Source: Salinimicrobium tongyeongense
GTDB lineage: Bacteria; Bacteroidota; Bacteroidia; Flavobacteriales; Flavobacteriaceae
NCBI RefSeq assembly: GCF_026109735.1
Contig: NZ_CP069620.1
Location: 3,100,001 to 3,164,000, forward strand
DNA length: 64,000 nt
Reading direction: 5' to 3'
The notes beneath the pieces were generated by a model. That model did no database searches. It was not told the origin of the DNA and saw only the letters and a list, made by a program, of their open reading frames with translations. Positions 1 through 64,000 of this stretch are shown in pieces; within the stretch, counting starts at the first letter, position 1; each line of letters starts with the position of its first letter. A program made the translations under genes and the position numbers.

Positions 1-127
1 CATGAGCTTTAAAGAAATTTCTGAAAGAACCGGGGTAAGTATCAACACGGCACTGGGAAGAATGAGGTATGCTCTTATAAACCTTCGAAAAGTCATTGAA
101 AAACACAATTTAGTTTTAACTAACTAA
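1..127 (+). CDS. RNA polymerase sigma-70 family factor, C-terminal end (partial)
   Basis: The window opens inside a reading frame that ends at 127. The 41 visible residues form a sigma region 4-like helix-turn-helix: a recognition helix segment with FKEISERTGVSINTALGRM followed by a basic helix (RYALINLRKVIEK). This pattern (SINTALGRMRYAL) is typical of Bacteroidota sigma factors that bind the -35 element. The rest of the gene, including region 2, lies outside the window, so the class of sigma factor cannot be read. A Met codon at base 2 is in frame but is very unlikely to be the true start, because region 4 alone is not a functional sigma factor. A small ORF and a terminator-like hairpin follow on the same strand. 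Confidence 0.8.
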   Translation, partial: MSFKEISERTGVSINTALGRMRYALINLRKVIEKHNLVLTN

Positions 128-185
128 TTAGCACAATAAGATTAAAGACTGGCCGTTATTAGGTTATAACCTTAAATGACCAATA

Positions 186-323
186 ATGGCGAAACTTTAC
201 TCTCGAAAAAAATTGAAAACAATGACCCCAAAAAAGGAAACCATAAGCTTCCTTTTAAGCTACTCCAAGGCTTTAAGAATAAACACTTATAAGAACCTGG
301 AATTTGAATCAATTTTAAATTGA
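186..323 (+). CDS. small conserved-looking protein downstream of sigma factor (45 aa)
   Basis: An ATG at 186 opens a 45-codon frame that ends just before the hairpin at 333-361. The N-terminus is basic (MAKLYSRKKLKTM), and the second half reads KETISFLLSYSKALR and ends NLEFESILN. I recall similar short proteins with a 'FLLNYSK' core from flavobacteria, but this is memory, not a search. An internal Met at codon 13 is an alternative start. It lies 58 bases after the sigma factor stop with no obvious promoter between, so it could be co-transcribed with it and end at the shared terminator. No function can be assigned. Confidence is limited because the frame is short. Confidence 0.5.
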   Translation: MAKLYSRKKLKTMTPKKETISFLLSYSKALRINTYKNLEFESILN

Positions 324-332
324 TTAACAAGA

Positions 333-361
333 AAGATCTGCTAACGGCGGATCTTTTTTTT
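333..361. terminator. bidirectional intrinsic terminator
   Basis: An 8-bp stem (AGATCTGC with GCGGATCT, one G-U pair) with a 5-nt loop is flanked by A-rich sequence on the left and a run of eight T on the right. On the plus strand it would end the sigma factor/small ORF transcript. It overlaps the last codons of nth on the minus strand, where its T-run is weaker. Confidence 0.65.
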
Positions 362-1003
362 GTGATATGCTTCCAGGACTGTTTTGCGGCCTATGGTTTT
401 GGTGATGATGTCTTTTTCAAGGTCCCATCCTCTTGCCGGGGAATACTCCCTGCCGTACCAAATGATTTGCAGGTGAAGTTCATTCCATAATTCCTTCGGA
501 AAAAGGCGTTTTGCGTCTTTCTCTGTCTGTACCACATTTTTTCCGTTAGATAAGTTCCACCTGTACATGAGTCGGTGAATGTGAGTATCTACAGGAAAAG
601 CAGGGATGTTAAATGCCTGAGAGACCACTACGCTGGCGGTTTTATGCCCAACTGCCGGCAGCTCTTCCAGGGCGGCTATATCGGCTGGGACTTCTCCTTG
701 ATACTTATCAATAAGAATCTGTGAAAGGCCGTAAATTCCTTTGGCTTTCATGGGAGACAGGCCTACAGGTTTAATGATCTCCCTTATCTCTTCTTCGGAA
801 AGTTTTACCATCGCATATGGATTGTCGGCCCTGGCGAAAAGAAGTGGAGTGATTTGATTGACCCTTACATCGGTGCTCTGCGCTGAAAGTAGTACGGCAA
901 TTAATAAAGTATAAGGATCTTTATGGTCTAAAGGAACTGGGATATTAGGATAAATATCTGCTAAAGTGTCTATGACGAACTGAACTTTTTCCTGCTTGGT
1001 CAT
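341..1003 (-). CDS. nth: endonuclease III, form without iron-sulfur cluster
   Basis: Base-excision-repair DNA glycosylase/AP lyase that removes oxidised pyrimidines. The 220-aa protein has the helix-hairpin-helix LPAVGHKTASVV with catalytic Lys121 and the downstream VDTHIHRL with Asp139, matching Lys120/Asp138 of E. coli Nth. The C-terminal part that in E. coli carries four Cys for a [4Fe-4S] cluster reads IWYGREYSPARGWDLEKDI here, and the whole protein contains no cysteine. I chose the start at 1003 rather than 1024 because a good -10 element (TACTTTTG, 1022-1029, minus strand) overlaps the upstream Met. It is divergent from the bcp gene and ends in the terminator at 333-361. Confidence 0.95.
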   Translation of the reverse strand: MTKQEKVQFVIDTLADIYPNIPVPLDHKDPYTLLIAVLLSAQSTDVRVNQITPLLFARADNPYAMVKLSEEEIREIIKPVGLSPMKAKGIYGLSQILIDKYQGEVPADIAALEELPAVGHKTASVVVSQAFNIPAFPVDTHIHRLMYRWNLSNGKNVVQTEKDAKRLFPKELWNELHLQIIWYGREYSPARGWDLEKDIITKTIGRKTVLEAYHKKKIRR

Positions 1004-1010
1004 TAATGTG

Positions 1011-1029
1011 TAACTTTGAAACAAAAGTA
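1011..1029. promoter_or_regulatory. divergent -10 elements for bcp (+) and nth (-)
   Basis: TAACTTTG at 1011-1018 on the plus strand and TACTTTTG at 1022-1029 on the minus strand both match the Bacteroidota -10 consensus TAnnTTTG. They point to ATG codons at 1036 and 1003 with short leaders. No clear TTTG -33 box was found for either. Confidence 0.6.
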
Positions 1030-1035
1030 CTAATT

Positions 1036-1485
1036 ATGACAACACTTCAACCAGGCGATAAAGCACCTAATTTTTCAGCGACCGACCAGGAAGGAAAAAA
1101 ACATACTTTAGAAGATTATAAAGGAAAAAAACTGGTTATTTTCTTTTATCCTAAAGCCAGCACTCCGGGTTGTACTGCCGAGGCCTGTAACTTAAGGGAC
1201 AATTATGAAGCTTTTCAGGCTCAGGGCTATGAAATATTGGGCGTGAGTGCCGATTCTCCCAAACGCCAGCAGAACTTCAAAGAGAAGAACAGCCTGCCTT
1301 TCCCATTGCTGGCAGATGAAGGTAAAGAAGTCATTAATGCGTTTAAAGTTTGGGGGCCAAAGAAATTTATGGGAAAAGAATATGACGGAATTCACCGTAC
1401 CACCTTTGTTATTGATGAGGAGGGAGTGATTTCAGATGTTATATCTAAAGTAAAAACCAAAGAGCACGCAGGGCAAATCCTTTAA
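1036..1485 (+). CDS. bcp: thioredoxin-dependent thiol peroxidase (BCP/PrxQ)
   Basis: Peroxiredoxin that reduces peroxides with thioredoxin as electron donor. The 149-aa protein opens with PGDKAPNFSATDQEG, has the thioredoxin-fold strand LVIFFYPKAST, and carries PGCTAEACNLRD with the peroxidatic Cys46 and a resolving Cys51 five residues later, the atypical two-Cys arrangement of the PrxQ class. WGPKKFMGKEYDGIHRTTFVID near the C-terminus is also characteristic of the family. The longer frame to 1006 was rejected because 1036 gives the standard N-terminus and a -10 element lies at 1011-1018. It stands next to nth, so two oxidative-damage functions share a divergent control region. Confidence 0.95.
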   Translation: MTTLQPGDKAPNFSATDQEGKKHTLEDYKGKKLVIFFYPKASTPGCTAEACNLRDNYEAFQAQGYEILGVSADSPKRQQNFKEKNSLPFPLLADEGKEVINAFKVWGPKKFMGKEYDGIHRTTFVIDEEGVISDVISKVKTKEHAGQIL

Positions 1486-1525
1486 CTGATAAAGGTTTAA
1501 TGGATAAGGAATAACATAATGCAGG

Positions 1526-1900
1526 TTATTCTTTCTTCCAGATCTTCTGAAGGGTAGCAATGGAATCGCAGTTCTCAAACAGCAATTCCAAATAGCCTGA
1601 ATCCACAGTTCCGGTAACCAGGTAGGTTTTACAGGAATCGAGATCGGTATTGCTGCGGCTAAAGTCGACATCTCCCTTATTAAGCACCTTTGTGATAGAG
1701 GCTGTATCTATTTGCAGCCTCTCAATCTCATTTATGGCTTCCCGGGAATAAGCCCTTTCTTTTATCCGAATGTTTTTTAAAACACGCGCGTCGGGCCCAT
1801 AGGCGCAGGAAGTTTTTTTTCCACTTAGAAAAAAAGCAAGTATGATCAATCCTATGGCAAAACCTCCGAGGTAATAACCGAGTCTGTGAATAAATTTCAT
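1526..1900 (-). CDS. DUF4258-like membrane-anchored protein (124 aa)
   Basis: A 124-aa protein with one N-terminal hydrophobic segment (about residues 7-26, GYYLGGFAIGLIILAFFLSG) followed by KKTSCAYGPDARVLKNIR. The remainder is a small soluble domain, probably periplasmic, with two later Cys residues. It resembles flavobacterial proteins annotated as DUF4258, from memory. The function is unknown. It ends 6 bases inside the spacer after ald in the same direction, so it is very probably translated from the ald mRNA. It converges on bcp with a 40-base gap and no clear hairpin. Confidence 0.75.
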   Translation of the reverse strand: MKFIHRLGYYLGGFAIGLIILAFFLSGKKTSCAYGPDARVLKNIRIKERAYSREAINEIERLQIDTASITKVLNKGDVDFSRSNTDLDSCKTYLVTGTVDSGYLELLFENCDSIATLQKIWKKE

Positions 1901-1906
1901 GGAGAA

Positions 1907-3106
1907 TTAAAAAATAAGCAGGTTGATATCCCGGTAGGAAAGATCAAACCATTCAGCAATAGATTTGTTGGTTAATATTCCGTGGTAAAAGTACAAACCA
2001 TTTCGCAGACCTCTGTCAAACCTCAAAGTATTTTCAAGGCCACCCTGTTCGGCGATATGCAAGAGGTAAGGGGTGAAGATATTACTTATAGAAAGAGAAG
2101 CTGTTCTGGCATATCGGGAAGGGATATTGGGGACACAGTAATGAACCACTCCGTTCTTTACAAATGTAGGTTTGTCATGAGTGGTGATCTCACTGGTTTC
2201 AAAGCAACCTCCCATATCTATGCTTACATCAATAACAACGGCACCTTTTTTCATGTGCTCTACCATGGTTTCGGAAACCAAAATAGGGGAGCGGTTCTTT
2301 CCTCTAACGGCACCTATTACCACATCACTTCTCTTTAAAGCCTTGATAAGGTTTTTGGGCTGAATGGTAGAAGTGTGCAGGGGCCTCCCAAGATTTGCCT
2401 GAACGGTGCGCAACCTGGTAAGGGAGTTATCGAAGATCTTGACATTTGCACCCAGTCCGAGTGCCGATCGGGCGGCGAATTCGCCTACCGTACCAGCTCC
2501 AAGAATGGTAACTTCAATAGGTGGCACCCCGCTAATATTCCCGAACATTAGCCCGTTGCCAGCAGGATTATTGCTCATGATCTCAGATGCGATAAGAATA
2601 GAAGCCGTACCGGCAATTTCACTAAGAGCCCGAACGGCCGGATATGAGCCATCGTCATCTTTGATGAATTCAAAAGCCAGGGCCGTAATTCTTTTGGAAG
2701 CCAGCTTCTGGAAGTAATCTTTCTTCTGGGTTTTAAGCTGAAGTGCAGAAATGATGGTGGTCTGCGGATTCACCATATCCAGTTCCTCCAGGGTAGGAGG
2801 TTCTACTTTTAGGATCATGGGGCACGAAAAGACCTTTTTTGTGTCTTTGGTGATCTCAGCTCCGGCTTCAGAATAATCTTTGTCGCTGAATTTTGCGCCT
2901 TCCCCTGCATTTGATTCTATGAGTACCCTGTGGCCATGAGCTGTCATTGCAGCAACGGCATCGGGGCTAAGGCAAACCCTTTTTTCCTGATAAGCATTTT
3001 CTTTAGGGATGCCAATAAATAACTGGCCTTTATGCTTATAGACTTCCAGGGTTTCTTCCTGCGGAATAAGTTGTTCCCTGGTAAAGGGAGATAGCTGCTC
3101 TGTCAT
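1907..3106 (-). CDS. ald: alanine dehydrogenase
   Basis: NAD-dependent enzyme that interconverts L-alanine and pyruvate plus ammonia. The 399-aa protein has the N-terminal AlaDH/PNT domain (IGIPKENAYQEKRVCLSPDAV, residues 31-51) and a Rossmann nucleotide-binding domain with VTILGAGTVGEFAARSA near residue 203. An extra 25 or so residues precede the usual start, as is common in Bacteroidota members. A -10 element TATCTTTG lies on the minus strand at 3120-3127, so the leader is about 7 bases. The DUF4258-like gene follows after 6 bases. A transhydrogenase alpha subunit is the main alternative reading, but no beta subunit gene is adjacent. Confidence 0.93.
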   Translation of the reverse strand: MTEQLSPFTREQLIPQEETLEVYKHKGQLFIGIPKENAYQEKRVCLSPDAVAAMTAHGHRVLIESNAGEGAKFSDKDYSEAGAEITKDTKKVFSCPMILKVEPPTLEELDMVNPQTTIISALQLKTQKKDYFQKLASKRITALAFEFIKDDDGSYPAVRALSEIAGTASILIASEIMSNNPAGNGLMFGNISGVPPIEVTILGAGTVGEFAARSALGLGANVKIFDNSLTRLRTVQANLGRPLHTSTIQPKNLIKALKRSDVVIGAVRGKNRSPILVSETMVEHMKKGAVVIDVSIDMGGCFETSEITTHDKPTFVKNGVVHYCVPNIPSRYARTASLSISNIFTPYLLHIAEQGGLENTLRFDRGLRNGLYFYHGILTNKSIAEWFDLSYRDINLLIF

Positions 3107-3119
3107 AATCTGTTGGTCA

Positions 3120-3127
3120 CAAAGATA
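3120..3127 (-). promoter_or_regulatory. -10 element of ald
   Basis: TATCTTTG on the minus strand, an exact TAnnTTTG match, 13 bases upstream of the ald ATG. No convincing -33 box. Confidence 0.55.
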
Positions 3128-3157
3128 AAATTACGACATTTTTGTGGAGTGAGAGAA

Positions 3158-3751
3158 TTAGAGTTTAACGTAATACTCTTCCTGAATTTCCCCATCGTTT
3201 GAAGTATCTTCTCTAAAAGATCTTATTTCTTCATATTCTTTATCTGAAAAAGGAGAAAAAGGGGATATATTTTCACGCTCTATCTCTGTTAAGTCAATAC
3301 CATAAATACGATCAAAAACTTTAATTCTAATGAGGTAGACTAATGAGAGGATTAAAATAAAAAAAGGTGCGAGATATACAAGTTGATTAGTATCGGCAAA
3401 AAATTGTTCATGGAGATATACATCATCGTATACTACTGCAACTAACTGAAAAGAATACATTCCAATTGGAACTAATATAACATGATACCACCAGTGTTTA
3501 CAAGTAAAAAACCAGATTAAAAGTAAAATGAGAGGAGTAATTTTACCTAAATAAGTCCACGCAGCGGTTAAAACATCCTGATAGTATTTACTCTCATAGG
3601 TAAAAAAAGAAGTTTCCCAAACGGGGCCGTTTGGGAAAATTTCATATAGATAAAAAATATAAGGTGAAAATGCTATAATTATGGCTATAATACTACCCGT
3701 GAGTAGGAACCCGGATGAGCCTTTTGTCGACAGCGGTTTTCTTGACTTCAT
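3158..3751 (-). CDS. hypothetical multi-pass membrane protein (197 aa)
   Basis: I do not recognise the family. The 197-aa protein has about four membrane segments (near residues 13-36, 69-83, 88-106 and 124-143), then a hydrophilic acidic tail rich in Glu and Asp. Codon and base use is more AT-rich than in neighbouring genes. Its first 59 bases overlap, in another frame, the 3' end of the small peptide gene 3693-3836, and the first 13 codons look like leftover peptide-gene sequence rather than a natural N-terminus. The true start might be further in (Met at about 97 is too late, so 3751 is kept). It could be a recent insertion behind the peptide's promoter. Confidence 0.6.
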   Translation of the reverse strand: MKSRKPLSTKGSSGFLLTGSIIAIIIAFSPYIFYLYEIFPNGPVWETSFFTYESKYYQDVLTAAWTYLGKITPLILLLIWFFTCKHWWYHVILVPIGMYSFQLVAVVYDDVYLHEQFFADTNQLVYLAPFFILILSLVYLIRIKVFDRIYGIDLTEIERENISPFSPFSDKEYEEIRSFREDTSNDGEIQEEYYVKL

Positions 3752-3836
3752 TTTTATTGTCGTTATCTGTGTTGGAAGTTACAAAGAAAGTTGCTCCAAA
3801 GATAGATACGGCTAGGAAAAGGGCTTTAATTTTCAT
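3693..3836 (-). CDS. small secreted peptide (47 aa)
   Basis: An ATG at 3836 opens a 47-codon frame beginning MKIKALFLAVSIFGATFFVT, a clear signal peptide, followed by a short charged tail rich in Asn, Asp and Lys and ending VPTHG. Short secreted peptides ending in a similar 'DKK..R.P.NG' pattern are frequent in flavobacteria (recollection, not a search). A -10 element (TAGGTTTG, 3880-3887) lies 43 bases upstream on the same strand. Its 3' end overlaps the start of the 197-aa membrane protein by 59 bases in a different frame, an unusual overlap length that suggests either translational coupling or that one of the two frames is decaying. Confidence 0.5.
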   Translation of the reverse strand: MKIKALFLAVSIFGATFFVTSNTDNDNKNEVKKTAVDKRLIRVPTHG

Positions 3837-3879
3837 GATATAGTTTTTTTAAGGTTGTGTGTGTTTCGATTTGTTGATA

Positions 3880-3887
3880 CAAACCTA
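3880..3887 (-). promoter_or_regulatory. -10 element upstream of small secreted peptide
   Basis: TAGGTTTG on the minus strand matches TAnnTTTG and sits 43 bases before the ATG at 3836. There is no TTTG at the expected -33 distance. Confidence 0.45.
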
Positions 3888-3924
3888 GAAAAAACTAAAC
3901 CGCTAATAATTAGTGCATTATTCG

Positions 3925-3932
3925 TACTTTTG
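3925..3932 (+). promoter_or_regulatory. orphan plus-strand -10 element
   Basis: TACTTTTG followed by CCGCC matches the consensus on the plus strand, but no plus-strand gene lies downstream before the convergent end of tsaE at 4115. The AT-rich spacer 3888-4114 holds two copies of an ACAG(A/G)TCTGT sequence (about 4033 and 4078), the second followed by five T. It may be chance, or the start of a short RNA. Confidence 0.25.
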
Positions 3933-4114
3933 CCGCCTTTTTGAAAGAAAATTCTTCAAACTTTTAAAATATTAGATTCTAAACAATCCAGTTAAAATAA
4001 TTATTAATTCGGTTAATTACTACAATATAATACAGATCTGTTAATCAAACCTTAAATGCGAAAGAAAATTCTTACACAGGTCTGTTTTTAATCACGTGTA
4101 AATTTTGAGCTAAA

Positions 4115-4519
4115 TTAACAAAACTTTAACTTTCTTAAATCATTTTCCAGTATTAAAATCTCCAATTTTTGGTGTCCTTCTTCTATGAAATTTTGAATTT
4201 TTTGAGGCCATTCAATAAAATTCCAGTTGCCAGATTCAAGATATTCCTCAAAACCCATGTCCCAGGCTTCAGATTCATCATTGATTCGGTAAAAATCAAA
4301 ATGATTTACCGTTCCGTTTTCTGTTTCATATACATTTACGAGGGAAAAAGTTGGGCTACTGCCAGTATCTACGGCGCCCAGGGCTTTGAGAAGCGCCTTT
4401 ATTAATGTTGTCTTACCTGCCCCCATTTCTCCATAGAACAACAGGGTCTTGCTTCCGGATTTTTCCAGAAGTTTTCGTGCAACAGTATCAATTTCAGACA
4501 GAAGGTAGGTTACTTCCAT
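4115..4519 (-). CDS. tsaE: tRNA threonylcarbamoyladenosine biosynthesis ATPase TsaE
   Basis: ATPase needed with TsaB, TsaC and TsaD for the t6A modification of ANN-decoding tRNAs. The 134-aa protein has a Walker A motif GEMGAGKTT (residues 30-38), then SSPTFSLVNVYE, a Walker B-like region around HFDFYRI, and EEYLESGNWNFIEWPQKI, all hallmark TsaE segments. Length is near the family norm (about 135-150). It follows porX after 45 bases in the same direction and may be read through from it. The partners TsaB/C/D are not in the window. Confidence 0.93.
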   Translation of the reverse strand: MEVTYLLSEIDTVARKLLEKSGSKTLLFYGEMGAGKTTLIKALLKALGAVDTGSSPTFSLVNVYETENGTVNHFDFYRINDESEAWDMGFEEYLESGNWNFIEWPQKIQNFIEEGHQKLEILILENDLRKLKFC

Positions 4520-4564
4520 TCAAAAGTATTATGATTTGGGACTGTAAAGATAGTTAATTTATTG

Positions 4565-6115
4565 TTACCTAGGAGATAAGACGCAAAATGGTATGATCAT
4601 TTCTTCCATAGAAACCCCTCCGTGCTGAAAAGTATTTCTGTAATAGCTTACATAATGGTTATAATTATTAGGATAAGCAAAGAAAAGGTCGCCCTTAGCA
4701 AAAATAAAAGAGCTGCTCATATTAATAGCTGGTAGGTGAATGCTCTTGGGGTTAGGTGCAGCCAAAACATCCTTTTCTTCATATGTAAGGCTTTTTCCGG
4801 TTTTGTACCGCAGGTTAAGACTGGTTTGTTTGTCGCCTATAACTTTAGATGGATTTTTCACATTAATAGTTCCGTGATCTGTCGTCATTATTAATTTGAA
4901 CCCCAGGTTTTGTGCCTGCTGTATGATTTCCAGAAGGGGGGAATTCCTGAACCAGCTTTGAGTGAGCGACCGGTATGATTTGTTGGTGGAGGCTAATTCT
5001 TTAATGACTTCCATTTCAGTTTTTGAATGGGAGAGCATGTCTACAAAGTTGTAAACTACCACAGTAAGGTCATTTTCTTTCTGGCTTTTAAAGTTCTCTA
5101 CCAGTTTTTTTCCGGCCTTAAGGCTGCTTATTTTGTGGTACTCATGTTTAACGTTGCTGCCCAGTCTCTTTAGCTGTGCCTGAAGGAATTCGGCTTCGTG
5201 AAGGTTTTTTCCGCCTTCGTCTGTATCATTTTTCCAGAGATCGGGGTGGAGCTTCTCCATTTCACTGGGCATAAGCCCCGAAAAGATTGCATTGCGTGCA
5301 TACTGGGTTGCTGTAGGCAAAATGCTGTAAAATGGTATTTCCAACTCCTTTTTATAGTAATTATTTACCACCAGTTCAAACGCCCGCCATTGGTCATACC
5401 TTAAATTATCAATTACCACCAGTAGCGTGGGCTGGTCTTTGCTTAGCTCGGGAAGTATTTTTTCTTTGAACAGAGTATGTGACATGGTAGGGGCATCGGC
5501 ATTCTTTTCAAACCAGCCGGGATAGTTTTTGTCAATAAACTTGCAGAATTGAAGGTTTGCTTCGGTTTTTTGGGATTCCAGGATCTCAAACATGCCGGTA
5601 TCTTCAATATTTTCAAGTTCCAGTTCCCAGTAAATGAGTTTTTGGTACAATTCTGCCCAGCCTTCAAAAGAATTGATCATAGCCATATCCATTGCAATCT
5701 TTCTAAACTCCTGCTGATAACTGGAAGTGGTTTTTTCAGAAATCAACCGGGAATGATCAAGGTTTTTTTTGATGCTAAGGAGTATCTGGTTTGGGTTTAC
5801 AGGTTTTATGAGGTAATCTGCTATTTTTGAGCCTATAGCTTCTTCCATAATATATTCTTCCTCACTCTTGGTGATCATCACTACCGGCACGTTCGCCTGT
5901 TTTTCCTTTATTTCTGAAAGCGTTTCCAGCCCAGATAATCCAGGCATATTTTCATCCAGAAAGACTATATCAAAATTCTCTTTTTCAATTTCCTCTAAAG
6001 CTTCGGTCCCGCTTTGGCAGGTGTAGACTTTGTAGTTTTTGCTTTCAAGAAAAAGAATGTGAGGCTTAAGCAGGTCGATCTCATCGTCTACCCATAATAT
6101 TTTGATATCGTTCAT
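4565..6115 (-). CDS. porX: PorX-type response regulator with PglZ (alkaline-phosphatase superfamily) effector domain
   Basis: A 516-aa two-domain regulator. Residues 1-120 are a receiver domain: acidic pair DDE at 10-12, phospho-acceptor Asp54 in DIVFLDENMPG, and the conserved Lys in DYLIKPVNP. The rest is a PglZ/alkaline-phosphatase fold with metal-ligand segments VVIDNLRYDQW, YNFVDMLSHSK, MTTDHGTI and a His in FQHGGVSMEE. In Porphyromonas and Flavobacterium PorX works with the sensor PorY and an ECF sigma factor to control type IX secretion, and the PglZ domain is reported as a zinc-dependent phosphodiesterase (established). The start at 6115 (MNDIKILWVDDE) fits the family better than the upstream Met. 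No porY is adjacent. A promoter for the divergent HD gene overlaps its first codons. Confidence 0.92.
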   Translation of the reverse strand: MNDIKILWVDDEIDLLKPHILFLESKNYKVYTCQSGTEALEEIEKENFDIVFLDENMPGLSGLETLSEIKEKQANVPVVMITKSEEEYIMEEAIGSKIADYLIKPVNPNQILLSIKKNLDHSRLISEKTTSSYQQEFRKIAMDMAMINSFEGWAELYQKLIYWELELENIEDTGMFEILESQKTEANLQFCKFIDKNYPGWFEKNADAPTMSHTLFKEKILPELSKDQPTLLVVIDNLRYDQWRAFELVVNNYYKKELEIPFYSILPTATQYARNAIFSGLMPSEMEKLHPDLWKNDTDEGGKNLHEAEFLQAQLKRLGSNVKHEYHKISSLKAGKKLVENFKSQKENDLTVVVYNFVDMLSHSKTEMEVIKELASTNKSYRSLTQSWFRNSPLLEIIQQAQNLGFKLIMTTDHGTINVKNPSKVIGDKQTSLNLRYKTGKSLTYEEKDVLAAPNPKSIHLPAINMSSSFIFAKGDLFFAYPNNYNHYVSYYRNTFQHGGVSMEEMIIPFCVLSPR

Positions 6116-6128
6116 ATATGTATCTTTG
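6101..6128 (+). promoter_or_regulatory. promoter of the HD-domain gene
   Basis: TTTG at 6101-6104 and TATCTTTG at 6121-6128, spaced by 16 bases, match the Bacteroidota -33/-7 promoter. Transcription would begin near 6135, so the only usable in-frame start is the TTG at 6155. Confidence 0.6.
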
Positions 6129-6154
6129 TTGAGATTAATATTAAAGGACAAGAT

Positions 6155-7384
6155 TTGCTTCCAGGAAACAAACTCAAAATTTTAAACGATCCAATTTACG
6201 GATTTATTACCATTCCCAATGAGCTCCTTTTTGATATCATGGAGCACAAATATTTCCAGAGACTGCGGCGTATTTCTCAAATGGGTTTGTCATACCTGGT
6301 GTATCCCGGCGCACACCACACTCGTTTTCATCATGCCCTGGGTTGCCTTCATTTGATGCAAAAAGCGGTGAGGGTGTTGAGGCTGAAGGGGGTAGAGATC
6401 TCTTCGGAAGAGGAGGAGGCACTGCAAATCGCCATCCTGCTTCACGATATTGGCCACGGACCTTTCTCTCACGCCATGGAGCACAGCATAGTTGAAGGGG
6501 TGAGCCATGAGACTATTTCGTTCCTTTTCATGGAAGAAATGAACCGGAAGTTTAACCAAAGATTAACTATGGCTATAGAGATTTTCCGCGGAAAATATCC
6601 CCGAAAGTTTCTTTGCCAGTTAATTTCGAGTCAGATGGATATGGATCGCCTTGACTACCTGAAGCGCGATAGTTTTTACACCGGGGTGGCCGAAGGGAAC
6701 ATCAATAGCGAAAGGCTCATTAGTATGCTAACCGTGGTTGATAATGAGCTGATGGTTGAAGAAAAAGGGATCTATTCTATTGAGAAGTTCCTGCTTGCGC
6801 GCCGCCTCATGTACTGGCAGGTGTATCTGCACAAAACCGGCGTGGTGGCCGAGCAGTTGTTAATAAGGGTGCTTCAGCGGGCGAAAGAACTTGTTCAGTC
6901 GGGGCGCACTTTATTTGCGAGCACTGCGCTCACTTACTTTTTAAAACAACAGGTCACGGCCGAAAATTTTTCCGAAGAAATCTTACAGGTCTTTGCGAGA
7001 CTTGATGATTACGATATACTTTCGGCAATGAAAGAATGGGCGAATGATGAAGATTTTGTATTGAGCAGCTTATGTCAAATGATCATTAACCGGGATCTTT
7101 TAAAGATCAAGCTGAAGAAAAAACCGGTTTCTGAAGAAAAAGTGGAACGCCAGCTTCAAAAAGTGATGTCGCGCTTTGAAATAAGCCGGGAAGAAGCAGC
7201 GTATTTTGTGTTTAGCGGAGACATTAGCAACCTGGCCTATAAAAGGGAAGATGAGAAGATTCATATCCTCTTTAAAAGTGGAAAAATAACCGATGTTATC
7301 AAGGCTTCAGACCATTTTAACCTTAAGGCACTTTCCCGGCCGGTGACCAAATTTTATATCTGTTATCCAAAACCAAAAGATTAA
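6155..7384 (+). CDS. HD-domain phosphohydrolase (SAMHD1/dGTPase-like)
   Basis: A 409-aa metal-dependent phosphohydrolase of the HD superfamily, widespread in bacteria as an uncharacterised dNTPase-like protein. Seen directly: ILNDPIYGFI at the N-terminus, FQRLRRISQMGLSYLVYPGAHHTRFHHALG containing the first ligand His60, the HD pair at residues 97-98 in AILLHDIGHGPFSH, and MDMDRLDYLKRD later. The gene begins with TTG (position 6155); there is no ATG between the promoter at 6101-6128 and codon 29, and AAAGGA lies a few bases upstream as a possible ribosome site. The substrate is not known. It is divergent from porX and is followed by the lipid A operon, which has its own -10 element. Confidence 0.88.
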   Translation: MLPGNKLKILNDPIYGFITIPNELLFDIMEHKYFQRLRRISQMGLSYLVYPGAHHTRFHHALGCLHLMQKAVRVLRLKGVEISSEEEEALQIAILLHDIGHGPFSHAMEHSIVEGVSHETISFLFMEEMNRKFNQRLTMAIEIFRGKYPRKFLCQLISSQMDMDRLDYLKRDSFYTGVAEGNINSERLISMLTVVDNELMVEEKGIYSIEKFLLARRLMYWQVYLHKTGVVAEQLLIRVLQRAKELVQSGRTLFASTALTYFLKQQVTAENFSEEILQVFARLDDYDILSAMKEWANDEDFVLSSLCQMIINRDLLKIKLKKKPVSEEKVERQLQKVMSRFEISREEAAYFVFSGDISNLAYKREDEKIHILFKSGKITDVIKASDHFNLKALSRPVTKFYICYPKPKD

Positions 7385-7395
7385 CTCATTTTTTT

Positions 7396-7403
7396 TATTT
7401 TTG
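7396..7403 (+). promoter_or_regulatory. -10 element of the lpx operon
   Basis: TATTTTTG ends 5 bases before the lpxD ATG at 7409. If transcription starts the usual 5-7 bases downstream, the mRNA would be leaderless or nearly so. Confidence 0.5.
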
Positions 7404-7408
7404 CCAGA

Positions 7409-8437
7409 ATGAAGTTTACAGCAACTCAAATAGCAGGAATACTCGGGGGCGAGGTAGTAGGAGATCCCGGGGCAGAGGTTGACAGGCTTGCAAAGATCGA
7501 GGAAGGGACTGCAGGTTCCATCACGTTTTTAGCCAACCCTAAATACACTTCTTTTATTTATTCCACCAGGGCCACTATTACCATAGTTAGTGAAAATTTT
7601 CAAGCAGAGGAGGGGCTTTCTACCACTCTTATTAAGGTGAAAGATCCTTATACTGCTTTTTCAAAACTTTTGGAATACTACAATCAGGTGAAACTGAACA
7701 AATCTGGGATAGAGCAGCCAAGCTTTATTTCTGAATCTGTTAGTTACGGGGAAAACCTCTATCTGGGGGCCTTTTCATACCTAGGCGAGCAAGTGAAAAT
7801 TGGAAATAATGTCAAGATCTTTCCCAACTCTTACATTGGAGACAATGTTCAGATTGGAGACAACGTCACGATCTTTCCGGGGGCTAAGGTTTATTCTGAA
7901 ACCATAATCGGGAATAACTGTGTGCTGCATGGCGGGGTGGTTATTGGAGCCGATGGTTTCGGCTTTTCACCAGATGCTGATGGCGTGTACTCAAAAGTGC
8001 CACAAATAGGCAACGTTATTATAGAAGATAATGTAGATATTGGTGCCGGTACCACCATAGACAGGGCTACCCTGGGGTCTACCATCATAAGAAAAGGCGT
8101 GAAGCTGGATAATCAAATCCAGATCGCCCATAATGTTGAAATTGGAGAAAACACAGCTATAGCTGCCCAAACCGGCATTGCTGGTTCTTCAAAAATTGGA
8201 AAAAACTGCCTTATTGGTGGGCAGGTTGGTATTGTAGGGCACCTGCAAATTGGAGACCGGGTGAAGATCCAGGCACAGTCGGGGATTGGCCGCAATATCA
8301 AAGACGGGGAAATGATTCAGGGTTCCCCGGCATTTGGCTATAGTGAATACAATAAAGCCTACGTACATTTTAAGAATTTACCCAAAATAGAAGACCGCTT
8401 AACCAAATTAGAAAAAAAACAAACAGATAATGGCTAA
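7409..8437 (+). CDS. lpxD: UDP-3-O-(3-hydroxyacyl)glucosamine N-acyltransferase
   Basis: Third step of lipid A synthesis: transfers a 3-hydroxyacyl chain from ACP to the 2-amino group of UDP-3-acyl-glucosamine. The 342-aa protein has the N-terminal uridine-binding domain ([33 protein letters not shown]), then a long left-handed beta helix of hexapeptide repeats (about residues 105-310) with the active-site His in [23 protein letters not shown], and a C-terminal helix. Length is standard. It overlaps the following lpxC-fabZ gene by 8 bases, so the two are translationally coupled. A second, shorter LpxD-like gene lies at 11251. Confidence 0.95.
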
Positions 8438-9818
8438 ACAACGCACCATAAGTAAAGAAGTTTCTTTACAGGGAGTGGGGCTTCACACAGGTAATGAAGT
8501 CACTCTTACATTTAAACCGGCTCCAAACAATACCGGTTTCTGTTTTGTAAGAACAGATCTTGAAGGGAATCCTATGGTGGAAGCCGATGTTAATTATGTG
8601 GTTAACACTCAAAGGGGCACCAACCTTGAAAAGGACGGGGTAACTATACAAACTTCAGAACACGTGCTCGCAGCCTGTGTGGGTCTTGAAATAGACAATA
8701 TCTTTATTGAGCTCAATGCTGCTGAACCTCCTATTATGGATGGTTCTTCAAAGTTCTTTATCGAAGCCCTTCAGGAAGCCGGTATCGAAGAACAGGAGTG
8801 TGAAAGGGAAGAGTACGTGGTGACTGATGTGATTCGTTACCACGACGAAAAAACCGGAAGTGAGATCCTTGTGATGCCTGCCGATGATTACCAGGTGACT
8901 ACCATGGTAGATTTTGGTACTAAAGTGCTTGGTACTCAAAACGCTTCTCTTCAGAAGTTATCCGATTTTAAATCTGAAATTTCAAATGCGCGAACTTTCA
9001 GTTTCTTACATGAAATTGAGACCCTATTGGAGCATGGGCTCATAAAAGGAGGGGATCTTAACAATGCCATTGTTTATGTAGACAAGGAGCTAAGCCCCGA
9101 GACTATGGATAAACTAAGGGTGGCTTTCAAAAAAGACAATATCGCAGTCAAACCTAACGGGATTCTTGATAACCTTACGCTGCATTATCCAAATGAAGCG
9201 GCCAGGCATAAACTCCTGGATGTGATAGGAGACCTGGCTTTGGTGGGAACGCGTATACGTGGAAAAGTAATTGCCAACAAACCCGGGCATTACGTGAACA
9301 CCCAGTTTGCTAAAAAGCTTTCTAAAATCATCAAAGCCGAAAAGCGGAACAATGTTCCAAAATATGATCTTGACAAAGAGCCTTTGATGGACGTTAATGA
9401 GATCATGAACATACTCCCTCACCGCCCTCCGTTTATTCTGGTAGACAAGATCATAGAATTGACCCGAGATACTGTGGTGGGTGTCAAAAATGTCACTATG
9501 AACGAACCTTTTTTTGTAGGGCATTTCCCGGGGAAACCTGTTATGCCGGGCGTGCTGCAGGTAGAGGCTATGGCGCAAACCGGCGGGATTTTGGCACTAA
9601 AATCTGTGCCCGATCCAGAAAATTACCTCACTTTCTTTATGAAGATCGATAATGTAAAATTCAAAAGACAGGTAGTGCCGGGTGATACACTCATTTTTAA
9701 ATTGGAACTACTGGCGCCAATAAGAAGAGGAATATGCCAAATGCAGGGATATGCTTATGCTAACGGCAAGCTCGTGACAGAAGCCATTTTAATGGCTCAA
9801 ATTGTAAAACAAAAATAA
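8430..9818 (+). CDS. lpxC-fabZ: fused LpxC deacetylase / FabZ dehydratase
   Basis: A 462-aa bifunctional protein. Residues 1 to about 305 are LpxC, the zinc-dependent UDP-3-O-acyl-GlcNAc deacetylase that commits precursors to lipid A, with [17 protein letters not shown] and [20 protein letters not shown] carrying the zinc ligands. Residues about 315-462 are FabZ, the 3-hydroxyacyl-ACP dehydratase, with [14 protein letters not shown] (catalytic His) and [20 protein letters not shown] (catalytic Glu). The fusion is a known Bacteroidota trait. It ties the two enzymes competing for 3-hydroxyacyl-ACP, lipid A versus fatty acid elongation, to one translation product. Only 5 bases separate it from lpxA. 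Confidence 0.96.
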
Positions 9819-9823
9819 AAACT

Positions 9824-10609
9824 ATGAATCAACCCTTAGCATACGTTCATCCCGGAGCCAAGATTGCAAAGAATGTGGTGATTGAGCCTTTTACCACCAT
9901 CCACAACAACGTGGTTATAGGTGAAGGTACCTGGATAGGATCGAATGTTACTATTATGGAAGGGGCGAGGATCGGAAAGAACTGTAATATTTTTCCCGGT
10001 GCCGTTATTTCTGCTGTTCCTCAGGACAAAAAATTTAATGACGAAGATACACTTACCGAAATTGGCGATAATACCACAATTAGGGAATGTGTGACCATTA
10101 ACCGTGGTACAACCGACAGGATGAAGACCAAGATTGGCAGTAATTGCTGGATCATGGCTTACTGTCACATTGCGCACGACTGTGTGGTGGGAGACAACTG
10201 TATTTTTTCCAATAACAGTACTCTGGCCGGTCACATTAATGTGGGCGATTATGTGGTGCTTGCAGGTATGGCTGCTATTCAGCAGTTCTGCAGCATAGGG
10301 AGTCACGCCTTTGTAACCGGTGGTTCATTGGTGCGTAAGGATGTTCCTCCCTTCGTAAAAGCGGGTAGGGAGCCCTTGTCTTACGTGGGGGTGAACTCAA
10401 TAGGCCTGAGACGCCGTGGTTTTTCTACGGAAAAGATCAGGGAGATCCAGGATATTTACCGAATCCTCTATCAAAAGAACTACAACAATACCCAGGCAGT
10501 GGCCATCATCGAAGCCGAAATGGAAGCAACTTCCGAAAGAGATGATATTTTAGAATTTATCAAAAATTCCCAGCGCGGAATCATGAAAGGATATATTAGT
10601 ACAAATTAA
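9824..10609 (+). CDS. lpxA: acyl-ACP--UDP-N-acetylglucosamine O-acyltransferase
   Basis: First enzyme of lipid A synthesis. The 261-aa protein is a left-handed beta helix of hexapeptide repeats through about residue 190 followed by a helical C-terminal domain (RRGFSTEKIREIQDIYRILY). Diagnostic segments are QDKKFNDEDT, TIRECVTINRGT and YCHIAHDCVVGDNC, the last with the catalytic His. Length matches E. coli LpxA (262 aa). It sits between lpxC-fabZ (5 bases upstream) and efp (12 bases downstream), in a single transcription unit. Confidence 0.96.
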   Translation: MNQPLAYVHPGAKIAKNVVIEPFTTIHNNVVIGEGTWIGSNVTIMEGARIGKNCNIFPGAVISAVPQDKKFNDEDTLTEIGDNTTIRECVTINRGTTDRMKTKIGSNCWIMAYCHIAHDCVVGDNCIFSNNSTLAGHINVGDYVVLAGMAAIQQFCSIGSHAFVTGGSLVRKDVPPFVKAGREPLSYVGVNSIGLRRRGFSTEKIREIQDIYRILYQKNYNNTQAVAIIEAEMEATSERDDILEFIKNSQRGIMKGYISTN

Positions 10610-10621
10610 TAAGTCGCAAAA

Positions 10622-11188
10622 ATGGCAAGTACAAGTGATATTAGAAACGGGTTGTGCATAAGATACAACCACGATATCTTCAAAATTATTGAATTCCTTC
10701 ACGTAAAGCCCGGTAAAGGTCCTGCTTTCGTAAGAACAAAACTAAAAAGTGTGACTACCGGAAAGGTGATTGAAAATACCTTTTCTGCAGGTCACAAGAT
10801 TGATGACGTTAGGGTAGAAACCCATAAGTTCCAGTTCCTTTATAACGACGGGGAATTCTACCACTTCATGAATACCGAAGATTACACCCAGATTCGCCTT
10901 ACGGAAAATGCACTGGATGCACCGGGGCTTCTTAAAGAAGGGGAAGTGGTTACGATCCTGATTAACACCGAAGATCAAATGCCGCTTTCTGTAGAGATGC
11001 CTGCAAGTGTGATTCTTGAAGTAACCCATACAGAGCCCGGAGTAAAAGGGAACACTGCAACCAACGCTACCAAGCCTGCGACAGTAGAGACTGGTGCCGA
11101 AGTTAACGTTCCGCTTTTTATCAATGAAGGGGATAAGATCAAGATCGAAACCGAAAAAGGAACCTATAAGGAAAGAATAAAGGAGTAG
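10622..11188 (+). CDS. efp: translation elongation factor P
   Basis: Relieves ribosome stalling at polyproline stretches. The 188-aa protein shows the three beta-barrel domains: domain I with VKPGKGPAFVRTKLK, whose Lys32 is the usual modification site at the tip, domain II from about residue 68 (QFLYNDGEFYHFMNTEDYTQI), and the OB-fold C-terminal domain with VILEVTHTEPGVKGNTATNATKPATVETG. The gene lies inside the lpx operon, 12 bases after lpxA. No epmA/epmB-type modification genes are in the window. Confidence 0.96.
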   Translation: MASTSDIRNGLCIRYNHDIFKIIEFLHVKPGKGPAFVRTKLKSVTTGKVIENTFSAGHKIDDVRVETHKFQFLYNDGEFYHFMNTEDYTQIRLTENALDAPGLLKEGEVVTILINTEDQMPLSVEMPASVILEVTHTEPGVKGNTATNATKPATVETGAEVNVPLFINEGDKIKIETEKGTYKERIKE

Positions 11189-11203
11189 TTTTCTGTAGTC
11201 AGG

Positions 11204-11248
11204 AAATCTCAAATCTAAAATCTCACATCTCACATCTCATATCTAATT
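11204..11248. repeat. short tandem spacer array (AATCTCACATCTCA type)
   Basis: The spacer between efp and the second lpxD-like gene consists almost entirely of imperfect repeats of (A)AATCTCA / CATCTCA / ATCTAA units. It is one of several such arrays in this window, each with its own unit. Confidence 0.7.
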
Positions 11249-11250
11249 AA

Positions 11251-12183
11251 ATGAAGTTTCCCCAACAGCACACCCTTGAGCAGATCGCTACCATTATTTC
11301 TTCGGAATTTGTGGGGCCGGCAGATTTTCCGGTTTTGGGAATGAATGAGATCCATGTGGTAACACCGGGAGATATTGTGTTTGTAGATCATCCCAAGTAC
11401 TACGATAAAGCCCTGAATTCCGCAGCTACCGTTGTGCTTATTAATAAAGAAGTGGAATGTCCTGAAGGAAAGGCTTTATTGATTTCAGATGATCCCTTCA
11501 GGGATTTCAATAAGCTTACCAGGTACTTTAAGCCTTTTGAAAAGGCTACTTCAAACCTGGCTGCTTCCGCAGAAGTGGGAGAAGGAAGTGTGATACAACC
11601 GGGCGCGTTTGTGGGGAACAATGTGAAAATTGGTAAGAACTGTCTTATTCATGCCAACGTAAGTATTTACGATAACACTATTATTGGAGATAATGTTACC
11701 ATACATTCAGGTAGCGTTTTAGGGGGAGATGCTTTTTACTACAAGAAACGTCCCGAAGGTTACGATAAACTTATATCGGGTGGCAGAGTGGTGATCAAAG
11801 ACAACGTGGATATTGGTGCTAATTGCACTATAGACAAAGGTGTGACCGGTGACACCACCATTGGTAAGGGAACCAAGCTTGATAACTTAATCCAGGTGGG
11901 GCACGATACGGTAATTGGAGAAAACTGCCTTATCGCTTCGCAGGTGGGCATTGCCGGCGCAGTGGTTATTGAAGATGATGTAACCGTTTGGGGGCAGGTT
12001 GGCTTCCGAAGCGGGATTGTAGTTAAAAAAGGCGGTGTAATGATGGGGCAGGCCGGGATCACAAAATCAACTAAAGAAAATACCGTATATTCGGGAAATC
12101 CGGCAATGGAGTCTCGCGAGTGGCTTAAAGAGTTGGCACTTTTGCGCCGATTGCCTAAATTGATGGAAAAAATAAACGGTTGA
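11251..12183 (+). CDS. second LpxD-like acyltransferase (310 aa)
   Basis: A left-handed beta-helix protein similar to LpxD but shorter (310 vs 342 aa). The N-terminal part has LEQIATIISSEFVGPADFPVLGMNEIHVVTPGDIVFVDHPKYYDKAL, and the hexapeptide-repeat core (about residues 105-285) includes IQVGHDTVIGENCLIASQVGIAG, keeping the His of the LpxD active site. Bacteroidota commonly carry such a second copy in the lpx operon (recollection). Its acyl specificity is unknown; it may acylate a different sugar nucleotide or use a different chain length. It lies downstream of efp after a repeat array and 1 base before the NTF2-like gene. Confidence 0.85.
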   Translation: MKFPQQHTLEQIATIISSEFVGPADFPVLGMNEIHVVTPGDIVFVDHPKYYDKALNSAATVVLINKEVECPEGKALLISDDPFRDFNKLTRYFKPFEKATSNLAASAEVGEGSVIQPGAFVGNNVKIGKNCLIHANVSIYDNTIIGDNVTIHSGSVLGGDAFYYKKRPEGYDKLISGGRVVIKDNVDIGANCTIDKGVTGDTTIGKGTKLDNLIQVGHDTVIGENCLIASQVGIAGAVVIEDDVTVWGQVGFRSGIVVKKGGVMMGQAGITKSTKENTVYSGNPAMESREWLKELALLRRLPKLMEKING

Positions 12184-12184
12184 T

Positions 12185-12595
12185 ATGAGCTTAACACCTA
12201 AAGATTGCGTTGCGAAATTCTATTCATCAGATTTTTACAAAAATCCTGAATCTGTAAAAGATTACCTTCATCCCGAAGCACAACTGTTCTGGAACAGTAG
12301 CGCCGGCTTCCATAAGTTGGGTTATTCAGAAATAGCCGGCATGTCTAAGGAACTTTCTCAATCTTTTGATCATCTGCGGGCCGATATTAGTCACCTCCTA
12401 AGCGATGGGGATACGGTTACCATCCGCTTTACTTATTATGTGAGAACTGTAGAGAACCCCGATGAAGAACTTCCTATGGCTCATTTTATTTCTATTTGGG
12501 AATGTAAGGACGGGAAAATGTACAAAGGCCATCAAATCAGTCAGCAGGCAGATGACAGCCCTGAGAATCTGGATTCTTTCCTTCCAATTAATTAA
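12185..12595 (+). CDS. NTF2-like (SnoaL-type) protein (136 aa)
   Basis: A 136-aa protein with the cone-shaped NTF2-like fold pattern: an N-terminal helix region (LTPKDCVAKFYSSDFYKNPESVKDYLHPEAQLFWNS), a central helix (EIAGMSKELSQSFDHL) and long strands (VTIRFTYYVRT; MAHFISIWECKDGKM). Members include enzymes and pure ligand-binding proteins; none of the residues seen here pins down a reaction. It starts one base after the lpxD-like stop and so shares its mRNA. A small hairpin (TAGGTTT/AAACCTA) and the sucD -10 element follow. Confidence 0.8.
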   Translation: MSLTPKDCVAKFYSSDFYKNPESVKDYLHPEAQLFWNSSAGFHKLGYSEIAGMSKELSQSFDHLRADISHLLSDGDTVTIRFTYYVRTVENPDEELPMAHFISIWECKDGKMYKGHQISQQADDSPENLDSFLPIN

Positions 12596-12626
12596 TAAAA
12601 CCCTTTAGGTTTCTTTTATAAAAACC

Positions 12627-12634
12627 TAATTTTG
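12627..12634 (+). promoter_or_regulatory. -10 element of sucD
   Basis: TAATTTTG, 25 bases before the sucD ATG at 12660. It overlaps the right arm of a small hairpin (about 12606-12627) that could end the lpx operon. Confidence 0.55.
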
Positions 12635-12659
12635 CAACTGAAAAATCAAATAATCAACT

Positions 12660-13532
12660 ATGAGCGTTTTAGTCAATAAAGATTCAAAAATAATTGTACA
12701 AGGATTTACCGGAAGTGAAGGTACTTTTCACGCCGGCCAGATGATCGAGTATGGAACGAATGTGGTAGGTGGTGTTACCCCCGGAAAAGGAGGTCAAAAA
12801 CATCTTGAAAAGCCTGTTTTTAACACCGTTTCTGATGCTGTTAAAGAAACAGGGGCCGACGTTTCAATTATTTTTGTGCCACCGGCTTTTGCAGCCGATG
12901 CCATTATGGAAGCAGCAGACGCAGGTATCAAGGTAATCATCACGATCACCGAAGGTATCCCGGTTGCCGATATGATTAAAGCTGCCGATTATATTAAAGA
13001 TAAAGATTGTCGTCTTGTAGGTCCAAACTGTCCCGGAGTGATCACTCCGGGAGAAGCCAAAGTGGGAATCATGCCCGGTTTCGTATTCAAAAAAGGTAAA
13101 GTTGGGATCGTTTCAAAATCGGGAACCCTTACTTATGAAGCTGCCGATCAGGTGGTAAAACAGGGGCTTGGAATTACTACTGCCATCGGGATTGGGGGAG
13201 ATCCAATTATTGGGACCACTACAAAAGAGGCTGTAGAGCTATTAATGAACGACGATGAGACTGAATGTATCGTAATGATTGGGGAAATTGGCGGTCAGCT
13301 TGAAGCCGATGCCGCAAGATGGGTGAAAGAGAACGGCAACAAGAAGCCAGTTGTTGGTTTTATAGCCGGAGAAACTGCGCCAAAAGGAAGAACAATGGGG
13401 CACGCCGGCGCAATTGTAGGCGGAAGTGAAGATACAGCACAGGCTAAAAAAGCCATTTTAAGAGAGAATGGAATCCATGTGGTTGATTCTCCTGCCGAAA
13501 TTGGCAAGAAAGTTAAAGAAGTGATGGGATAA
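12660..13532 (+). CDS. sucD: succinyl-CoA synthetase, alpha subunit
   Basis: TCA-cycle enzyme making succinate and ATP/GTP from succinyl-CoA. The 290-aa protein has the CoA-binding N-terminus ([24 protein letters not shown]), the phosphate/CoA loop [20 protein letters not shown] and the phospho-histidine His248 in [11 protein letters not shown]. Length is normal. The beta-subunit gene sucC is not adjacent, an arrangement I believe is common in Bacteroidota. It has its own -10 element and is followed by a strong terminator at 13556-13603. Confidence 0.96.
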
Positions 13533-13555
13533 TTATTTCCCGCTTAAAGATCATT

Positions 13556-13603
13556 AAAAACCTCCGTAACTTGTCAAAAAAGGCAGTTTTCGGAGGTTTT
13601 TTA
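13556..13603 (+). terminator. intrinsic terminator of sucD
   Basis: AAAAACCTCCG pairs with CGGAGGTTTTT and is followed by T residues. The loop contains TCAAAAAAGGCAGTTTTC, a relative of the dispersed palindrome reported in the findings. Confidence 0.8.
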
Positions 13604-13623
13604 GTCCCCACCACTTCTTTTGT

Positions 13624-13631
13624 TATATTTG
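13624..13631 (+). promoter_or_regulatory. -10 element of fabG
   Basis: TATATTTG, an exact TAnnTTTG, 39 bases before the fabG ATG. Confidence 0.55.
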
Positions 13632-13670
13632 AAAGAAATTAATCCACACCAGGAAAACAGATAATTAATC

Positions 13671-14417
13671 ATGAAATTATTAGAAGGAAAAAATGCTATC
13701 ATTACCGGTGCCAGTAGAGGGATTGGTAAAGGAATAGCCGAGGTTTTTGCAAAACACGGTGCCAATGTCGCTTTTACTTACAGTTCTTCTGCCGAAGCTG
13801 CCATCCAGCTCGAGAAAGAACTTCAGGAACTGGGCATAAAAGCAAAAGGTTATAAGTCAAATGCAGCCGACTTCAAAGAGGCTGAAGAACTTGTGAAAAA
13901 CGTTCTTGAAGATTTCGGAAGCATAGATGTACTCGTAAATAATGCCGGTATTACCAAAGACAATCTCCTTATGCGAATGAGCGAAGAAGACTTTGACAAA
14001 GTAATTGATGTCAACCTTAAATCTGTATTTAATATGACCAAAGCTGTGCAGCGCAGCATGCTTAAACAGCGCCAGGGAAGCATCATCAACATGAGTAGTG
14101 TGGTTGGGGTAAAAGGAAATGCCGGGCAGGCAAACTATGCCGCTTCAAAAGCCGGAATGATTGGCTTCTCTAAATCCATGGCCCTTGAACTTGGTTCCCG
14201 AAACATCAGGACCAACGTTATCGCCCCGGGTTTCATTGAGACTGAAATGACAGGAAAACTCGACGAAAAAACTGTAGAGGGCTGGAGAGAGGCTATTCCT
14301 TTAAAAAGAGGCGGAACACCCGAAGATATTGCAAATACCTGTGTTTTCCTCGCCAGTGACCTGAGTGCCTACATTACAGGCCAGGTTATAAATGTAGATG
14401 GCGGAATGCTTACCTAA
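13671..14417 (+). CDS. fabG: 3-oxoacyl-ACP reductase
   Basis: NADPH-dependent reductase of fatty acid elongation, SDR fold. The 248-aa protein has the cofactor loop TGASRGIGKGIAEVF (residues 12-26), NNAG at 90-93, and the catalytic Ser143-Tyr156-Lys160 in NMSSVVGVKGNAGQANYAASK. RTNVIAPGFIETEMT and DLSAYITGQVINVDGGM complete a typical FabG. A stand-alone promoter and a following terminator (14451-14500) suggest a one-gene unit. Other SDR enzymes are possible, but the motif set and length are those of FabG. Confidence 0.92.
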   Translation: MKLLEGKNAIITGASRGIGKGIAEVFAKHGANVAFTYSSSAEAAIQLEKELQELGIKAKGYKSNAADFKEAEELVKNVLEDFGSIDVLVNNAGITKDNLLMRMSEEDFDKVIDVNLKSVFNMTKAVQRSMLKQRQGSIINMSSVVGVKGNAGQANYAASKAGMIGFSKSMALELGSRNIRTNVIAPGFIETEMTGKLDEKTVEGWREAIPLKRGGTPEDIANTCVFLASDLSAYITGQVINVDGGMLT

Positions 14418-14422
14418 ATTTT

Positions 14423-14449
14423 ATATTGAATATTGAATATTTAATATTA
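14423..14449. repeat. short TATTGAA spacer repeat
   Basis: ATTGAATATTGAATATTTAATATT: reiterated and self-complementary 8-base units directly after the fabG stop. Confidence 0.5.
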
Positions 14450-14450
14450 A

Positions 14451-14500
14451 GGCTGCTTAAAAAGGGCATTTTTGGGAATGAACTTTTAAGCAGCCTTTTT
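14451..14500 (+). terminator. intrinsic terminator of fabG
   Basis: GGCTGCTTAAAA pairs with TTTTAAGCAGCC, followed by TTTTT. The loop carries GGGCATTTTTGGG, a copy of the dispersed motif. Confidence 0.8.
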
Positions 14501-14543
14501 CTCTTGGCATTATTTGCGTACTTTTCTTTCTCTAAACTATTAA

Positions 14544-16574
14544 ATGCCGGTTTCAACATTTTTACTTATTCTCCTTTCTTTTGTGCTTGCTTTGGTAGTG
14601 GCGCTGTTCCAGTATTTCTACAAAACAAAAAAGCGGGGTGCCAAAAATGCCATTTTTGGAGGCCTTCGTTTTCTGGCCACCTTTGCACTTCTGGTGTTGC
14701 TTATCAATCCAAAGATGAACAGTACCCGGTATTATACTGAAAAACCTGCTTTGGTACTCGCTGTAGATAATTCCTCTTCCATCGCAACTTTTGGAGCAGG
14801 AGAAGAGGTCAGGAATTTTGCTGAAGCTATCCGCGGCGACCGGGAATTGCAGGAAAATTTTGACATTGTGTTTTTTTCCTTCGGAAAAGAACTTGAACAG
14901 AGCGATTCGCTCTCCTTTGATGCCCCGCAAACCAATCTTCCTGCCGTTTTCAATGGCCTTTCGGCACTTTATGAAAAGCAGGTGGCCCCAACCCTGCTTA
15001 TTACTGACGGAAATCAGACTTTAGGCGAAGAAATGGCTTTTGTGGCCGCGCGTTACCGGCAGCCCGTACTTCCGGTGGTGGTGGGCGATACGCTGAATTA
15101 TGAGGATTTGGGGATTTCCAGGATCAACGTTAATAAATATGCCTTTTTGAACAACCGATTTCCGGTGGAGATCATACTGAATTACTCCGGAAAATCTTCC
15201 GCAGCGACAAAACTGGAAATTCTGGAAGGAAGTTCAGTGCTGCATTCAGAGCAGCTTTCATTTTCGCCTCAAGATAATTCCGAAGTAATAAGAGTTGAGC
15301 TTATGGCAGGTGCCGTGGGGGTTCATAATTACAGCGTGCGGCTCCAGGCTGTTGATGCTGAGAAAAACCTGCTCAACAATACCCGCGAATTTGCAGTGGA
15401 AGTTATTGATGAACGCACAAAAGTGCTTATTGCTTATTCGATTCTACACCCCGATTTGGGGGCGCTGCAAAACGCCATTGAATCTAACCGGCAAAGGGAA
15501 GTGGAGCTGAAACCTATTGCTGAAGTTGAAGATGCAAAAGAATACCAGCTTGTCATCCTGTACCAGCCCGATGCGCGATTTAAAACTTTAATGGACCTGC
15601 TCCAGTCCCAAAACCAAAATTATTTCCTCATCACAGGCCCAGAAACAGACTGGAATTTCCTGAACCGCCAGCAGGATCTTTTTGACCAGGAGCTTACCGG
15701 TCAGTCAGAAGAATTCTTTCCCATTTGGAGTGAGAACTTCAAAGCTTTTCAGACTGAAGATATCGGGTATCAGGATTTTCCGCCGCTTAAAGGCAATTTC
15801 GGAGATTTTAATGCTCCTGAAAATCTTGATGTGCTGTTGTACAGAGAGGTCCAGGGCCTGGAAACAGATGTTCCTTTAATGGGCGTGGGTGCTGCCGGAA
15901 ATTCTAAAGTTGCTTATATTTTTGGAGCTGACATTTGGCGCTGGCGAAGCCTGGTGTTTCGGAAAACCGGCTCTTTTGAGAAGTTTGATGAGCTTATTGG
16001 AAAGATGGTGCAGTTACTGGCATCAAAAGGCAGGCAGGACAGGTTGCTGGTGCAGTATGAGCCTTTGTACAATGGCAGTGAAGAAGTTGTAATTTCGGCA
16101 GATTACTTTGATCAAAGTTTCATTTTTGATCCCCGTGCACGGCTTGAAATTGCCCTGGAAAATCAACAAACAAATGAGCAGCGACAAATCCCCTTACTGC
16201 TTAAAGGCAATTCTTATAAGGTAGATTTGAGCAGTCTTCCTGCCGGAGATTACAATTTCAGCGTTCGGGAAACTACCGGGGGCTTAGCCCGCTCTGGCAG
16301 TTTCAGGATCCTCGATTTTGATGTAGAGCAACAATTTGGCAGGGCAAACCTGGAAAAGCTGCGGCAAATTGCAGATCAAAAAGGGGAACAGCTTTATTTT
16401 CTTCAGGATTTTGAACAGCTAAAGCAGGATTTATTATCGAACGATTCTTACGCTACAATTCAAAAAAGCCGTGAAAAGGACGTATCTTTGATCGACTGGA
16501 AATACCTGCTGGGGATCATTGTTTTAGCGCTTGGCGCAGAGTGGTTCCTAAGGAAGTATTACGGCCTTATTTAA
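14544..16574 (+). CDS. membrane protein with von Willebrand A-type domain (676 aa)
   Basis: A 676-aa protein with two N-terminal membrane segments (about residues 4-24 and 38-56), then a VWA-like domain starting LVLAVDNSSSIATFGAGEEVR with an intact MIDAS motif (DxSxS), then a long beta-rich periplasmic-type region and a final membrane segment (WKYLLGIIVLALGAEWFL). The topology resembles BatA/BatB-type proteins and the uncharacterised Bacteroidota 'VWA domain' membrane proteins. It is followed after 20 bases by an SPFH/prohibitin gene on the same strand, suggesting a shared role in the membrane. A start at 14544 was chosen as the first Met before the membrane segment. Function unknown. Confidence 0.8.
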   Translation: MPVSTFLLILLSFVLALVVALFQYFYKTKKRGAKNAIFGGLRFLATFALLVLLINPKMNSTRYYTEKPALVLAVDNSSSIATFGAGEEVRNFAEAIRGDRELQENFDIVFFSFGKELEQSDSLSFDAPQTNLPAVFNGLSALYEKQVAPTLLITDGNQTLGEEMAFVAARYRQPVLPVVVGDTLNYEDLGISRINVNKYAFLNNRFPVEIILNYSGKSSAATKLEILEGSSVLHSEQLSFSPQDNSEVIRVELMAGAVGVHNYSVRLQAVDAEKNLLNNTREFAVEVIDERTKVLIAYSILHPDLGALQNAIESNRQREVELKPIAEVEDAKEYQLVILYQPDARFKTLMDLLQSQNQNYFLITGPETDWNFLNRQQDLFDQELTGQSEEFFPIWSENFKAFQTEDIGYQDFPPLKGNFGDFNAPENLDVLLYREVQGLETDVPLMGVGAAGNSKVAYIFGADIWRWRSLVFRKTGSFEKFDELIGKMVQLLASKGRQDRLLVQYEPLYNGSEEVVISADYFDQSFIFDPRARLEIALENQQTNEQRQIPLLLKGNSYKVDLSSLPAGDYNFSVRETTGGLARSGSFRILDFDVEQQFGRANLEKLRQIADQKGEQLYFLQDFEQLKQDLLSNDSYATIQKSREKDVSLIDWKYLLGIIVLALGAEWFLRKYYGLI

Positions 16575-16594
16575 ATTCTTATTATTTATTACTT

Positions 16595-17410
16595 ATGGAC
16601 AGATTGCCCAAAATTGGCCTGCCAATTCTCTTTGCAGGAATTATCTTAATTATTCTCGTTGCCAAATCTACAGTCACTATCAACTCGGGTGAAGCAGGAG
16701 TGCTTTATCAAACCTTTGGTGGTGGGGTGGTAACAGATGAACCCCCGCTTGGTGAAGGATTTCACTTTGTAGCTCCGTGGAACAAGATCTTTGTTTATGA
16801 AGTGCGTCAACAGTCTTTGGATGAAAAAATGCAGGTTCTTTCTTCAAATGGTCTGGAAATTAAACTGGATGCCTCCATTTGGTTTCAGCCAGATTATGAA
16901 GATCTGGGCTCGCTGCATAAAGAAAGAGGTGAGGCTTACGTGCAAAGGGTGTTGCAACCCGCAGTGCGCTCTGCAGCCCGTGCTGTAGTTGGTAGATATA
17001 ATCCTGAACAGCTTTACGCAAGTAAAAGAGAGGCTATACAGCAGGAGATCTTTGAAGAGACTCAAAAACTACTTAAAGATCAATATGTGCAAATTAATGA
17101 AGTTCTTGTGAGGGATGTTTCTTTACCCTCAACCATAAAAGAGGCTATTGAACGTAAACTGCGCCAGGAACAGGAATCTCTCGAATATGAATTCCGGTTG
17201 ACAAAAGCCGAACAGGAAGCCGAAAGACAGAGAATTGACGCCGAAGGTAAAGCCCGTGCAAACAGAATTCTCGATGCTTCGTTGACACCTTTGGTATTGC
17301 GCGAAAAAGGGATTCAGGCAACTTTAGAGCTTGCCAAATCTCCAAATGCGAAGGTTGTGGTTGTAGGTTCGGGAGAAGATGGAATGCCGCTAATTCTAGG
17401 AGGTAATTAA
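16595..17410 (+). CDS. prohibitin/SPFH-family membrane protein
   Basis: A 271-aa SPFH protein: one N-terminal membrane segment (about residues 7-24), then the SPFH domain (VTINSGEAGVLYQTFGGGV; RQQSLDEKMQVLSSNGLEIKLDASIWFQP) and a coiled-coil (LRQEQESLEYEFRLTKAEQEAERQRIDAEGKA, about residues 190-222). Prohibitins form ring assemblies in the membrane and often guard proteases such as FtsH (known of the family; not shown here). I start at 16595, not 16541, because the earlier Met lies within the VWA gene. The close spacing to the VWA gene points to a two-gene operon. Confidence 0.9.
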   Translation: MDRLPKIGLPILFAGIILIILVAKSTVTINSGEAGVLYQTFGGGVVTDEPPLGEGFHFVAPWNKIFVYEVRQQSLDEKMQVLSSNGLEIKLDASIWFQPDYEDLGSLHKERGEAYVQRVLQPAVRSAARAVVGRYNPEQLYASKREAIQQEIFEETQKLLKDQYVQINEVLVRDVSLPSTIKEAIERKLRQEQESLEYEFRLTKAEQEAERQRIDAEGKARANRILDASLTPLVLREKGIQATLELAKSPNAKVVVVGSGEDGMPLILGGN

Positions 17411-17448
17411 TTTTTTACATTTTATTTCCTGAAATTGAAATAAAAATT

Positions 17449-17456
17449 TATTTTTG
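17449..17456 (+). promoter_or_regulatory. -10 element of the his operon leader
   Basis: TATTTTTG, 9 bases upstream of the leader peptide ATG at 17466. The resulting leader mRNA would begin within a few bases of the peptide start. Confidence 0.6.
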
Positions 17457-17465
17457 TCTCACATA

Positions 17466-17522
17466 ATGAAAGCAAAACAACTACATCATCATCATTCTCA
17501 TTCATTCGCTCTTGCGAGGTGA
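17466..17522 (+). CDS. hisL: his operon leader peptide
   Basis: An 18-codon frame, MKAKQLHHHHSHSFALAR, with five His codons among seven consecutive codons and a stop at 17520. It is followed by a strong terminator hairpin (17550-17585) and then by hisG. The order His-rich peptide, terminator, hisG is the classical layout of transcription attenuation: when charged His-tRNA is scarce, ribosomes stall on the His codons and an alternative fold prevents the terminator. The function is inferred from this layout; the pairing of an antiterminator was not computed. Confidence 0.88.
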   Translation: MKAKQLHHHHSHSFALAR

Positions 17523-17549
17523 GATTGGTATGTGTATAACTCATATTTC

Positions 17550-17585
17550 AAAAACCCGTTTGAGCAGCTCAAACGGGTTTTTTTA
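17550..17585 (+). terminator. his attenuator terminator
   Basis: A near-perfect hairpin, AAACCCGTTTGAG paired with CTCAAACGGGTTT around a CAG loop, followed by seven T. It lies 27 bases after the stop of the His-rich leader peptide and 37 bases before hisG, so termination here would silence the whole his operon. Confidence 0.88.
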
Positions 17586-17621
17586 TTCCCTTTGGTCTGC
17601 CTGAACATAAAAACAACCAAA

Positions 17622-18479
17622 ATGAACAGAATTAGAATAGCAGTACAAAAATCGGGTAGGTTACACGATGATTCTTTAAAGCTCCTTAAAGACGCGGGAA
17701 TTTCGGTAGATAATGGCAGGGAGCAGCTCAAAGCGGCTTCGGGGAATTTTCCTCTTGAAGTTTTTTATCTGCGCAACGGCGACATTCCGCAGTACCTTAG
17801 AGATGGGGTGGTAGATGCCGCAATCATTGGCGAGAATGTGCTGGTAGAAAAAGGAGAAGACATCATCATGGCAGAAAAGCTGGGATTTTCAAAATGCCGT
17901 GTTTCCCTGGCCGTGCCAAAATCGGTGAAATATTCAGGGATTGAAGATCTGCAGGGAGCAAAAATTGCCACTTCTTACCCCAATACCGTTAAAGAATACC
18001 TCTCAAAAAAGGGAATTACAGCCGATCTTCACATCATCAACGGCTCGGTTGAAATTGCTCCCAACATAGGCCTGGCCGATGCAATTTGCGATATAGTTTC
18101 CAGCGGAAGCACCCTTTTTAAGAACAATCTCAAGGAAGTGGAAGTGATGCTGAAAAGTGAAGCAGTACTGGCAGTTTCTCCGCGAATTGATTCGGAAAGA
18201 GAGGAGGTTTTAAAGAAATTGCAGTTCAGGATCAAATCTGTTCTACGGGCCCGAAATTCAAAATATATTTTAATGAATGTGCCCAATTCAAAACTCGATG
18301 CCGTGATCAAATTGTTGCCGGGAATGAGAAGCCCAACGGTACTTCCCCTGGCCGAAGAGGGCTGGAGTTCACTGCACACGGTGATTTCAGAAGAAAGGTT
18401 CTGGGAAGTGATAGATGAATTAAAGCAAAACGGTGCCGAAGGTATACTTGTTGCACCCATTGAAAAAATGGTACTCTAA
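17622..18479 (+). CDS. hisG: ATP phosphoribosyltransferase
   Basis: First step of histidine synthesis: condenses ATP and PRPP. The 285-aa protein is the long form, with its own C-terminal ACT-like regulatory domain (about residues 210-285) that binds histidine. Motifs include RIAVQKSGRLHDDSLKLL, RNGDIPQYLRDGVVDAAIIGENV and the PRPP site DAICDIVSSGSTLFKNNL. I start at 17622 (MNRIRIAVQKSG); the longer frame would begin inside the attenuator. It lies 11 bases before hisD and is governed by the attenuator. Confidence 0.96.
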   Translation: MNRIRIAVQKSGRLHDDSLKLLKDAGISVDNGREQLKAASGNFPLEVFYLRNGDIPQYLRDGVVDAAIIGENVLVEKGEDIIMAEKLGFSKCRVSLAVPKSVKYSGIEDLQGAKIATSYPNTVKEYLSKKGITADLHIINGSVEIAPNIGLADAICDIVSSGSTLFKNNLKEVEVMLKSEAVLAVSPRIDSEREEVLKKLQFRIKSVLRARNSKYILMNVPNSKLDAVIKLLPGMRSPTVLPLAEEGWSSLHTVISEERFWEVIDELKQNGAEGILVAPIEKMVL

Positions 18480-18490
18480 AAACCGTAAAA

Positions 18491-19789
18491 ATGAAGAAAT
18501 TTTTTGATCCCCAAAGACAGGAATGGGAAGCAATATTAGAGCGCCCCACTAAGACTGTAGAAGATATTGAGCAGGTTGTAGAACAAATTTTCAGGGAAGT
18601 AAAAGCTGGTGGCGATGCCGCGGTAAAGAATTATTCCCGGATTTTTGACGGCTTTAATTCTGATAATTTTGAGGTGGCTTCGGAAGAAATCGCGAATGCT
18701 TCAGCCGGCCTTTCTGAAGAACTTAAAACCGCCATTGGCCTTGCCAAAGAAAATATCCGGAAGTTTCACGCTGCGCAGAAGACAGGAAGGGTGACAGTAG
18801 AAACTGTTTCCGGAGTGGAATGCTGGCAGGAAAAACGCTCAATTCAAAAAGTGGGCTTGTACATTCCGGGAGGCTCTGCGCCTTTGTTTTCCACTATTTT
18901 GATGCTTGCCGTACCTGCGCAAATTGCTGGCTGTAAAGAAGTAATTTTGTGTACTCCGCCGGCAAAAGACGGTTCTGTGAACCCAGCGATACTTTACGCA
19001 GCCCAAGTCTGCGGTATTCAGAAAATATATAAAGTGGGCGGGATCCAGGCGATCGCGGCAATGACTTTTGGTACAGAAAGTATTGAAAAGGTCTATAAGA
19101 TCTTTGGCCCCGGAAACCAATATGTTACGGTTGCCAAACAGCTGGCCACCAAATACAATGTTGCCATAGATATGCCTGCGGGACCGTCGGAGTTACTTGT
19201 AGTTGCCGATGACACTGCCGATGCTGCTTTCGTAGCGTCCGATTTGCTGTCGCAGGCCGAACACGGTGCCGATAGTCAGGTGGTGCTTGTTTCCCTTTCA
19301 AAAGAGCTTCTGGAGCAGGTGGCTTCAGAAATTGAGAAGCAACTGGAAGAACTTCCGCGGAAGGAAATTGCCCGGGCAGCCATTGCACACTCCCGGTTCA
19401 TTTACATGAGTTCTTCGGAAAAAGCCCTTGAACTTATCGATAAATATGCGCCCGAACATTTCATTATTTGTACCTCGAATCCTGATTTTTTTGTGGACGG
19501 GATCAATAACGCCGGTTCTGTATTTATTGGCAACTATACGCCCGAAAGTGCGGGGGATTATGCTTCGGGTACCAATCACACGCTTCCAACCAATGGCTAT
19601 GCCAGGCAGTACAGCGGCGTAAACCTCGACAGTTTTACCAAGGCCATTACTTTCCAAAAGATCTCTTCGGAAGGTATCCAAACCATTGGGCCTGCCATAG
19701 AATTAATGGCAGAGGCTGAAGGTTTACAGGCGCACAAAAATGCGGTGGCTTTAAGGTTGAAGAAATTAAAAACTCTGAACAATGAATAG
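18491..19789 (+). CDS. hisD: histidinol dehydrogenase
   Basis: Last step of histidine synthesis: two NAD-dependent oxidations of histidinol to histidine, zinc-dependent. The 432-aa protein has VGLYIPGGSAPLFSTILMLAVPAQIAGCKEV, FGPGNQYVTVAKQLA, DMPAGPSELLVVADD, SQAEHGADSQVVL, YAPEHFIICT and AGSVFIGNYTPESAGDYASGTNHTLPT, all family signatures with the zinc-binding and catalytic His/Glu residues. Length is standard (about 430). It overlaps hisC by 8 bases, implying coupled translation. Confidence 0.97.
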   Translation: MKKFFDPQRQEWEAILERPTKTVEDIEQVVEQIFREVKAGGDAAVKNYSRIFDGFNSDNFEVASEEIANASAGLSEELKTAIGLAKENIRKFHAAQKTGRVTVETVSGVECWQEKRSIQKVGLYIPGGSAPLFSTILMLAVPAQIAGCKEVILCTPPAKDGSVNPAILYAAQVCGIQKIYKVGGIQAIAAMTFGTESIEKVYKIFGPGNQYVTVAKQLATKYNVAIDMPAGPSELLVVADDTADAAFVASDLLSQAEHGADSQVVLVSLSKELLEQVASEIEKQLEELPRKEIARAAIAHSRFIYMSSSEKALELIDKYAPEHFIICTSNPDFFVDGINNAGSVFIGNYTPESAGDYASGTNHTLPTNGYARQYSGVNLDSFTKAITFQKISSEGIQTIGPAIELMAEAEGLQAHKNAVALRLKKLKTLNNE

Positions 19790-20834
19790 CAGTTTTAACC
19801 TGGAAAAATTGGTGCGTCCAAATGTGCTAAAGATGAAACCCTATTCTTCGGCACGCGACGAATACAAAACTGACGGCCGAAAAATGACATTTTTGGATGC
19901 CAATGAAAACCCGTTTGAAAATGGTGTGAACCGCTATCCCGATCCGCAGCAGGGAAAGCTGAAGGCAGTGCTGGCCTCTCAAAAAGGGGTTTCTGCGAGT
20001 AAAATTCTGCTGGGCAACGGCAGCGACGAGGTACTGGATTTGATCTTTCGGGCCTTTTGCAGGCCGCAGGTAGATAACGTGATCACCCTGCCGCCAACTT
20101 ATGGCATGTACAAGGTATTGGCGGGGCTGAATGAAATTGAAGACAGGGAAGTGGTGCTAAAAAGCAATTTTCAGCCCGATCTTGCAGCCATTCTTGAACA
20201 AGTTGATGAACATACCAAAATTATCTTCCTGTGCTCACCCAACAACCCCACCGGGAATTCATTTTCCGAAGCTTCCGTAGAGAAAATCCTGAAGAATTTT
20301 AACGGACTTGTAGTTATTGATGAGGCGTACATAGATTTTTCAGCCGAAGAGAGCTGGCTTCAGCGGCTGGAAGGATTTCCAAACCTGGTGATCACGCAAA
20401 CGCTTTCCAAAGCTTATGGCCTGGCGGGAATAAGGCTAGGGATTTGCTATGCTTCCGAAGAAATTATCAACCTGCTCAACAAGATCAAACCTCCGTACAA
20501 CGTAAACGAGCTCACGCAGCAAAGAGCCCTGGACCGGCTTTCAAAACCTGAAGAGGTGAACCGCGAGGTGCAACTTATTCTTCAGGAAAGGGAGTTACTG
20601 CAGGATAACCTCTCAAAAATGGCATTTGTAAAGGAAATTTTTCCGTCAGATGCTAACTTTCTGCTGGTGAGGGTAGAGGATGCCACAGCGAAATACCGCC
20701 AATTACTGGAAGCCGGTGTGGTGGTGCGCAACCGAAGCAGTCAGCAGTTATGCGAGAACACTTTGAGGTTTACCGTGGGCACTCCCGAAGAAAATCAGGA
20801 ATTATTAAAGAAATTAAGGCAATTAGAAGCATGA
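19782..20834 (+). CDS. hisC: histidinol-phosphate aminotransferase
   Basis: PLP-dependent fold-type I aminotransferase that converts imidazole acetol-phosphate to histidinol phosphate. The 350-aa protein has [44 protein letters not shown] and the PLP lysine Lys210 in [14 protein letters not shown]. It overlaps hisD by 8 and hisB by 4 bases (ATGA). The N-terminus contains KMTFLDANE, whose codons form one copy of the dispersed AAAAATGACATTTTTGG motif (19879-19896). Confidence 0.96.
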
Positions 20835-21967
20835 AAAAAGTATTATTTATAGATCGTGACGGCACACTGGTTCTTGAGCCCGAAGATTATCAACTCGATC
20901 ATTTTGAAAAACTGGAGTTTTTTCCTGAAGTTTTTCAGTATCTGCCAAGGATAGTAAAAGAACTTGATTACGAGCTGGTGATGGTCACCAATCAGGATGG
21001 TTTGGGAACAAATTCTTTCCCGGAAGACACCTTTTGGCCGGTGCAGAATTTTATTTTGAAAGCGTTTGAGAATGAAGGAGTGAAATTTTCAGAAATAGTG
21101 ATTGACCGCACTTTTCCTGAAGATAATGCACCCACCCGAAAACCCGGCACCGGACTCCTAAAAGCCTATTTTGATACTGAAAAATATGATCTGGAAAATT
21201 CATTTGTATTGGGGGACAGGCTAACCGATATGGAGCTGGCAAAAAACCTGGGCGCCAAAGGAATTTTTATCACGGGTCATGAAGAATTGGGAAGTGCTGA
21301 AATTTCAGTAAAAAAAGATGAGCTGAAAAAGTTTATTCGGCTGGAAACCAGTTCATGGAAAGATATTTACAGCTTTTTAAAGCTGGAAGAACGCACGGCC
21401 TGCATTAGCAGGAAAACCAATGAAACCGATATTTCTATCGCCATAAACCTGGACGGTACCGGGAAAAGCAAGATCGACACCGGAATTAAATTCTTTGACC
21501 ACATGCTCGATCAGATTGCCCGTCACGGCCAGATGGACCTGGATATTGCTGTAAAAGGCGACCTGGAAGTAGACGAGCACCACACTATAGAAGACACGGC
21601 GATTGCTTTGGGCGAGGTTTTTTCGAAAGCCCTCGGAAACAAACTCGGCATTGAGCGTTATGGTTTTGCGTTGCCCATGGATGATTGTTTGGCGCAGGTG
21701 GCGATTGACTTTGGCGGAAGAAACTGGCTGGTTTGGGAAGCCGATTTTAAGAGGGAAATGATTGGGGCAATGCCTACGGAGATGTTCTATCACTTCTTTA
21801 AATCTTTTACCGATGGTGCTAAAGCCAACCTGAACATCAAAGCTGAGGGCACTAATGAACATCATAAGATAGAGGCAATTTTCAAGGCTTTTGCGAAAGC
21901 AATTAAGGTCGCTGTAAAAAGGGATGCTGAAAAGATGATTTTGCCGTCAACAAAAGGAATGCTGTAA
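20831..21967 (+). CDS. hisB: bifunctional histidinol-phosphatase / imidazoleglycerol-phosphate dehydratase
   Basis: A 378-aa two-enzyme protein. Residues 1 to about 165 form a HAD-type phosphatase with the nucleophile motif FIDRDGTLV (Asp8, Asp10) and [18 protein letters not shown]. Residues about 185-378 are the dehydratase with [50 protein letters not shown] and [18 protein letters not shown], which hold the manganese ligands. I start at 20831 (ATGA overlap with hisC) because it gives the family N-terminus. A tract of TTAGA-type repeats separates it from hisH. Confidence 0.96.
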
Positions 21968-22004
21968 TTAGACGCTAGACGTTAGATCTTAGACTTTAGA
22001 TTAA
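21968..22004. repeat. TTAGAC-type spacer array in the his operon
   Basis: Imperfect reiterations of TTAGAC / GTTAGATC / TTTAGATT fill the gap between hisB and hisH (about 37 bases). Similar but not identical units occur around the S23-like gene. Confidence 0.6.
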
Positions 22005-22009
22005 AAGAA

Positions 22010-22603
22010 ATGAAAATAGTAATTATAGATTATGGCGCGGGGAATATACAGAGCATAAAATTTGCTTTGGAGCGGCTGGGCTACACAGGAATCTTGAGCA
22101 GTGATGCCGACGAAATAAAGTCGGCAGATAAAGTCATTTTTCCAGGAGTAGGAGAGGCGAGTTCAGCCATGAAAAAGCTGAAGAGCACCGGTCTTGACAA
22201 AGTAATTCCGCAGCTGAAGCAGCCGGTGCTGGGAATTTGCCTGGGCATGCAGCTGATGTGCAATCGCTCGGAAGAAGGTGATACCGAAGGCTTGGGGATT
22301 TTTGATGTGGATGTAATTCATTTTGAAAAAAACTTGAAGGTGCCGCACATAGGCTGGAACCGGATAAAAGAGCTCAAAAGTGACATTTTTGAGGGGATAT
22401 CTGAAAATGAGTTTGTATACCTGGTGCACAGTTTTTACGCGCCCATTTGTTCTGAAACCATTGCCAAATGTGACTACGGAGTAAATTATTCTTCGGCGCT
22501 ACAAAAAAATAATTTTTACGGAGTACAATTTCATCCGGAAAAGAGCAGTGAAGCGGGGGAGAAAATTCTTGAAAACTTTTTAAAGTTAGATTTACGAAGT
22601 TAG
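22010..22603 (+). CDS. hisH: imidazole glycerol phosphate synthase, glutaminase subunit
   Basis: Class I glutamine amidotransferase that feeds ammonia to HisF. The 197-aa protein has IIDYGAGNIQSIKFALERLG, FPGVGEASSAM, the nucleophile Cys77 in GICLGMQLMC, VPHIGWNRI, and the His-Glu pair in VQFHPEKSSEAG. Its last codons (KLDLRS and stop) are read from the first unit of the 33-bp tandem repeat at 22583-22648, so the repeat has apparently replaced the native 3' end. The catalytic part is unaffected. Confidence 0.95.
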   Translation: MKIVIIDYGAGNIQSIKFALERLGYTGILSSDADEIKSADKVIFPGVGEASSAMKKLKSTGLDKVIPQLKQPVLGICLGMQLMCNRSEEGDTEGLGIFDVDVIHFEKNLKVPHIGWNRIKELKSDIFEGISENEFVYLVHSFYAPICSETIAKCDYGVNYSSALQKNNFYGVQFHPEKSSEAGEKILENFLKLDLRS

Positions 22604-22648
22604 AAGTACAAAGTGAAGTTAGATTTACGAAGTTAGAAGTACGAAATG
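22583..22648. repeat. two tandem 33-bp repeats overlapping the end of hisH
   Basis: Units 22583-22615 and 22616-22648 are head-to-tail copies differing at only two positions; each starts AAGTTAGATTTACGAAGTTA. The hisH stop codon lies in the first unit. An inverted, diverged version of the same sequence follows the S23-like gene at 23021-23058. Confidence 0.9.
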
Positions 22649-22665
22649 AGTATAAAATTAAGTCA

Positions 22666-23022
22666 ATGAAAGATTTAAAATTAAGGACAAAGGAATTTGC
22701 TGTTGATTGCTGGAAGTTTTGTCACAAGATTCCTCATTCGCGAGAGTATAATGCGTATGTAAATCAACTCATCAGAAGTTCGAGTTCTGTAGGAGCAAAC
22801 TACCGGGCAGCTCAGAGGGCAAAGTCAACAGCTGATTTTATTAATAAACTAAAAATTGTTGAGGAAGAAGCAGATGAAAGTATGTATTTTCTTGAGCTTT
22901 TTCTTGAAATACTTGATCATGACTTGGAGGAAGTAAAAGCTTTGCATTCTGAAGCGAATGAAATAATTTCTATTGTTGTAGCTTCAATAAATACGGCCAA
23001 AAGAAATCAAAAGGAGAGATAG
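22666..23022 (+). CDS. four-helix-bundle protein (S23 / rRNA intervening-sequence type)
   Basis: A 118-aa helical protein with KLRTKEFAVDCWKFCHKIP, NQLIRSSSSVGANYRAAQRAKS, and INKLKIVEEEADESMYFLELFLEI, the signature of the S23/IVP four-helix-bundle family first met in 23S rRNA intervening sequences. Family members occur as scattered stand-alone genes in many bacteria; their function is unsettled. Here the gene stands between hisH and hisA, in the operon's direction, and is bounded by inverted TTAGATTT-type repeats. It has nothing to do with histidine synthesis that I can see, and looks like an inserted cassette. Base composition is slightly more AT-rich than the his genes. Confidence 0.9.
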   Translation: MKDLKLRTKEFAVDCWKFCHKIPHSREYNAYVNQLIRSSSSVGANYRAAQRAKSTADFINKLKIVEEEADESMYFLELFLEILDHDLEEVKALHSEANEIISIVVASINTAKRNQKER

Positions 23023-23058
23023 AACTTCTAAACTCTAACTTCTAAAATCTAACTTCAA
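23021..23058. repeat. inverted counterpart of the 22583 repeats
   Basis: AACTTCTAAACTCTAACTTC and following bases are, on the other strand, a diverged copy of the AAGTTAGATTT...GAAGTTAGAAG units on the other side of the S23-like gene. The array ends at the hisA ATG. Confidence 0.8.
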
Positions 23059-23778
23059 ATGAGGATCATTCCAGCAATAGACATCATCGACGGAAAGTGT
23101 GTTCGACTTTCTCAGGGTGATTACAATTCAAAGAAAATATATAATGAGAATCCGCTGGAGGTGGCGAAGCAATTCGAGGATCACGGCATACAATATTTGC
23201 ACCTGGTGGATCTTGACGGCGCCAAGTCAAAACATATCGTAAATTATAAGGTGCTTGAACAAATAGCTTCGGGAACTGGCCTTCAAGTTGATTTTGGCGG
23301 CGGGCTCAAATCGGATAAAGATTTGGAGATCGCCTTTAACAGCGGAGCTTCCCAGGTCACCGGCGGCAGTATTGCGGTTAAAGACCGGGATGTTTTTCTT
23401 TCGTGGCTTGAGAAGTACGGCAGTGAAAAGATCATTTTAGGTGCAGATGCGAAAGACGAAAAAGTTGCAGTGAGTGGCTGGTTGGAAGAGTCGGAAGAGG
23501 ACTTGATTCCTTTTATTCAGAAGTACTTTGAAAATGGAATTCAGTATGTGATCTGCACTGACATCGCTAAAGATGGAATGCTGCAGGGCCCTTCTTTTGG
23601 ATTATATCAAAAGATACTGCAGGAAATTACCGGCATAAAACTTATCGCTTCGGGAGGAATATCCCTATTTGAAGATCTTCCTAAACTGCAGGAAATAGGT
23701 TGCGAAGGAGCAATTTTAGGGAAGGCGATCTATGAAAATAAGATCAGTTTAAAGCAACTGGAAGAGTTTGTTTTATAA
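23059..23778 (+). CDS. hisA: ProFAR isomerase
   Basis: Amadori isomerase 1-(5-phosphoribosyl)-5-[(5-phosphoribosylamino)methylideneamino]imidazole-4-carboxamide isomerase, a (beta/alpha)8 barrel. The 239-aa protein begins [21 protein letters not shown] with the catalytic Asp, and has [61 protein letters not shown] (second catalytic Asp) and [13 protein letters not shown]. It follows directly on the repeat array 23021-23058 and is followed by another array at 23783. Confidence 0.96.
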
Positions 23779-23782
23779 ATTT

Positions 23783-23856
23783 AAGCACCAAATTCCAAGC
23801 ACCAAATTCCAAGAACCAAATTCCAAGCACCAAATTCCAAGCACCAGCACCAAATC
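23783..23856. repeat. tandem 14-bp repeat array (AAGCACCAAATTCC)
   Basis: Four head-to-tail 14-bp units from 23783 to 23838 (three identical, the third reading AAGAACC...), followed by partial units AAGCACCAGCACCAAATC. The exact reverse complement of the unit, GGAATTTGGTGCTT, occurs at 24828-24841 on the far side of hisF. Confidence 0.92.
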
Positions 23857-23893
23857 TGAAATATTAAAATAAGAGGCAGGATTTGTGAAAAAG

Positions 23894-23920
23894 AATCTCA
23901 CGTCTCAAATCTCATATCAA
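23894..23920. repeat. AATCTCA-type short repeat before hisF
   Basis: AATCTCACGTCTCAAATCTCATATC: the same kind of unit as the array at 11204-11248 between efp and the lpxD-like gene, 12 kb away. Confidence 0.6.
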
Positions 23921-23932
23921 TAATTTAAAATA

Positions 23933-24688
23933 ATGCTGACAAAAAGAATAATTCCCTGTCTTGACATTAAAGACGGACGAACGGTAAAAGGGGTTAATTT
24001 TGTAAGTCTTCGGGATGCAGGGGATCCGGTGGAGCTGGCAGAGATTTACTCAAAGTCGGGCGCAGATGAGCTGGTTTTCCTGGATATTTCAGCCACCGAA
24101 GAGAAAAGAAAAACCCTGGCAGAACTGGTTCGAAAAGTGGCGGCCACCGTAAATATTCCGTTTACTGTTGGCGGCGGAATATCTTCAGTAGAAGATGTGG
24201 ATGTGCTGCTTCAGAATGGAGCCGATAAAGTGGCGATCAATTCGGCGGCGGTAAAAAATCCGCAGTTGATCAATGAATTGGCAGCAAAATTTGGCAGGCA
24301 GTGCATTGTTGTGGCTGTTGATGCCAAGCAGGTAAAAGGAAAATGGCTGGTGCACTTGGTAGGTGGAAAAGTACCGACAGAAATTGACCTTTTTGACTGG
24401 GTAAAAGAAGTTGAGGAAAGAGGGGCCGGAGAGATTCTCTTCACTTCCATGGACCACGATGGTACAAAAGCCGGTTTTGCCAATGAAGCCCTGGAGAAAA
24501 TATCTGAAATGCTGAGTATTCCTGTGATTGCTTCAGGTGGGGCAGGGAATAAAGAGCATTTTTGCGAGGCATTTACAAAAGGGAAAGCCGATGCTGCACT
24601 GGCGGCGAGTGTGTTCCACTTTAAAGAGATCGAGATCAGGGATCTTAAGCAGGAAATGAAGAAGCAGGGGATTGAAGTTCGGATTTAG
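23933..24688 (+). CDS. hisF: imidazole glycerol phosphate synthase, cyclase subunit
   Basis: Forms imidazole glycerol phosphate and AICAR with ammonia from HisH. The 251-aa barrel starts [31 protein letters not shown] (catalytic Asp11) and has [52 protein letters not shown] (second Asp near residue 130), [14 protein letters not shown] and [10 protein letters not shown]. It is intact, although the gene is bracketed by spacer arrays whose 14-bp units are in opposite orientation on the two sides. Confidence 0.96.
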
Positions 24689-24689
24689 T

Positions 24690-24716
24690 GATCAGTGTTC
24701 GGTGTTCAGTGTTCAG
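24690..24716. repeat. GTGTTCAGT-type short repeat after hisF
   Basis: ATCAGTGTTCGGTGTTCAGT and following GTTCAG: three 9-base reiterations directly behind the hisF stop. Confidence 0.6.
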
Positions 24717-24810
24717 AATGAAATTAAATAAACTCTTTAGAAAAATGAAAGACTGGCGAGTTTCACGCTAAGGCCGCGAAGATCTTCGCAAAGAACGCAG
24801 AAAAACATCA

Positions 24811-24843
24811 TTTGGAATTTGGTTATTGGAATTTGGTGCTTCC
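24811..24843. repeat. inverted 14-bp repeat units before hisIE
   Basis: Two tandem 14-bp units, GGAATTTGGTTATT (24814-24827) and GGAATTTGGTGCTT (24828-24841). The second is the exact reverse complement of the unit in the array at 23783. Together the arrays bracket hisF as an inverted pair. Confidence 0.88.
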
Positions 24844-24880
24844 AATACGAATAGAAATCCTAAAAAAAAAATATATAGAA

Positions 24881-25483
24881 ATGAAAATAGATTTTAGTAA
24901 AGATAAAGACGGTTTAGTTCCTGCGATCATTCAGGATGCGGAGACCAGAAATGTTTTGATGCTGGGGTACATGAATGAAGAAGCCCTGGAAAAAACAAAA
25001 GAGACCAAAAAAGTGACATTTTTCAGCCGTAGCAAACAGCGACTTTGGACCAAAGGGGAAGAAAGTGGTAATTTTCTTCATTTGATTGACCTGAAGGTGG
25101 ATTGTGATAATGATACTTTACTCATTTCAGTAAATCCTGAAGGGCCAACCTGCCATACGGGAACCGACACCTGCTGGGGAGAAAATAATACTTCAGAAAT
25201 GACATTTTTGGCTACTTTGGAAGAGGTGATCGCCGACAGAAGGTCAAATCCTGAAAATGAAAAGAGCTACGTGGCTTCATTGTTCAGAAGCGGAATGAAC
25301 AAAATTGCCCAAAAAGTGGGAGAGGAGGCTGTTGAAGTTGTTATTGAGGCAAAAGATGAAAATGATGACCTGTTCCTCAATGAAAGTGCCGATCTGCTCT
25401 TCCATTATTTAATATTGTTGCAGGCAAAAGGCTACAGGCTTAGCGATGTTACACGTATTTTGAGCTCCAGGCACAGCAAATAA
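24881..25483 (+). CDS. hisI: bifunctional phosphoribosyl-AMP cyclohydrolase / phosphoribosyl-ATP pyrophosphatase
   Basis: Steps two and three of histidine synthesis (often called hisIE). The 200-aa protein has the cyclohydrolase half (to about residue 105) with VLMLGYMNEEAL, TFFSRSKQRLWTKGEESGNFL, DCDNDTLLI and GPTCHTGTDTCW (metal Cys ligands), and the pyrophosphohydrolase half with SYVASLFRSGMNKIAQKVGEEAVEVVIEAKDE. I start at 24881 because the longer frame to 24812 reads through the repeat at 24811-24843. Two copies of the GACATTTTT motif lie in its coding sequence. It is the last gene of the operon. Confidence 0.95.
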   Translation: MKIDFSKDKDGLVPAIIQDAETRNVLMLGYMNEEALEKTKETKKVTFFSRSKQRLWTKGEESGNFLHLIDLKVDCDNDTLLISVNPEGPTCHTGTDTCWGENNTSEMTFLATLEEVIADRRSNPENEKSYVASLFRSGMNKIAQKVGEEAVEVVIEAKDENDDLFLNESADLLFHYLILLQAKGYRLSDVTRILSSRHSK

Positions 25484-25487
25484 AAAA

Positions 25488-25515
25488 ACAGCCTGTGATT
25501 TGATTCACAGGCTGT
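25488..25515. terminator. bidirectional terminator between hisIE and clpC
   Basis: ACAGCCTGTGA pairs with TCACAGGCTGT around a 6-base loop, with seven A on the left. The T-run is on the minus strand, so it mainly serves clpC, which ends at 25537, but can also stall the his transcript. Confidence 0.8.
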
Positions 25516-25536
25516 TATGGTATTTAAAATCAACTT

Positions 25537-28098
25537 TTACTTCGAGTCTTCGGAATTCTTTTCCTTTTTGGCCTTTTCAACCTTTATGGTCAATTCCTTC
25601 TTCTCTTCGTCGAGATCCATAAATACTTTGTCTCCTTCAGAAATATGGGAAGTGATGATCTCTTCGGCCAGGGCGTCTTCAATATATTTTTGAATGGCCC
25701 GGTTCAAAGGTCGCGCTCCATACTGCTTGTCAAAACCTTTTTCAGCAATATAATCTTTGGCTTTTGAACTTAGTTCAAGATCGTAACCCAAAGCTCCAAT
25801 TCTTCCGAAGAGTTTTTCGAGTTCAATATCTATGATCTTGTGGATGTCTTCCTGCTCAAGTGGATTGAAGATCACCACATCGTCTACACGGTTGAGAAAC
25901 TCGGGCGCAAAGGCCTTTTTAAGGGCGCTTTCAATAACACTACGGGCATTCTCGTCCATCTGGTTCTTTCTTGCAGAAGTTCCAAATCCAACTCCCTGTC
26001 CAAAATCCTTCAGCTTTCTTGCTCCAATATTGGAGGTCATGATGATGATGGTATTCCTGAAGTCGATCTTGCGACCAAGGCTGTCGGTTAAATACCCGTC
26101 GTCAAGCACCTGCAAGAGCATGTTAAACACATCGGGGTGGGCTTTTTCCACTTCGTCGAGCAGGATCACTGCGTAAGGTTTTCTACGTACCTTCTCGGTT
26201 AACTGTCCGCCTTCTTCGTAACCTACATATCCCGGAGGTGCTCCAATTAATCTGCTCACGGCAAATTTTTCCATGTACTCACTCATGTCGATGCGTATCA
26301 AAGCATCTTCATTGTCGAATAACTCGCGGGAAAGGATCTTTGCCAGCTGGGTTTTACCAACCCCGGTTTGCCCGAGGAAGATAAAGGAACCAATAGGCTT
26401 GTTTGGATCTTTTAGGCCGGCGCGGTTACGCTGGATGGCTTTCACCACCTTACCAACAGCATCATCCTGCCCAATCACTTTTCCTTTAATAAGTTCCGGT
26501 AACTTGTACAGTTTGTTGATCTCGGTTTGTGCTATCCTGTTAACCGGGACGCCGGTCATCATTGATACCACATCGGCAACATTATCTTCGGTTACTGTTT
26601 CCCTGTGCAGTTTAGATTCTTCTTCCCAGCGGGCCTGGGCCTGGGCTAGGTCTTTTTCTATATTCTTTTCGTCATCGCGCAGTTTGGCAGCTTCTTCGTA
26701 TTTCTGCTTTTTAACCACGGTGTTTTTAAGTTCACGTACTTCTTCAAGCTTGCGCTCCAGTTCAAGGATTTGTTTTGGAACGTCAATGTTGGTAATGTGA
26801 ACCCGGGATCCGGCTTCATCTAACGCATCTATAGCCTTATCTGGCAGAAATCTGTCGGTCATGTACCTGCTTGTCAGTTTCACACAGGCTTCAATGGCTT
26901 CATCGGTATAGGTGACATTATGATGTTCCTCGTACTTATCTTTGATATTATTGAGTATTTCAATAGTTTCTTCGATAGAGGTGGGTTCTACGATCACTTT
27001 TTGGAAACGGCGTTCTAAAGCACCGTCTTTTTCAATATACTGCCTGTACTCATCGAGCGTAGTAGCGCCAATACATTGAATTTCACCCCTGGCCAGTGCT
27101 GGTTTGAACATGTTGCTGGCATCGAGACTACCTGTGGCGCCACCGGCACCTACTATAGTGTGTATCTCATCGATAAAGAGAATGATGTCATCATTCTTCT
27201 CAAGTTCGTTCATAACGGCTTTCATCCTTTCCTCAAACTGGCCGCGGTACTTGGTTCCTGCAACTAAACTGGCAAGGTCTAGCGTTACTACGCGTTTGTC
27301 AAAAAGGATCCTTGAGACCTTTCTTTTTACAATTCTAAGGGCAAGGCCTTCGGCAATGGCCGATTTTCCTACTCCCGGCTCTCCAATAAGCAGCGGGTTG
27401 TTCTTTTTTCTTCGGCTCAAGATCTGGGAAACGCGTTCGATCTCTTTCTCGCGACCTACCACAGGGTCGAGTTTATCAAGTTCTGCAAGCGCCGTGAGAT
27501 CCCTTCCGAAGTTATCTAGAACCGGCGTCTTGGATTTCTTTGTAGATTTTCCGGGGGTACCGGCAAAAGGATTGCTTTTCCCGGAATCCTCAGAGCCTGC
27601 GTCTTCATCTGAAAATGATTCGGCAGTAGGGGAGTCCATATAATCATCGTCATTGGTGATCATGTACTTGAACTGGTCTTTTACCCCGTCATAATCTACT
27701 TTTAACTTGTTAAGAAGTTTGGTGGTGGGATCGTTCTCATTCCTCAAAATGCACAGTAGCAGGTGAGCCGTATTAATGGAAGTGCTTTGGAAAAGCTTGG
27801 CTTCCAAAAATGTGGTTTTAAGGGCCCTTTCTGCCTGGCGGGTTAAGTGAAGATTTCTCTTCTCGTTAGATTCTACAGCCACATCTGGATTTGCGGGGCT
27901 AAGAATCTCTACTTTTCTTCTTAAATGAGTGAGGTCAACATCCAGGGCATTAAGTATATTAATGGCTTTACCATCACCGTCCCTTAGAAGACCCAGCATT
28001 AAATGCTCTGTGCCTATAAAGTCATGGCCAAGCCTTAAGGCTTCTTCCTTGCTGTAGGCAATCACATCTTTTACTCTTGGTGAAAAATTATCATCCAT
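25537..28098 (-). CDS. clpC: ATP-dependent Clp protease ATP-binding subunit ClpC
   Basis: Hsp100 unfoldase that feeds proteins to ClpP. The 853-aa protein has two N-terminal Clp repeats (about residues 1-150), an acidic Ser/Asp-rich linker (150-190), a first AAA+ domain with Walker A GEPGVGKSA (near residue 239), a UVR-like middle segment (KQKYEEAAKLRDDEKNIEKDL), and a second AAA+ domain with GQTGVGKTQ, DMSEYMEKFAVSRLIGAPPGYVGYEEGG and GARPLNRAIQKYIED. The linker and UVR motif make it ClpC rather than ClpB or ClpA. It is divergent from gyrA; an imperfect palindrome at 28129-28148 lies in its leader. Confidence 0.95.
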   Translation of the reverse strand: MDDNFSPRVKDVIAYSKEEALRLGHDFIGTEHLMLGLLRDGDGKAINILNALDVDLTHLRRKVEILSPANPDVAVESNEKRNLHLTRQAERALKTTFLEAKLFQSTSINTAHLLLCILRNENDPTTKLLNKLKVDYDGVKDQFKYMITNDDDYMDSPTAESFSDEDAGSEDSGKSNPFAGTPGKSTKKSKTPVLDNFGRDLTALAELDKLDPVVGREKEIERVSQILSRRKKNNPLLIGEPGVGKSAIAEGLALRIVKRKVSRILFDKRVVTLDLASLVAGTKYRGQFEERMKAVMNELEKNDDIILFIDEIHTIVGAGGATGSLDASNMFKPALARGEIQCIGATTLDEYRQYIEKDGALERRFQKVIVEPTSIEETIEILNNIKDKYEEHHNVTYTDEAIEACVKLTSRYMTDRFLPDKAIDALDEAGSRVHITNIDVPKQILELERKLEEVRELKNTVVKKQKYEEAAKLRDDEKNIEKDLAQAQARWEEESKLHRETVTEDNVADVVSMMTGVPVNRIAQTEINKLYKLPELIKGKVIGQDDAVGKVVKAIQRNRAGLKDPNKPIGSFIFLGQTGVGKTQLAKILSRELFDNEDALIRIDMSEYMEKFAVSRLIGAPPGYVGYEEGGQLTEKVRRKPYAVILLDEVEKAHPDVFNMLLQVLDDGYLTDSLGRKIDFRNTIIIMTSNIGARKLKDFGQGVGFGTSARKNQMDENARSVIESALKKAFAPEFLNRVDDVVIFNPLEQEDIHKIIDIELEKLFGRIGALGYDLELSSKAKDYIAEKGFDKQYGARPLNRAIQKYIEDALAEEIITSHISEGDKVFMDLDEEKKELTIKVEKAKKEKNSEDSK

Positions 28099-28128
28099 GT
28101 TAATTCCTTTCTCTCTTGATTATGTTTA

Positions 28129-28148
28129 TACGGGTTTCAAAAACCGTA
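28129..28148. promoter_or_regulatory. imperfect palindrome upstream of clpC
   Basis: TACGGGTTTCAAAAACCGTA: TACGG(G)TTT and AAACCGTA are complementary apart from one extra G. It lies 31 bases before the clpC ATG. It may be an operator of a heat-stress or other repressor, or part of a leader hairpin. No known CtsR or HrcA site matches. Confidence 0.35.
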
Positions 28149-28357
28149 CCCGATTCTATAAAGTTTGTTTTTATGAAGTAAAGCTAATTGACGAATTTGG
28201 ATCATTAAAACAAAGCAGAATGTAATGAACTTATTAACCAAGCACAACTAAAAATTTGTTAATAAAATACAAGAAAACCTCAATGAATAGTGCGCCCGGG
28301 TGGGGTAAAATGCGTAAATTGGCACGTTAGATTTTTGAACCAAAATAACAGATATTT

Positions 28358-30913
28358 ATGGCTGAAGGAGAAAAGTTAATTCCTATCAATATTGAAGATG
28401 AAATGAAGTCGGCCTACATTGATTATTCAATGTCGGTCATTGTGTCACGTGCCCTGCCAGACGTTCGTGACGGTTTGAAACCGGTGCACCGCCGGGTATT
28501 ATATGGAATGTATGAACTGGGAGTACTATCCAACAGGGCTCACAAGAAATCTGCAAGAATTGTTGGGGAAGTTCTAGGTAAGTTTCACCCGCACGGGGAT
28601 TCTTCTGTGTATGACACTATGGTGCGCATGGCGCAGGAGTGGAGTTTGCGTTACATGCTTGTAGACGGGCAGGGGAACTTTGGTTCAATTGATGGAGACA
28701 GCCCTGCAGCAATGCGTTATACCGAAGCAAGGATGCGCAAAATAAGTGAAGATATGCTGGCCGATATCGACAAGGAAACGGTAGATATGCAGCTCAATTT
28801 TGATGATACTATCCATGAGCCTTCAGTTTTGCCTACCCGAATTCCTAACCTTCTTGTAAACGGCGCCAGCGGTATTGCGGTAGGTATGGCTACAAACATG
28901 CCCCCTCACAATCTTTCAGAAGTGGTTGATGGTATTGTAGCCTATATAGAAAACAACGACATTGAGGTAGATGAACTCATTGAACATGTAAAAGCCCCCG
29001 ATTTTCCTACCGGCGGTACTATTTACGGCTATGATGGGGTGCGGGAAGCTTTTAAAACCGGTCGTGGAAGGATTGTAATAAGAGCCAAGGCCCATACCGA
29101 AGAAGTGGCAGGGAAAGAAGCTATAGTAGTTACTGAAATCCCATACCAGGTCAATAAAGCGGAAATGATCAAGAAAACCGCTGAGCTTGTCAATGAAAAG
29201 AAAATAGAGGGTATTTCTCTCATCAGAGATGAATCTGACCGAAATGGTATGCGCATCGTTTATATTCTGAAAAGAGATGCGATCCCAAACATTGTACTCA
29301 ATTTACTGTATAAGCACACAGCGCTTCAAAGTTCTTTTAGTGTCAATAACATTGCGTTGGTGAACGGCCGTCCTCAAATGCTGAATTTGAGAGATATGAT
29401 CTACCATTTTGTAGAGCACCGTCATGAAGTTGTGGTGCGCCGTACAGAGTATGAGCTGAGAAAAGCTGAAGAGCGGGCACATATCCTTGAAGGTTTAATT
29501 ATTGCTTCAGATAATATTGACGAGGTAATTGCCTTAATTAGGGCTTCGAGCAATGCTGATGAAGCCCGTAGCAAGTTAATTGAGCGTTTCGAACTTACCG
29601 AGATCCAGGCTAAGGCGATAGTCGAGATGCGCTTAAGACAGCTTACTGGTCTTGAGCAGGACAAACTTCGTGCAGAGTACGAGGAGATCATGAAGACCAT
29701 TGAAGACCTTAAAGATATTCTTGCCCGTAAGGAGCGTAGAATGGAGGTGATCAAAGAAGAGATGCTCGAAGTGAAGGAAAAATATGGAGATGAGCGGCGA
29801 TCAAGCATAGAGTATGCCGGAGGTGACCTGAGCATGGAAGACATGATCCCCGATGAGCAGGTGGTGATCACCATTTCACACGCAGGGTATATTAAAAGGA
29901 CTTCGCTTACCGAATACAAAACCCAGAACAGGGGTGGAGTTGGCCAGAAAGGTTCTACCACGAGAAATGAAGACTTCCTCGAGAACCTGTTTATTGGAAC
30001 CAACCACCAGTACATGTTGTTCTTTACTGAAAAAGGCAAGTGCTTCTGGATGAGGGTTTTCGAGATTCCTGAAGGAAGTAAAACTTCAAAAGGAAGAGCA
30101 ATTCAGAATTTGATCAACCTGGAGCCGGATGATAAGCTTAAAGCTTTTATTTGTACTAAAGACCTGAAGGACGAAGAGTATATCAACAGTCATTATGTAA
30201 TGATGGCTACCAAGAAGGGACAGGTGAAAAAGACTTCCCTTGAACAATACTCAAGGCCAAGAACCAACGGTATTAATGCAATTACCATTCGTGAGGGTGA
30301 TGAGTTACTTGAAGCGAGATTAACTACAGGAGAAAGTCAAGTGATGCTGGCCTTGAGAAGCGGAAAAGCAATAAGGTTCGACGAAAGCAAGACGAGGCCA
30401 ATGGGTAGAAATGCTTCCGGGGTAAGGGGTATTACTCTGGCCGATGACACCGATGAGGTAGTAGGCATGATCACCATTGAGAACCCAATGGAAGAAACAG
30501 TACTTGTAGTTTCGGAAAACGGGTACGGAAAAAGGACCTATATAGATGACCCCGAAGATGGGGAGCCAATCTACAGAATCACCAACCGTGGTGGTAAAGG
30601 TGTAAAAACCATTTCTATTACGGCTAAAACAGGTAACCTGGTTGCCATTAAGAACGTAACAGACCTTGATGACCTTATGATCATTAATAAGTCGGGGCTT
30701 GCTATTAGAACTTCTGTGTCTAATTTAAGGGTCATGGGGCGTGCAACCCAGGGAGTTAGACTTATCAATTTAAGAAATAATGACTCTATTGCGGCAGTGG
30801 CTAAAGTGATTAATGAAGAGGAGGATGTTGAAGACGTAGCCGGTGACGCAACCCCCGAAATTACTGATCAAAATCAGGATGGCACAACTATTGCAAACGA
30901 TAGTGAGGAATAA
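28358..30913 (+). CDS. gyrA: DNA gyrase subunit A
   Basis: Type II topoisomerase breakage-reunion subunit. The 851-aa protein has the winged-helix/tower domain with [21 protein letters not shown], the quinolone-determining region [20 protein letters not shown], and active-site Tyr121 in [12 protein letters not shown]. Six C-terminal beta-pinwheel blades follow, with the GyrA box [10 protein letters not shown] near residue 525, which marks it as gyrase rather than topoisomerase IV. The residues equivalent to E. coli Ser83 and Asp87 are Ser82 and Asp86, the wild-type, drug-sensitive forms. The C-terminal tail is acidic. It is divergent from clpC. Confidence 0.97.
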
Positions 30914-30935
30914 TTTTAAATCAAAACCAAAAAAG

Positions 30936-32210
30936 ATGAAAACCAGAATTTTAACGGCAGCACTCGCTATGTTTACTGTCGTATCATTTGCCCAAAAGAA
31001 GGAAATTAGACGAGCCGGTAAAGCGGTTGAAAAAGGAGAATATCAGGAAGCTAAGAATTACCTTCAGCAGGCAGAAGCACAGTTAGCTAGCGCTGACGAA
31101 GATGAAAAAGCTGATTTCTACCTTTACAGAGGATATGCGCTGGTAGGTAACGGACAAAATGTACCTACGGCCGACCTTATGGCAGCTTCAGAAGCTATGA
31201 AAAAAGCTAAAGAACTTGGTCATGGCGAGGCAGAACAGGGAATGGCTGCAGTAAGTAATGCATTGGTAAATGCAGCTATTGAAGACCAAAACGCTCAGAA
31301 CTTTTCAGAAGCTTCCAAAAAACTGGAAGCAAGCTATAGAATGAGCAACCGGGATACGGTATACCTTTATTATGCGGCTTCAAACGCTGTAAATGCAAAA
31401 GACTATGACCAGGCCTTAAAGTATTATGAGGAGCTTCAGGACATTGGTTTTACAGGAGAAGAAACTATTTATACCGCTGTAAATAAGGAAACCGGCGAAG
31501 AAGAGAGAATGGCTTCTAAAGAGCAAAGGGACCTTTTCGTGAAATCTGGTAACTACATCAATCCTCAGGATAAAAAAGAAGAGTCTAAAGAAGGAGAGAT
31601 TGCCAAGAACATCGCGCTTATCTATATTGAAAAAGGCGATAATGACAAGGCTGTTGCAGCCATGGAAAAAGCCAAACAGGCAAATCCTAATGATGCAGGC
31701 CTTATGCAGGCAGAAGCAGACATGTACTACAGAATGGGGGATATGGCAAAATACAGGGAAATCCTGGAAGAAGTAGTAAGCCAAAATCCAAATGATGCCA
31801 CTTTGTATTATAACATGGGGGTTAGTTCAGCAGAACTAGGAGAAAATGACCGTGCCGTAGAGTACTACAACAAAGCTCTTGAAATTGATCCTAGCATGCA
31901 CAATGCAAGAATCAATATAGCATTTGTGATCCTTTCTAAAGAAGCTCCCCTGGTAGAAGAGATGAACAGCCTTGGTATGAGCAAAGCCGATCAAAAGAAG
32001 TATGATGAATTGGCTAAAGAACGTCAGCAGATATACAGAGATGCCCTTCCGCACCTGGAAAAAGTTCTTGATAAAGACGCTGATAATATCGAAGCTGCCA
32101 GAACAATGATGAATATCTACTATCAGTTAAACGAGACTGAAAAGGCAGAAGAAATGAAAGCTAAGATCGCAGAACTTGAAGTTAATGCAGCTGCTGCTCC
32201 AAAACAATAA
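30936..32210 (+). CDS. secreted tetratricopeptide-repeat protein
   Basis: A 424-aa protein with a signal peptide (MKTRILTAALAMFTVVSFAQ, cleavage after about residue 19 or 20) and several TPR units: for instance EIRRAGKAVEKGEYQEAKNYLQQAEAQL, IALIYIEKGDNDKAVAAMEKAKQANPN, and ATLYYNMGVSSAELGENDRAVEYYNKALEIDPS. It should be periplasmic and act as a protein-interaction scaffold; partners are unknown. It follows gyrA after 22 bases in the same direction and ends at a strong terminator, so the two may be co-transcribed, as I recall in other flavobacteria. Start 30936 is chosen because it gives the signal peptide. Confidence 0.88.
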   Translation: MKTRILTAALAMFTVVSFAQKKEIRRAGKAVEKGEYQEAKNYLQQAEAQLASADEDEKADFYLYRGYALVGNGQNVPTADLMAASEAMKKAKELGHGEAEQGMAAVSNALVNAAIEDQNAQNFSEASKKLEASYRMSNRDTVYLYYAASNAVNAKDYDQALKYYEELQDIGFTGEETIYTAVNKETGEEERMASKEQRDLFVKSGNYINPQDKKEESKEGEIAKNIALIYIEKGDNDKAVAAMEKAKQANPNDAGLMQAEADMYYRMGDMAKYREILEEVVSQNPNDATLYYNMGVSSAELGENDRAVEYYNKALEIDPSMHNARINIAFVILSKEAPLVEEMNSLGMSKADQKKYDELAKERQQIYRDALPHLEKVLDKDADNIEAARTMMNIYYQLNETEKAEEMKAKIAELEVNAAAAPKQ

Positions 32211-32228
32211 TCAGGAGTCTTAACATAT

Positions 32229-32265
32229 AAAAAAAGCCCGTTCATTTTTTGAACGGGCTTTTTTT
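32229..32265. terminator. bidirectional terminator
   Basis: Perfect GCCCGTTC/GAACGGGC stem with a 7-base loop, seven A on the left and seven T on the right. It ends the gyrA/TPR transcript on the plus strand and overlaps the stop of the leftward C40 gene. Confidence 0.9.
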
Positions 32266-33010
32266 ATATGATCTTTTTGATCACTCTCAGCTTATGCGTG
32301 TGCCGGCGAAGTTCGGCATTGTATATCCCCGAGTGGTCTATACGATCAAGCCGCACTTTTCCGTCTACGTGTATAATGTAGTTGTCTCTCATCATAATGC
32401 CAACATGGTTAATAGATCCGTCGGGACTGTCAAAAAATGCCAGGTCTCCGGGTTCGCTTTCTTCAATAAAACTAAGTGATTCTCCCTGTTGGGCCTGCTG
32501 GGCAGCATTTCTGGCAAGCTTATAGCCATTCAGTTTGTAGACCATTTGGGTGAAACCACTGGCATCTATACCCATAGGGCTTTTTCCACCCCACATAAAT
32601 GGCGTATTGAGGTACAAAAAGGCCGTTTCTATAAGCCTTTCTTTTGGTTGAGCATTGATGGTCACTGCACCCGAATGTTCGTGTTTTAAAAGGCCAGCGG
32701 CGTTGAGTACAGATCCAATAGGAATTGGAATAAGTTGTCCTTCGCTCGTGACAAACTCCATCAGGTCTGCTGAAAGCTGAAGTTCTTCTGCTTTTAACCG
32801 GTCATATTCCGCCTGAGAGATTTTTAGCAGTTGTTTGTTGTCGATCCAGGCTTCAAGGTCTTCAAAAGAAGTGCGAATTCTTGACCATTTTCCTCTTTCT
32901 TCCAGAACCTTAAAGGTTTCCCCGTAAAGCAGCTGACTAACCATTTCGGCGGTGTGCGCAGGTTCTGCTCTTAGCGGAACCGTGCCTAAAATACAAATGG
33001 CATATTGCAT
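32264..33010 (-). CDS. NlpC/P60 (C40) family protein with catalytic Cys replaced by Ala
   Basis: A 248-aa protein with an SH3-like N-terminal domain (VPLRAEPAHTAEMVSQLLYGETFKVLEERGKWSRI), a middle region, and a C-terminal NlpC/P60 domain. Family members cut stem peptides of peptidoglycan with a Cys-His-His triad. Here the motif that should read D-C-S-G reads GIDASGFTQMVYKL with Ala150 (codon GCC, 32561-32563). The other triad positions remain: His202 in INHVGIMM and His214 in YIIHVDGK. No signal peptide is visible, as is usual in these flavobacterial forms. It may be a binding pseudo-enzyme. It is followed, 25 bases upstream on the same strand, by thiolase. Confidence 0.88.
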   Translation of the reverse strand: MQYAICILGTVPLRAEPAHTAEMVSQLLYGETFKVLEERGKWSRIRTSFEDLEAWIDNKQLLKISQAEYDRLKAEELQLSADLMEFVTSEGQLIPIPIGSVLNAAGLLKHEHSGAVTINAQPKERLIETAFLYLNTPFMWGGKSPMGIDASGFTQMVYKLNGYKLARNAAQQAQQGESLSFIEESEPGDLAFFDSPDGSINHVGIMMRDNYIIHVDGKVRLDRIDHSGIYNAELRRHTHKLRVIKKII

Positions 33011-33035
33011 TAAAAAAGATGCTTTCTAACCTGAA

Positions 33036-34217
33036 TTATTGTGGACGTTCAATAACAATAGCCGAAGCACCACCGCCACCATTACAAATGGCTGCAGCAC
33101 CTATTTTTGCGTTGTTTTGTTCCAGTACGCTTAATAGGGTGATGATAATTCTTACCCCCGAACAACCAAGAGGATGACCTAAAGAAACGGCACCTCCATT
33201 CACATTGGTGTTTTTATCGGTAAGGCCTAAAATTTTCATGTTGGCCAGGCCAACCACCGAAAATGCTTCATTGAATTCAAAAAAGTCAACTTCTTCCTGA
33301 GAAATTTTGGCCTTTTTGAGGGCTTTAGGGAGTGCTATGGCCGGAGCGGTAGTAAATTTCTCCGGGTCCTGGGCAGCATCTGCAAATCCTTTAATGCTCG
33401 CCAGAACTTTTAATCCCAGTTCTTCAGCCTTTTCACGGCTCATAAGCACCACTGCACCCGCACCATCGTTGATAGTAGACGCATTGGCAGCTGTTACCGT
33501 ACCCTCTTTAGAAAAAGCCGGGCGTAAAGAAGCCAGCTTGTCCATTTTTACATTTTTGTATTCTTCATCCTCTTTTACTATAACAGGCTCTCCCTTTCGC
33601 TGGGGCACTTCTACAGGAACAACTTCATTATCAAATTTTCCTTCTTTCCAGGCTTTTGCAGATCTTTCGTAGGACTGTGCCGCAAATTTATCCTGGTCTT
33701 CTCTTGTAAACTCGTGTTCAATGGCACAATTATCGGCACAAACGCCCATGGCAAGTTGATTATACGCATCCATGAGTCCGTCTTTCTGTAGTCCGTCAAT
33801 CATCGTGGCAGGTCCAAATTTCTGCCCGTTTCTTAGGTGAAGGTAGTGAGGTATCATGCTCATGTTCTCCATTCCGCCCGCAACTATAATGTCGGCATCC
33901 CCCAGGGCTATAGATTGGGCTCCCTGCATCACTGCTTTCATCCCGCTCGCGCAAACTTTATTTACGGTGGTGCATGGAACAGAGTAAGGAATACCGGCAC
34001 CCAAAGCCGCCTGTCTTGCAGGAGCCTGGCCTAAACCTGCCTGCACCACATTTCCCATAAGTACCTCGTCTACCATTTCAGGTTTGAGATTGATCTTCTC
34101 AAGAGCTCCTTTTATTGCTGTTGATCCCAGTTTGGTCGCGGGTATGGTGGATAAGCTGCCCAAAAAACTTCCTATGGGAGTTCTGGCTGCGCTTACTATG
34201 ACTACTTCCTTATTCAT
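33036..34217 (-). CDS. acetyl-CoA C-acetyltransferase (thiolase)
   Basis: A 393-aa thiolase that condenses or cleaves acetoacetyl-CoA or longer acyl-CoA. Catalytic Cys89 sits in TTVNKVCASGMKAVMQGAQSIALG, the His in FFEFNEAFSVV(G), and the C-terminal Cys in NVNGGAVSLGHPLGCSGVRI; CNGGGGASAIVIE ends the protein. Whether it is biosynthetic (AtoB/PhaA-like) or degradative (FadA-like) cannot be told from sequence alone, but the length and motifs fit acetyl-CoA acetyltransferase best. The downstream C40 gene starts 25 bases after it. Confidence 0.95.
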   Translation of the reverse strand: MNKEVVIVSAARTPIGSFLGSLSTIPATKLGSTAIKGALEKINLKPEMVDEVLMGNVVQAGLGQAPARQAALGAGIPYSVPCTTVNKVCASGMKAVMQGAQSIALGDADIIVAGGMENMSMIPHYLHLRNGQKFGPATMIDGLQKDGLMDAYNQLAMGVCADNCAIEHEFTREDQDKFAAQSYERSAKAWKEGKFDNEVVPVEVPQRKGEPVIVKEDEEYKNVKMDKLASLRPAFSKEGTVTAANASTINDGAGAVVLMSREKAEELGLKVLASIKGFADAAQDPEKFTTAPAIALPKALKKAKISQEEVDFFEFNEAFSVVGLANMKILGLTDKNTNVNGGAVSLGHPLGCSGVRIIITLLSVLEQNNAKIGAAAICNGGGGASAIVIERPQ

Positions 34218-34306
34218 GGTTTAGAGGATTAAGATTTTACTTTTTGCGAATTTAATCATTTTATAAGGAAGAAACCAACGGGTTCTCCACAGCCAGCTTT
34301 TTTTAG

Positions 34307-34314
34307 TACTTTTG
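34307..34314 (+). promoter_or_regulatory. -10 element of pgpH-like gene
   Basis: TACTTTTG, 17 bases upstream of the ATG at 34332; exact TAnnTTTG match. Confidence 0.55.
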
Positions 34315-34331
34315 ATAAGAGATAGCCCGGC

Positions 34332-36377
34332 ATGAAATCATTTATAAACAGTCTTTATAAAAATCAGGACCTTTTTTACAAAGTTTTTCTATTTCTCCTT
34401 ACCACCTTTATCATTGTGTATATGTTTCCGAAGGGTGGTAAGTTTAAATACGAAATCCCCAAAGGGAAACCATGGCAGTATGAGAACCTGTACGCGCCTT
34501 TCGATTTTGCCATTTTAAAGACCCCGGAAGAACTCGCTGCCGAAAAGGAGGAGATCAACAAGACCCATATCCCATATTATGATTATAATGCTGAAGTAGT
34601 CTCGCAGGTAGAAGCAAGCCTGGAAGAGCAGTTTGTGCGCATCTTCCCCGACACGCTTACCCGAAGGGAAAACATGCGGCTTCAGGATTTTATACAGAAT
34701 ACTTTTGAAGAGATCTACGATGCCGGGGTGTTGCAGGAGATCGTGCCTCTTAGCCCAGATCAGTTAATTTACCTGCGCGAAGGCAACGAAGTTACCGAGG
34801 TGACCTATAAAAGCATAATAAAGCAGAACCAGCTAAGGGATTTTCTCAACCGGAAAATTGACCAGGCACAGCTTCAAAATTACCGGGAGGAGTTGATAGG
34901 TCTTTTCTTTGATAGCGTGAGACCCAATGTCACTTATAACGAAGCACTTACCCAGAGCGATCTCGAAAGCAGGTACAACCAGATTTCCTATACCCGCGGA
35001 AATGTTGAACGGGGTACCATAATTGTTGCCAAAGGAGAAGTCGTGGAAGGGGATAAGCTGCAGGTGCTCAATTCCCTTAAAGCTGAATATGAATCACAGG
35101 TGTGGAGCGAAGCCAACTACAACTGGGTAATTGTAGGCTATACTTTGCTCGTTTTTCTGGCCTTGCTTATGCTGATGTTATTTATTCGGAAATACCGCTA
35201 TGATATCTTTCAAAATAACATAAAAGTCACCTTCATTTTCTTCAATGTGACGCTCATGGTGCTGCTCACCGTGCTGGTAATACGTTTTAATGTGGCTTAC
35301 GTATACGTGGTGCCTTTATGTGTGCTGCCTCTTACCATTAAAGGGTTTTTTGATTCCCGGCTGGGGCTTTTCACTCACGTGATCACCGTTCTGCTACTCG
35401 GCTTTATTGTGCCCGACAGCTATGAATATATGTTCCTTCAAATTATCGCAGGGATAGTAACCATTCTCACGGTTTCAGAACTTTACAAAAGAGCTAACCT
35501 CTTTATTACCGTAGGGCAAATTACCCTGGTGTATATTGTTTCTTACTTTGCCTTTACCATAATTCAGGAAGGTGCTATTTACGAGGTAGAACCCGAAACT
35601 TTTCTCATGTTCCTGCTTGGTGGTTTGGCAACCCTTTTTGTGCAGCCGTTGATCTATGCCTATGAAAAGATTTTCGGGTTGATCTCAGATATGTCACTGC
35701 TCGAATTGTCAGATACCAATTCCAAACTGCTGAAAGAACTTTCAGATAAAGCGCCGGGAACCTTTCACCACTCCCTCAACGTGGCCAATCTCGCCGAGGC
35801 CGCGGCAAATGAAATTAATGCCAATGCCATGCTGGCAAGGGTAGGTGCCCTGTATCACGACATTGGAAAGATGCGTAACCCTACCTACTTTACCGAAAAC
35901 CAGACTACCTCTGTAAATTCCCACGACGAACTTTCTCCAAAAGAAAGTGCCGAAATTATTATCGAACATGTCATCAACGGGATAGAAATCGCCAAGAAAA
36001 GAAATCTGCCCGACAGGGTGATAGATTTTATTCGTACCCATCATGGTACCACCACGGTCTATTACTTTTTGAAGAAAGCCATGGAGAATGACCAGCAGGT
36101 CAATGAAGACGATTACCGGTACCCCGGGCCTATGCCTTTTAGCAAAGAAACCGCGATTCTCATGATGTGCGACAGTGTTGAGGCTGCTAGCAGAAGTATT
36201 AAAGAACCTACTGCCAAAATGATCGATGAGTTCGTGGAAAGGATCATCAACAAACAAATGGAAGACGGGCAGTTCCTCAATTCAAATATTACATTTATGG
36301 AAATTCAGCAGGTGAAAAAGGTGCTTAAGCGCAAGCTAAAGAACATCTACCACCTCAGGATAGAATATCCCGAGTAG
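34332..36377 (+). CDS. 7TMR-HDED/HDIG membrane phosphohydrolase (PgpH-like)
   Basis: A 681-aa membrane protein. A first membrane segment (residues 14-30) is followed by an extracytoplasmic 7TMR-HDED domain, a block of about seven membrane segments (about residues 265-450) and a cytoplasmic HD domain with GTFHHSLNVANLAEAAANEI, ARVGALYHDIGKMRNPTYF and ESAEIIIEHVINGIEIAKK. In Listeria, PgpH with this architecture degrades cyclic di-AMP (established); the same role is inferred here. It has its own -10 element and converges on the GreA-like gene with only 3 bases between stops. Confidence 0.92.
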   Translation: MKSFINSLYKNQDLFYKVFLFLLTTFIIVYMFPKGGKFKYEIPKGKPWQYENLYAPFDFAILKTPEELAAEKEEINKTHIPYYDYNAEVVSQVEASLEEQFVRIFPDTLTRRENMRLQDFIQNTFEEIYDAGVLQEIVPLSPDQLIYLREGNEVTEVTYKSIIKQNQLRDFLNRKIDQAQLQNYREELIGLFFDSVRPNVTYNEALTQSDLESRYNQISYTRGNVERGTIIVAKGEVVEGDKLQVLNSLKAEYESQVWSEANYNWVIVGYTLLVFLALLMLMLFIRKYRYDIFQNNIKVTFIFFNVTLMVLLTVLVIRFNVAYVYVVPLCVLPLTIKGFFDSRLGLFTHVITVLLLGFIVPDSYEYMFLQIIAGIVTILTVSELYKRANLFITVGQITLVYIVSYFAFTIIQEGAIYEVEPETFLMFLLGGLATLFVQPLIYAYEKIFGLISDMSLLELSDTNSKLLKELSDKAPGTFHHSLNVANLAEAAANEINANAMLARVGALYHDIGKMRNPTYFTENQTTSVNSHDELSPKESAEIIIEHVINGIEIAKKRNLPDRVIDFIRTHHGTTTVYYFLKKAMENDQQVNEDDYRYPGPMPFSKETAILMMCDSVEAASRSIKEPTAKMIDEFVERIINKQMEDGQFLNSNITFMEIQQVKKVLKRKLKNIYHLRIEYPE

Positions 36378-36380
36378 GTA

Positions 36381-36833
36381 TTACCACACTTTCACAATAC
36401 TTACTTCCCCGTCTCGAAACTTAAACGAATCGCCGGCCTTTTTGCCCTCCATTTCCTTGTAGATGGGAGAATCTGTTGAAATAGCGTAAACTTTGCTCCC
36501 GCTTTGCATGTCTAGTTCTCCAAGAGGTACAGAAACAAAATAGTAGCCATTTTCTGTTTCTACCACACTTCCGGGGCGCACAACTTCGCTGCGGTGATCG
36601 GTATCCAGGTTGGCCAGGGTTTCTTTCATGTTGCGCACCCGGTCAAGATAAGCGGCATTCTTTTCATATTCGGTCAGCATTTCGCCCTTGTTTCCGTATT
36701 CGTCAAAATCGGGGTGGAATTTATGCTGCTCGTTCTGGCCGCTAATGGTATTCATTTTCTCATTATACTGGTCAATTTTAGCATTGACCTGGTCAAGACA
36801 TTTATTGAATAATTCTTCTTTGTTAATGCTCAT
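36381..36833 (-). CDS. GreA/GreB-like C-terminal domain protein (150 aa)
   Basis: A 150-aa protein with an N-terminal helical, probably coiled-coil part (residues 1-85) and a C-terminal domain resembling the FKBP-like end of Gre factors: VVRPGSVVETENGYYFVSVPLGEL, SGSKVYAISTDSPIYKEMEGKKAGDSFKF. Gre factors rescue backtracked RNA polymerase, but the acidic tip of a GreA coiled coil is not clear here, so it may be a regulator of another kind that binds RNA polymerase. It converges on the pgpH-like gene. Confidence 0.75.
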   Translation of the reverse strand: MSINKEELFNKCLDQVNAKIDQYNEKMNTISGQNEQHKFHPDFDEYGNKGEMLTEYEKNAAYLDRVRNMKETLANLDTDHRSEVVRPGSVVETENGYYFVSVPLGELDMQSGSKVYAISTDSPIYKEMEGKKAGDSFKFRDGEVSIVKVW

Positions 36834-36924
36834 TTTTTCTCGTTTTGCTTAAAATTAGCCAACGCAGTATTCAAAAAAGAACAATTAGCAAAAGTTTAAT
36901 AATTAGGTTTTCTTCGGAAAACCT

Positions 36925-37332
36925 CTATACGGCCGATAGTTTATCAAGCAGCTGGATGTTGCTCTGCAACCTGTTTTTCACCAGATCCATCATACATTTG
37001 TTAAGGGCTGAAGAGTTTGTGATGTAATAGCTGTATTCCTTTAGGGTGAACTGCCCAATGATCATTCCCTTCAGGCTGTTTCGGAATTTCATATCCTTTT
37101 GAACGGCATTTTCAATGTAAGCCATCCTTTTTTCAATACTCATGTCGTAGAACACGTTTTTGTGTTTCTGCACGTAATTCCTGAAAGCTTCCAGCAGCAG
37201 GTCGTTTTGCAGTAAGATCACCGGGCGCAGAGTGAGGTTTTGAAATTGCTCATCGGGAAGCGTAGAGGCCTGTACCACGGCAGATTCTATTTGAGGCCTT
37301 AGTTGGAGGAGAAGTTCATCGCGGTCTTTCAT
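36925..37332 (-). CDS. conserved flavobacterial protein, often mis-called glyoxalase (135 aa)
   Basis: A 135-aa, mostly helical protein with no recognisable enzymatic motif. Segments such as LRPVILLQNDLLLEAFRNYVQKHKNVFY, EKRMAYIENAVQKDMKFRNSLKGMIIGQFTLKEY and NSSALNKCMMDLVKNRL recall a small protein annotated in flavobacteria as 'glyoxalase' (recollection); nothing in it resembles a glyoxalase fold. I start at 37332 (MKDRDELLLQLRPQIE) because the 30 codons upstream look non-coding. It stands alone between the GreA-like gene and the aldehyde dehydrogenase. Confidence 0.75.
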   Translation of the reverse strand: MKDRDELLLQLRPQIESAVVQASTLPDEQFQNLTLRPVILLQNDLLLEAFRNYVQKHKNVFYDMSIEKRMAYIENAVQKDMKFRNSLKGMIIGQFTLKEYSYYITNSSALNKCMMDLVKNRLQSNIQLLDKLSAV

Positions 37333-37492
37333 AGCTGTGGTTTTATTTAAAGATAGCGAAAGTATGTGGCGATTTTCATTTGTCCCTCTGCGACTTATAC
37401 ACCTGTTGTGAACAATCTGCACTTCAGTTAAAATCTTTTAAATAATTTCATTCGGCGGGAGGTTCTTTATACCTTTAAAAAAAGCCATTTTT

Positions 37493-38845
37493 ATGATCCT
37501 TTCAAAAAATCCGTATAACGGGGAAACCCTTCAAGAACATAAAGAATCAACTTCAGAAGATATTGACAAAGCGCTTGAAAAAGCCACGGCAGCCTTCAAA
37601 GAGTGGAAAACCACCTCTTTTTCTTTCCGCTCAAAGCTTATGCTGAAGGCTTCCGAAGAATTAAAGAAAAACAGGCAGGAATATGCTGAAGTAATTACCA
37701 GGGAAATGGGAAAACCCATTAAACAGGCTATTGCTGAAGTAGAAAAGTGCGCCTGGGTGTGTGAATATTATGCTGAAAATGCCGAAAAACAACTAGCTCC
37801 TGAAAGCATAGAAACCGATGCCGAAAAAAGCTACATCAATTACGCACCCCTGGGTGTGGTCATGGCAATCATGCCATGGAATTACCCTTTTTGGCAGGTA
37901 TTCAGGTTTGCGGCGCCAGCTTTAATGGCCGGAAATGTTGGGGTGCTTAAACACGCCAGCAACGTGATGATGTGCGGGAAGAATATCGAAAAAGTGTTTA
38001 TAAGGGCCGGCTTTCCTGAAGCTTGTTTTCAAAACCTCACTATTGGCAGTAAAAAAGTGGAGGAGGTGGTGAAAGATAAAAGGATAAAAGCCGTTACGCT
38101 TACGGGTAGTGAAGGCGCCGGGGGCAGTGTGGCGGCAACAGCGGGGAAGGAGATCAAAAAATCGGTGCTGGAACTGGGTGGGAGCAATGCCCTGGTGGTC
38201 TTTGATGACGCCAATTTGGAGGAAACGGTCAAAACCTGTGTCCAGGCGCGCTTTCAGAATACCGGGCAGAGCTGTATAGCCGGGAAACGACTTTTACTAC
38301 ACCAAAGTATTGCTGAAGAATTCACCGAAATGTTTTTGGAGAAGGTTAAAGCCTTAAAAGCGGGAGACCCTCTTGATGAAGACACGTTTATAGGCGTGCA
38401 GGCAAGGGAAGACCTTGCAAAAGACCTGGAGAAACAGGTTGATGATTCGGTAGAAATGGGGGCAAAGATCCTCACGGGCGGGGTGCGAAAAAAGGCATTT
38501 TACGCACCTACTGTTTTAAAAGACGTGACCGCAAAAATGCCGGTTTTTAAAGAAGAAACATTTGGCCCTGCCATTGGGATCACCACTTTTAAATCTGATG
38601 AAGAAGCTGTAGACCTTATAAATGCTACCAGATTTGGGCTGGGAGTCTCTCTTTTTACCGAAAATCATCAAAAAGCTGAACAGCTTATCCCTCAAATTGA
38701 AGATGGGGCGGTGTTTGTCAATGAGCTGGTAAAAAGTGATCCGCGTTTGCCTTTTGGAGGCACCAAGAAATCGGGTTATGGCAGGGAATTGTCGAAATTC
38801 GGTATCAGGGAGTTTGTGAATATTCAAACGGTCTATTTCAAATAA
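37493..38845 (+). CDS. NAD(P)-dependent aldehyde dehydrogenase (succinate-semialdehyde dehydrogenase type)
   Basis: A 450-aa aldehyde dehydrogenase. Seen: cofactor-binding APLGVVMAIMPWNYPFWQVFRFAAPALMAGN, catalytic Glu in KKSVLELGGSNALVVFDDANLEE, catalytic Cys in RFQNTGQSCIAGKRLL, and PVFKEETFGPAIGITTF. The length and motifs are closest to the short succinate-semialdehyde dehydrogenases (Sad/GabD2-like); substrate cannot be proved. It is followed after 3 bases by a Nudix hydrolase and 30 bases later by an acyl-CoA thioesterase, all on the plus strand and ended by a common terminator. A copy of GGCATTTTACG lies in the coding sequence. Confidence 0.9.
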   Translation: MILSKNPYNGETLQEHKESTSEDIDKALEKATAAFKEWKTTSFSFRSKLMLKASEELKKNRQEYAEVITREMGKPIKQAIAEVEKCAWVCEYYAENAEKQLAPESIETDAEKSYINYAPLGVVMAIMPWNYPFWQVFRFAAPALMAGNVGVLKHASNVMMCGKNIEKVFIRAGFPEACFQNLTIGSKKVEEVVKDKRIKAVTLTGSEGAGGSVAATAGKEIKKSVLELGGSNALVVFDDANLEETVKTCVQARFQNTGQSCIAGKRLLLHQSIAEEFTEMFLEKVKALKAGDPLDEDTFIGVQAREDLAKDLEKQVDDSVEMGAKILTGGVRKKAFYAPTVLKDVTAKMPVFKEETFGPAIGITTFKSDEEAVDLINATRFGLGVSLFTENHQKAEQLIPQIEDGAVFVNELVKSDPRLPFGGTKKSGYGRELSKFGIREFVNIQTVYFK

Positions 38846-38848
38846 AAT

Positions 38849-39277
38849 ATGGCGAGACAAAACATATCGGTAACTACAGATTGTGTGATATTTTTCAGCA
38901 ATAACGGGCGGCCAAAAGTGCTGCTGGTAAAGCGGAAAAAAGATCCTTTTAAAGACCAGTGGGCCCTTCCGGGAGGTTTCCTTGAAGATGAAGAACCGCT
39001 GGAAGATGGCGCAAAAAGAGAGCTGGAAGAAGAGACAGGTTTAAAAGTGGGCAGGCTGAAACAGCTTCAGGCGTTTGGAACACCCGGAAGGGATCCCAGG
39101 GGCAGGACCATCAGCATCACTTTTTGGGGCGAAGTGACTTCCGAAGAAAAAGTAGAGGGAAACGATGATGCCGCCGATGCCCGCTGGTTTCTCTTAAGTG
39201 ATTTGCCAGAACTGGCTTTTGACCATTCCGAAATTCTGCAGGCTGCGCGCGAGGCTTTTCTGGGGCAAAATGATTAA
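38849..39277 (+). CDS. Nudix hydrolase
   Basis: A 142-aa Nudix-fold protein that should hydrolyse a nucleoside diphosphate linked to another group. The Nudix box is complete: GGFLEDEEPLEDGAKRELEE followed by ETGL, matching GX5EX7REUXEEXGU. The N-terminal segment VTTDCVIFFSNNGRPKVLLVKRKKDPFKDQWALPGG resembles the ADP-ribose pyrophosphatase/NrtR catalytic type; no DNA-binding domain is present. It begins 3 bases after the aldehyde dehydrogenase stop, so they are translated from one mRNA. Substrate unknown. Confidence 0.9.
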   Translation: MARQNISVTTDCVIFFSNNGRPKVLLVKRKKDPFKDQWALPGGFLEDEEPLEDGAKRELEEETGLKVGRLKQLQAFGTPGRDPRGRTISITFWGEVTSEEKVEGNDDAADARWFLLSDLPELAFDHSEILQAAREAFLGQND

Positions 39278-39307
39278 CTTTACGCTTCTTTTAAAATTGA
39301 TTCCCCT

Positions 39308-39697
39308 ATGAGATTTCATACCCGAAAATGGATTAAACCCCAGGACCTTAACCCCAACGGCACACTGTTTGGCGGCCGCTTGCTAGAATGGATAGATGAA
39401 GAAGCTGCGCTTTATGCCATTATTCAGCTTGAAAATTCCCGCACTGTTACAAAATTCATGAGTGAGATCGACTTCAAAAGTTCTGCCAGGGAAGGTGATA
39501 TTATTGAAATAGGCATGGATGTGGTGAAGTTTGGAAATGCTTCCATAACCCTTCGCTCGGAAGTACGTAATAAAATGACCCGGGAAGTAATCATTACCAT
39601 AGACCGGATTGTGATGGTTTCTCTTGATGAGAACGGAAAGGCAAAACCGCACGGCAAGACAAAGATTGAATACGTGAAAGACAGGTTGAAAGATTAG
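39308..39697 (+). CDS. acyl-CoA thioesterase (YciA-like hotdog)
   Basis: A 129-aa single-hotdog thioesterase that hydrolyses acyl-CoA to free acid and CoA. Seen: LNPNGTLFGGRLLEWIDEEAALYA, containing the catalytic Asp and the helix that packs in the hotdog, and SEIDFKSSAREGDIIEIGMDVVKFGNASITLRSEV. The chain-length range is not predictable here. It is the third gene of the aldehyde dehydrogenase group, ending at the terminator 39721-39768. Confidence 0.9.
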   Translation: MRFHTRKWIKPQDLNPNGTLFGGRLLEWIDEEAALYAIIQLENSRTVTKFMSEIDFKSSAREGDIIEIGMDVVKFGNASITLRSEVRNKMTREVIITIDRIVMVSLDENGKAKPHGKTKIEYVKDRLKD

Positions 39698-39720
39698 TTA
39701 ACCCGATTCACAAAAACATA

Positions 39721-39768
39721 AAAACAGCACAAGCTCAGTATTTTCAACTGAATGAGTGCTGTTTTTTT
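39721..39768 (+). terminator. intrinsic terminator after thioesterase gene
   Basis: AAAACAGCAC pairs with GTGCTGTTTT, with a second inner stem CTCAG/CTGA, followed by T residues. It faces the leftward mscS gene that ends at 39829. Confidence 0.75.
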
Positions 39769-39828
39769 GCTTTTTTGAGACCCTTACAGGTTCTTGTTCC
39801 TGGCAGAATACTTCGGAAAAAAAACTAA

Positions 39829-41115
39829 TTATTTGGAACCCGGCTGAAGCGGTTTCAGTGCCTTGAGAATATCGTCACCCGAAGGAGATTCGAATAGCTG
39901 CAAATCAAAATACGGAATGGCAGCTATGAGATGATCAAAAATATCGGCGGTAATAGCTTCGTAGAACTCCCATCTCTTGTCTTCGCTAAAACAGTAAATC
40001 TCTACCGGAATTCCCTGGGTGGTGGGAGGGAGGTGCCGCACCATCATGGTCATTTCCTTGTGGATCTTTGGGTGGGCTTTTAGGTAGGAGAGGGCATACT
40101 GCCTGAAAACCCCCAGGTTTGTTTGATGCCGCCCGTTGATGAGGTGTTTTTTATTGACCCCCATCTTTTTATTAAATTCATTGATCTCTTCCTGCCGTTC
40201 TTTAATATAAGGCGCAATTAGGTCAAATTCCTGAAATTTCTCGAGATCTTCATCGTTGATGAACCTTATGGAATTCTGTTTTATATTCAGCGAACGCTTG
40301 ATGCGCCTGCCGGGAGATTCCTGCATTCCGCGCCAGTTGTGGAAAGAATCTGAAATCAGGTTGTAGGTAGGGATCGTGGTATAGGTGTTGTCCCAGTTTT
40401 GTACCCTTACCGTGGCGAGGTTGATTTCGGTCACAAAACCATCTGCCCCGTATTTGCTGAATGTTATCCAGTCGCCAATGCGAACAATGTCGTTCACTGA
40501 AACCTGGATAGAAGCTATAAATCCAAGGATGGTGTCTTTAAAAATGAACAGGATGATCGCTGAAGCCGCACCTAAAGAAATGAGGAAACCTACAACAGAT
40601 TTTCCGGTGAGTTCAGAAAAAACAAAGATGATCCCGATGGACCAGAAAAATATGATGAGGATCTGAGCGTAACTTTCTATGGGCTTGTCGTGGTAACGCT
40701 CGTGCCGCTTCATGTAATTGGTGGTGGTGCGAACAAGGCTGCGGCCAATAAGAACGGTAAGGAAAATGATATAAATATCTACCAGGTTCTCAAATACCAA
40801 AAGCAGCTGGGGGTAGTCTTCAAATACTACGGGAACCGTGAGGATGAGCAACAAAAGCGGAAAAACATTGCTTATGTACCTTGGGAAATTGCTCTTTACA
40901 AGGTAATCGTCAAAAGTAGTGACGGTTTTATTGGTAAATCTCTGGAAGGAAGTTAGTACCAGCTTCTTGGTGATGTAATGCATCACATACCAAAGAATAC
41001 CTACAATGGCAATATTGATAAGCATGTTAAGGAAATGAGCTACACCTGCATCCATTCCCTGTTCAATAAAATAATTCGCTAGGAAATTACCCAGTTCCCT
41101 TGTTTGTTCCTTCAT
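39829..41115 (-). CDS. mechanosensitive ion channel of the MscS family
   Basis: A 428-aa member with about five membrane segments (within residues 25-210) and the MscS core: pore helix LISLGAASAIILFIFKDTILGFIASIQVSVNDIVRIGDWI, then the beta domain FVTEINLATVRVQNWDNTYTTIPTYNLISDSF and a long cytoplasmic C-terminal part. It resembles the YbdG/'medium' MscS subgroup by length and topology. It likely opens on hypo-osmotic shock. Three bases separate its start from the stop of the upstream DUF3817 gene on the same strand. Confidence 0.92.
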   Translation of the reverse strand: MKEQTRELGNFLANYFIEQGMDAGVAHFLNMLINIAIVGILWYVMHYITKKLVLTSFQRFTNKTVTTFDDYLVKSNFPRYISNVFPLLLLILTVPVVFEDYPQLLLVFENLVDIYIIFLTVLIGRSLVRTTTNYMKRHERYHDKPIESYAQILIIFFWSIGIIFVFSELTGKSVVGFLISLGAASAIILFIFKDTILGFIASIQVSVNDIVRIGDWITFSKYGADGFVTEINLATVRVQNWDNTYTTIPTYNLISDSFHNWRGMQESPGRRIKRSLNIKQNSIRFINDEDLEKFQEFDLIAPYIKERQEEINEFNKKMGVNKKHLINGRHQTNLGVFRQYALSYLKAHPKIHKEMTMMVRHLPPTTQGIPVEIYCFSEDKRWEFYEAITADIFDHLIAAIPYFDLQLFESPSGDDILKALKPLQPGSK

Positions 41116-41118
41116 TTT

Positions 41119-41403
41119 CTAGAGATATTTCTTCTCTACATAGAAAGGGCCCAGGGGCAAAACAGAACTAAGGCAGACAATAAGCAGGGTCTTCACTTTC
41201 CATTGTAGCGGCCTGAAGAGTAGTAAGGCTCCAAAAATGTAAGCCACAAATAATAAACCGTGAGCCATTCCTACAATACGCACCATTTCGGGCGCTTCCC
41301 AAATGTACTTTAATGGCATGGCGATAAGTAGCAGTACCAAAAATGATACCCCCTCAAAAATGCTAATCCATTTAAAGATTTTTACCTGTGATTCTAACGA
41401 CAT
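41119..41403 (-). CDS. DUF3817 membrane protein (94 aa)
   Basis: A 94-aa protein with three predicted membrane segments, opening LESQVKIFKWISIFEGVSFLVLLLIAMPLKYIWEAPEMVRIVGMAHGLLFVAYIFGALLLF and ending PLGPFYVEKKYL, the pattern of the DUF3817 (YdzA-like) integral membrane family. Function is unknown. It lies 3 bases upstream of mscS in the same direction and is probably co-transcribed with it. Confidence 0.85.
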   Translation of the reverse strand: MSLESQVKIFKWISIFEGVSFLVLLLIAMPLKYIWEAPEMVRIVGMAHGLLFVAYIFGALLLFRPLQWKVKTLLIVCLSSVLPLGPFYVEKKYL

Positions 41404-41618
41404 AGCTGTGTTTTTTTAAAGCTGCAAATATAATCCAAAAGCTCTTAAAACCAGGCTGGAAATCTACAATTTCTTTAAATGCTTCGTCTTGCGGAAGCTC
41501 TTACTGACTGAATTTTAATTATATAATAAAGTGTAGGTGATGACGGAACATTTCCCGACTGGTAGCCTTAATTATAGTGGTTAATTTCTTAATTTGCGGG
41601 ATACTCAGAAATAGCAAA

Positions 41619-42646
41619 ATGAATAAAAAAATACTGGTCACCGGGGGATTGGGTTTTATTGGATCTCACACGGTGGTAGCACTTCAGGAAAGGGGTTTTG
41701 ATGTAGTAATAATTGATAATCTCTCAAACTCTTCCATCGAGGTTCTGGGGGGATTACCAGGATCACCCGAATTTCTCCGGAATTTGAAAATCTTGATCTA
41801 AGGGACAAACAATCAGTTAATAATTTCTTTGAAAAATACCAGGATATAGACGGGGTTATACATTTCGCTGCCTCCAAGGCAGTGGGTGAAAGCGTTCAGA
41901 ATCCGTTGCTCTACTATGAGAACAATCTCAACAGCCTTATCTACCTGTTGCAGCAACTAAAGGAAAAAGAGGCGCCAAAGTTCATTTTTAGTTCTTCCTG
42001 TACTGTTTACGGGCAGGCAGATGAGCTGCCAATTACCGAGAATGCCCCGGTCAAAAAAGCCGAGTCCCCATACGGAAATACAAAACAGATTGGGGAAGAG
42101 ATCATTTTTGACACCTGTAGCGCAGTGCCTCACCTTAGAGCGATTTCCCTGCGATATTTTAATCCAATAGGAGCGCACCATTCAGCAAATATTGGAGAAC
42201 TTCCAATAGGTACGCCGCAAAACCTGGTGCCTTACATTACACAAACGGCAGCAGGAAAAAGAGAGCAGCTTTCAATATTTGGTAAAGATTATCCCACTCC
42301 CGATGGTACCTGCATTCGTGATTATATCCATGTGATGGATCTTGCCAGGGCTCATGTGATCGCCCTGGAGCGGCTTTTAGATAACGAGCAGGAAAGTAAC
42401 TACGAGGTTTTTAACCTGGGTACTGGAAAAGGGAATTCGGTTTTGGAAGCTGTCAATGCTTTTGAAAAAGTTTCAGGAAAGAAACTGCCTTATGTTTTTA
42501 CAGATAGAAGGGAAGGGGATATTACCGCAGCATACGCCGATACCACCAAAGCTAATGAAGTGCTCAAATGGAAAGCAGAGTACGATATAGAAGATGCTAT
42601 GGAAAGCGCTTGGAAATGGCAGCAGAAGCTTGAAGAAAATAGCTGA
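41619..42646 (+). pseudogene. galE: UDP-glucose 4-epimerase interrupted by a frameshift
   Basis: Two frames together make a complete GalE. The first, from ATG 41619, gives [41 protein letters not shown] with the NAD-binding glycines, and stops at about 41801. The second continues from about 41753 ([48 protein letters not shown] with Tyr/Lys, PDGTCIRDYIHVMDLA). The junction falls at a run of six G (41747-41752). A seventh G would restore VLGGITRI...PEFEN. This is either a sequencing error in a homopolymer, an inactivating mutation or a phase-variable switch. Outside the run the gene looks intact. GalE links UDP-glucose and UDP-galactose for surface polysaccharides. Confidence 0.85.
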
Positions 42647-42655
42647 GAAAAAAGT

Positions 42656-42774
42656 AAACTGTCTAAAATATAAGCTTAAAGGCTAATTCAAACTTGTGGA
42701 TACTTTCCCGATGAAAGTTGTAGAACCCAATCTCTCACATTGGGCTCCTAAGGGATTTACATTTTAGACAGTTT
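42656..42774. repeat. 119-bp element with 14-bp terminal inverted repeats
   Basis: AAACTGTCTAAAAT at 42656-42669 is perfectly complementary to ATTTTAGACAGTTT at 42761-42774. Inside lie two further hairpins: ACTTTC/GAAAGT (42702-42718) and CCCAAT/ATTGGG (42726-42744). It sits between the convergent ends of galE and yqaE. It could be a small transposon relic (MITE) or a structured RNA with a three-way junction. Confidence 0.7.
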
Positions 42775-42785
42775 TATCTCTTCAT

Positions 42786-42929
42786 TTAGTTTACAATAAA
42801 TGCGTGAATCACTCCGGGTAACCAACCTATTAAAGTAAGGATTATGCTTATCAAAAGAGTTGTCCCTACTCCATGGTTCAAATACACGGCTAATGGAGGT
42901 AAAAGGATATTCAAAATGATTGTCAGCAT
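42786..42929 (-). CDS. YqaE/Pmp3-family small membrane protein (47 aa)
   Basis: A 47-aa, almost wholly hydrophobic protein: MLTIILNILLPPLAVYLNHG, then GVGTTLLISIILTLIGWLPGVIHAFIVN. The PPLAVYL motif, the central Gly turn, the LTLIGWLPGVIHA motif and the two membrane helices define the UPF0057 (YqaE/Pmp3/PMP3) family, which in yeast and plants is linked to membrane potential and salt stress. The bacterial role is not settled. It is convergent with galE. The 49-base hairpin at 42979-43027 lies in the region upstream of it. Confidence 0.9.
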   Translation of the reverse strand: MLTIILNILLPPLAVYLNHGVGTTLLISIILTLIGWLPGVIHAFIVN

Positions 42930-42978
42930 GATTCTTTTTTTATTGGTTATACAACCAAATTAATAATAATTTATTAAA

Positions 42979-43027
42979 AATTATCTGCATGTTTTTGGTT
43001 TAGCTTCAATTTAACATGCAGATAATT
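42979..43027. repeat. long hairpin with 15-bp perfect arms
   Basis: AATTATCTGCATGTT (42979-42993) and AACATGCAGATAATT (43013-43027) are exact reverse complements with a 19-base spacer. It lies between the divergent genes yqaE and the DEAD-box helicase gene, where a transcription terminator would not be expected. Confidence 0.75.
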
Positions 43028-43144
43028 AATCTCTTAAGAGCTGTATAAAATCCTGAAACCGCGTGCGGCTTTCCTTTTCCCCATTTCCCTGTTATCTGAA
43101 ATAATTCCTTCGGAAAAGTCTATCTTCGCACAAAATTTAAGGCA

Positions 43145-44257
43145 ATGACATTTAAGGAGCTGGGAGTATCAGAAGACATTTTAAAAGGATTGAACGAGAT
43201 GGGAATTGTAAACCCCACCAAGATCCAGGAAGCTGCAATTCCTGTATTAACTGAAGGTGAGGTAGACTTTGTGGGGCAGGCACAGACAGGTACCGGGAAA
43301 ACAGCAGCCTTTGGTTTGCCAATTCTCGCACAGATAGATCCTTCCAAAAATGAAATTCAGGCCTTGATCCTTGCCCCAACCCGTGAGCTGGGACAGCAAA
43401 TTGCCCGACAACTTTTCAAATTCACCAAATACACCGAAAAAGTTTTTACTGAAGCTGTATACGGGGGCGAGAAAATTGATATTCAAATTTCCCGTCTCAA
43501 CCGGCCTACGCACATTGTTGTGGCTACTCCCGGAAGATTGATCGACCTCATGAAGCGAAAGGCCATTGATATCCGGAAGGTTAAAACCCTTGTGCTCGAT
43601 GAAGCTGATGAAATGCTGAGCATGGGCTTTAAAAAAGATCTTACCGAAATTCTTGAAGCCACCTATTCAAAAGAAAGAAATGTGTGGCTGTTCTCGGCTA
43701 CAATTCCGCAGGATCTCAATGAGATCATTAACAGGTATGTAAAAAAGAATGCCCGTAAAGTGTCTATTGACAGGCAGGATGCTGTAAATACGGGGATAGA
43801 TCACCAGTTTGTTTCGGGTGACGATAACAGTAAGCTTGATACTCTCGCATATTTTTTGAAGAGCCAGGGAAAAAAACGTGGCATTATCTTTACAAAGACC
43901 AAATCGGCCGCCCGTACGCTTTCCAAACAACTGGCCGCCAAGAATTACGAGGTAGGGCTGCTCGAAGGTGATATGCTCCAAAAAGACCGCGATAAGGTAA
44001 TGAGAGCTTTTAAAGGAAAGAACCTGAGGCTGCTCGTTTCTACCGATGTAGCTGCCCGAGGTATTGATGTGGCCAACCTCGCTTTTGTAGTACACTATCA
44101 ACTGCCCGATCAAACCGAATACTACACGCACCGCAGTGGCCGTACGGCAAGGGCTGGTAATAAAGGTTTGTCACTGGCTCTTGTGAACCAGTATGAGCTT
44201 AAGAAACTTCGCCAGATGGAAAGGGAATTGAATATTAAATTTACCCAGATCCGTTAG
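43145..44257 (+). CDS. DEAD-box RNA helicase
   Basis: A 370-aa ATP-dependent RNA helicase consisting of the two RecA cores with almost no extension. Motifs in order: Q motif (GIVNPTKIQEAAIPV), I (AQTGTGKT), Ia (PTRELGQQ), Ib (TPGRLID), II (LDEADEML), III (SAT), IV, V (STDVAARGIDV) and VI (HRSGRTARAG). The lack of an RNA-binding C-terminus makes it shorter than RhlE or CsdA. Such enzymes help ribosome assembly or mRNA turnover, often at low temperature. A variant -10 (TATCTTCG, 43121-43128) lies upstream. It converges on the CDF gene. Confidence 0.93.
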   Translation: MTFKELGVSEDILKGLNEMGIVNPTKIQEAAIPVLTEGEVDFVGQAQTGTGKTAAFGLPILAQIDPSKNEIQALILAPTRELGQQIARQLFKFTKYTEKVFTEAVYGGEKIDIQISRLNRPTHIVVATPGRLIDLMKRKAIDIRKVKTLVLDEADEMLSMGFKKDLTEILEATYSKERNVWLFSATIPQDLNEIINRYVKKNARKVSIDRQDAVNTGIDHQFVSGDDNSKLDTLAYFLKSQGKKRGIIFTKTKSAARTLSKQLAAKNYEVGLLEGDMLQKDRDKVMRAFKGKNLRLLVSTDVAARGIDVANLAFVVHYQLPDQTEYYTHRSGRTARAGNKGLSLALVNQYELKKLRQMERELNIKFTQIR

Positions 44258-45133
44258 TTAAATCAGGTCACAGCTTTCTTTGTCAAGTTCGGTTTCTATG
44301 GTGTAGTGGTCAAAATGATATTCCTTGAGCACATTTTTCACCTGCCGTTTCACATCCAGTAACTGCTCGAATTTATTGATGTCTTCCAATTTTATGTGGG
44401 TGGTAAACACATGGTCTGTACCCTCAAGGGACCATACATGCATGTGGTGCAGGGAAGAGATATGAGGAATGGCCTGTAGTTTTTTCTCAATTTCATTCAG
44501 GTTGATGTCTTTTGGCACCCCCTGTAAAAAGATGAACAGGGTTTCCTTGAGCCGTTTAAAAACATTGTACAGGATAAAGAGAGTGATAAGCAGCGATAGG
44601 GCAGGGTCAAGGTAGGGGGTGTCGTAAAAATGAAGTACAATAGCCACAATTAACACGGCTACCCAACCCAGTACATCTTCTATTAGGTGCCAGGAAACTA
44701 CTTTCTCATTCATGGAAGCACCTTTAGAAAGTTTCCAGGCTGCAATACCGTTTACCGCAACCCCAACAATGGCAAAAATGAGCATTCCGCCGGCGTCAGA
44801 GTATTCAGGAGTGATGAGTCGGCTAACAGCTTCAGAAATAACATAAACAGATCCTCCTATTAAAACCAGGCTGTTGATAAGTGCCCCCAGCAGCGAAAAC
44901 CGCTTATATCCAAAACTGAATTTGTCATTCCTGCCCTGTCTCGACTTGTTCTGTAGGTACCAGGAGCTGCCAAGGGAAATGGTGTCCCCAAGATCGTGCA
45001 CAGCATCCGAAATTATGGCCACACTGTTTACATAAAAACCTCCTATGAGTTCAAAAACAGTAAAGGCAGCATTGAGAAAAAAAGCAAATTTTAGATTCTT
45101 ACTTGATCCATGGTGGTGGTGGTCGTGACCCAT
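44258..45133 (-). CDS. cation diffusion facilitator metal exporter
   Basis: A 291-aa CDF protein with a metal-binding N-terminus (MGHDHHHHG), six membrane segments and a C-terminal cytoplasmic domain. Metal-site residues seen: SDAVHDLGD in TM2 (Asp43, His46, Asp47) and HLIEDVLGW in TM5 (His, Asp). This HD/HD composition is typical for zinc exporters (CzcD-like). I start at 45133; the longer frame runs through the terminator and into the VTT gene. It ends one base after the DEAD-box gene stop. Confidence 0.92.
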   Translation of the reverse strand: MGHDHHHHGSSKNLKFAFFLNAAFTVFELIGGFYVNSVAIISDAVHDLGDTISLGSSWYLQNKSRQGRNDKFSFGYKRFSLLGALINSLVLIGGSVYVISEAVSRLITPEYSDAGGMLIFAIVGVAVNGIAAWKLSKGASMNEKVVSWHLIEDVLGWVAVLIVAIVLHFYDTPYLDPALSLLITLFILYNVFKRLKETLFIFLQGVPKDINLNEIEKKLQAIPHISSLHHMHVWSLEGTDHVFTTHIKLEDINKFEQLLDVKRQVKNVLKEYHFDHYTIETELDKESCDLI

Positions 45134-45173
45134 AAAAAAATCCCGTTTTTGTCTTCCAAAAATACGGGATTTT
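45134..45173 (-). terminator. terminator of the VTT-domain gene
   Basis: On the minus strand AAAATCCCGT pairs with ACGGGATTTT and is followed by T residues, right before the CDF start codon. The CDF gene therefore probably depends on weak read-through or a promoter inside this hairpin region. Confidence 0.7.
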
Positions 45174-45204
45174 AAAAGGATTTCAGAGCTGTAGCTCCTA
45201 TATT

Positions 45205-45876
45205 TTAGACGATCTTGAAGATCACCAGCGCATAGCCGTAAAACCTGATGAATCTTAACAGGCCAAACATGAGGTAATACCTGAATTTGTAATTGATGAT
45301 TCCTGCCGCCACACTGGTAATAGAAAACGGAATGGGTAAAAGAGCTCCAACCACTATGAGGAATCCTCCCCACTTTTCGGTATTCTTGATGTGTTTTGCC
45401 ATTTTGCTCTCCATAGCCTCATGCACCGCAGGGATCTTAGTGATCGCTTTCCCCATCCAGTAAGAAATAATTCCACCTAAATAAGAGGCCAGTGCCAGCA
45501 GGCTGAGGTAAGTTACCGGCATGGCCGATTTTCCTGCCCAGGCAATAAAAAGCTCGGGGGGTACCAGCCCCAGGAAAATAGATTCCGAAGCCAGGAATAC
45601 TGCAAGTATCCCTGCCGCAGAATAGGTTTCGGTAACGGTGACCAGAATACTGTTAATATTGATGACATACTCGTTGATGGCAAACAAAGCACCAAGAAAA
45701 AGTATGACCGGCAAAATGGCCTTTTTGAGACTTTTGCCTACAAATTTGTAAAATCCTGTGTAATTATAATATTGGTGAAGTAATTTCCAGCGTGGTTTTT
45801 TATTCAAGACAACCTCATTTTTCTTTTTCATATTCAATTTCTTCATTAAATAGCTCTGCAATGATAATCTTTTCAA
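45205..45876 (-). CDS. VTT-domain membrane protein (YqaA/DedA type)
   Basis: A 223-aa protein with a basic N-terminus and about five hydrophobic segments. The VTT/SNARE-associated core shows FLASESIFLGLVPPELFIAWAGKSAM, then SYLGGIISYWMGKAITKIP and GGFLIVVGALLPIPFSITSVAAGIINYKFRYYLMFGL. DedA/VTT proteins move lipids across membranes (undecaprenyl phosphate or phosphatidylethanolamine in characterised members); the substrate here is unknown. Met11 or Met16 are alternative starts. The downstream terminator at 45134 separates it from the CDF gene. Confidence 0.85.
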   Translation of the reverse strand: MKRLSLQSYLMKKLNMKKKNEVVLNKKPRWKLLHQYYNYTGFYKFVGKSLKKAILPVILFLGALFAINEYVININSILVTVTETYSAAGILAVFLASESIFLGLVPPELFIAWAGKSAMPVTYLSLLALASYLGGIISYWMGKAITKIPAVHEAMESKMAKHIKNTEKWGGFLIVVGALLPIPFSITSVAAGIINYKFRYYLMFGLLRFIRFYGYALVIFKIV

Positions 45877-45905
45877 TTATTGAGCCAATCCAACAAAATA
45901 AAAGG

Positions 45906-46283
45906 TTAATTCTCTTCAGCGTAGGCAATCAGGCTGTTACTGTATTCACGCAGTTCAAGTGCGTTGACCTTATTCTTGGCTTCTGCCATAAGAGATAGCA
46001 GGTAATCAAGACTTTCGGCAGGTTCAAAATTTTCACTTTCTGCAGTTTCTTCCTCAAAACCTTCAACAGGTTCGTCTTCAGGAATTGGAATATCAAAGGT
46101 GTTATAAGTTTCAATGTGCTCATAAGTAAGCCTTATCACCTTGGCCAGTAGCGGACTTTTCTCCTCAACAGCATACGGCCGCAACTCCTTTAAATCTTCA
46201 ACTATAGTATTAGTAATAATACCATTGCGCATAAGGTCGCGCTGTATTTTATTCAGAAGTTTTTGTGCCTTAGGATTTTCCAA
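45906..46283 (-). CDS. conserved hypothetical protein (125 aa)
   Basis: A 125-aa acidic protein without membrane segments. Its N-terminal half (AQKLLNKIQRDLMRNGIITNTIVEDLKELRPYAVEEKSPLLAKVIRLTYEHIE) is helical, the middle (residues 68-90) is a Glu-rich linker, and the C-terminal helix is SLDYLLSLMAEAKNKVNALELREYSNSLIAYA. I recall similar proteins in flavobacteria without a function. A -10 element lies at 46360-46367, giving a leader of about 70 bases. No catalytic motif is evident. Confidence 0.75.
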   Translation of the reverse strand: MENPKAQKLLNKIQRDLMRNGIITNTIVEDLKELRPYAVEEKSPLLAKVIRLTYEHIETYNTFDIPIPEDEPVEGFEEETAESENFEPAESLDYLLSLMAEAKNKVNALELREYSNSLIAYAEEN

Positions 46284-46359
46284 CGATTAGAGTATTTTAT
46301 GAATGATTAAACTAAACTTCCCCAAAAGCCGTAATTTTTGGTCTCTTCGAGAAAGGTGG

Positions 46360-46367
46360 CAAAGATA
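46360..46367 (-). promoter_or_regulatory. -10 element of the 125-aa protein gene
   Basis: TATCTTTG on the minus strand, followed by CCACC; exact TAnnTTTG match with a leader of about 70 bases to the ATG at 46283. Confidence 0.5.
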
Positions 46368-46532
46368 ATTGATTCTGTGTGTAATTTGTGTTAGTAATTT
46401 TAAAGATTTTTCTATTAGAAGTTAAAATTTATCAACCATGCTTTCTTCGGAAGAATTAACGAAGTCTTAAAAGGCTCAAAACCCCATTTACACTACATAT
46501 TTTGTAGTTTTAGGCTGAAAAAATTAAGTACC

Positions 46533-47252
46533 ATGAAGAATTTAGAAAATAAAGTGGCTTTCGTTACGGGCGGAAGCAAAGGAATTGGATATGGCATTGC
46601 TGCTGCTCTGTCATCCATGGGAGTGAGAGTGGGAATTACCAGCCGTCACAAAGATGAAGCCGAATCGGCCGCAAAAGAGATTACCAAAAACGGAAAAGCT
46701 GAAGTAATTGGCATAGAAGCCGATGTGCGCAGTTTTGAAAGTCAGCAGGCAGCCATTAAACAGGTGACCGACAAATGGGGGCAGCTGGACGTGGTAGTTG
46801 CCAATGCCGGCGTGGGGCATTTTGGCTCTATTGAAGACCTTACCCCCGAGCAATGGCAGCAAACAATCGATACAAACCTTACGGGAGTATTCTACAGCCT
46901 TAAGGCATCAATACCCGAGCTCAAGAAAAGCAAGGGGTATATCTTTACCATTTCAAGCCTGGCAGGAACAAATTTCTTTGCCGGGGGGTCTGCCTACAAT
47001 GCGAGCAAATTTGGGGTGACCGGATTCACTCAGGCGGCAATGCTCGACCTTAGAAATTACGATATTAAAGTAACTACCATTATGCCAGGTTCTGTAGCTA
47101 CTTATTTCAATGACCACAACCCGGGTGATGAAGATGCCTGGAAAATTCAGAAAGAAGATATAGGCGAGCTGGTGGTAGATCTTTTGAAGATGAATCAGAG
47201 AGCCTTACCAAGTAAAATAGAAATACGGCCTACAAAACCGCCTCAAAAATAA
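46533..47252 (+). CDS. short-chain dehydrogenase/reductase
   Basis: A 239-aa classical SDR. It has the cofactor loop TGGSKGIGYGIAAALSS (residues 12-28) with Arg/His following strand 2 (SRHKDE, suggesting NADP), NAG at about 90-92, and catalytic Ser in TISSLAGTNFFAGG and Tyr-Lys in SAYNASKFG. The C-terminal IMPGSVATYFNDHNPGDEDAWKIQKEDIGELVVDLLKMNQRALPS resembles 3-ketoacyl-ACP reductase-like oxidoreductases that act on other substrates. Substrate unknown. It is a single gene ended by the perfect terminator 47279-47306. Confidence 0.9.
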   Translation: MKNLENKVAFVTGGSKGIGYGIAAALSSMGVRVGITSRHKDEAESAAKEITKNGKAEVIGIEADVRSFESQQAAIKQVTDKWGQLDVVVANAGVGHFGSIEDLTPEQWQQTIDTNLTGVFYSLKASIPELKKSKGYIFTISSLAGTNFFAGGSAYNASKFGVTGFTQAAMLDLRNYDIKVTTIMPGSVATYFNDHNPGDEDAWKIQKEDIGELVVDLLKMNQRALPSKIEIRPTKPPQK

Positions 47253-47278
47253 CGGGAATACACAAATCCAGGGGTTTC

Positions 47279-47306
47279 AAAAAAGGAGGTTTAAACCTCC
47301 TTTTTT
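47279..47306. terminator. perfectly symmetric bidirectional terminator
   Basis: A 28-base perfect palindrome: six A, GGAGG, TTTAAA, CCTCC, six T. It serves both the SDR gene (+) and the alpha/beta hydrolase gene (-), whose stop codon lies inside it. Confidence 0.9.
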
Positions 47307-48199
47307 ACTGTCTTAAGGTGAACCGATTTTGCCAGGTCTACCACTTTATCGGCTATTCCCAGCCAGGCTTCTTCCTGTAGAAAGTGTCGCGACCTTAAAG
47401 TGTGTATCTCTTTCAATCCCGCTGCTTTTTTTATTTCCTCCCCGTAAGTTTCCAGTTGCAAAGCAGGGTCTTTAGCGCCCCAAATGGCCTGCACCGGATA
47501 ATCTTTGGACTGCACGGCCTTGTAACACAAATTTCTAAATTCTTCGGAAAGATCAAAATTTCTCATGATCTTTAAAAATGCCTTTCCATTGTCCTGCCTC
47601 TTCAAAAGGTCAACATAAGCGTTCATTTCCGAAGTAGAGATGCGTGAAGAATTCACCACGCCCATTTGTTTGAACATGACGGGCCAGGTGATGTGGCTCA
47701 TCATTTTAAGCTCTGCTTCTCCCAAAACCCGTTTTTCAAACGGTCTCATAACCACCGGCTTCTTGAAATTCACCACATCTACCCAGGTGTTAAGAATGGT
47801 GAGCGACATGATGCGGTTGGCATGTCTTGCAGCAAGTGCAAAACCCACAGGCCCACCCACATCGTGAACCACCAGGTGAAACTTTTTAAGTTTAAGGGCT
47901 TTTGCAGCTTTGTAAAGGAAATCGGCCAGGTTGGAAAAGGAATAGTCAAAATTTTCAGGACGCTCTGTAAGGCCCAGGCCGGGCATATCTATACTCACTC
48001 CTTTGTAGCCTTTCTTTTCGAGAGACCTTAGCAGCTTCCGGTATAAAAAAGAAGAAGTAGGAACGCCGTGAAGGCAAAGCACCGGCTCACCCCGGCCGTA
48101 TTTTAATGCAAAGGTTTTAATTCCGTCTACATCAAAATACCTTCCGGAAGCTTCATGCTCTTTGATTACTTCAGAAACAGATTTTTCCTTTTGAGCCAT
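47291..48199 (-). CDS. alpha/beta hydrolase (haloalkane dehalogenase/epoxide hydrolase-like)
   Basis: A 302-aa alpha/beta-hydrolase with oxyanion segment LCLHGVPTSSFLYRKLL, and nucleophile elbow FHLVVHDVGGPVGFALA with Asp113. An Asp nucleophile in the HDxGG context is characteristic of haloalkane dehalogenases and epoxide hydrolases rather than Ser esterases. The catalytic His is in LRSRHFLQEEAW near the C-terminus. The substrate is not known. The upstream DJ-1 gene ends 9 bases before its start, so the two may form an operon. Confidence 0.9.
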   Translation of the reverse strand: MAQKEKSVSEVIKEHEASGRYFDVDGIKTFALKYGRGEPVLCLHGVPTSSFLYRKLLRSLEKKGYKGVSIDMPGLGLTERPENFDYSFSNLADFLYKAAKALKLKKFHLVVHDVGGPVGFALAARHANRIMSLTILNTWVDVVNFKKPVVMRPFEKRVLGEAELKMMSHITWPVMFKQMGVVNSSRISTSEMNAYVDLLKRQDNGKAFLKIMRNFDLSEEFRNLCYKAVQSKDYPVQAIWGAKDPALQLETYGEEIKKAAGLKEIHTLRSRHFLQEEAWLGIADKVVDLAKSVHLKTVKKEV

Positions 48200-48208
48200 A
48201 GGCCGCTA

Positions 48209-48886
48209 TTATTTTTGAAGCATGTTCAGCAGTTCGCGGGCTGCTTTTTCCGAAGAAGCAGGGTTTTGTCCGGTGATGAGTTTTCCATCTACCAGCACAT
48301 AAGAACTCCAGTCGTCACCTTTGCTGTAATTGGCTCCCAGCTGGTTCATTTTATCTTCTACCAAAAATGGCACTACATTGGTAAGGCCAACTGCATCTTC
48401 TTCAGAATTTGCAAAACCTGTAACATTTTTGCCCCTTACAAGAGGTTCTTTATGATCTTCAACATTTGCAAGCACTCCGGGGGCGTGGCAAACAAAAGCC
48501 ATAGGTTTCATTTGCTCGTTAAAAGCCTCGATAAGGGCAATAGATTTAAGGTCGTTTGCCAGGTCCCATAGTGGGCCGTGGCCCCCGGGATAGAATACCG
48601 CGTCAAAATCTTTGGCATCTACATCTTCGAGCTTTTTTGTGAGCGAGAGCTTTTTTTGCAGCTCTTCATCTTTATCAAACCGCTTTGTTGCCTCGGTTTG
48701 GGCATCTTCGGTAGTACTTGAAGGATCAATGGGAGGCTGGCCTCCTTTAGGGGAAGCAAGGGTAATTTCTGCACCGGCATCTGCAAGTACATAATAAGGT
48801 GCGGCAAATTCTTCTACCCAAAATCCGGTTTTCTTTCCTGTGTCTCCCAGCTTATCGTGAGAGGTCAAGACCATTAAAATCTTCAT
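48209..48886 (-). CDS. DJ-1/PfpI-family protein (Hsp31-like)
   Basis: A 225-aa class I glutamine-amidotransferase-like protein. The nucleophile elbow AFVCHAPGVL holds Cys133-His134, with Glu25 in GFWVEEFAAPYYVLADAGAEITLASPKGGQPPIDPSS as the conserved acid. VFYPGGHGPLWDLAND is also a hallmark. The arrangement matches Hsp31/'type 1 glutamine amidotransferase domain' proteins, which act as glyoxalase III or protein-damage repair enzymes. Which reaction is run here is not known. It lies 9 bases upstream of the alpha/beta hydrolase gene in the same direction. Confidence 0.92.
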   Translation of the reverse strand: MKILMVLTSHDKLGDTGKKTGFWVEEFAAPYYVLADAGAEITLASPKGGQPPIDPSSTTEDAQTEATKRFDKDEELQKKLSLTKKLEDVDAKDFDAVFYPGGHGPLWDLANDLKSIALIEAFNEQMKPMAFVCHAPGVLANVEDHKEPLVRGKNVTGFANSEEDAVGLTNVVPFLVEDKMNQLGANYSKGDDWSSYVLVDGKLITGQNPASSEKAARELLNMLQK

Positions 48887-49061
48887 AGTTGTTTTTTTAA
48901 AATTATAGTTTGGAAAGGCCTGCTTTTTCGGCCTTTTTGATGGATCTTAAAATTACAACGCCCATGCGCTAAAGCCAAAGCTGAGATACTAATTAAAGGT
49001 TAAATTCTCTGGCAATACTTCATTTTCTTCGATTTTGCTGCTCCTGCAATGCTAAAGCATG

Positions 49062-49069
49062 TAATTTTG
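49062..49069 (+). promoter_or_regulatory. -10 element of the FUSC gene
   Basis: TAATTTTG, 17 bases before the TTG start codon at 49087. It rules out in-frame starts further upstream. Confidence 0.5.
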
Positions 49070-49086
49070 CAGAAACTTCGCTTCTT

Positions 49087-51306
49087 TTGAATCTTTACAG
49101 GCAACTGCAGTCTTTTTACAATCTTTTAAAAACAGGCGAATTCTCTAAAGGAATTCGGTTTGCCGTGGCGGCTGTGGTTCCTTTACTGGTCAGCTCACAA
49201 TTGGGGGAAATTAAAATTGGGATTGCGATGGCAGTTGGGGTTTTGCTCACTTCTCCCAGTGATGTTCCGGGAAGCTTGAGGCGCAGGGTGATTGGGGTAT
49301 CGTTCTCTATAGCCATTGCCGTGGGCGCAACCATGCTCACGGGGCTTTCACTTGCGTACCCGGTCTTGTTTATTTTGGTGCTGGTGCTGCAAATCTTTCA
49401 CTACTCCATGATCTCGGTCTTTGGGTTTAGAGCATCTTTGATTGCCTTTTCGGGCTTATTTGCCGTGGTGCTGAGCATGACACAGGTTACTGCGGAAGGA
49501 AATATTTTTTTACACGCATTTTGGATTGGAATGGGTGGGGTTTGGTACCTTTTGTTTTCTCTTTTGTTCCATTACTTAACGCAAAGGCGGGAAACAGACC
49601 AGCTTCTTAGGGAAGTTTTTGAACTTACCGCTCAATACCTGGAAAAACGGTCCCATCTCATGGACCTGAAAGAGGAGAAGCGCGAAAGTCTCGAAAAAGA
49701 GCTTTTTGCACTTCAGACTTCTATTAATGAGAAACATGAGATTATTCGAGAACTTGTCATTACCCGAAGAAAGAATTTCGGAAGGTCGGGCATGGTGAGA
49801 AAAAGGCTGCTCATCTTCATGGAGCTCGTTGATATTTTAGAACTGGGAATGGCACATCCGGTCAATTTTTCCCGAATGAAGGAGCTGTTTGCAGCTCATG
49901 AAGACAAGATCAGGCTCATTCAGGACTGGAGCCTTGTAATGGCCGGCCAATTGCGGATGCTGGGACAGAGTCAGCAAAATCAAATGCTCCACCCCAAAGA
50001 AGGTGACCTGCTTGCTAAAAGGCGCAATGCCTGGAAGGCTTATAAGGAACTTGAGGCTTCAGAAAAAGCTTCCATAGATGGTGAGGCGCTGCTTGTTTAT
50101 CGCAATTTTCTGAATTTTAAGGAAAAGCAGCATCAAAAATTGCTTTCCATCACAAGGATGATGAAAGAATGGAAAGGAGATGAAAAGCTGAAGCTGGTAA
50201 GGAAAGATGCTGCAAAGTTCCTTACCACGCCCGATTATAATTTCAAAACCCTGCAGGATAATTTCGATTTTAAATCTCCAATTTTTCGCCATTCTTTGCG
50301 CTTAACCGTGGTCATGGCCCTGGGCTACATCATAGGAGAAATTTTTGCGGTGCAAAATGCCTACTGGATCTTGTTGACCACTCTCGTGATCATGAGGCCG
50401 GGATATGCCCTTACCCGCGAACGCTTTAAACACAGGCTTTACGGTACCCTTATTGGCGGGGCAGTAGCGATTTCCCTGGTCTTTGTTATAAGAAATCAAA
50501 CCGTGTACGGAATTTTGGCTGTAATAAGCCTGGTGCTGGCGCACTCCATGATACAGCGCAATTATAAAACTGCTGCGGCTTTTATTACCCTTAACGTGGT
50601 ATTCGTCTACAGCCTTTTGCGGCCCAATGTACTGGAGGTCATAGAATACAGGGTGCTTGACACGGTTGTGGGGGCCGGGCTGGCGTTTTTTGGAGCTAAG
50701 TTTTTATGGCCTACCTGGGAGTATACGCTTATCCGGAATTTTATACGTGAAAGCATAAAAGCAAACCTGCAGTTTCTCAAAGAAGTAGAAGCTTTTTATA
50801 ACCATAAATCTGCTTTACCGGCTACATACCGGCTCGCCAGGAAAAAAGCTTTTTTGGCGATGGGAGATTTGAATGCTGCTTTTCAACGTATGGCGCAGGA
50901 GCCAAAGACCGATAAAAAGCAGCTGGAAGAAACTTTCAGGATCGTATCGTTGAATCAGGAATTTCTTTCGGCTGCGGTTTCTCTCGGCACCTTTATCAGG
51001 TCTCATCCCACTACAGAGGCTTCAGCGCATTTTCAGAACTATGTATCGGCCATCAAGGTTAATTTAGAAGCTTCAGTAAAAAATGAAACCAAGCCCAAAG
51101 AAGATCTTTCCGAAGAGATTGGCAGGGCAGCGGTATTCTATGAAAACCTTTACCAGGAGCTGCTCGACCTTGAGAGGGATAACCGTTATGAACAACAAGG
51201 TGTAAGGGAGAAATTGCAGGAGGTCCAGATTCTTACCGACAGGCTTAAATGGCTGCTGGAGGTAAGCGAAGGGCTGCATAAAATGATGACCACTTCCCAA
51301 AAATAA
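49087..51306 (+). CDS. FUSC-family (YccS-like) membrane protein
   Basis: A 739-aa protein with two blocks of about five or six membrane segments (about residues 20-165 and 405-550), each followed by a long cytoplasmic helical region. This doubled layout is that of the YccS/YhfK/FUSC family, related to aromatic acid exporters and fusaric acid resistance. Seen: EFSKGIRFAVAAVVPLLVSSQLG at the first block and NAYWILLTTLVIMRPGYALTRERFKHRLYGTLIGGAVAI at the second, the latter being the FUSC signature. It starts with TTG at 49087; no ATG is usable. A -10 element is at 49062. Substrate unknown. Confidence 0.85.
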   Translation: MNLYRQLQSFYNLLKTGEFSKGIRFAVAAVVPLLVSSQLGEIKIGIAMAVGVLLTSPSDVPGSLRRRVIGVSFSIAIAVGATMLTGLSLAYPVLFILVLVLQIFHYSMISVFGFRASLIAFSGLFAVVLSMTQVTAEGNIFLHAFWIGMGGVWYLLFSLLFHYLTQRRETDQLLREVFELTAQYLEKRSHLMDLKEEKRESLEKELFALQTSINEKHEIIRELVITRRKNFGRSGMVRKRLLIFMELVDILELGMAHPVNFSRMKELFAAHEDKIRLIQDWSLVMAGQLRMLGQSQQNQMLHPKEGDLLAKRRNAWKAYKELEASEKASIDGEALLVYRNFLNFKEKQHQKLLSITRMMKEWKGDEKLKLVRKDAAKFLTTPDYNFKTLQDNFDFKSPIFRHSLRLTVVMALGYIIGEIFAVQNAYWILLTTLVIMRPGYALTRERFKHRLYGTLIGGAVAISLVFVIRNQTVYGILAVISLVLAHSMIQRNYKTAAAFITLNVVFVYSLLRPNVLEVIEYRVLDTVVGAGLAFFGAKFLWPTWEYTLIRNFIRESIKANLQFLKEVEAFYNHKSALPATYRLARKKAFLAMGDLNAAFQRMAQEPKTDKKQLEETFRIVSLNQEFLSAAVSLGTFIRSHPTTEASAHFQNYVSAIKVNLEASVKNETKPKEDLSEEIGRAAVFYENLYQELLDLERDNRYEQQGVREKLQEVQILTDRLKWLLEVSEGLHKMMTTSQK

Positions 51307-51307
51307 A

Positions 51308-51326
51308 GCCACCCTTGCGAGGTGGC
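51308..51326. terminator. weak hairpin after the FUSC gene
   Basis: GCCACC pairs with GGTGGC around a 7-base loop. There is no T-run on the plus strand, so termination would be weak or assisted. Confidence 0.4.
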
Positions 51327-51362
51327 CTAAAAACATGTAAGGATGTGATATAAAAGACAGGT

Positions 51363-51455
51363 TTATTTTTTGGTTTGCTGTCTTTCAGATTTTTGAGTAG
51401 ACTTCTCGTTCTTCTTAGTCTGTTTCTCATTCTGCTTTTTTTGATCTTGTGGCAT
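51363..51455 (-). CDS. possible 30-aa Lys/Gln/Glu-rich peptide
   Basis: An ATG at 51455 opens a 30-codon frame (MPQDQKKQNEKQTKKNEKST and so on), without hydrophobic residues, strongly biased to Lys, Gln, Glu and Asn. A promoter-like TTTG-N15-TAATTTTA lies upstream on the minus strand. Its composition could mark an intrinsically disordered peptide, or simply an A-rich stretch. I have no family for it, and the length leaves the call open. Confidence 0.35.
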   Translation of the reverse strand: MPQDQKKQNEKQTKKNEKSTQKSERQQTKK

Positions 51456-51632
51456 GGTCTTAAGTTTTTGATTAATAATATATTAAAATTACAACACATT
51501 GAGATACAAAGTTTTAAGGAGTGGTTTTTTTAACCTTTCTTTTATAGTTAAATTTTTTTACTGAAAAATCTGTCTTGCTGCACTGCCGGCATTGAGCAGC
51601 TATTTAGTAATTTTACAGATCAACAGAATTTT

Positions 51633-52421
51633 ATGGACCACCAGGAAATTATAAAGCAAATTAGCGCTCAAAAACAATATTCAAATCTAAGGTTCAGGAT
51701 AAAGACCAGGGCTGAAGCGTTTACCCAAAACCTCTTTTATACATTATTTGATAAAGACACTCCTGTAGAGGAAAACCTCGATAAACTCGCAGCCGATTTT
51801 AAAGAGCTGGGCGACCTGGTTTGCTGGGAACCAGGCAAATCCTGCTCCGAGATATGGGAAGATTACTGCAGCAAGCTGCCTCAGTTGCTCGATAAGATCA
51901 ACCTTGATGCCGTTGCCATTGCAAACAACGACCCGGCAGCAAACTCGGTAGAGGAGGTGTACCTTTCTTATCCTGGTTTTTTTGCTATCGCGGTTTACCG
52001 TCTTAGTCACGAACTCTATAAAATGAACCTGCCCCTCGTGCCCCGATTAATGACCGAATGTGCCCATAAATTAACGGGAACCGACATTAACCCGGGGGCG
52101 CAAATTGGAGATTCCTTTTTTATTGATCACGCAACCGGGGTGGTGATTGGCGAAACCACTATCATAAAGAACAACGTAAAACTTTACCAGGGCGTAACTT
52201 TGGGCGCTTTATATGTAGAAAGGGAATTGCGCAATAAAAAGAGGCATCCTACCATAGAAGACAATGTGACCATCTATGCCAACGCCACCATCCTTGGAGG
52301 CGAAACAGTGATTGGGGCAAACAGCATTATAGGAGGGAATGCCTGGCTCACCCGCTCGGTGCCTGCAAATTCGTTTGTCACCCATGACCCGGTAATTAAA
52401 ATTAAAAATCTTCAGAAATGA
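51633..52421 (+). CDS. cysE: serine O-acetyltransferase
   Basis: Makes O-acetyl-serine from serine and acetyl-CoA, first step of cysteine synthesis. The 262-aa protein has an N-terminal helical domain (residues 1-135) and a left-handed beta helix with LTGTDINPGAQIGDSFFIDHATGVVIGETTIIKNNVKLYQGVTLGAL holding the catalytic Asp-His pair, and TIYANATILGGETVIGANSIIGGNAWL. It overlaps cysM by 4 bases (ATGA), so the two enzymes of the pathway are translated together and may form the cysteine synthase complex. Confidence 0.95.
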   Translation: MDHQEIIKQISAQKQYSNLRFRIKTRAEAFTQNLFYTLFDKDTPVEENLDKLAADFKELGDLVCWEPGKSCSEIWEDYCSKLPQLLDKINLDAVAIANNDPAANSVEEVYLSYPGFFAIAVYRLSHELYKMNLPLVPRLMTECAHKLTGTDINPGAQIGDSFFIDHATGVVIGETTIIKNNVKLYQGVTLGALYVERELRNKKRHPTIEDNVTIYANATILGGETVIGANSIIGGNAWLTRSVPANSFVTHDPVIKIKNLQK

Positions 52422-53308
52422 ATCGAACAGTACTGGATTTAATAGGAAATACTCCTCTTGTGAGGGCACAAAAGCTGGTGGAGAACCCGGCTGTGGAATT
52501 ATATTTTAAACTTGAGGGGCAAAATCCCGGAGGTAGTGTAAAAGACCGGCCGGCCTATAACATGATAAAAAAGGCTTTGGAAAGGGGAGATATTACCCGA
52601 GAAACCAAATTGATTGAAGCTACCAGCGGGAATACCGGTATTGCCCTGGCTATGGTGGCAAGACTGCTCCATCTCGATATTGAACTTGTAATGCCCGAAA
52701 ATTCTACTGCGGAAAGAGTACAGACCATGAGGGCATACGGCGCAAAAGTGATCCTTACCAGTGCCGATGGAGGCATTGAAGGCTCAAGGGATTTTGCCGA
52801 AGCCAGGATGAAAGAAGGAAATTATTTCATGCTCAACCAGTTTGGCAATGACGATAACTGGCAGGCTCATTATGCCACTACCGGCCCCGAAATATGGCGG
52901 GATACCAACCAGAAGATCACCCATTTTGTCTCTTCCATGGGTACTACGGGTACCATTATGGGCACTTCCACGTACCTCAAAGAGCAGGATAAGAACGTGC
53001 AGATTGTGGGTGTACAGCCGGGGGATGATGCCCGTATCCCCGGAATCAGAAAATGGCCCAAAGAATATTTGCCCTCCATTTTTGATGATACTAAAGTAGA
53101 TCGAATTCTTGAAGTAACAGAACCTGAAGCCAGGGAAATGACAGCCAGGCTGGCCGAAGAAGAAGGCATTTTTGCCGGGATGAGCAGTGGGGGTGCCGCC
53201 GCCGCCGCCGTAAAGCTCTGCAACGAACTCGAAAGTGGGCTGGTGGTGAGCATTGTTTGTGACAGGGGAGACCGCTACCTGTCATCCGATTTGTTCGAGA
53301 AGAAATAG
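52418..53308 (+). CDS. cysM: cysteine synthase (CysM type)
   Basis: PLP enzyme that makes cysteine from O-acetyl-serine and sulfide or thiosulfate. The 296-aa protein has the PLP lysine Lys42 in GQNPGGSVKDRPAYNMI, the SGNTGIALA loop, MPENSTAERVQTMRAYGAKV, SSMGTTGTIMGTSTYLKE (phosphate site) and GIFAGMSSGGAAAAAV. It lacks the C-terminal extension of some CBS proteins. The -DRPAYNMI and short length are nearer CysM than CysK. It is coupled to cysE by an ATGA overlap and ends at the terminator 53341-53376. Confidence 0.94.
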   Translation: MNRTVLDLIGNTPLVRAQKLVENPAVELYFKLEGQNPGGSVKDRPAYNMIKKALERGDITRETKLIEATSGNTGIALAMVARLLHLDIELVMPENSTAERVQTMRAYGAKVILTSADGGIEGSRDFAEARMKEGNYFMLNQFGNDDNWQAHYATTGPEIWRDTNQKITHFVSSMGTTGTIMGTSTYLKEQDKNVQIVGVQPGDDARIPGIRKWPKEYLPSIFDDTKVDRILEVTEPEAREMTARLAEEEGIFAGMSSGGAAAAAVKLCNELESGLVVSIVCDRGDRYLSSDLFEKK

Positions 53309-53340
53309 AGAAAGCGCAAAGCCAACAAATAGAGAACAGG

Positions 53341-53376
53341 AAACCCGGGGGTGCCAAAAATGGCATTTTTCGGGTT
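53341..53376 (+). terminator. terminator of cysEM
   Basis: AAACCCG pairs with CGGGTTT, with T residues after it. The loop holds the dispersed palindrome CCAAAAATGGCATTTTTCG (53354-53372), which can fold on itself as an inner stem. Confidence 0.75.
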
Positions 53377-53740
53377 TCTTTTTTCTGAATGGTCTGAAGT
53401 TTCAATGTTGGTATACACTATATATTTTTGCCACTCATTTTGGGGGTTATAGCGTCCAAATCAGGCAAAAAACTTCGGAAATGATCAAAAACCTTCTGAA
53501 AAATGCCCTTTTTTGATACTTCAACACCTAAATTCCCGGAAAATGCTGTGGTAATGTGCTATTTTCCGAAGTAGCTTCCTTTAAAATGCAAAAACATGGC
53601 AAAAAACTGCTTTCTAAGCCTTCGGAAATCAGGAACCTGTAAAAAGCTGATATTCTTTCCGCCGAATTTTCCGCAGAAACTTTTGGAGGAGGCTTTATTT
53701 AGATTATTTTTGCAAAATTGCAATTGAAAGGAACAATTAA
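53377..53740. other. spacer of about 360 bases without a gene, containing dispersed short motifs
   Basis: I find no believable coding frame; the small ORFs are overlapped by terminator and motif sequence. It holds three TTCGGAA/TTCCGAA heptamers (53474, 53564, 53621), an AAAAATGCC half-motif (about 53503) and the helicase promoter at its right end. Part of it looks like decayed sequence of a lost gene. Confidence 0.5.
53682..53712 (+). promoter_or_regulatory. promoter of the DEAD/DEAH helicase gene
   Basis: TTTG at 53682-53685 and TATTTTTG at 53705-53712, separated by 19 bases: a textbook Bacteroidota promoter. The ATG is at 53741. Confidence 0.75.
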
Positions 53741-55258
53741 ATGGCGCAGGATACTTTCGGGATCGTTGAAAAAAAGATAGATAAGGAACTTTATGAGTAC
53801 CAGCAAGAGGATATCGATAAGATATTCAAGGTGTTGGAGGCCCATCCCGAACGCTACAACCTCCTGTACCAGCTGCCTACCGGTGGCGGTAAAACCGTGA
53901 TCTTTTCCCAGATTGTAAGGGAATACATTCAGCGTACCAACAAAAAAGTGCTCATCCTAACTCACAGGATCGAACTTTGCAAACAAACTTCCCGAATGCT
54001 CACCGGCTTTGGGGTGCACAATAAGATCATTAATTCCAGTATCAAGGAGCTGCCAGACCAGGATGAATACATGTGCTTTGTGGCCATGGTTGAGACCCTC
54101 AACAACCGGCTTAACGACGATAAAGTAGAGCTCGATAACCTGGGGATGGTGATTATTGATGAGGCGCATTACAATTCTTTCAGGAAGCTTTTTAAGTTTT
54201 TCAATAAGTGCTTTATCCTTGGGGTTACGGCCACGCCGCTGAGCTCAAACATCAAGCTTCCCATGAAAGACAACTACCGCGAACTTATCGTGGGAGACTC
54301 CATTAGCAGCCTTATTTCTAAAGGGTTTTTGGCAAAAGCCAACACCTACAGCTATGATGTGGGCCTTTCTACCTTAAAAGTAGGGATCAACGGAGATTAC
54401 ACCGTAAAATCTTCCGAAGAACTCTACTCCAATTTTAGCATGCAGGAGAAGCTGCTCGATGCTTATATGGAGAAGTCGCAGGGGAAGAAGACGCTCATTT
54501 TTAACAACGGGATCAACACTTCAAAAGAGGTGTACGAAACCTTCAGGAATGCAGGTTTTGATGTGCGGCACCTCGACAATACCACCAGCAAACAGGACAG
54601 AAAAGACATTTTGAGGTGGTTCAGGAAAAAACCTGATGCGATACTTACCTCGGTGAGTATCTTGACCACCGGTTTTGATGAACCCACCGTAGAGTCTATT
54701 ATTCTCAACAGGGCCACAAAATCTCTCACCCTTTACTACCAAATGATTGGTCGCGGGTCTCGTGTGCTGCCGGGTAAGAGCGAGTTTATCGTAATTGACC
54801 TTGGGAACAATGCAGCCCGCTTTGGGCTATGGAGCGCGCCAATAGACTGGAAACAGATCTTTAGGTCTCCAGATTACTTCCTAGAAAACCTCATTAGCGA
54901 CGAAGAAATTGAACAGAACTTTAGGTATGAAATGCCCAAAGATTTGCGCAAGAAATTCGCCAATACCAAAGATGTGTCTTTTGATGTAGATGAGGAATAC
55001 GACGATATCATCAAAAAAGGCCTTAAATCAAAAACTGTACTGGAACGCTCTCTTGAGCAGCACACCAGCATGTGTGTTGAAAACAGTGAAGATGTTTTTG
55101 ATGCCCGACTTTTAGCTAAAGAACTCGAAGAAGATATCGCTTACCGCATCCGTAAATATTCCTATTGCATTAGCAACAGCACGAAAAATTACCGCGACTG
55201 GCTTAAGGAAGATTACATGAGAAAGCTGCGGCAAAAAATCAATCAGGCGGCATTTTAG
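53741..55258 (+). CDS. SF2 DEAD/DEAH-box DNA/RNA helicase
   Basis: A 505-aa superfamily 2 helicase of the RecQ/UvrB-like 'Res' type. Motifs: Walker A LPTGGGKTVIFSQIV (about residues 46-60), LTHRIELCKQT, VIIDEAHYNSF (DEAH), GVTATPLSS, and in the C-terminal RecA domain IILNRATKSLTLYYQMIGRGSRV (motif VI). The C-terminal 110 residues are charged and helical and have no known domain. A similar protein is present in many flavobacteria, without a proven substrate. It has a near-perfect own promoter and converges on PBP1A. Confidence 0.9.
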   Translation: MAQDTFGIVEKKIDKELYEYQQEDIDKIFKVLEAHPERYNLLYQLPTGGGKTVIFSQIVREYIQRTNKKVLILTHRIELCKQTSRMLTGFGVHNKIINSSIKELPDQDEYMCFVAMVETLNNRLNDDKVELDNLGMVIIDEAHYNSFRKLFKFFNKCFILGVTATPLSSNIKLPMKDNYRELIVGDSISSLISKGFLAKANTYSYDVGLSTLKVGINGDYTVKSSEELYSNFSMQEKLLDAYMEKSQGKKTLIFNNGINTSKEVYETFRNAGFDVRHLDNTTSKQDRKDILRWFRKKPDAILTSVSILTTGFDEPTVESIILNRATKSLTLYYQMIGRGSRVLPGKSEFIVIDLGNNAARFGLWSAPIDWKQIFRSPDYFLENLISDEEIEQNFRYEMPKDLRKKFANTKDVSFDVDEEYDDIIKKGLKSKTVLERSLEQHTSMCVENSEDVFDARLLAKELEEDIAYRIRKYSYCISNSTKNYRDWLKEDYMRKLRQKINQAAF

Positions 55259-55431
55259 TTTTTTATTCCTGCGGAAGTTTTCTTCGGAAGGAGGAGGCTA
55301 TTTAAATCCTGTATTTCGTTAAAGTGAATTTGTTTCTGCTTACATCGGAATTATTGATCTTCATTTAATAAGGATCCTGAGAATAAATTTATTCAGACTC
55401 TTCCGAAGCAATACTTCGGAAAAACCTCTTT

Positions 55432-55491
55432 AAAATTGCCATTTTTGAGAGGAATGCTGTCTTGATTCCTTCCAAAAAGGGCAATTTTCAG
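55432..55491. terminator. long bidirectional hairpin between helicase and PBP1A genes
   Basis: AAAATTGCC(A)TTTTTG at the left pairs with CAAAAAGGGCAATTTT at the right, with a 20-odd base loop. It directly follows the leftward PBP1A stop. The left arm is a copy of the dispersed GCCATTTTTG motif. Confidence 0.65.
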
Positions 55492-55493
55492 CT

Positions 55494-57785
55494 TTAATTT
55501 TTCTTCTTGAACAGGCCTTTGATCTTACTGAAGAGTCCGTCTTTTTTTTCTTTTTTGGCTTTTTTGGGTTCATCCCCTTTGGTGAAAAGCCTTTCCAGGA
55601 AATTATCCCTTTTTTCAGGTTCACAGTTCAGCATCATTTGAACCGTAGAAGAAGGAGCTGCAAATTTTGCCTGCGTAATATCATTGAACTCGGGTTCGGC
55701 ATTCATTTTTTGGAGGAGCAGCGCAAAGGCCGGTAAAGCCGAATTTGCACCCTGCCCCAGGTAGGTTGAAGGGAAACCAATCCTGGCATCATCTGTGCCG
55801 GCCCAGGTCACAGAGACCAGCTTTGGCGTAATTCCCACAAACCAGCCGTCGCGGTTATTTTGGGTGGTTCCCGTTTTGCCGGCGATATCGTTGGGCAAAT
55901 TGTACTTATACCTCAACCTGGACGCCGTTCCGGAGTTCACTGTTCCTTTCATCATTTCGATCATCACCTGCCGTGTAGTGTTCGAAAATGCCGGTTGGGA
56001 GGCGATTTGTGGTTTAAAACTGGCAATTTCGTTGCCATACTTATCCAGGATCTTTGTGAGATAATAAGGTTTGGCTGCTTTTCCACGGTTCACGTAACTT
56101 GAAAATGAGCTGGCGAGTTCGGCGGCGCTCAATTCGGCAGTTCCTAGGGCAAGAGAAGGGTAGGCCGGGAGGTCTTCAGGAAACATCATCTTTTTTGCCT
56201 GGGTGAGCACATTGCCCAGCCCCACATCAAAAAGCACTTTTACGGCAATGGTGTTTATTGACTGTGCCAAAGCCGTGGCCATGGGATAGTTCATGTAAGG
56301 ATCTTCTTCTTCGCTGCCCGAATTGGAAGGCGTCCAGCCACCTTCATAAGTCACCTCCCTCACCGAATAATAGGTGCAGGGGTCAATCCCTGCTTCAACT
56401 GCCGCAGTGTAGACCACAGGTTTGAAAGTAGAGCCAATTTGACGCCGGCTTTGCGACACGTGATCGTATTTAAAGTACTTGTGATTTATTCCTCCCACCC
56501 AGCTTTTTACAGCGCCGGTTGAAGGCTCCATGTTGATCATCCCCATGTTGAGGAACTTCATGTAATGCTGCAAACTGTCGGCTATACTGGCCGAAAGCAG
56601 TTTTTTCTGGCCCCAGTCAAACAGTTCCATGTCGGTTTTTCGATGGAGGGAATCCATAATTTGTTCCTTACTCCAGCCGGCAGCAGCGAGTGCTTTATAC
56701 TGTTTGCTGTTCTGCAGTGCATCTTCCAGAATATCTTTTCTCTTCCAGGGCGGATTTTTTCCGTAAGCTTTCTCAAACTGCCCCTGCAAGGCGGCCATGT
56801 GCTCTTTCATGGCTTCTTCGGCAAGCTGCTGCATTTCATAATCTATAGTGGTGTGAATTTGCAGGCCGTCCCGGTAAAGGTTATAAGAATCTCCGTTTTC
56901 CTTTTTCAGTGTGTCGAGAACTTTACTGAGTTCTTTCTTAAGCTGCGACCTGAAATAAGGGGCCACACCATCGTTATTGCTGAAGTACTGGTAGTTGAGC
57001 TCCAGGGGTTTGGCGCGGTGTTTTACATATTCTTCTGAAGGCAGGTACCCGTATTTGTTCATTTGTGACAGCACCACATTTCTTCTTTGCAGGCTGCGAT
57101 CTGGAAAAAGCCTGGGGTTGTAGTAATGAGAAGCCTTCAGGGTGCCCACCAAAGTGGCAGCTTCATCGAGCGTGAGGTCTTTGGTGCCGGTACTGAAGAA
57201 TTTCATTGCAGCACTTTCTATTCCGTAGGTATTATCGCTAAAAGGAACAGTATTAAAATAGAGCCCTATAATCTCTTTTTTGGTGTAAATATCTTCAAGC
57301 CGCTGCGCAATAATGGCTTCGCGTACTTTATTTACCACAATGCCAAAATGCCCGTAATCTTTGCGCCCAAAGAGGTTTTTTGCAAGCTGCAGGGTAATGG
57401 TGCTACCGCCGCCCGAAGATTCATCGCCCATGAGAATGGTCTTGAAAAAAACGCGGAGCAGGCTGCGGTTATCAATGCCCGAATGTTCGTAGAAACGCAC
57501 ATCTTCGGTAGCGATAAGGGCATCAATAAGGTGTTGAGGTAAATCGTCGTAAAGTACCGGCTGCCTGTCAAAAATGTAATATTTGCCCAGCAGTTTTCCT
57601 TCCGAAGAAAAGATCTCTGTAGCTTCATTTTGATTGAGGTTACGCAGCTCTTCGGTACTGGGCAGCTTTCCCCACCAACCCCAGTAAATACTCAGGAAGA
57701 AAAAGCCAAAGATCGCGATACAACTTAGTAAGATCCCTAACACCCATTTTTTTACAGGTGTTAATTTCAGGTTTTTCAAATTCAT
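55494..57785 (-). CDS. penicillin-binding protein 1A (transglycosylase/transpeptidase)
   Basis: A 763-aa class A PBP. One N-terminal membrane anchor (about residues 14-34) leads into the GT51 glycosyltransferase domain with catalytic Glu94 in ATEDVRFYEHSGID, GGSTITLQLAKNLFGR and EIIGLYFNTVPFSDNTYGIESAA. The transpeptidase has Ser452-x-x-Lys455 in GSTFKPVVYTAAVEAG, SIN (QSINTIA) and GKTGTTQNNRDGWFVG. The C-terminal tail is Lys/Phe-rich (SKIKGLFKKKN). It polymerises and cross-links peptidoglycan in the periplasm. Confidence 0.95.
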   Translation of the reverse strand: MNLKNLKLTPVKKWVLGILLSCIAIFGFFFLSIYWGWWGKLPSTEELRNLNQNEATEIFSSEGKLLGKYYIFDRQPVLYDDLPQHLIDALIATEDVRFYEHSGIDNRSLLRVFFKTILMGDESSGGGSTITLQLAKNLFGRKDYGHFGIVVNKVREAIIAQRLEDIYTKKEIIGLYFNTVPFSDNTYGIESAAMKFFSTGTKDLTLDEAATLVGTLKASHYYNPRLFPDRSLQRRNVVLSQMNKYGYLPSEEYVKHRAKPLELNYQYFSNNDGVAPYFRSQLKKELSKVLDTLKKENGDSYNLYRDGLQIHTTIDYEMQQLAEEAMKEHMAALQGQFEKAYGKNPPWKRKDILEDALQNSKQYKALAAAGWSKEQIMDSLHRKTDMELFDWGQKKLLSASIADSLQHYMKFLNMGMINMEPSTGAVKSWVGGINHKYFKYDHVSQSRRQIGSTFKPVVYTAAVEAGIDPCTYYSVREVTYEGGWTPSNSGSEEEDPYMNYPMATALAQSINTIAVKVLFDVGLGNVLTQAKKMMFPEDLPAYPSLALGTAELSAAELASSFSSYVNRGKAAKPYYLTKILDKYGNEIASFKPQIASQPAFSNTTRQVMIEMMKGTVNSGTASRLRYKYNLPNDIAGKTGTTQNNRDGWFVGITPKLVSVTWAGTDDARIGFPSTYLGQGANSALPAFALLLQKMNAEPEFNDITQAKFAAPSSTVQMMLNCEPEKRDNFLERLFTKGDEPKKAKKEKKDGLFSKIKGLFKKKN

Positions 57786-57940
57786 AGGTTAAGTGTCTGT
57801 CAAAGAAACGAAGACTTACAAAAAAAAGTCCACAAGTTTAAAAAACTTTAGGAAATAATGATTTCCTAAAAGCCTGCTAATGTTTTTGAAGGAAAGTTTA
57901 AAATGTTTTTGCTGCAGCAGAAATTTTCTACTTTTAAACA

Positions 57941-58807
57941 ATGAAAAGATTGGGACACGACAAAACGGTAATCCTTATCACTACCGGACTTTTGCTTTTT
58001 GCAGCAGTTTTTATTTTTACTTACGAAAAAGAGGTCGAAGAATACCAGGCAAAAATCTCTGCCGATGTTAAGATTGAACAAACCTGGGAGCTGCCACCCC
58101 AACTCGCAGAGGTATCGGGCATTGCCTTTTTTGGAACTAACAAAATTGCCTGCGTACAGGATGAAACGGGCAAGATTTTTATTTACAATTTAGAGGCCTC
58201 ACGTATAGAAAAGGAAATTGAATTTACAGGGAACGGCGATTTTGAAGGAATTGCCATTAAAGACGATGTTGCCTTCGCTCTTGAAGCCAGCGGAAAGCTT
58301 TACCGCATAGAAGACTTTTTGAATACCGCAAAAGTGGAAACCTTCAATACTTTTTTTACTGAAGAAAACGACATGGAAGGCCTTTTTTATGACGAGTCTC
58401 AAAACAGGCTCCTGCTTGCCGTAAAGGTTCTTGATCCAAATTCTGAAGATCAAAAAGGCATTTATGCCGCGCAATTGCCTTCTATGGAAGTGAATAAAAC
58501 CCCTGTGTTTACCCTGACTTTTGAAGAGGAAATCTTTAACGAAATTAGGGAAGAGAAGAGGGGAGAGAGCTTTTTTCCTTCCGAAATTGCAGTTCATCCC
58601 GAAAGCGGCGAGATTTACGTGCTTGAGGGAAGGGAGCCAAGGCTGCTGATCTTAGACCCAGATGGCACTCCCAAAGAATTACACCGGCTTGACAAGGATA
58701 AATTTCCGCAGCCGGAAGGCCTTTCTTTCGATGCTTCGGGCAAGCTGTACATTTCAAGCGAGGGAGAGCCGGGAACCATTCACCGCGTAACCATAACATC
58801 TAATTGA
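57941..58807 (+). CDS. SdiA-regulated-domain (YjiK-like) periplasmic protein
   Basis: A 288-aa protein with a membrane anchor (about residues 9-26, VILITTGLLLFAAVFIFTY) and a beta-propeller-like domain: AEVSGIAFFGTNKIACVQDETGKIFIYNL, EGIAIKDDVAFALEASGKLYRI, EKRGESFFPSEIAVHPESGEIYVLEG and FPQPEGLSFDASGKLYISSEGEPGTIHRV. This is the SdiA-regulated/YjiK pattern, whose function is unknown. It is 3 bases upstream of the TVP38-like gene on the same strand, so the two are very likely co-translated. Confidence 0.88.
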   Translation: MKRLGHDKTVILITTGLLLFAAVFIFTYEKEVEEYQAKISADVKIEQTWELPPQLAEVSGIAFFGTNKIACVQDETGKIFIYNLEASRIEKEIEFTGNGDFEGIAIKDDVAFALEASGKLYRIEDFLNTAKVETFNTFFTEENDMEGLFYDESQNRLLLAVKVLDPNSEDQKGIYAAQLPSMEVNKTPVFTLTFEEEIFNEIREEKRGESFFPSEIAVHPESGEIYVLEGREPRLLILDPDGTPKELHRLDKDKFPQPEGLSFDASGKLYISSEGEPGTIHRVTITSN

Positions 58808-58810
58808 TTT

Positions 58811-59521
58811 ATGCCCGATCAAATTGAAACGCCCTCCGTAAAGCAGAGCAAAGCCCCACTGTACATTTCCCTGGCTATTATAGCTGCCCTCGTGCTGGGT
58901 TATTTCTTCATTCCGCAGGTGCAGGAATTCCTCAATACCGCCTGGGAGGTACTCACCAGTGGCGACAAGCAGCGTACGCGGGAATGGGTATCCCAGTTCG
59001 GCTGGTTTGGGCCCATTGTGATCGTGGTTACCATGATTTTGCAAATGTTCCTGCTGGTCATTCCCACTCCATTACTCATGGTAGTTACCGTGCTGGCCTA
59101 CGGGCCCTGGGCAGGAGCCGGTATCTTGTTCGTGGCTGTTTTCATGGCCTCCAGTATAGGTTACTTTATAGGCCGTTATTTTGGGCCGGTGATCGTGGAA
59201 AAACTGGTGGGCCATAAAACTGAAAAAAAGATAGCCGATTTTATAGACGATTACGGCTTCTGGACGGTGATTGTAGTGCGGCTAAGCCCTTTTCTTTCCA
59301 ACGATGCCATAAGTTTTGTAGGCGGAGTCTTAAAAATGGGCTACTGGAAATTTATTGGCGCCACCATGATTGGAATATCGCCCTTGATCGTTTTTATCGC
59401 ATACCTGGGTGGGGATTACGAACGCCTCAAAACCGGACTCATCTGGACGTCTATAATAAGTCTTGTACTATTCATTGGCTTTGTGTGGTGGGATAAAAAA
59501 GTGAGAACCTCTAAAGCTTAA
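58811..59521 (+). CDS. TVP38/TMEM64-family VTT membrane protein
   Basis: A 236-aa membrane protein with about six hydrophobic segments (from LYISLAIIAALVLGYFFIPQ on) and the VTT core: WVSQFGWFGPIVIVVTMILQMFLLVIPTPLLMVVTVLAYGPWAGAGILFVAVFMASSIGYFIGRYFGPVIVEKL, followed by GFWTVIVVRLSPFLSNDAISFVGGVLKMGYWKFIGATMIG. VTT proteins scramble or move lipids; none of the partner genes is in sight. It follows the SdiA-regulated gene after 3 bases and is ended by the strong terminator 59683-59741. Confidence 0.9.
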   Translation: MPDQIETPSVKQSKAPLYISLAIIAALVLGYFFIPQVQEFLNTAWEVLTSGDKQRTREWVSQFGWFGPIVIVVTMILQMFLLVIPTPLLMVVTVLAYGPWAGAGILFVAVFMASSIGYFIGRYFGPVIVEKLVGHKTEKKIADFIDDYGFWTVIVVRLSPFLSNDAISFVGGVLKMGYWKFIGATMIGISPLIVFIAYLGGDYERLKTGLIWTSIISLVLFIGFVWWDKKVRTSKA

Positions 59522-59682
59522 ATTCATCATAACCTCTCAAAAAAGGCATTTTTGAAGAAGATTTTTTCTGAAGCTGTTTGAAATTATCCGCACAGCACTT
59601 TTTTCTGCTGAAATAGCTTCAAAATGACCTGTTTCTTCGGAAGAATAAAGATTTTCTACTTCCGGAATCTCTTTTTAAAAAC

Positions 59683-59741
59683 AAAACTGCCTGAAAAAGC
59701 CATTTCGGGTATCAAAAAATAGCTTTTTCAAGGCAGTTTTT
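59683..59741. terminator. 18-bp-stem bidirectional terminator
   Basis: AAAACTGCCTGAAAAAGC pairs with GCTTTTTCAAGGCAGTTTT (one bulged A), with a 21-base loop and a T-run on the plus strand. It lies between the convergent TVP38-like and dipeptidase genes. Confidence 0.85.
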
Positions 59742-59755
59742 CTTCTGAGGAGTAT

Positions 59756-61039
59756 TTACTCCGCCTGAAGTCTTTGAGCTACCGCCTGTACTTCGTCGAG
59801 TACCCTTAGCAGGTTCTCGCCCCAAAGTTTTGCGATCTCTTCTTTGGTGTAGCCTCTTTTTACCAGTTCAAGGGTGACATTTAACGACTGTGAAGCATCA
59901 TTCCAGCCTTCTATACCGCCGCCACCGTCAAAATCTGAACTTATCCCCACGTGGTCTATCCCAATTTTCTTTACCAGGTAATCTACGTGGTCTACAAAAT
60001 CTGAAATCCCTACCGGCGGAACTTCCTCTTTTAACTCCTGGATTTTTGGCTCGGCAAGTTTCCTCACCTTCCCGAAATTTTCATAGTAGGCTTTGCGCTC
60101 TTCCTCGTCCATTTGCCTTACTTCAGTGCGGGGCAGGAGCTCAAAACCTGCTTTTTTGCCAACTTCGGCATAAACTTCATTCACCGCTGCACTGTAGGCA
60201 TTGTTCTTTTCAGTGTTCAAATAAGAATCAAAAGCAACGGTTTGTATCACCCCGCCGTTGTCTTTTAGCCATTGCAGCTGCTCATCGTCAAGGTTACGGC
60301 TGTGGTTGCATAAACCCCTGGCCGAAGAATGCGAAGCAATTAAGGGAGCTTTTGATAATTCGATCATTTGGCGCATAGCTTCTTTTGAAGGGTGAGACAC
60401 ATCTATCATCATTCCCAGGCGGTTCATCTCTTTTACCACTTCTTTTCCCAAATCGCTCAAACCGTTGTGCAGCCACTCATTGTTGGCCTCGCCGGTATTT
60501 GAATCACAAAGCTGGCTGTGGCCGTTGTGGGAAAGGGACATGTAACGTGCGCCCAGGTCGTGGAATTTTTTGACATTTTTAATATCTGTTCCAACAGGAT
60601 AGCCGTTTTCAACCCCAATCATCGCTACTTTCTTACCCTGTGAAACCAACCGCCTCACCTCTTCACTGCTGGTGGCCAGGCCAATCTGGTCTGGAGCGAG
60701 TTCTTCCACGAGTCGGTGAATGGCTTCAAATTTAGACATGGCCTGTTTGTGCGCCGTCTCGTAACCTGCAGCATTGAGCTCTTCCTGCCCGGTATACACA
60801 ATGAGCCAGGTAACATCTATGCCTCCTTTATCCATTTTTGGAAGGTTCACCTGGGTGTCGAGATTTTGGGTGTAATTTTTTTCAGCAGTAAAATTATCCA
60901 CGTTAATGTCGTTGTGGGTGTCAATGGTTATCACTTCATGGTGGATCTGCTGGGCCTTTTTTAGAAGTTCATCGTCGCTAGACTGGGCACTGGCAGCAAA
61001 GGCCGTGAAAAATAAAAGCAGGAATTTTTTAGAAAACAT
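59756..61039 (-). CDS. membrane dipeptidase (peptidase M19)
   Basis: A 427-aa zinc dipeptidase of the renal dipeptidase family. A signal peptide (MFSKKFLLLFFTAFAASAQ) is followed by the metal site VITIDTHNDINVDNF (His-x-Asp), the bridging Glu in VAMIGVENGYPVGTD, His residues in LSHNGHSQLCDSNTG and MIDVSHPSKEAMRQMIELSKAPLIASHSSARGLCNHSRN, and GIDHVGISSDFDGGGG. It should be exported to the periplasm and split dipeptides. A terminator shared with TVP38 follows. A 433-base spacer without gene precedes it. Confidence 0.93.
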   Translation of the reverse strand: MFSKKFLLLFFTAFAASAQSSDDELLKKAQQIHHEVITIDTHNDINVDNFTAEKNYTQNLDTQVNLPKMDKGGIDVTWLIVYTGQEELNAAGYETAHKQAMSKFEAIHRLVEELAPDQIGLATSSEEVRRLVSQGKKVAMIGVENGYPVGTDIKNVKKFHDLGARYMSLSHNGHSQLCDSNTGEANNEWLHNGLSDLGKEVVKEMNRLGMMIDVSHPSKEAMRQMIELSKAPLIASHSSARGLCNHSRNLDDEQLQWLKDNGGVIQTVAFDSYLNTEKNNAYSAAVNEVYAEVGKKAGFELLPRTEVRQMDEEERKAYYENFGKVRKLAEPKIQELKEEVPPVGISDFVDHVDYLVKKIGIDHVGISSDFDGGGGIEGWNDASQSLNVTLELVKRGYTKEEIAKLWGENLLRVLDEVQAVAQRLQAE

Positions 61040-61472
61040 AAAAACTGGGTTTGAATTAAGTGGCTTAAAATACTAATTAATTTTATTTTCCTTGAGGTCT
61101 GCGGAAAGAGGCAGGCTTGCTTTCTTGCAGGAACCAGGAACCGGAACTTTACCCAACCCGCTGATTAATAACTATATTCAATGTTATTTAATAAATATCA
61201 TTCTATACTTATAATTGAACTTAATTTATTTAACCTAGTTCCTCTTTGATGTGTTTAATCGGAAAATACTTTTTATTTTATGGTTTCTGAAAGCTTTCAA
61301 CCTGCCCGAAATTTCTTTATTCAGGGGCTTTTATAGCGGTAACTGATTTTATTTCTGAAAAGCCGGAAGCAGGTTTTTGCCAATTGATTCGGATATTTAT
61401 TTTGTTCTTTATACCTTGTTAAAAATTTAACAGGAATTGCGGAGTCCGAAGTAACATTTAAACCTGCAGGTC
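61040..61472. other. 433-base spacer without a gene
   Basis: No convincing frame or RNA. It is AT-rich in the middle, with a near-palindrome TGTTAAAAATTTAACA at 61417-61432, 41 bases before the next gene, and a short direct repeat GGAACCAGGAACCGG near 61130. Promoters for the divergent genes on either side must lie here, but no exact TAnnTTTG was found for either. Confidence 0.4.
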
Positions 61473-61871
61473 ATGAAAATTAGATATTGCAAAAGCGTCA
61501 TCAGGAACAATTACGGGTATGGCTTTACCATGATTGGGCTGGGAATTTTTGCTGTGTATATCAACAGCAGTTCTGTATTCAGCTATTTATGGATTTTTCT
61601 GGGAATTCTTCAGGCAGGGACGTCTTACTACCGCCAGAAATATCAATATCTCACCATCAAGGAAAATCGCCTTATAAGGCACAGCATTATTCCGAAGAGC
61701 ATCGCTTTATCAGACATTCGCCGGGTGAAGCGTTATATGAACAGCTACAAAATCGAAACCCATAACCAGTCCTTGCGAATTGAAAAGGAATTTATTGAAA
61801 CCGAATCTTTACAAAGGCTGAACCTTTTTCTGAAAGATTTCAAACCACAGGTCTCTACTCATCTCAGGTAA
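61473..61871 (+). CDS. PH-like membrane protein (132 aa)
   Basis: A 132-aa protein with two adjacent membrane segments (about residues 15-45: GFTMIGLGIFAVYINSSSVFSYLWIFLGILQAG) followed by a strand-rich part (YQYLTIKENRLIRHSIIPKSIALSDIRRVKRYMNSYKIETHNQSLRIEKEFI). The layout of two membrane helices with a YLTI...N.L...S....I.L.DI...K... pattern matches bacterial PH-domain ('PH-like membrane-anchored') proteins. Function unknown. It stands alone. Confidence 0.7.
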   Translation: MKIRYCKSVIRNNYGYGFTMIGLGIFAVYINSSSVFSYLWIFLGILQAGTSYYRQKYQYLTIKENRLIRHSIIPKSIALSDIRRVKRYMNSYKIETHNQSLRIEKEFIETESLQRLNLFLKDFKPQVSTHLR

Positions 61872-62008
61872 ACTTTTAAGTTCAGAAAGATTTTTTATGC
61901 TGAAGTCTTTTCTGAAGCTGATGTTTTACCTGAAGGTTTGGTGTAAAACCATACCAGATATTAGCCTGAAAACCCTTCAAAAATGGCAAAAATCACCTTC
62001 ATTTTTCC

Positions 62009-62524
62009 ATGAACCCGCTCGCTGTATTTGAAACGGAAAGGCTGCTGCTAAGGCCGGCCGCACCCCAAGATGCCGCCTTTATCTACGAGCTTCTCAATTC
62101 CCCAAAATGGCTGAAATTTATTGGAGACCGGGATCTTGACAGTGTCTCAAAAGCGGAAGCATACATAATCGAAAAAATGCTGCCCCAGCTCAAAAAGCTC
62201 GGCTTTACCAATAACATTGTGATTCGCAAAAGCGACGGCGCCAAAATGGGCACTTGCGGACTCAATGCAAGGAGTGGTTTTGACGATCTTGATATAGGTT
62301 TTGCTTTTTTGCCCCAGTTTGAGAAACAGGGTTATGCTTTTGAAGCCGCCGGCCGCATCATGAGGTTTGCCAGAGAAGAATTGCCTCATTATAAGGTGAC
62401 GGGCATAACTTCTAAAGAAAACCTGGCTTCGCAAAAGCTGCTTGAAAAACTCGGGATGCGCTGCGCCGAGGAGATAAGCTTTCCGGGTGAAACAGAAAAA
62501 GTGCTGTTATTCCGCCTGCCCTAA
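62009..62524 (+). CDS. GNAT-family N-acetyltransferase (RimJ-like)
   Basis: A 171-aa GNAT-fold acetyltransferase: FETERLLLRPAAPQDAAFIYELLNSPKWLKFIGD at the start, acceptor-domain strands and the acetyl-CoA motif region DIGFAFLPQFEKQGYAFEAAGRIMRFAREEL, then KVTGITSKENLASQKLLEKLGMR. The RimJ/RimL-like N-terminus suggests transfer to an N-terminal Ser/Thr/Ala or an antibiotic-like small molecule; substrate unknown. It stands alone in a spacer rich in CTGAAGCTG-type motifs. Confidence 0.88.
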   Translation: MNPLAVFETERLLLRPAAPQDAAFIYELLNSPKWLKFIGDRDLDSVSKAEAYIIEKMLPQLKKLGFTNNIVIRKSDGAKMGTCGLNARSGFDDLDIGFAFLPQFEKQGYAFEAAGRIMRFAREELPHYKVTGITSKENLASQKLLEKLGMRCAEEISFPGETEKVLLFRLP

Positions 62525-62651
62525 AGCTCCTGAAGCTATATTTTTCACTCGAAGGACATGCTTTTTTTCTTATTTTTAACACATGATTTGTCAGGTTTCA
62601 GAAGATGGCTTCTGAAGCTGATTTTTCCTGTTTTTTTAAATCTGTTTCAGA

Positions 62652-64000
62652 ATGAAAAATATTTCCCTTCTCCTTATTTTAATCGCTTTCGGCTTTAGTG
62701 CACAGGCTCAGGTAATGACCCCCGAAAAGCTCTGGTCGCTTGAGAGGGTATCGGGCGTTAGCCTTACAAAGGATGGCAAAAATGTCATTTTCAGGACCCG
62801 GTCTTATGATCTTGATGAAAACAAAGGCACTTCAGAAACTTATATGATACCCGTAACCGGAGGAAAACCTGTTGTGGTAAAAAATATTGACAGCATTTAC
62901 AGCGACGGAAAAACTTCGCCCACGGGAGAATGGAGAATTGTTCCCAGAGAAGTGGAAGTGGAGCCGGTTAGCGGTGAAGATTTCTACCCCGAACTCAAAA
63001 AATCTGAAGTTTATATCTATGACGATCTAAACTACAGGCATTGGGACAAATGGGAAGACGGCCTTTACAGCCATTTGTTCCTTCAAAATACTTCTACCGG
63101 GCAAGAGGTAGATATCATGAAAGACGAGCCTCACGATACGCCTTTGCAACCTTTTGGAGGCCCCGAAGATTACATCTGGAACAATGACGGCAGCAAAGTG
63201 TATTACGTTTCCAAAAAGCTTAAAGGAAAGGATTACGCCGTTAGCACCAATACAGATATTTATGTGTACGACCTTGCTACCGGCTCTACAGAGAATATTA
63301 CTTCAGAAAATAAAGGTTATGATACGCAGCCGGCCTTTTCAAAAAATGGCATCCTGGCCTGGCTGCAAATGGACGAGCCCGGGTATGAGGCTGATAAGAA
63401 TGACATTATCGTCTTGAGAAACGGCCGCAAAATAAACCTTACCCAAAACTGGGATGGCACGGTAAACAGCTTTTTGTGGAGCAATGATGGCAAAAAGATC
63501 TATTTTCTGGCGCCCGTAAAAGGCAATCAGCAGCTTTTTGAAATTGATCCTTTCTCCAAAAAGGCTTTCGAAGTAAAGCAGATCACCAAAGGGCAGTTTG
63601 ATCTTACCGGAATGATTGGCCAGTGGGGCAATACGCTTGTTGTTACAAGAACCGACATGAATCACGCTGCCGAAATATATACCGTCAATCTTAAAACCGG
63701 CGAGCTTACCCAGCTCACCCATGTGAATGATGAATTCTACGACAGCATAAAACTGAGTAAAGTTGAAGCCCGAATGATCCCTACTACTGATGGTAAGCAG
63801 ATGCTCACCTGGGTGATCTATCCTCCCGATTTTGATGCCGGCAAAAAATACCCCACGCTGCTTTACCTGCAGGGAGGCCCGCAATCGGCTTTATCGCAGT
63901 TTTATTCGTTCCGGTGGAATTTTCAGCTCATGGCAGCAAACGGCTATATAGTGGTGGCGCCAAACCGCAGGGGCATGCCCGGCCATGGCGTTGCCTGGAA
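62652..64000 (+). CDS. S9 (prolyl oligopeptidase) family peptidase, partial
   Basis: The gene runs off the right edge (449 codons seen). It begins with a signal peptide (MKNISLLLILIAFGFSAQAQ), then a beta-propeller domain with WD-like sheets (VSGVSLTKDGKNVIFRTRSYDL; QPAFSKNGILAWLQMDEPGYE; VNSFLWSNDGKKIYFLAPVKG) and the beginning of the catalytic domain (TTDGKQMLTWVIYPPDFDAGKKYPTLLYLQGGPQSALSQFY). The GGP motif marks the oxyanion region; the nucleophile Ser lies beyond the window. The family cleaves after Pro or small residues at peptide N-termini and is exported. KNVIFRTR is encoded by one copy of the dispersed motif. Confidence 0.9.
   Translation, partial: MKNISLLLILIAFGFSAQAQVMTPEKLWSLERVSGVSLTKDGKNVIFRTRSYDLDENKGTSETYMIPVTGGKPVVVKNIDSIYSDGKTSPTGEWRIVPREVEVEPVSGEDFYPELKKSEVYIYDDLNYRHWDKWEDGLYSHLFLQNTSTGQEVDIMKDEPHDTPLQPFGGPEDYIWNNDGSKVYYVSKKLKGKDYAVSTNTDIYVYDLATGSTENITSENKGYDTQPAFSKNGILAWLQMDEPGYEADKNDIIVLRNGRKINLTQNWDGTVNSFLWSNDGKKIYFLAPVKGNQQLFEIDPFSKKAFEVKQITKGQFDLTGMIGQWGNTLVVTRTDMNHAAEIYTVNLKTGELTQLTHVNDEFYDSIKLSKVEARMIPTTDGKQMLTWVIYPPDFDAGKKYPTLLYLQGGPQSALSQFYSFRWNFQLMAANGYIVVAPNRRGMPGHGVAW

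Follow-up and report, generated by a model that had tools for sequence, protein, structure and literature searches.

The gap between hisH and hisA in the window (the whole stretch of DNA analysed, 64 kb, positions 3,100,001-3,164,000 of one 3.51-Mb contig) probably holds a cassette of the intervening sequence (IVS) type, formed by an arm, an S23 gene and a second arm, in which the two arms would pair in the mRNA of the operon as a stem around the S23 gene (Table 1). The left array begins within hisH, with the hisH stop codon (22601-22603) inside it, and the right array stops 1 nt upstream of the hisA ATG; the cassette therefore occupies the entire gap between the stop of one gene and the start of the other, and S23 is the sole gene in it. 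For this gap, the statement of a previous sequence-only reading that no transposase is present holds.

Table 1. Parts of the his-locus cassette and its two host genes (positions in the window).
Feature	Position	Strand	Remarks
hisH, host gene upstream of the cassette	22010-22603	+	Reading frame enters the left arm
Left arm: two direct units of 33 bp each, degenerate heptamers GAAGTTAGATTTAC/GAAGTTAGAAGTAC	22583-22648	+	
Predicted RNA stem, 5' strand (inner left unit)	22614-22637	+	Partner 23034-23057; duplex -28.7 kcal/mol
S23/IVP four-helix-bundle gene, in the loop	22666-23022	+	118 aa
Right arm: C-rich inverted copy of the left-arm word	23023-23057	+	
hisA, host gene downstream of the cassette	23059-23778	+	PF00977, 244 bits

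The sequence-only reading described two tandem units of 33 bp to the left of the gene and a diverged inverted copy to its right, and both are there: the left units (22583-22615 and 22616-22648) are 94% identical, and positions 23034-23057 are 92% complementary to 22614-22637 over 24 nt, with a further match of 88% between 23034-23059 and 22579-22604. The two units are thus real, but 33 bp is not a fixed unit, since what repeats has a period of 7. The right flank holds two direct copies of 14 nt, at 23023 and 23037. A 17-base word of the arms, with up to 3 mismatches, occurs 4 times in the 64 kb, always at the cassette (0.12 matches expected), and the inverted score between the two flanks of this locus is 38, as against 25 at most when the right flank is taken from any of the ten remaining S23 loci in this genome. 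The C-terminus of hisH reads NFLKLDLRS* or NFLKLDLRG* in the six carriers of the genus (NFLKLDLRS* in this genome) and NFLKI* in the cassette-free genomes G003 and G008.

The gene that had been placed between hisH and hisA belongs to the S23/IVP family (PF05635, 55.5 bits with a cut-off of 33.8; TIGR02436, 78.4 bits with a cut-off of 24), and its product is predicted to form four helices (pLDDT 95.7). Its nearest named relatives come mostly from Salinimicrobium. At the his locus dN/dS is 0.04-0.07 in four of five comparisons (those with a defined dS), similar to that of hisA, and the gene is under purifying selection, which a host function and a function for the element fit equally. In-frame stops are found in 3 of 80 relatives, and the his copy of G007 carries an in-frame stop. 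A similarity search also matched Cmr5 at E 0.0013; weak structural matches (AMPA-receptor complexes, among others) were judged to be common helical bundles.

The closest known system is the parasite-like IVS of 23S rRNA genes, exemplified by that of Coxiella burnetii. As described in part of PMC4990558, the Coxiella IVS spans 428-444 nt; its S23p ORF lies in the loop closed by a terminal stem of 28 bp and is preceded by tandem GACAGAT heptamers, with RNase III cutting at the first repeat. The his cassette likewise holds an S23-family gene on the sense strand inside the element, a predicted stem with the gene in the loop (24 nt at 92%), a length of 444 nt between the outer ends of the stem, and heptamers repeated in tandem in the 5' arm; the Coxiella IVS and the S23 cassettes treated here also have in common that they are distributed sporadically and show signs of horizontal exchange. 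There are differences as well. The IVS cases in the same part of PMC4990558 sit in rRNA (helix 9, 25 or 45), whereas the his cassette sits in a protein operon, and none of the 11 S23 genes of its genome lies inside the three 23S genes, which are of about 2.83 kb each and match the whole model. A genome holds many of the cassettes described here, and most of them have a word of their own, unlike the Coxiella IVS; S23 is under strong purifying selection here and is called expendable in Coxiella; and RNase III cutting, known for the Coxiella IVS, is putative for the his cassette. Since ORF, stem, size and heptamers are shared and the rRNA location is not, the his cassette would be, by its anatomy and without the rRNA site that, along with RNase III excision, strictly marks an IVS, a kind of IVS that lives in mRNA operons. 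What IVSs do and where they come from, and likewise for the S23 proteins that some of them carry, was still described as unclear when IVSs had been known for more than 25 years (PMC4990558).

The inverted arms are not a peculiarity of the his locus. Arms were scored by comparing left and right flanks in inverted orientation, with a threshold of at least 26. In the own genome, with 11 PF05635 genes, six reach it with their own right flank and five stay below; for eight of the 11 the own right flank outscores the ten others, the arm words vary between loci, and only 4 of 110 cross-pairings score 25-28. The genus set comprises 114 S23 genes from 11 genomes, restricted to genes with flanks of at least 80 nt, and 57 of them reach 26 with their own right flank; mismatched arms do so in 1.5% of 12,294 non-orthologous pairings, and matches in direct orientation in 15%. 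By sequence comparison, an arm is thus complementary to its partner at the same locus and only rarely to arms of other loci. The expectation of the sequence-only reading that other S23 genes would have the same flanks was therefore not borne out, as the same 1.5% indicates: other loci have other words. Of the genus S23 genes, 96 of 114 have co-directional neighbours on both sides (25 of 59 for all genes of the window).

The S23 family is present in 79 of 99 genomes sampled from the class Bacteroidia, in up to 23 copies, and the arm architecture recurs across the class. In a set made of the best-scoring family matches (29 new loci, one of them without a usable gene with flanks), 19 of 28 S23 genes reach the threshold, versus 4.2% of 756 cross-pairings. 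Inverted arms surround 42% of 139 S23 genes and 13.5% of 141 control genes, taken from tandem operons and having gaps on both sides. The excess of inverted arms goes with S23, because among the controls direct matches (20.6%) are commoner than inverted ones. The arms are not universal around S23, given that 57 of the 114 genus genes fall below the threshold and that no own-arm signal was found in the cell-wall operons (see below); about half of the genes are without clear arms.

The periodicity of the arms is a more general property. In S23 gaps with inverted arms the excess of matches is +0.19, +0.18 and +0.13 at lags of 7, 14 and 21, in control operon gaps it is +0.13, +0.10 and +0.07, and in coding DNA -0.01, 0.00 and +0.03. 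As the period-7 excess is also present in the controls, heptameric gaps are general in these genomes, and what S23 contributes is the inverted pairing. The period of 7 is that of heptameric STRR-like repeats. Heptamer words are widespread in spacers without S23, and the word of the his arms occurs at 10 further sites of the genome, all without a nearby S23 gene. The his word is not tied to S23; the inverted pairing is. Heptameric intergenic repeats of another kind, with the word TAACTGA, have been described in Beggiatoaceae, Cyanobacteria and some Bacteroidetes including Gramella forsetii, and the author proposes that they control translation or take part in rearranging genes (MacGregor, PMC4679880, seen in part). 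Both are period-7 direct repeats in gaps, often near start codons; the TAACTGA repeats have one word in direct orientation, whereas S23 arms have many words, inverted around a gene. The string "S23" occurs 0 times in that text.

A further set of observations concerns the RNA. A 495-nt segment of the his transcript is predicted to fold at -122.3 kcal/mol into a structure that pairs the sequence from 22614 onward with the stretch up to 23057 and leaves the gene in the loop; z is -3.96, and none of 100 shuffles did as well. In the genus, predicted arm duplexes have a median of -24.1 kcal/mol versus -13.5 for mismatched arms, and those of 69 of the 114 genes rank in the best 5%. The arms are also polar: of the 57 pairs, 44 have a G-rich left arm and 47 a C-rich right arm, and 14 of 17 junction groups agree in this polarity (p 0.013). 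The left arm starts a median of 1 nt past the upstream stop codon (52 cases) and the right arm ends a median of 9 nt upstream of the ATG (36 of the 57, those with an ATG within 40 nt). A role in the transcript fits this strand polarity better than a recombinase site does.

The two arms of a locus evolve together at the his junctions. A permutation test compared own arms with arms swapped among orthologous loci, and swapped arms were as good in 1 of 10,000 permutations for hisH-hisA (21 of 22 loci, L104 with its broken gene being left out), in 11 of 10,000 for hisA-hisF (14 loci) and in 251 of 10,000 for hisB-hisH (5 loci). At two cell-wall junctions there was no own-arm signal, with 8,278 and 2,204 of 10,000 permutations as good. 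Across the genus, 0 of 20,000 permutations were as good, a result that comes mostly from groups 0, 3 and 14, and 14 of the 17 groups are not significant individually.

Hairpins without S23 are found as well. At L316 (G000:C1:2560254-2560384) a hairpin that lacks a cassette carries the word of the his arms (z -3.23), and the hisB-hisH gaps of L141, L162 and L139 hold clear heptamer hairpins without S23. The idea that such hairpins are empty elements was rejected: z is at or below -2 in 18 of 56 period-7 gaps and in 44 of 104 others, and period-7 gaps are not richer in them.

The search for relatives gave 131, and 80 of them were kept. Of these, 42 are situated in the his operon, across many genera: 22 between hisH and hisA, 14 between hisA and hisF, 5 between hisB and hisH, and 1 after hisF, at a locus (L179) with a second copy at hisA-hisF. 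The remaining ones lie in a cell-wall/division operon (27, at two junctions), in the trp operon (2) or elsewhere (9). S23 lineages are largely operon-specific, with interleaved junctions. This preference for the his operon, together with the low dN/dS and with the common occurrence of heptameric spacers and of the his word away from S23, is what would be expected if S23 were simply a native gene of the operon that serves the host, flanked by common spacer repeats whose inversion is incidental. Such a reading is nevertheless unlikely: the gene sits at various his junctions and five of the 11 genus genomes read lack it, the inverted arms are linked to S23 where repeats in controls are more often direct, and there are the in-frame stops and, in G012, another S23 at this junction, which is broken. 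Beside these, a few observations may be recorded for the hisH-hisA gap and its relatives. The S23 of G012, another genus (L028), is in pieces that score 63.8 and 14.1 bits. In two other genera the gap holds a gene that reads by sequence as acetyltransferase-like (L030 in G036, L034 in G028). One Christiangramia MAG has two his loci (L101, L109) with S23 92% and 77% identical to that of the window; this assembly is probably a mixed bin.

The hisH-hisA junction was compared, as the sequence-only reading had proposed, in 11 genomes of the genus (G001 was left out). Six hold the cassette (G000, the own genome, and G005, G006, G007, G010 and G011), and in five (G002, G003, G004, G008 and G009) gene and arms are both absent. 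The empty gaps are unrelated in sequence, and for this reason no exact insertion boundary or target duplication can be defined at the his site; that of G002 has a cassette-free hairpin with a score of 23. At four genus junctions, inverted scores of at least 26 are reached at 16 of 26 filled sites and at 0 of 14 empty sites, where short gaps limit the attainable score. Wherever junctions were compared, S23 and its arms are thus missing jointly or replaced jointly.

Replacement is best seen at the L001 junction, where the same two neighbour genes enclose four S23 lineages (85-98% identity within, 37-74% between), three of them with their own word in both arms; the fourth (G004, G005) scores 25 and 19, its right arm being less clear. 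Between G000 and G003 both neighbours are 88% identical and S23 is 50-60% identical in 60-nt windows, between G000 and G002 the neighbours are 80-81%, S23 91% and the arms 90% and 88% identical, and between G000 and G009 the neighbours are 83-87% and S23 89% identical. The simplest reading of these identities is that arm, S23 and arm were exchanged as a unit, the flanks tracking the species and the cassette not, and that the transfer between strains would be more recent than the divergence of the surroundings. The word is also of two kinds at the yqgF-def junction, TAAGG-type on both sides in G000, G007 and G011 and TATTGAA-type in G002, G006 and G008, with mixed types in G003 and G010 (the names ffh, folD, yqgF, def, trp and those of cell-wall genes were read from translations). 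The idea of a cassette, put forward for the his locus, is borne out by its joint absence there and its whole exchange at L001, and its reach had been understated.

Movement of the cassettes is slow. The S23 tree of the genus requires 31 changes of junction label, with a minimum of 28 (107 of the 114 rows, those long enough), so most junctions keep one lineage and the pattern is mostly one of inheritance, to which loss or replacement is added. That S23 hopped repeatedly from one cell-wall junction to the other was considered and set aside, the tree needing 4 changes and a single ftsW-murG origin not being rejected (AU p 0.164). The only direct sign of relocation in the genus comparison is one S23 lineage (92-93% protein identity) whose neighbours in G003/G002 are unrelated to those in G010; across S23 plus the inner arm, the DNA of G003 and that of G010 are 84% identical. 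This lineage, the inverted ends and the replacement as a unit at L001 would be in keeping with a DNA transposon of the classical type or a MITE-like unit, moved by a transposase that is supplied in trans and recognises its terminal inverted repeats. This is highly improbable, given that the ends are locus-specific and seldom common to copies in one genome, that the arms are polar with respect to the transcribed strand, and that the gap contains no other gene; a shared DNA end-repeat was looked for by comparing all left with all right arms, and was rejected on the non-orthologous matches given above. A recombinase reading one fixed repeat is unlikely, because other cassettes carry other words and the his word lies at 10 other sites without S23.

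Another way of looking at mobility is to consider the likeness of S23 to Avd of the diversity-generating retroelements (PDB 4dwl, 8ub7 and related), which exists at the level of the fold only. An Avd-like S23 could be the partner of a reverse transcriptase by which the RNA of the hairpin is copied into further junctions, a very unlikely route: Avd systems have a reverse transcriptase and the his gap does not, the whole genome offers one weak PF00078 match, about 190 kb away, and spread dependent on reverse transcriptase was rejected, no association with reverse transcriptase counts being found.

For the IVS-type cassette, the following course of events is proposed. The heptameric arms would pair within the his transcript to give a stem with the S23 gene held in the loop; the stem would form in vivo and be cut, most likely by RNase III, and cutting would release the S23 segment and separate the upstream and downstream messages, a separation by which the insertion of a cassette in an operon could be tolerated. 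S23, an Avd-like helical bundle, may bind the stem or its RNA and aid the keeping or spread of the cassette. Most cassettes are now inherited vertically, with occasional replacement between strains at the same junction. A wider proposal, offered tentatively and in itself doubtful, is that Bacteroidia hold a large class of mobile mRNA intervening sequences at operon junctions; each would bear a private heptamer word in its two arms, these would stay complementary through a process that rewrites them jointly, and S23 would take part in that process or in insertion; the IVSs of 23S rRNA would then be the rare rRNA branch of an element that dwells mainly in mRNA. If S23 cassettes live by the dozen in ordinary operons, their role would become testable in non-pathogenic marine bacteria, part of the heptameric intergenic repeats would be explained, and many biosynthetic operons of a major phylum would carry a removable RNA hairpin between genes. 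No title or abstract linking S23 genes to operon-gap hairpins was found in the literature, in a search in which subscription journals are thinly covered and absence is not proven, and the accessible part of PMC9723704 holds nothing on S23 genes or such hairpins. In Flavobacterium columnare, a "four helix bundle protein" between the guanylate kinase and nicotinate-nucleotide adenylyltransferase genes is listed as a phage element in the portion of PMC5524665 seen (Table 5), and may be another S23 cassette.

Other features of the window deserve mention. Upstream of the first his gene, positions 17466-17522 likely encode an attenuator leader peptide (MKAKQLHHHHSHSFALAR*), and the Rfam His_leader model matches 17486-17586 with 33.1 bits, below its gathering score of 49 bits. 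hisF is flanked, without S23, by one word in opposite orientations (AAGCACCAAATTCC on the left, 23783-23838; GGAATTTGGTGCTT on the right, 24812-24843). Further heptameric-looking arrays lie at 11189-11250, 14418-14450, 21968-22009 and 24689-24716, all of them between co-directional genes.
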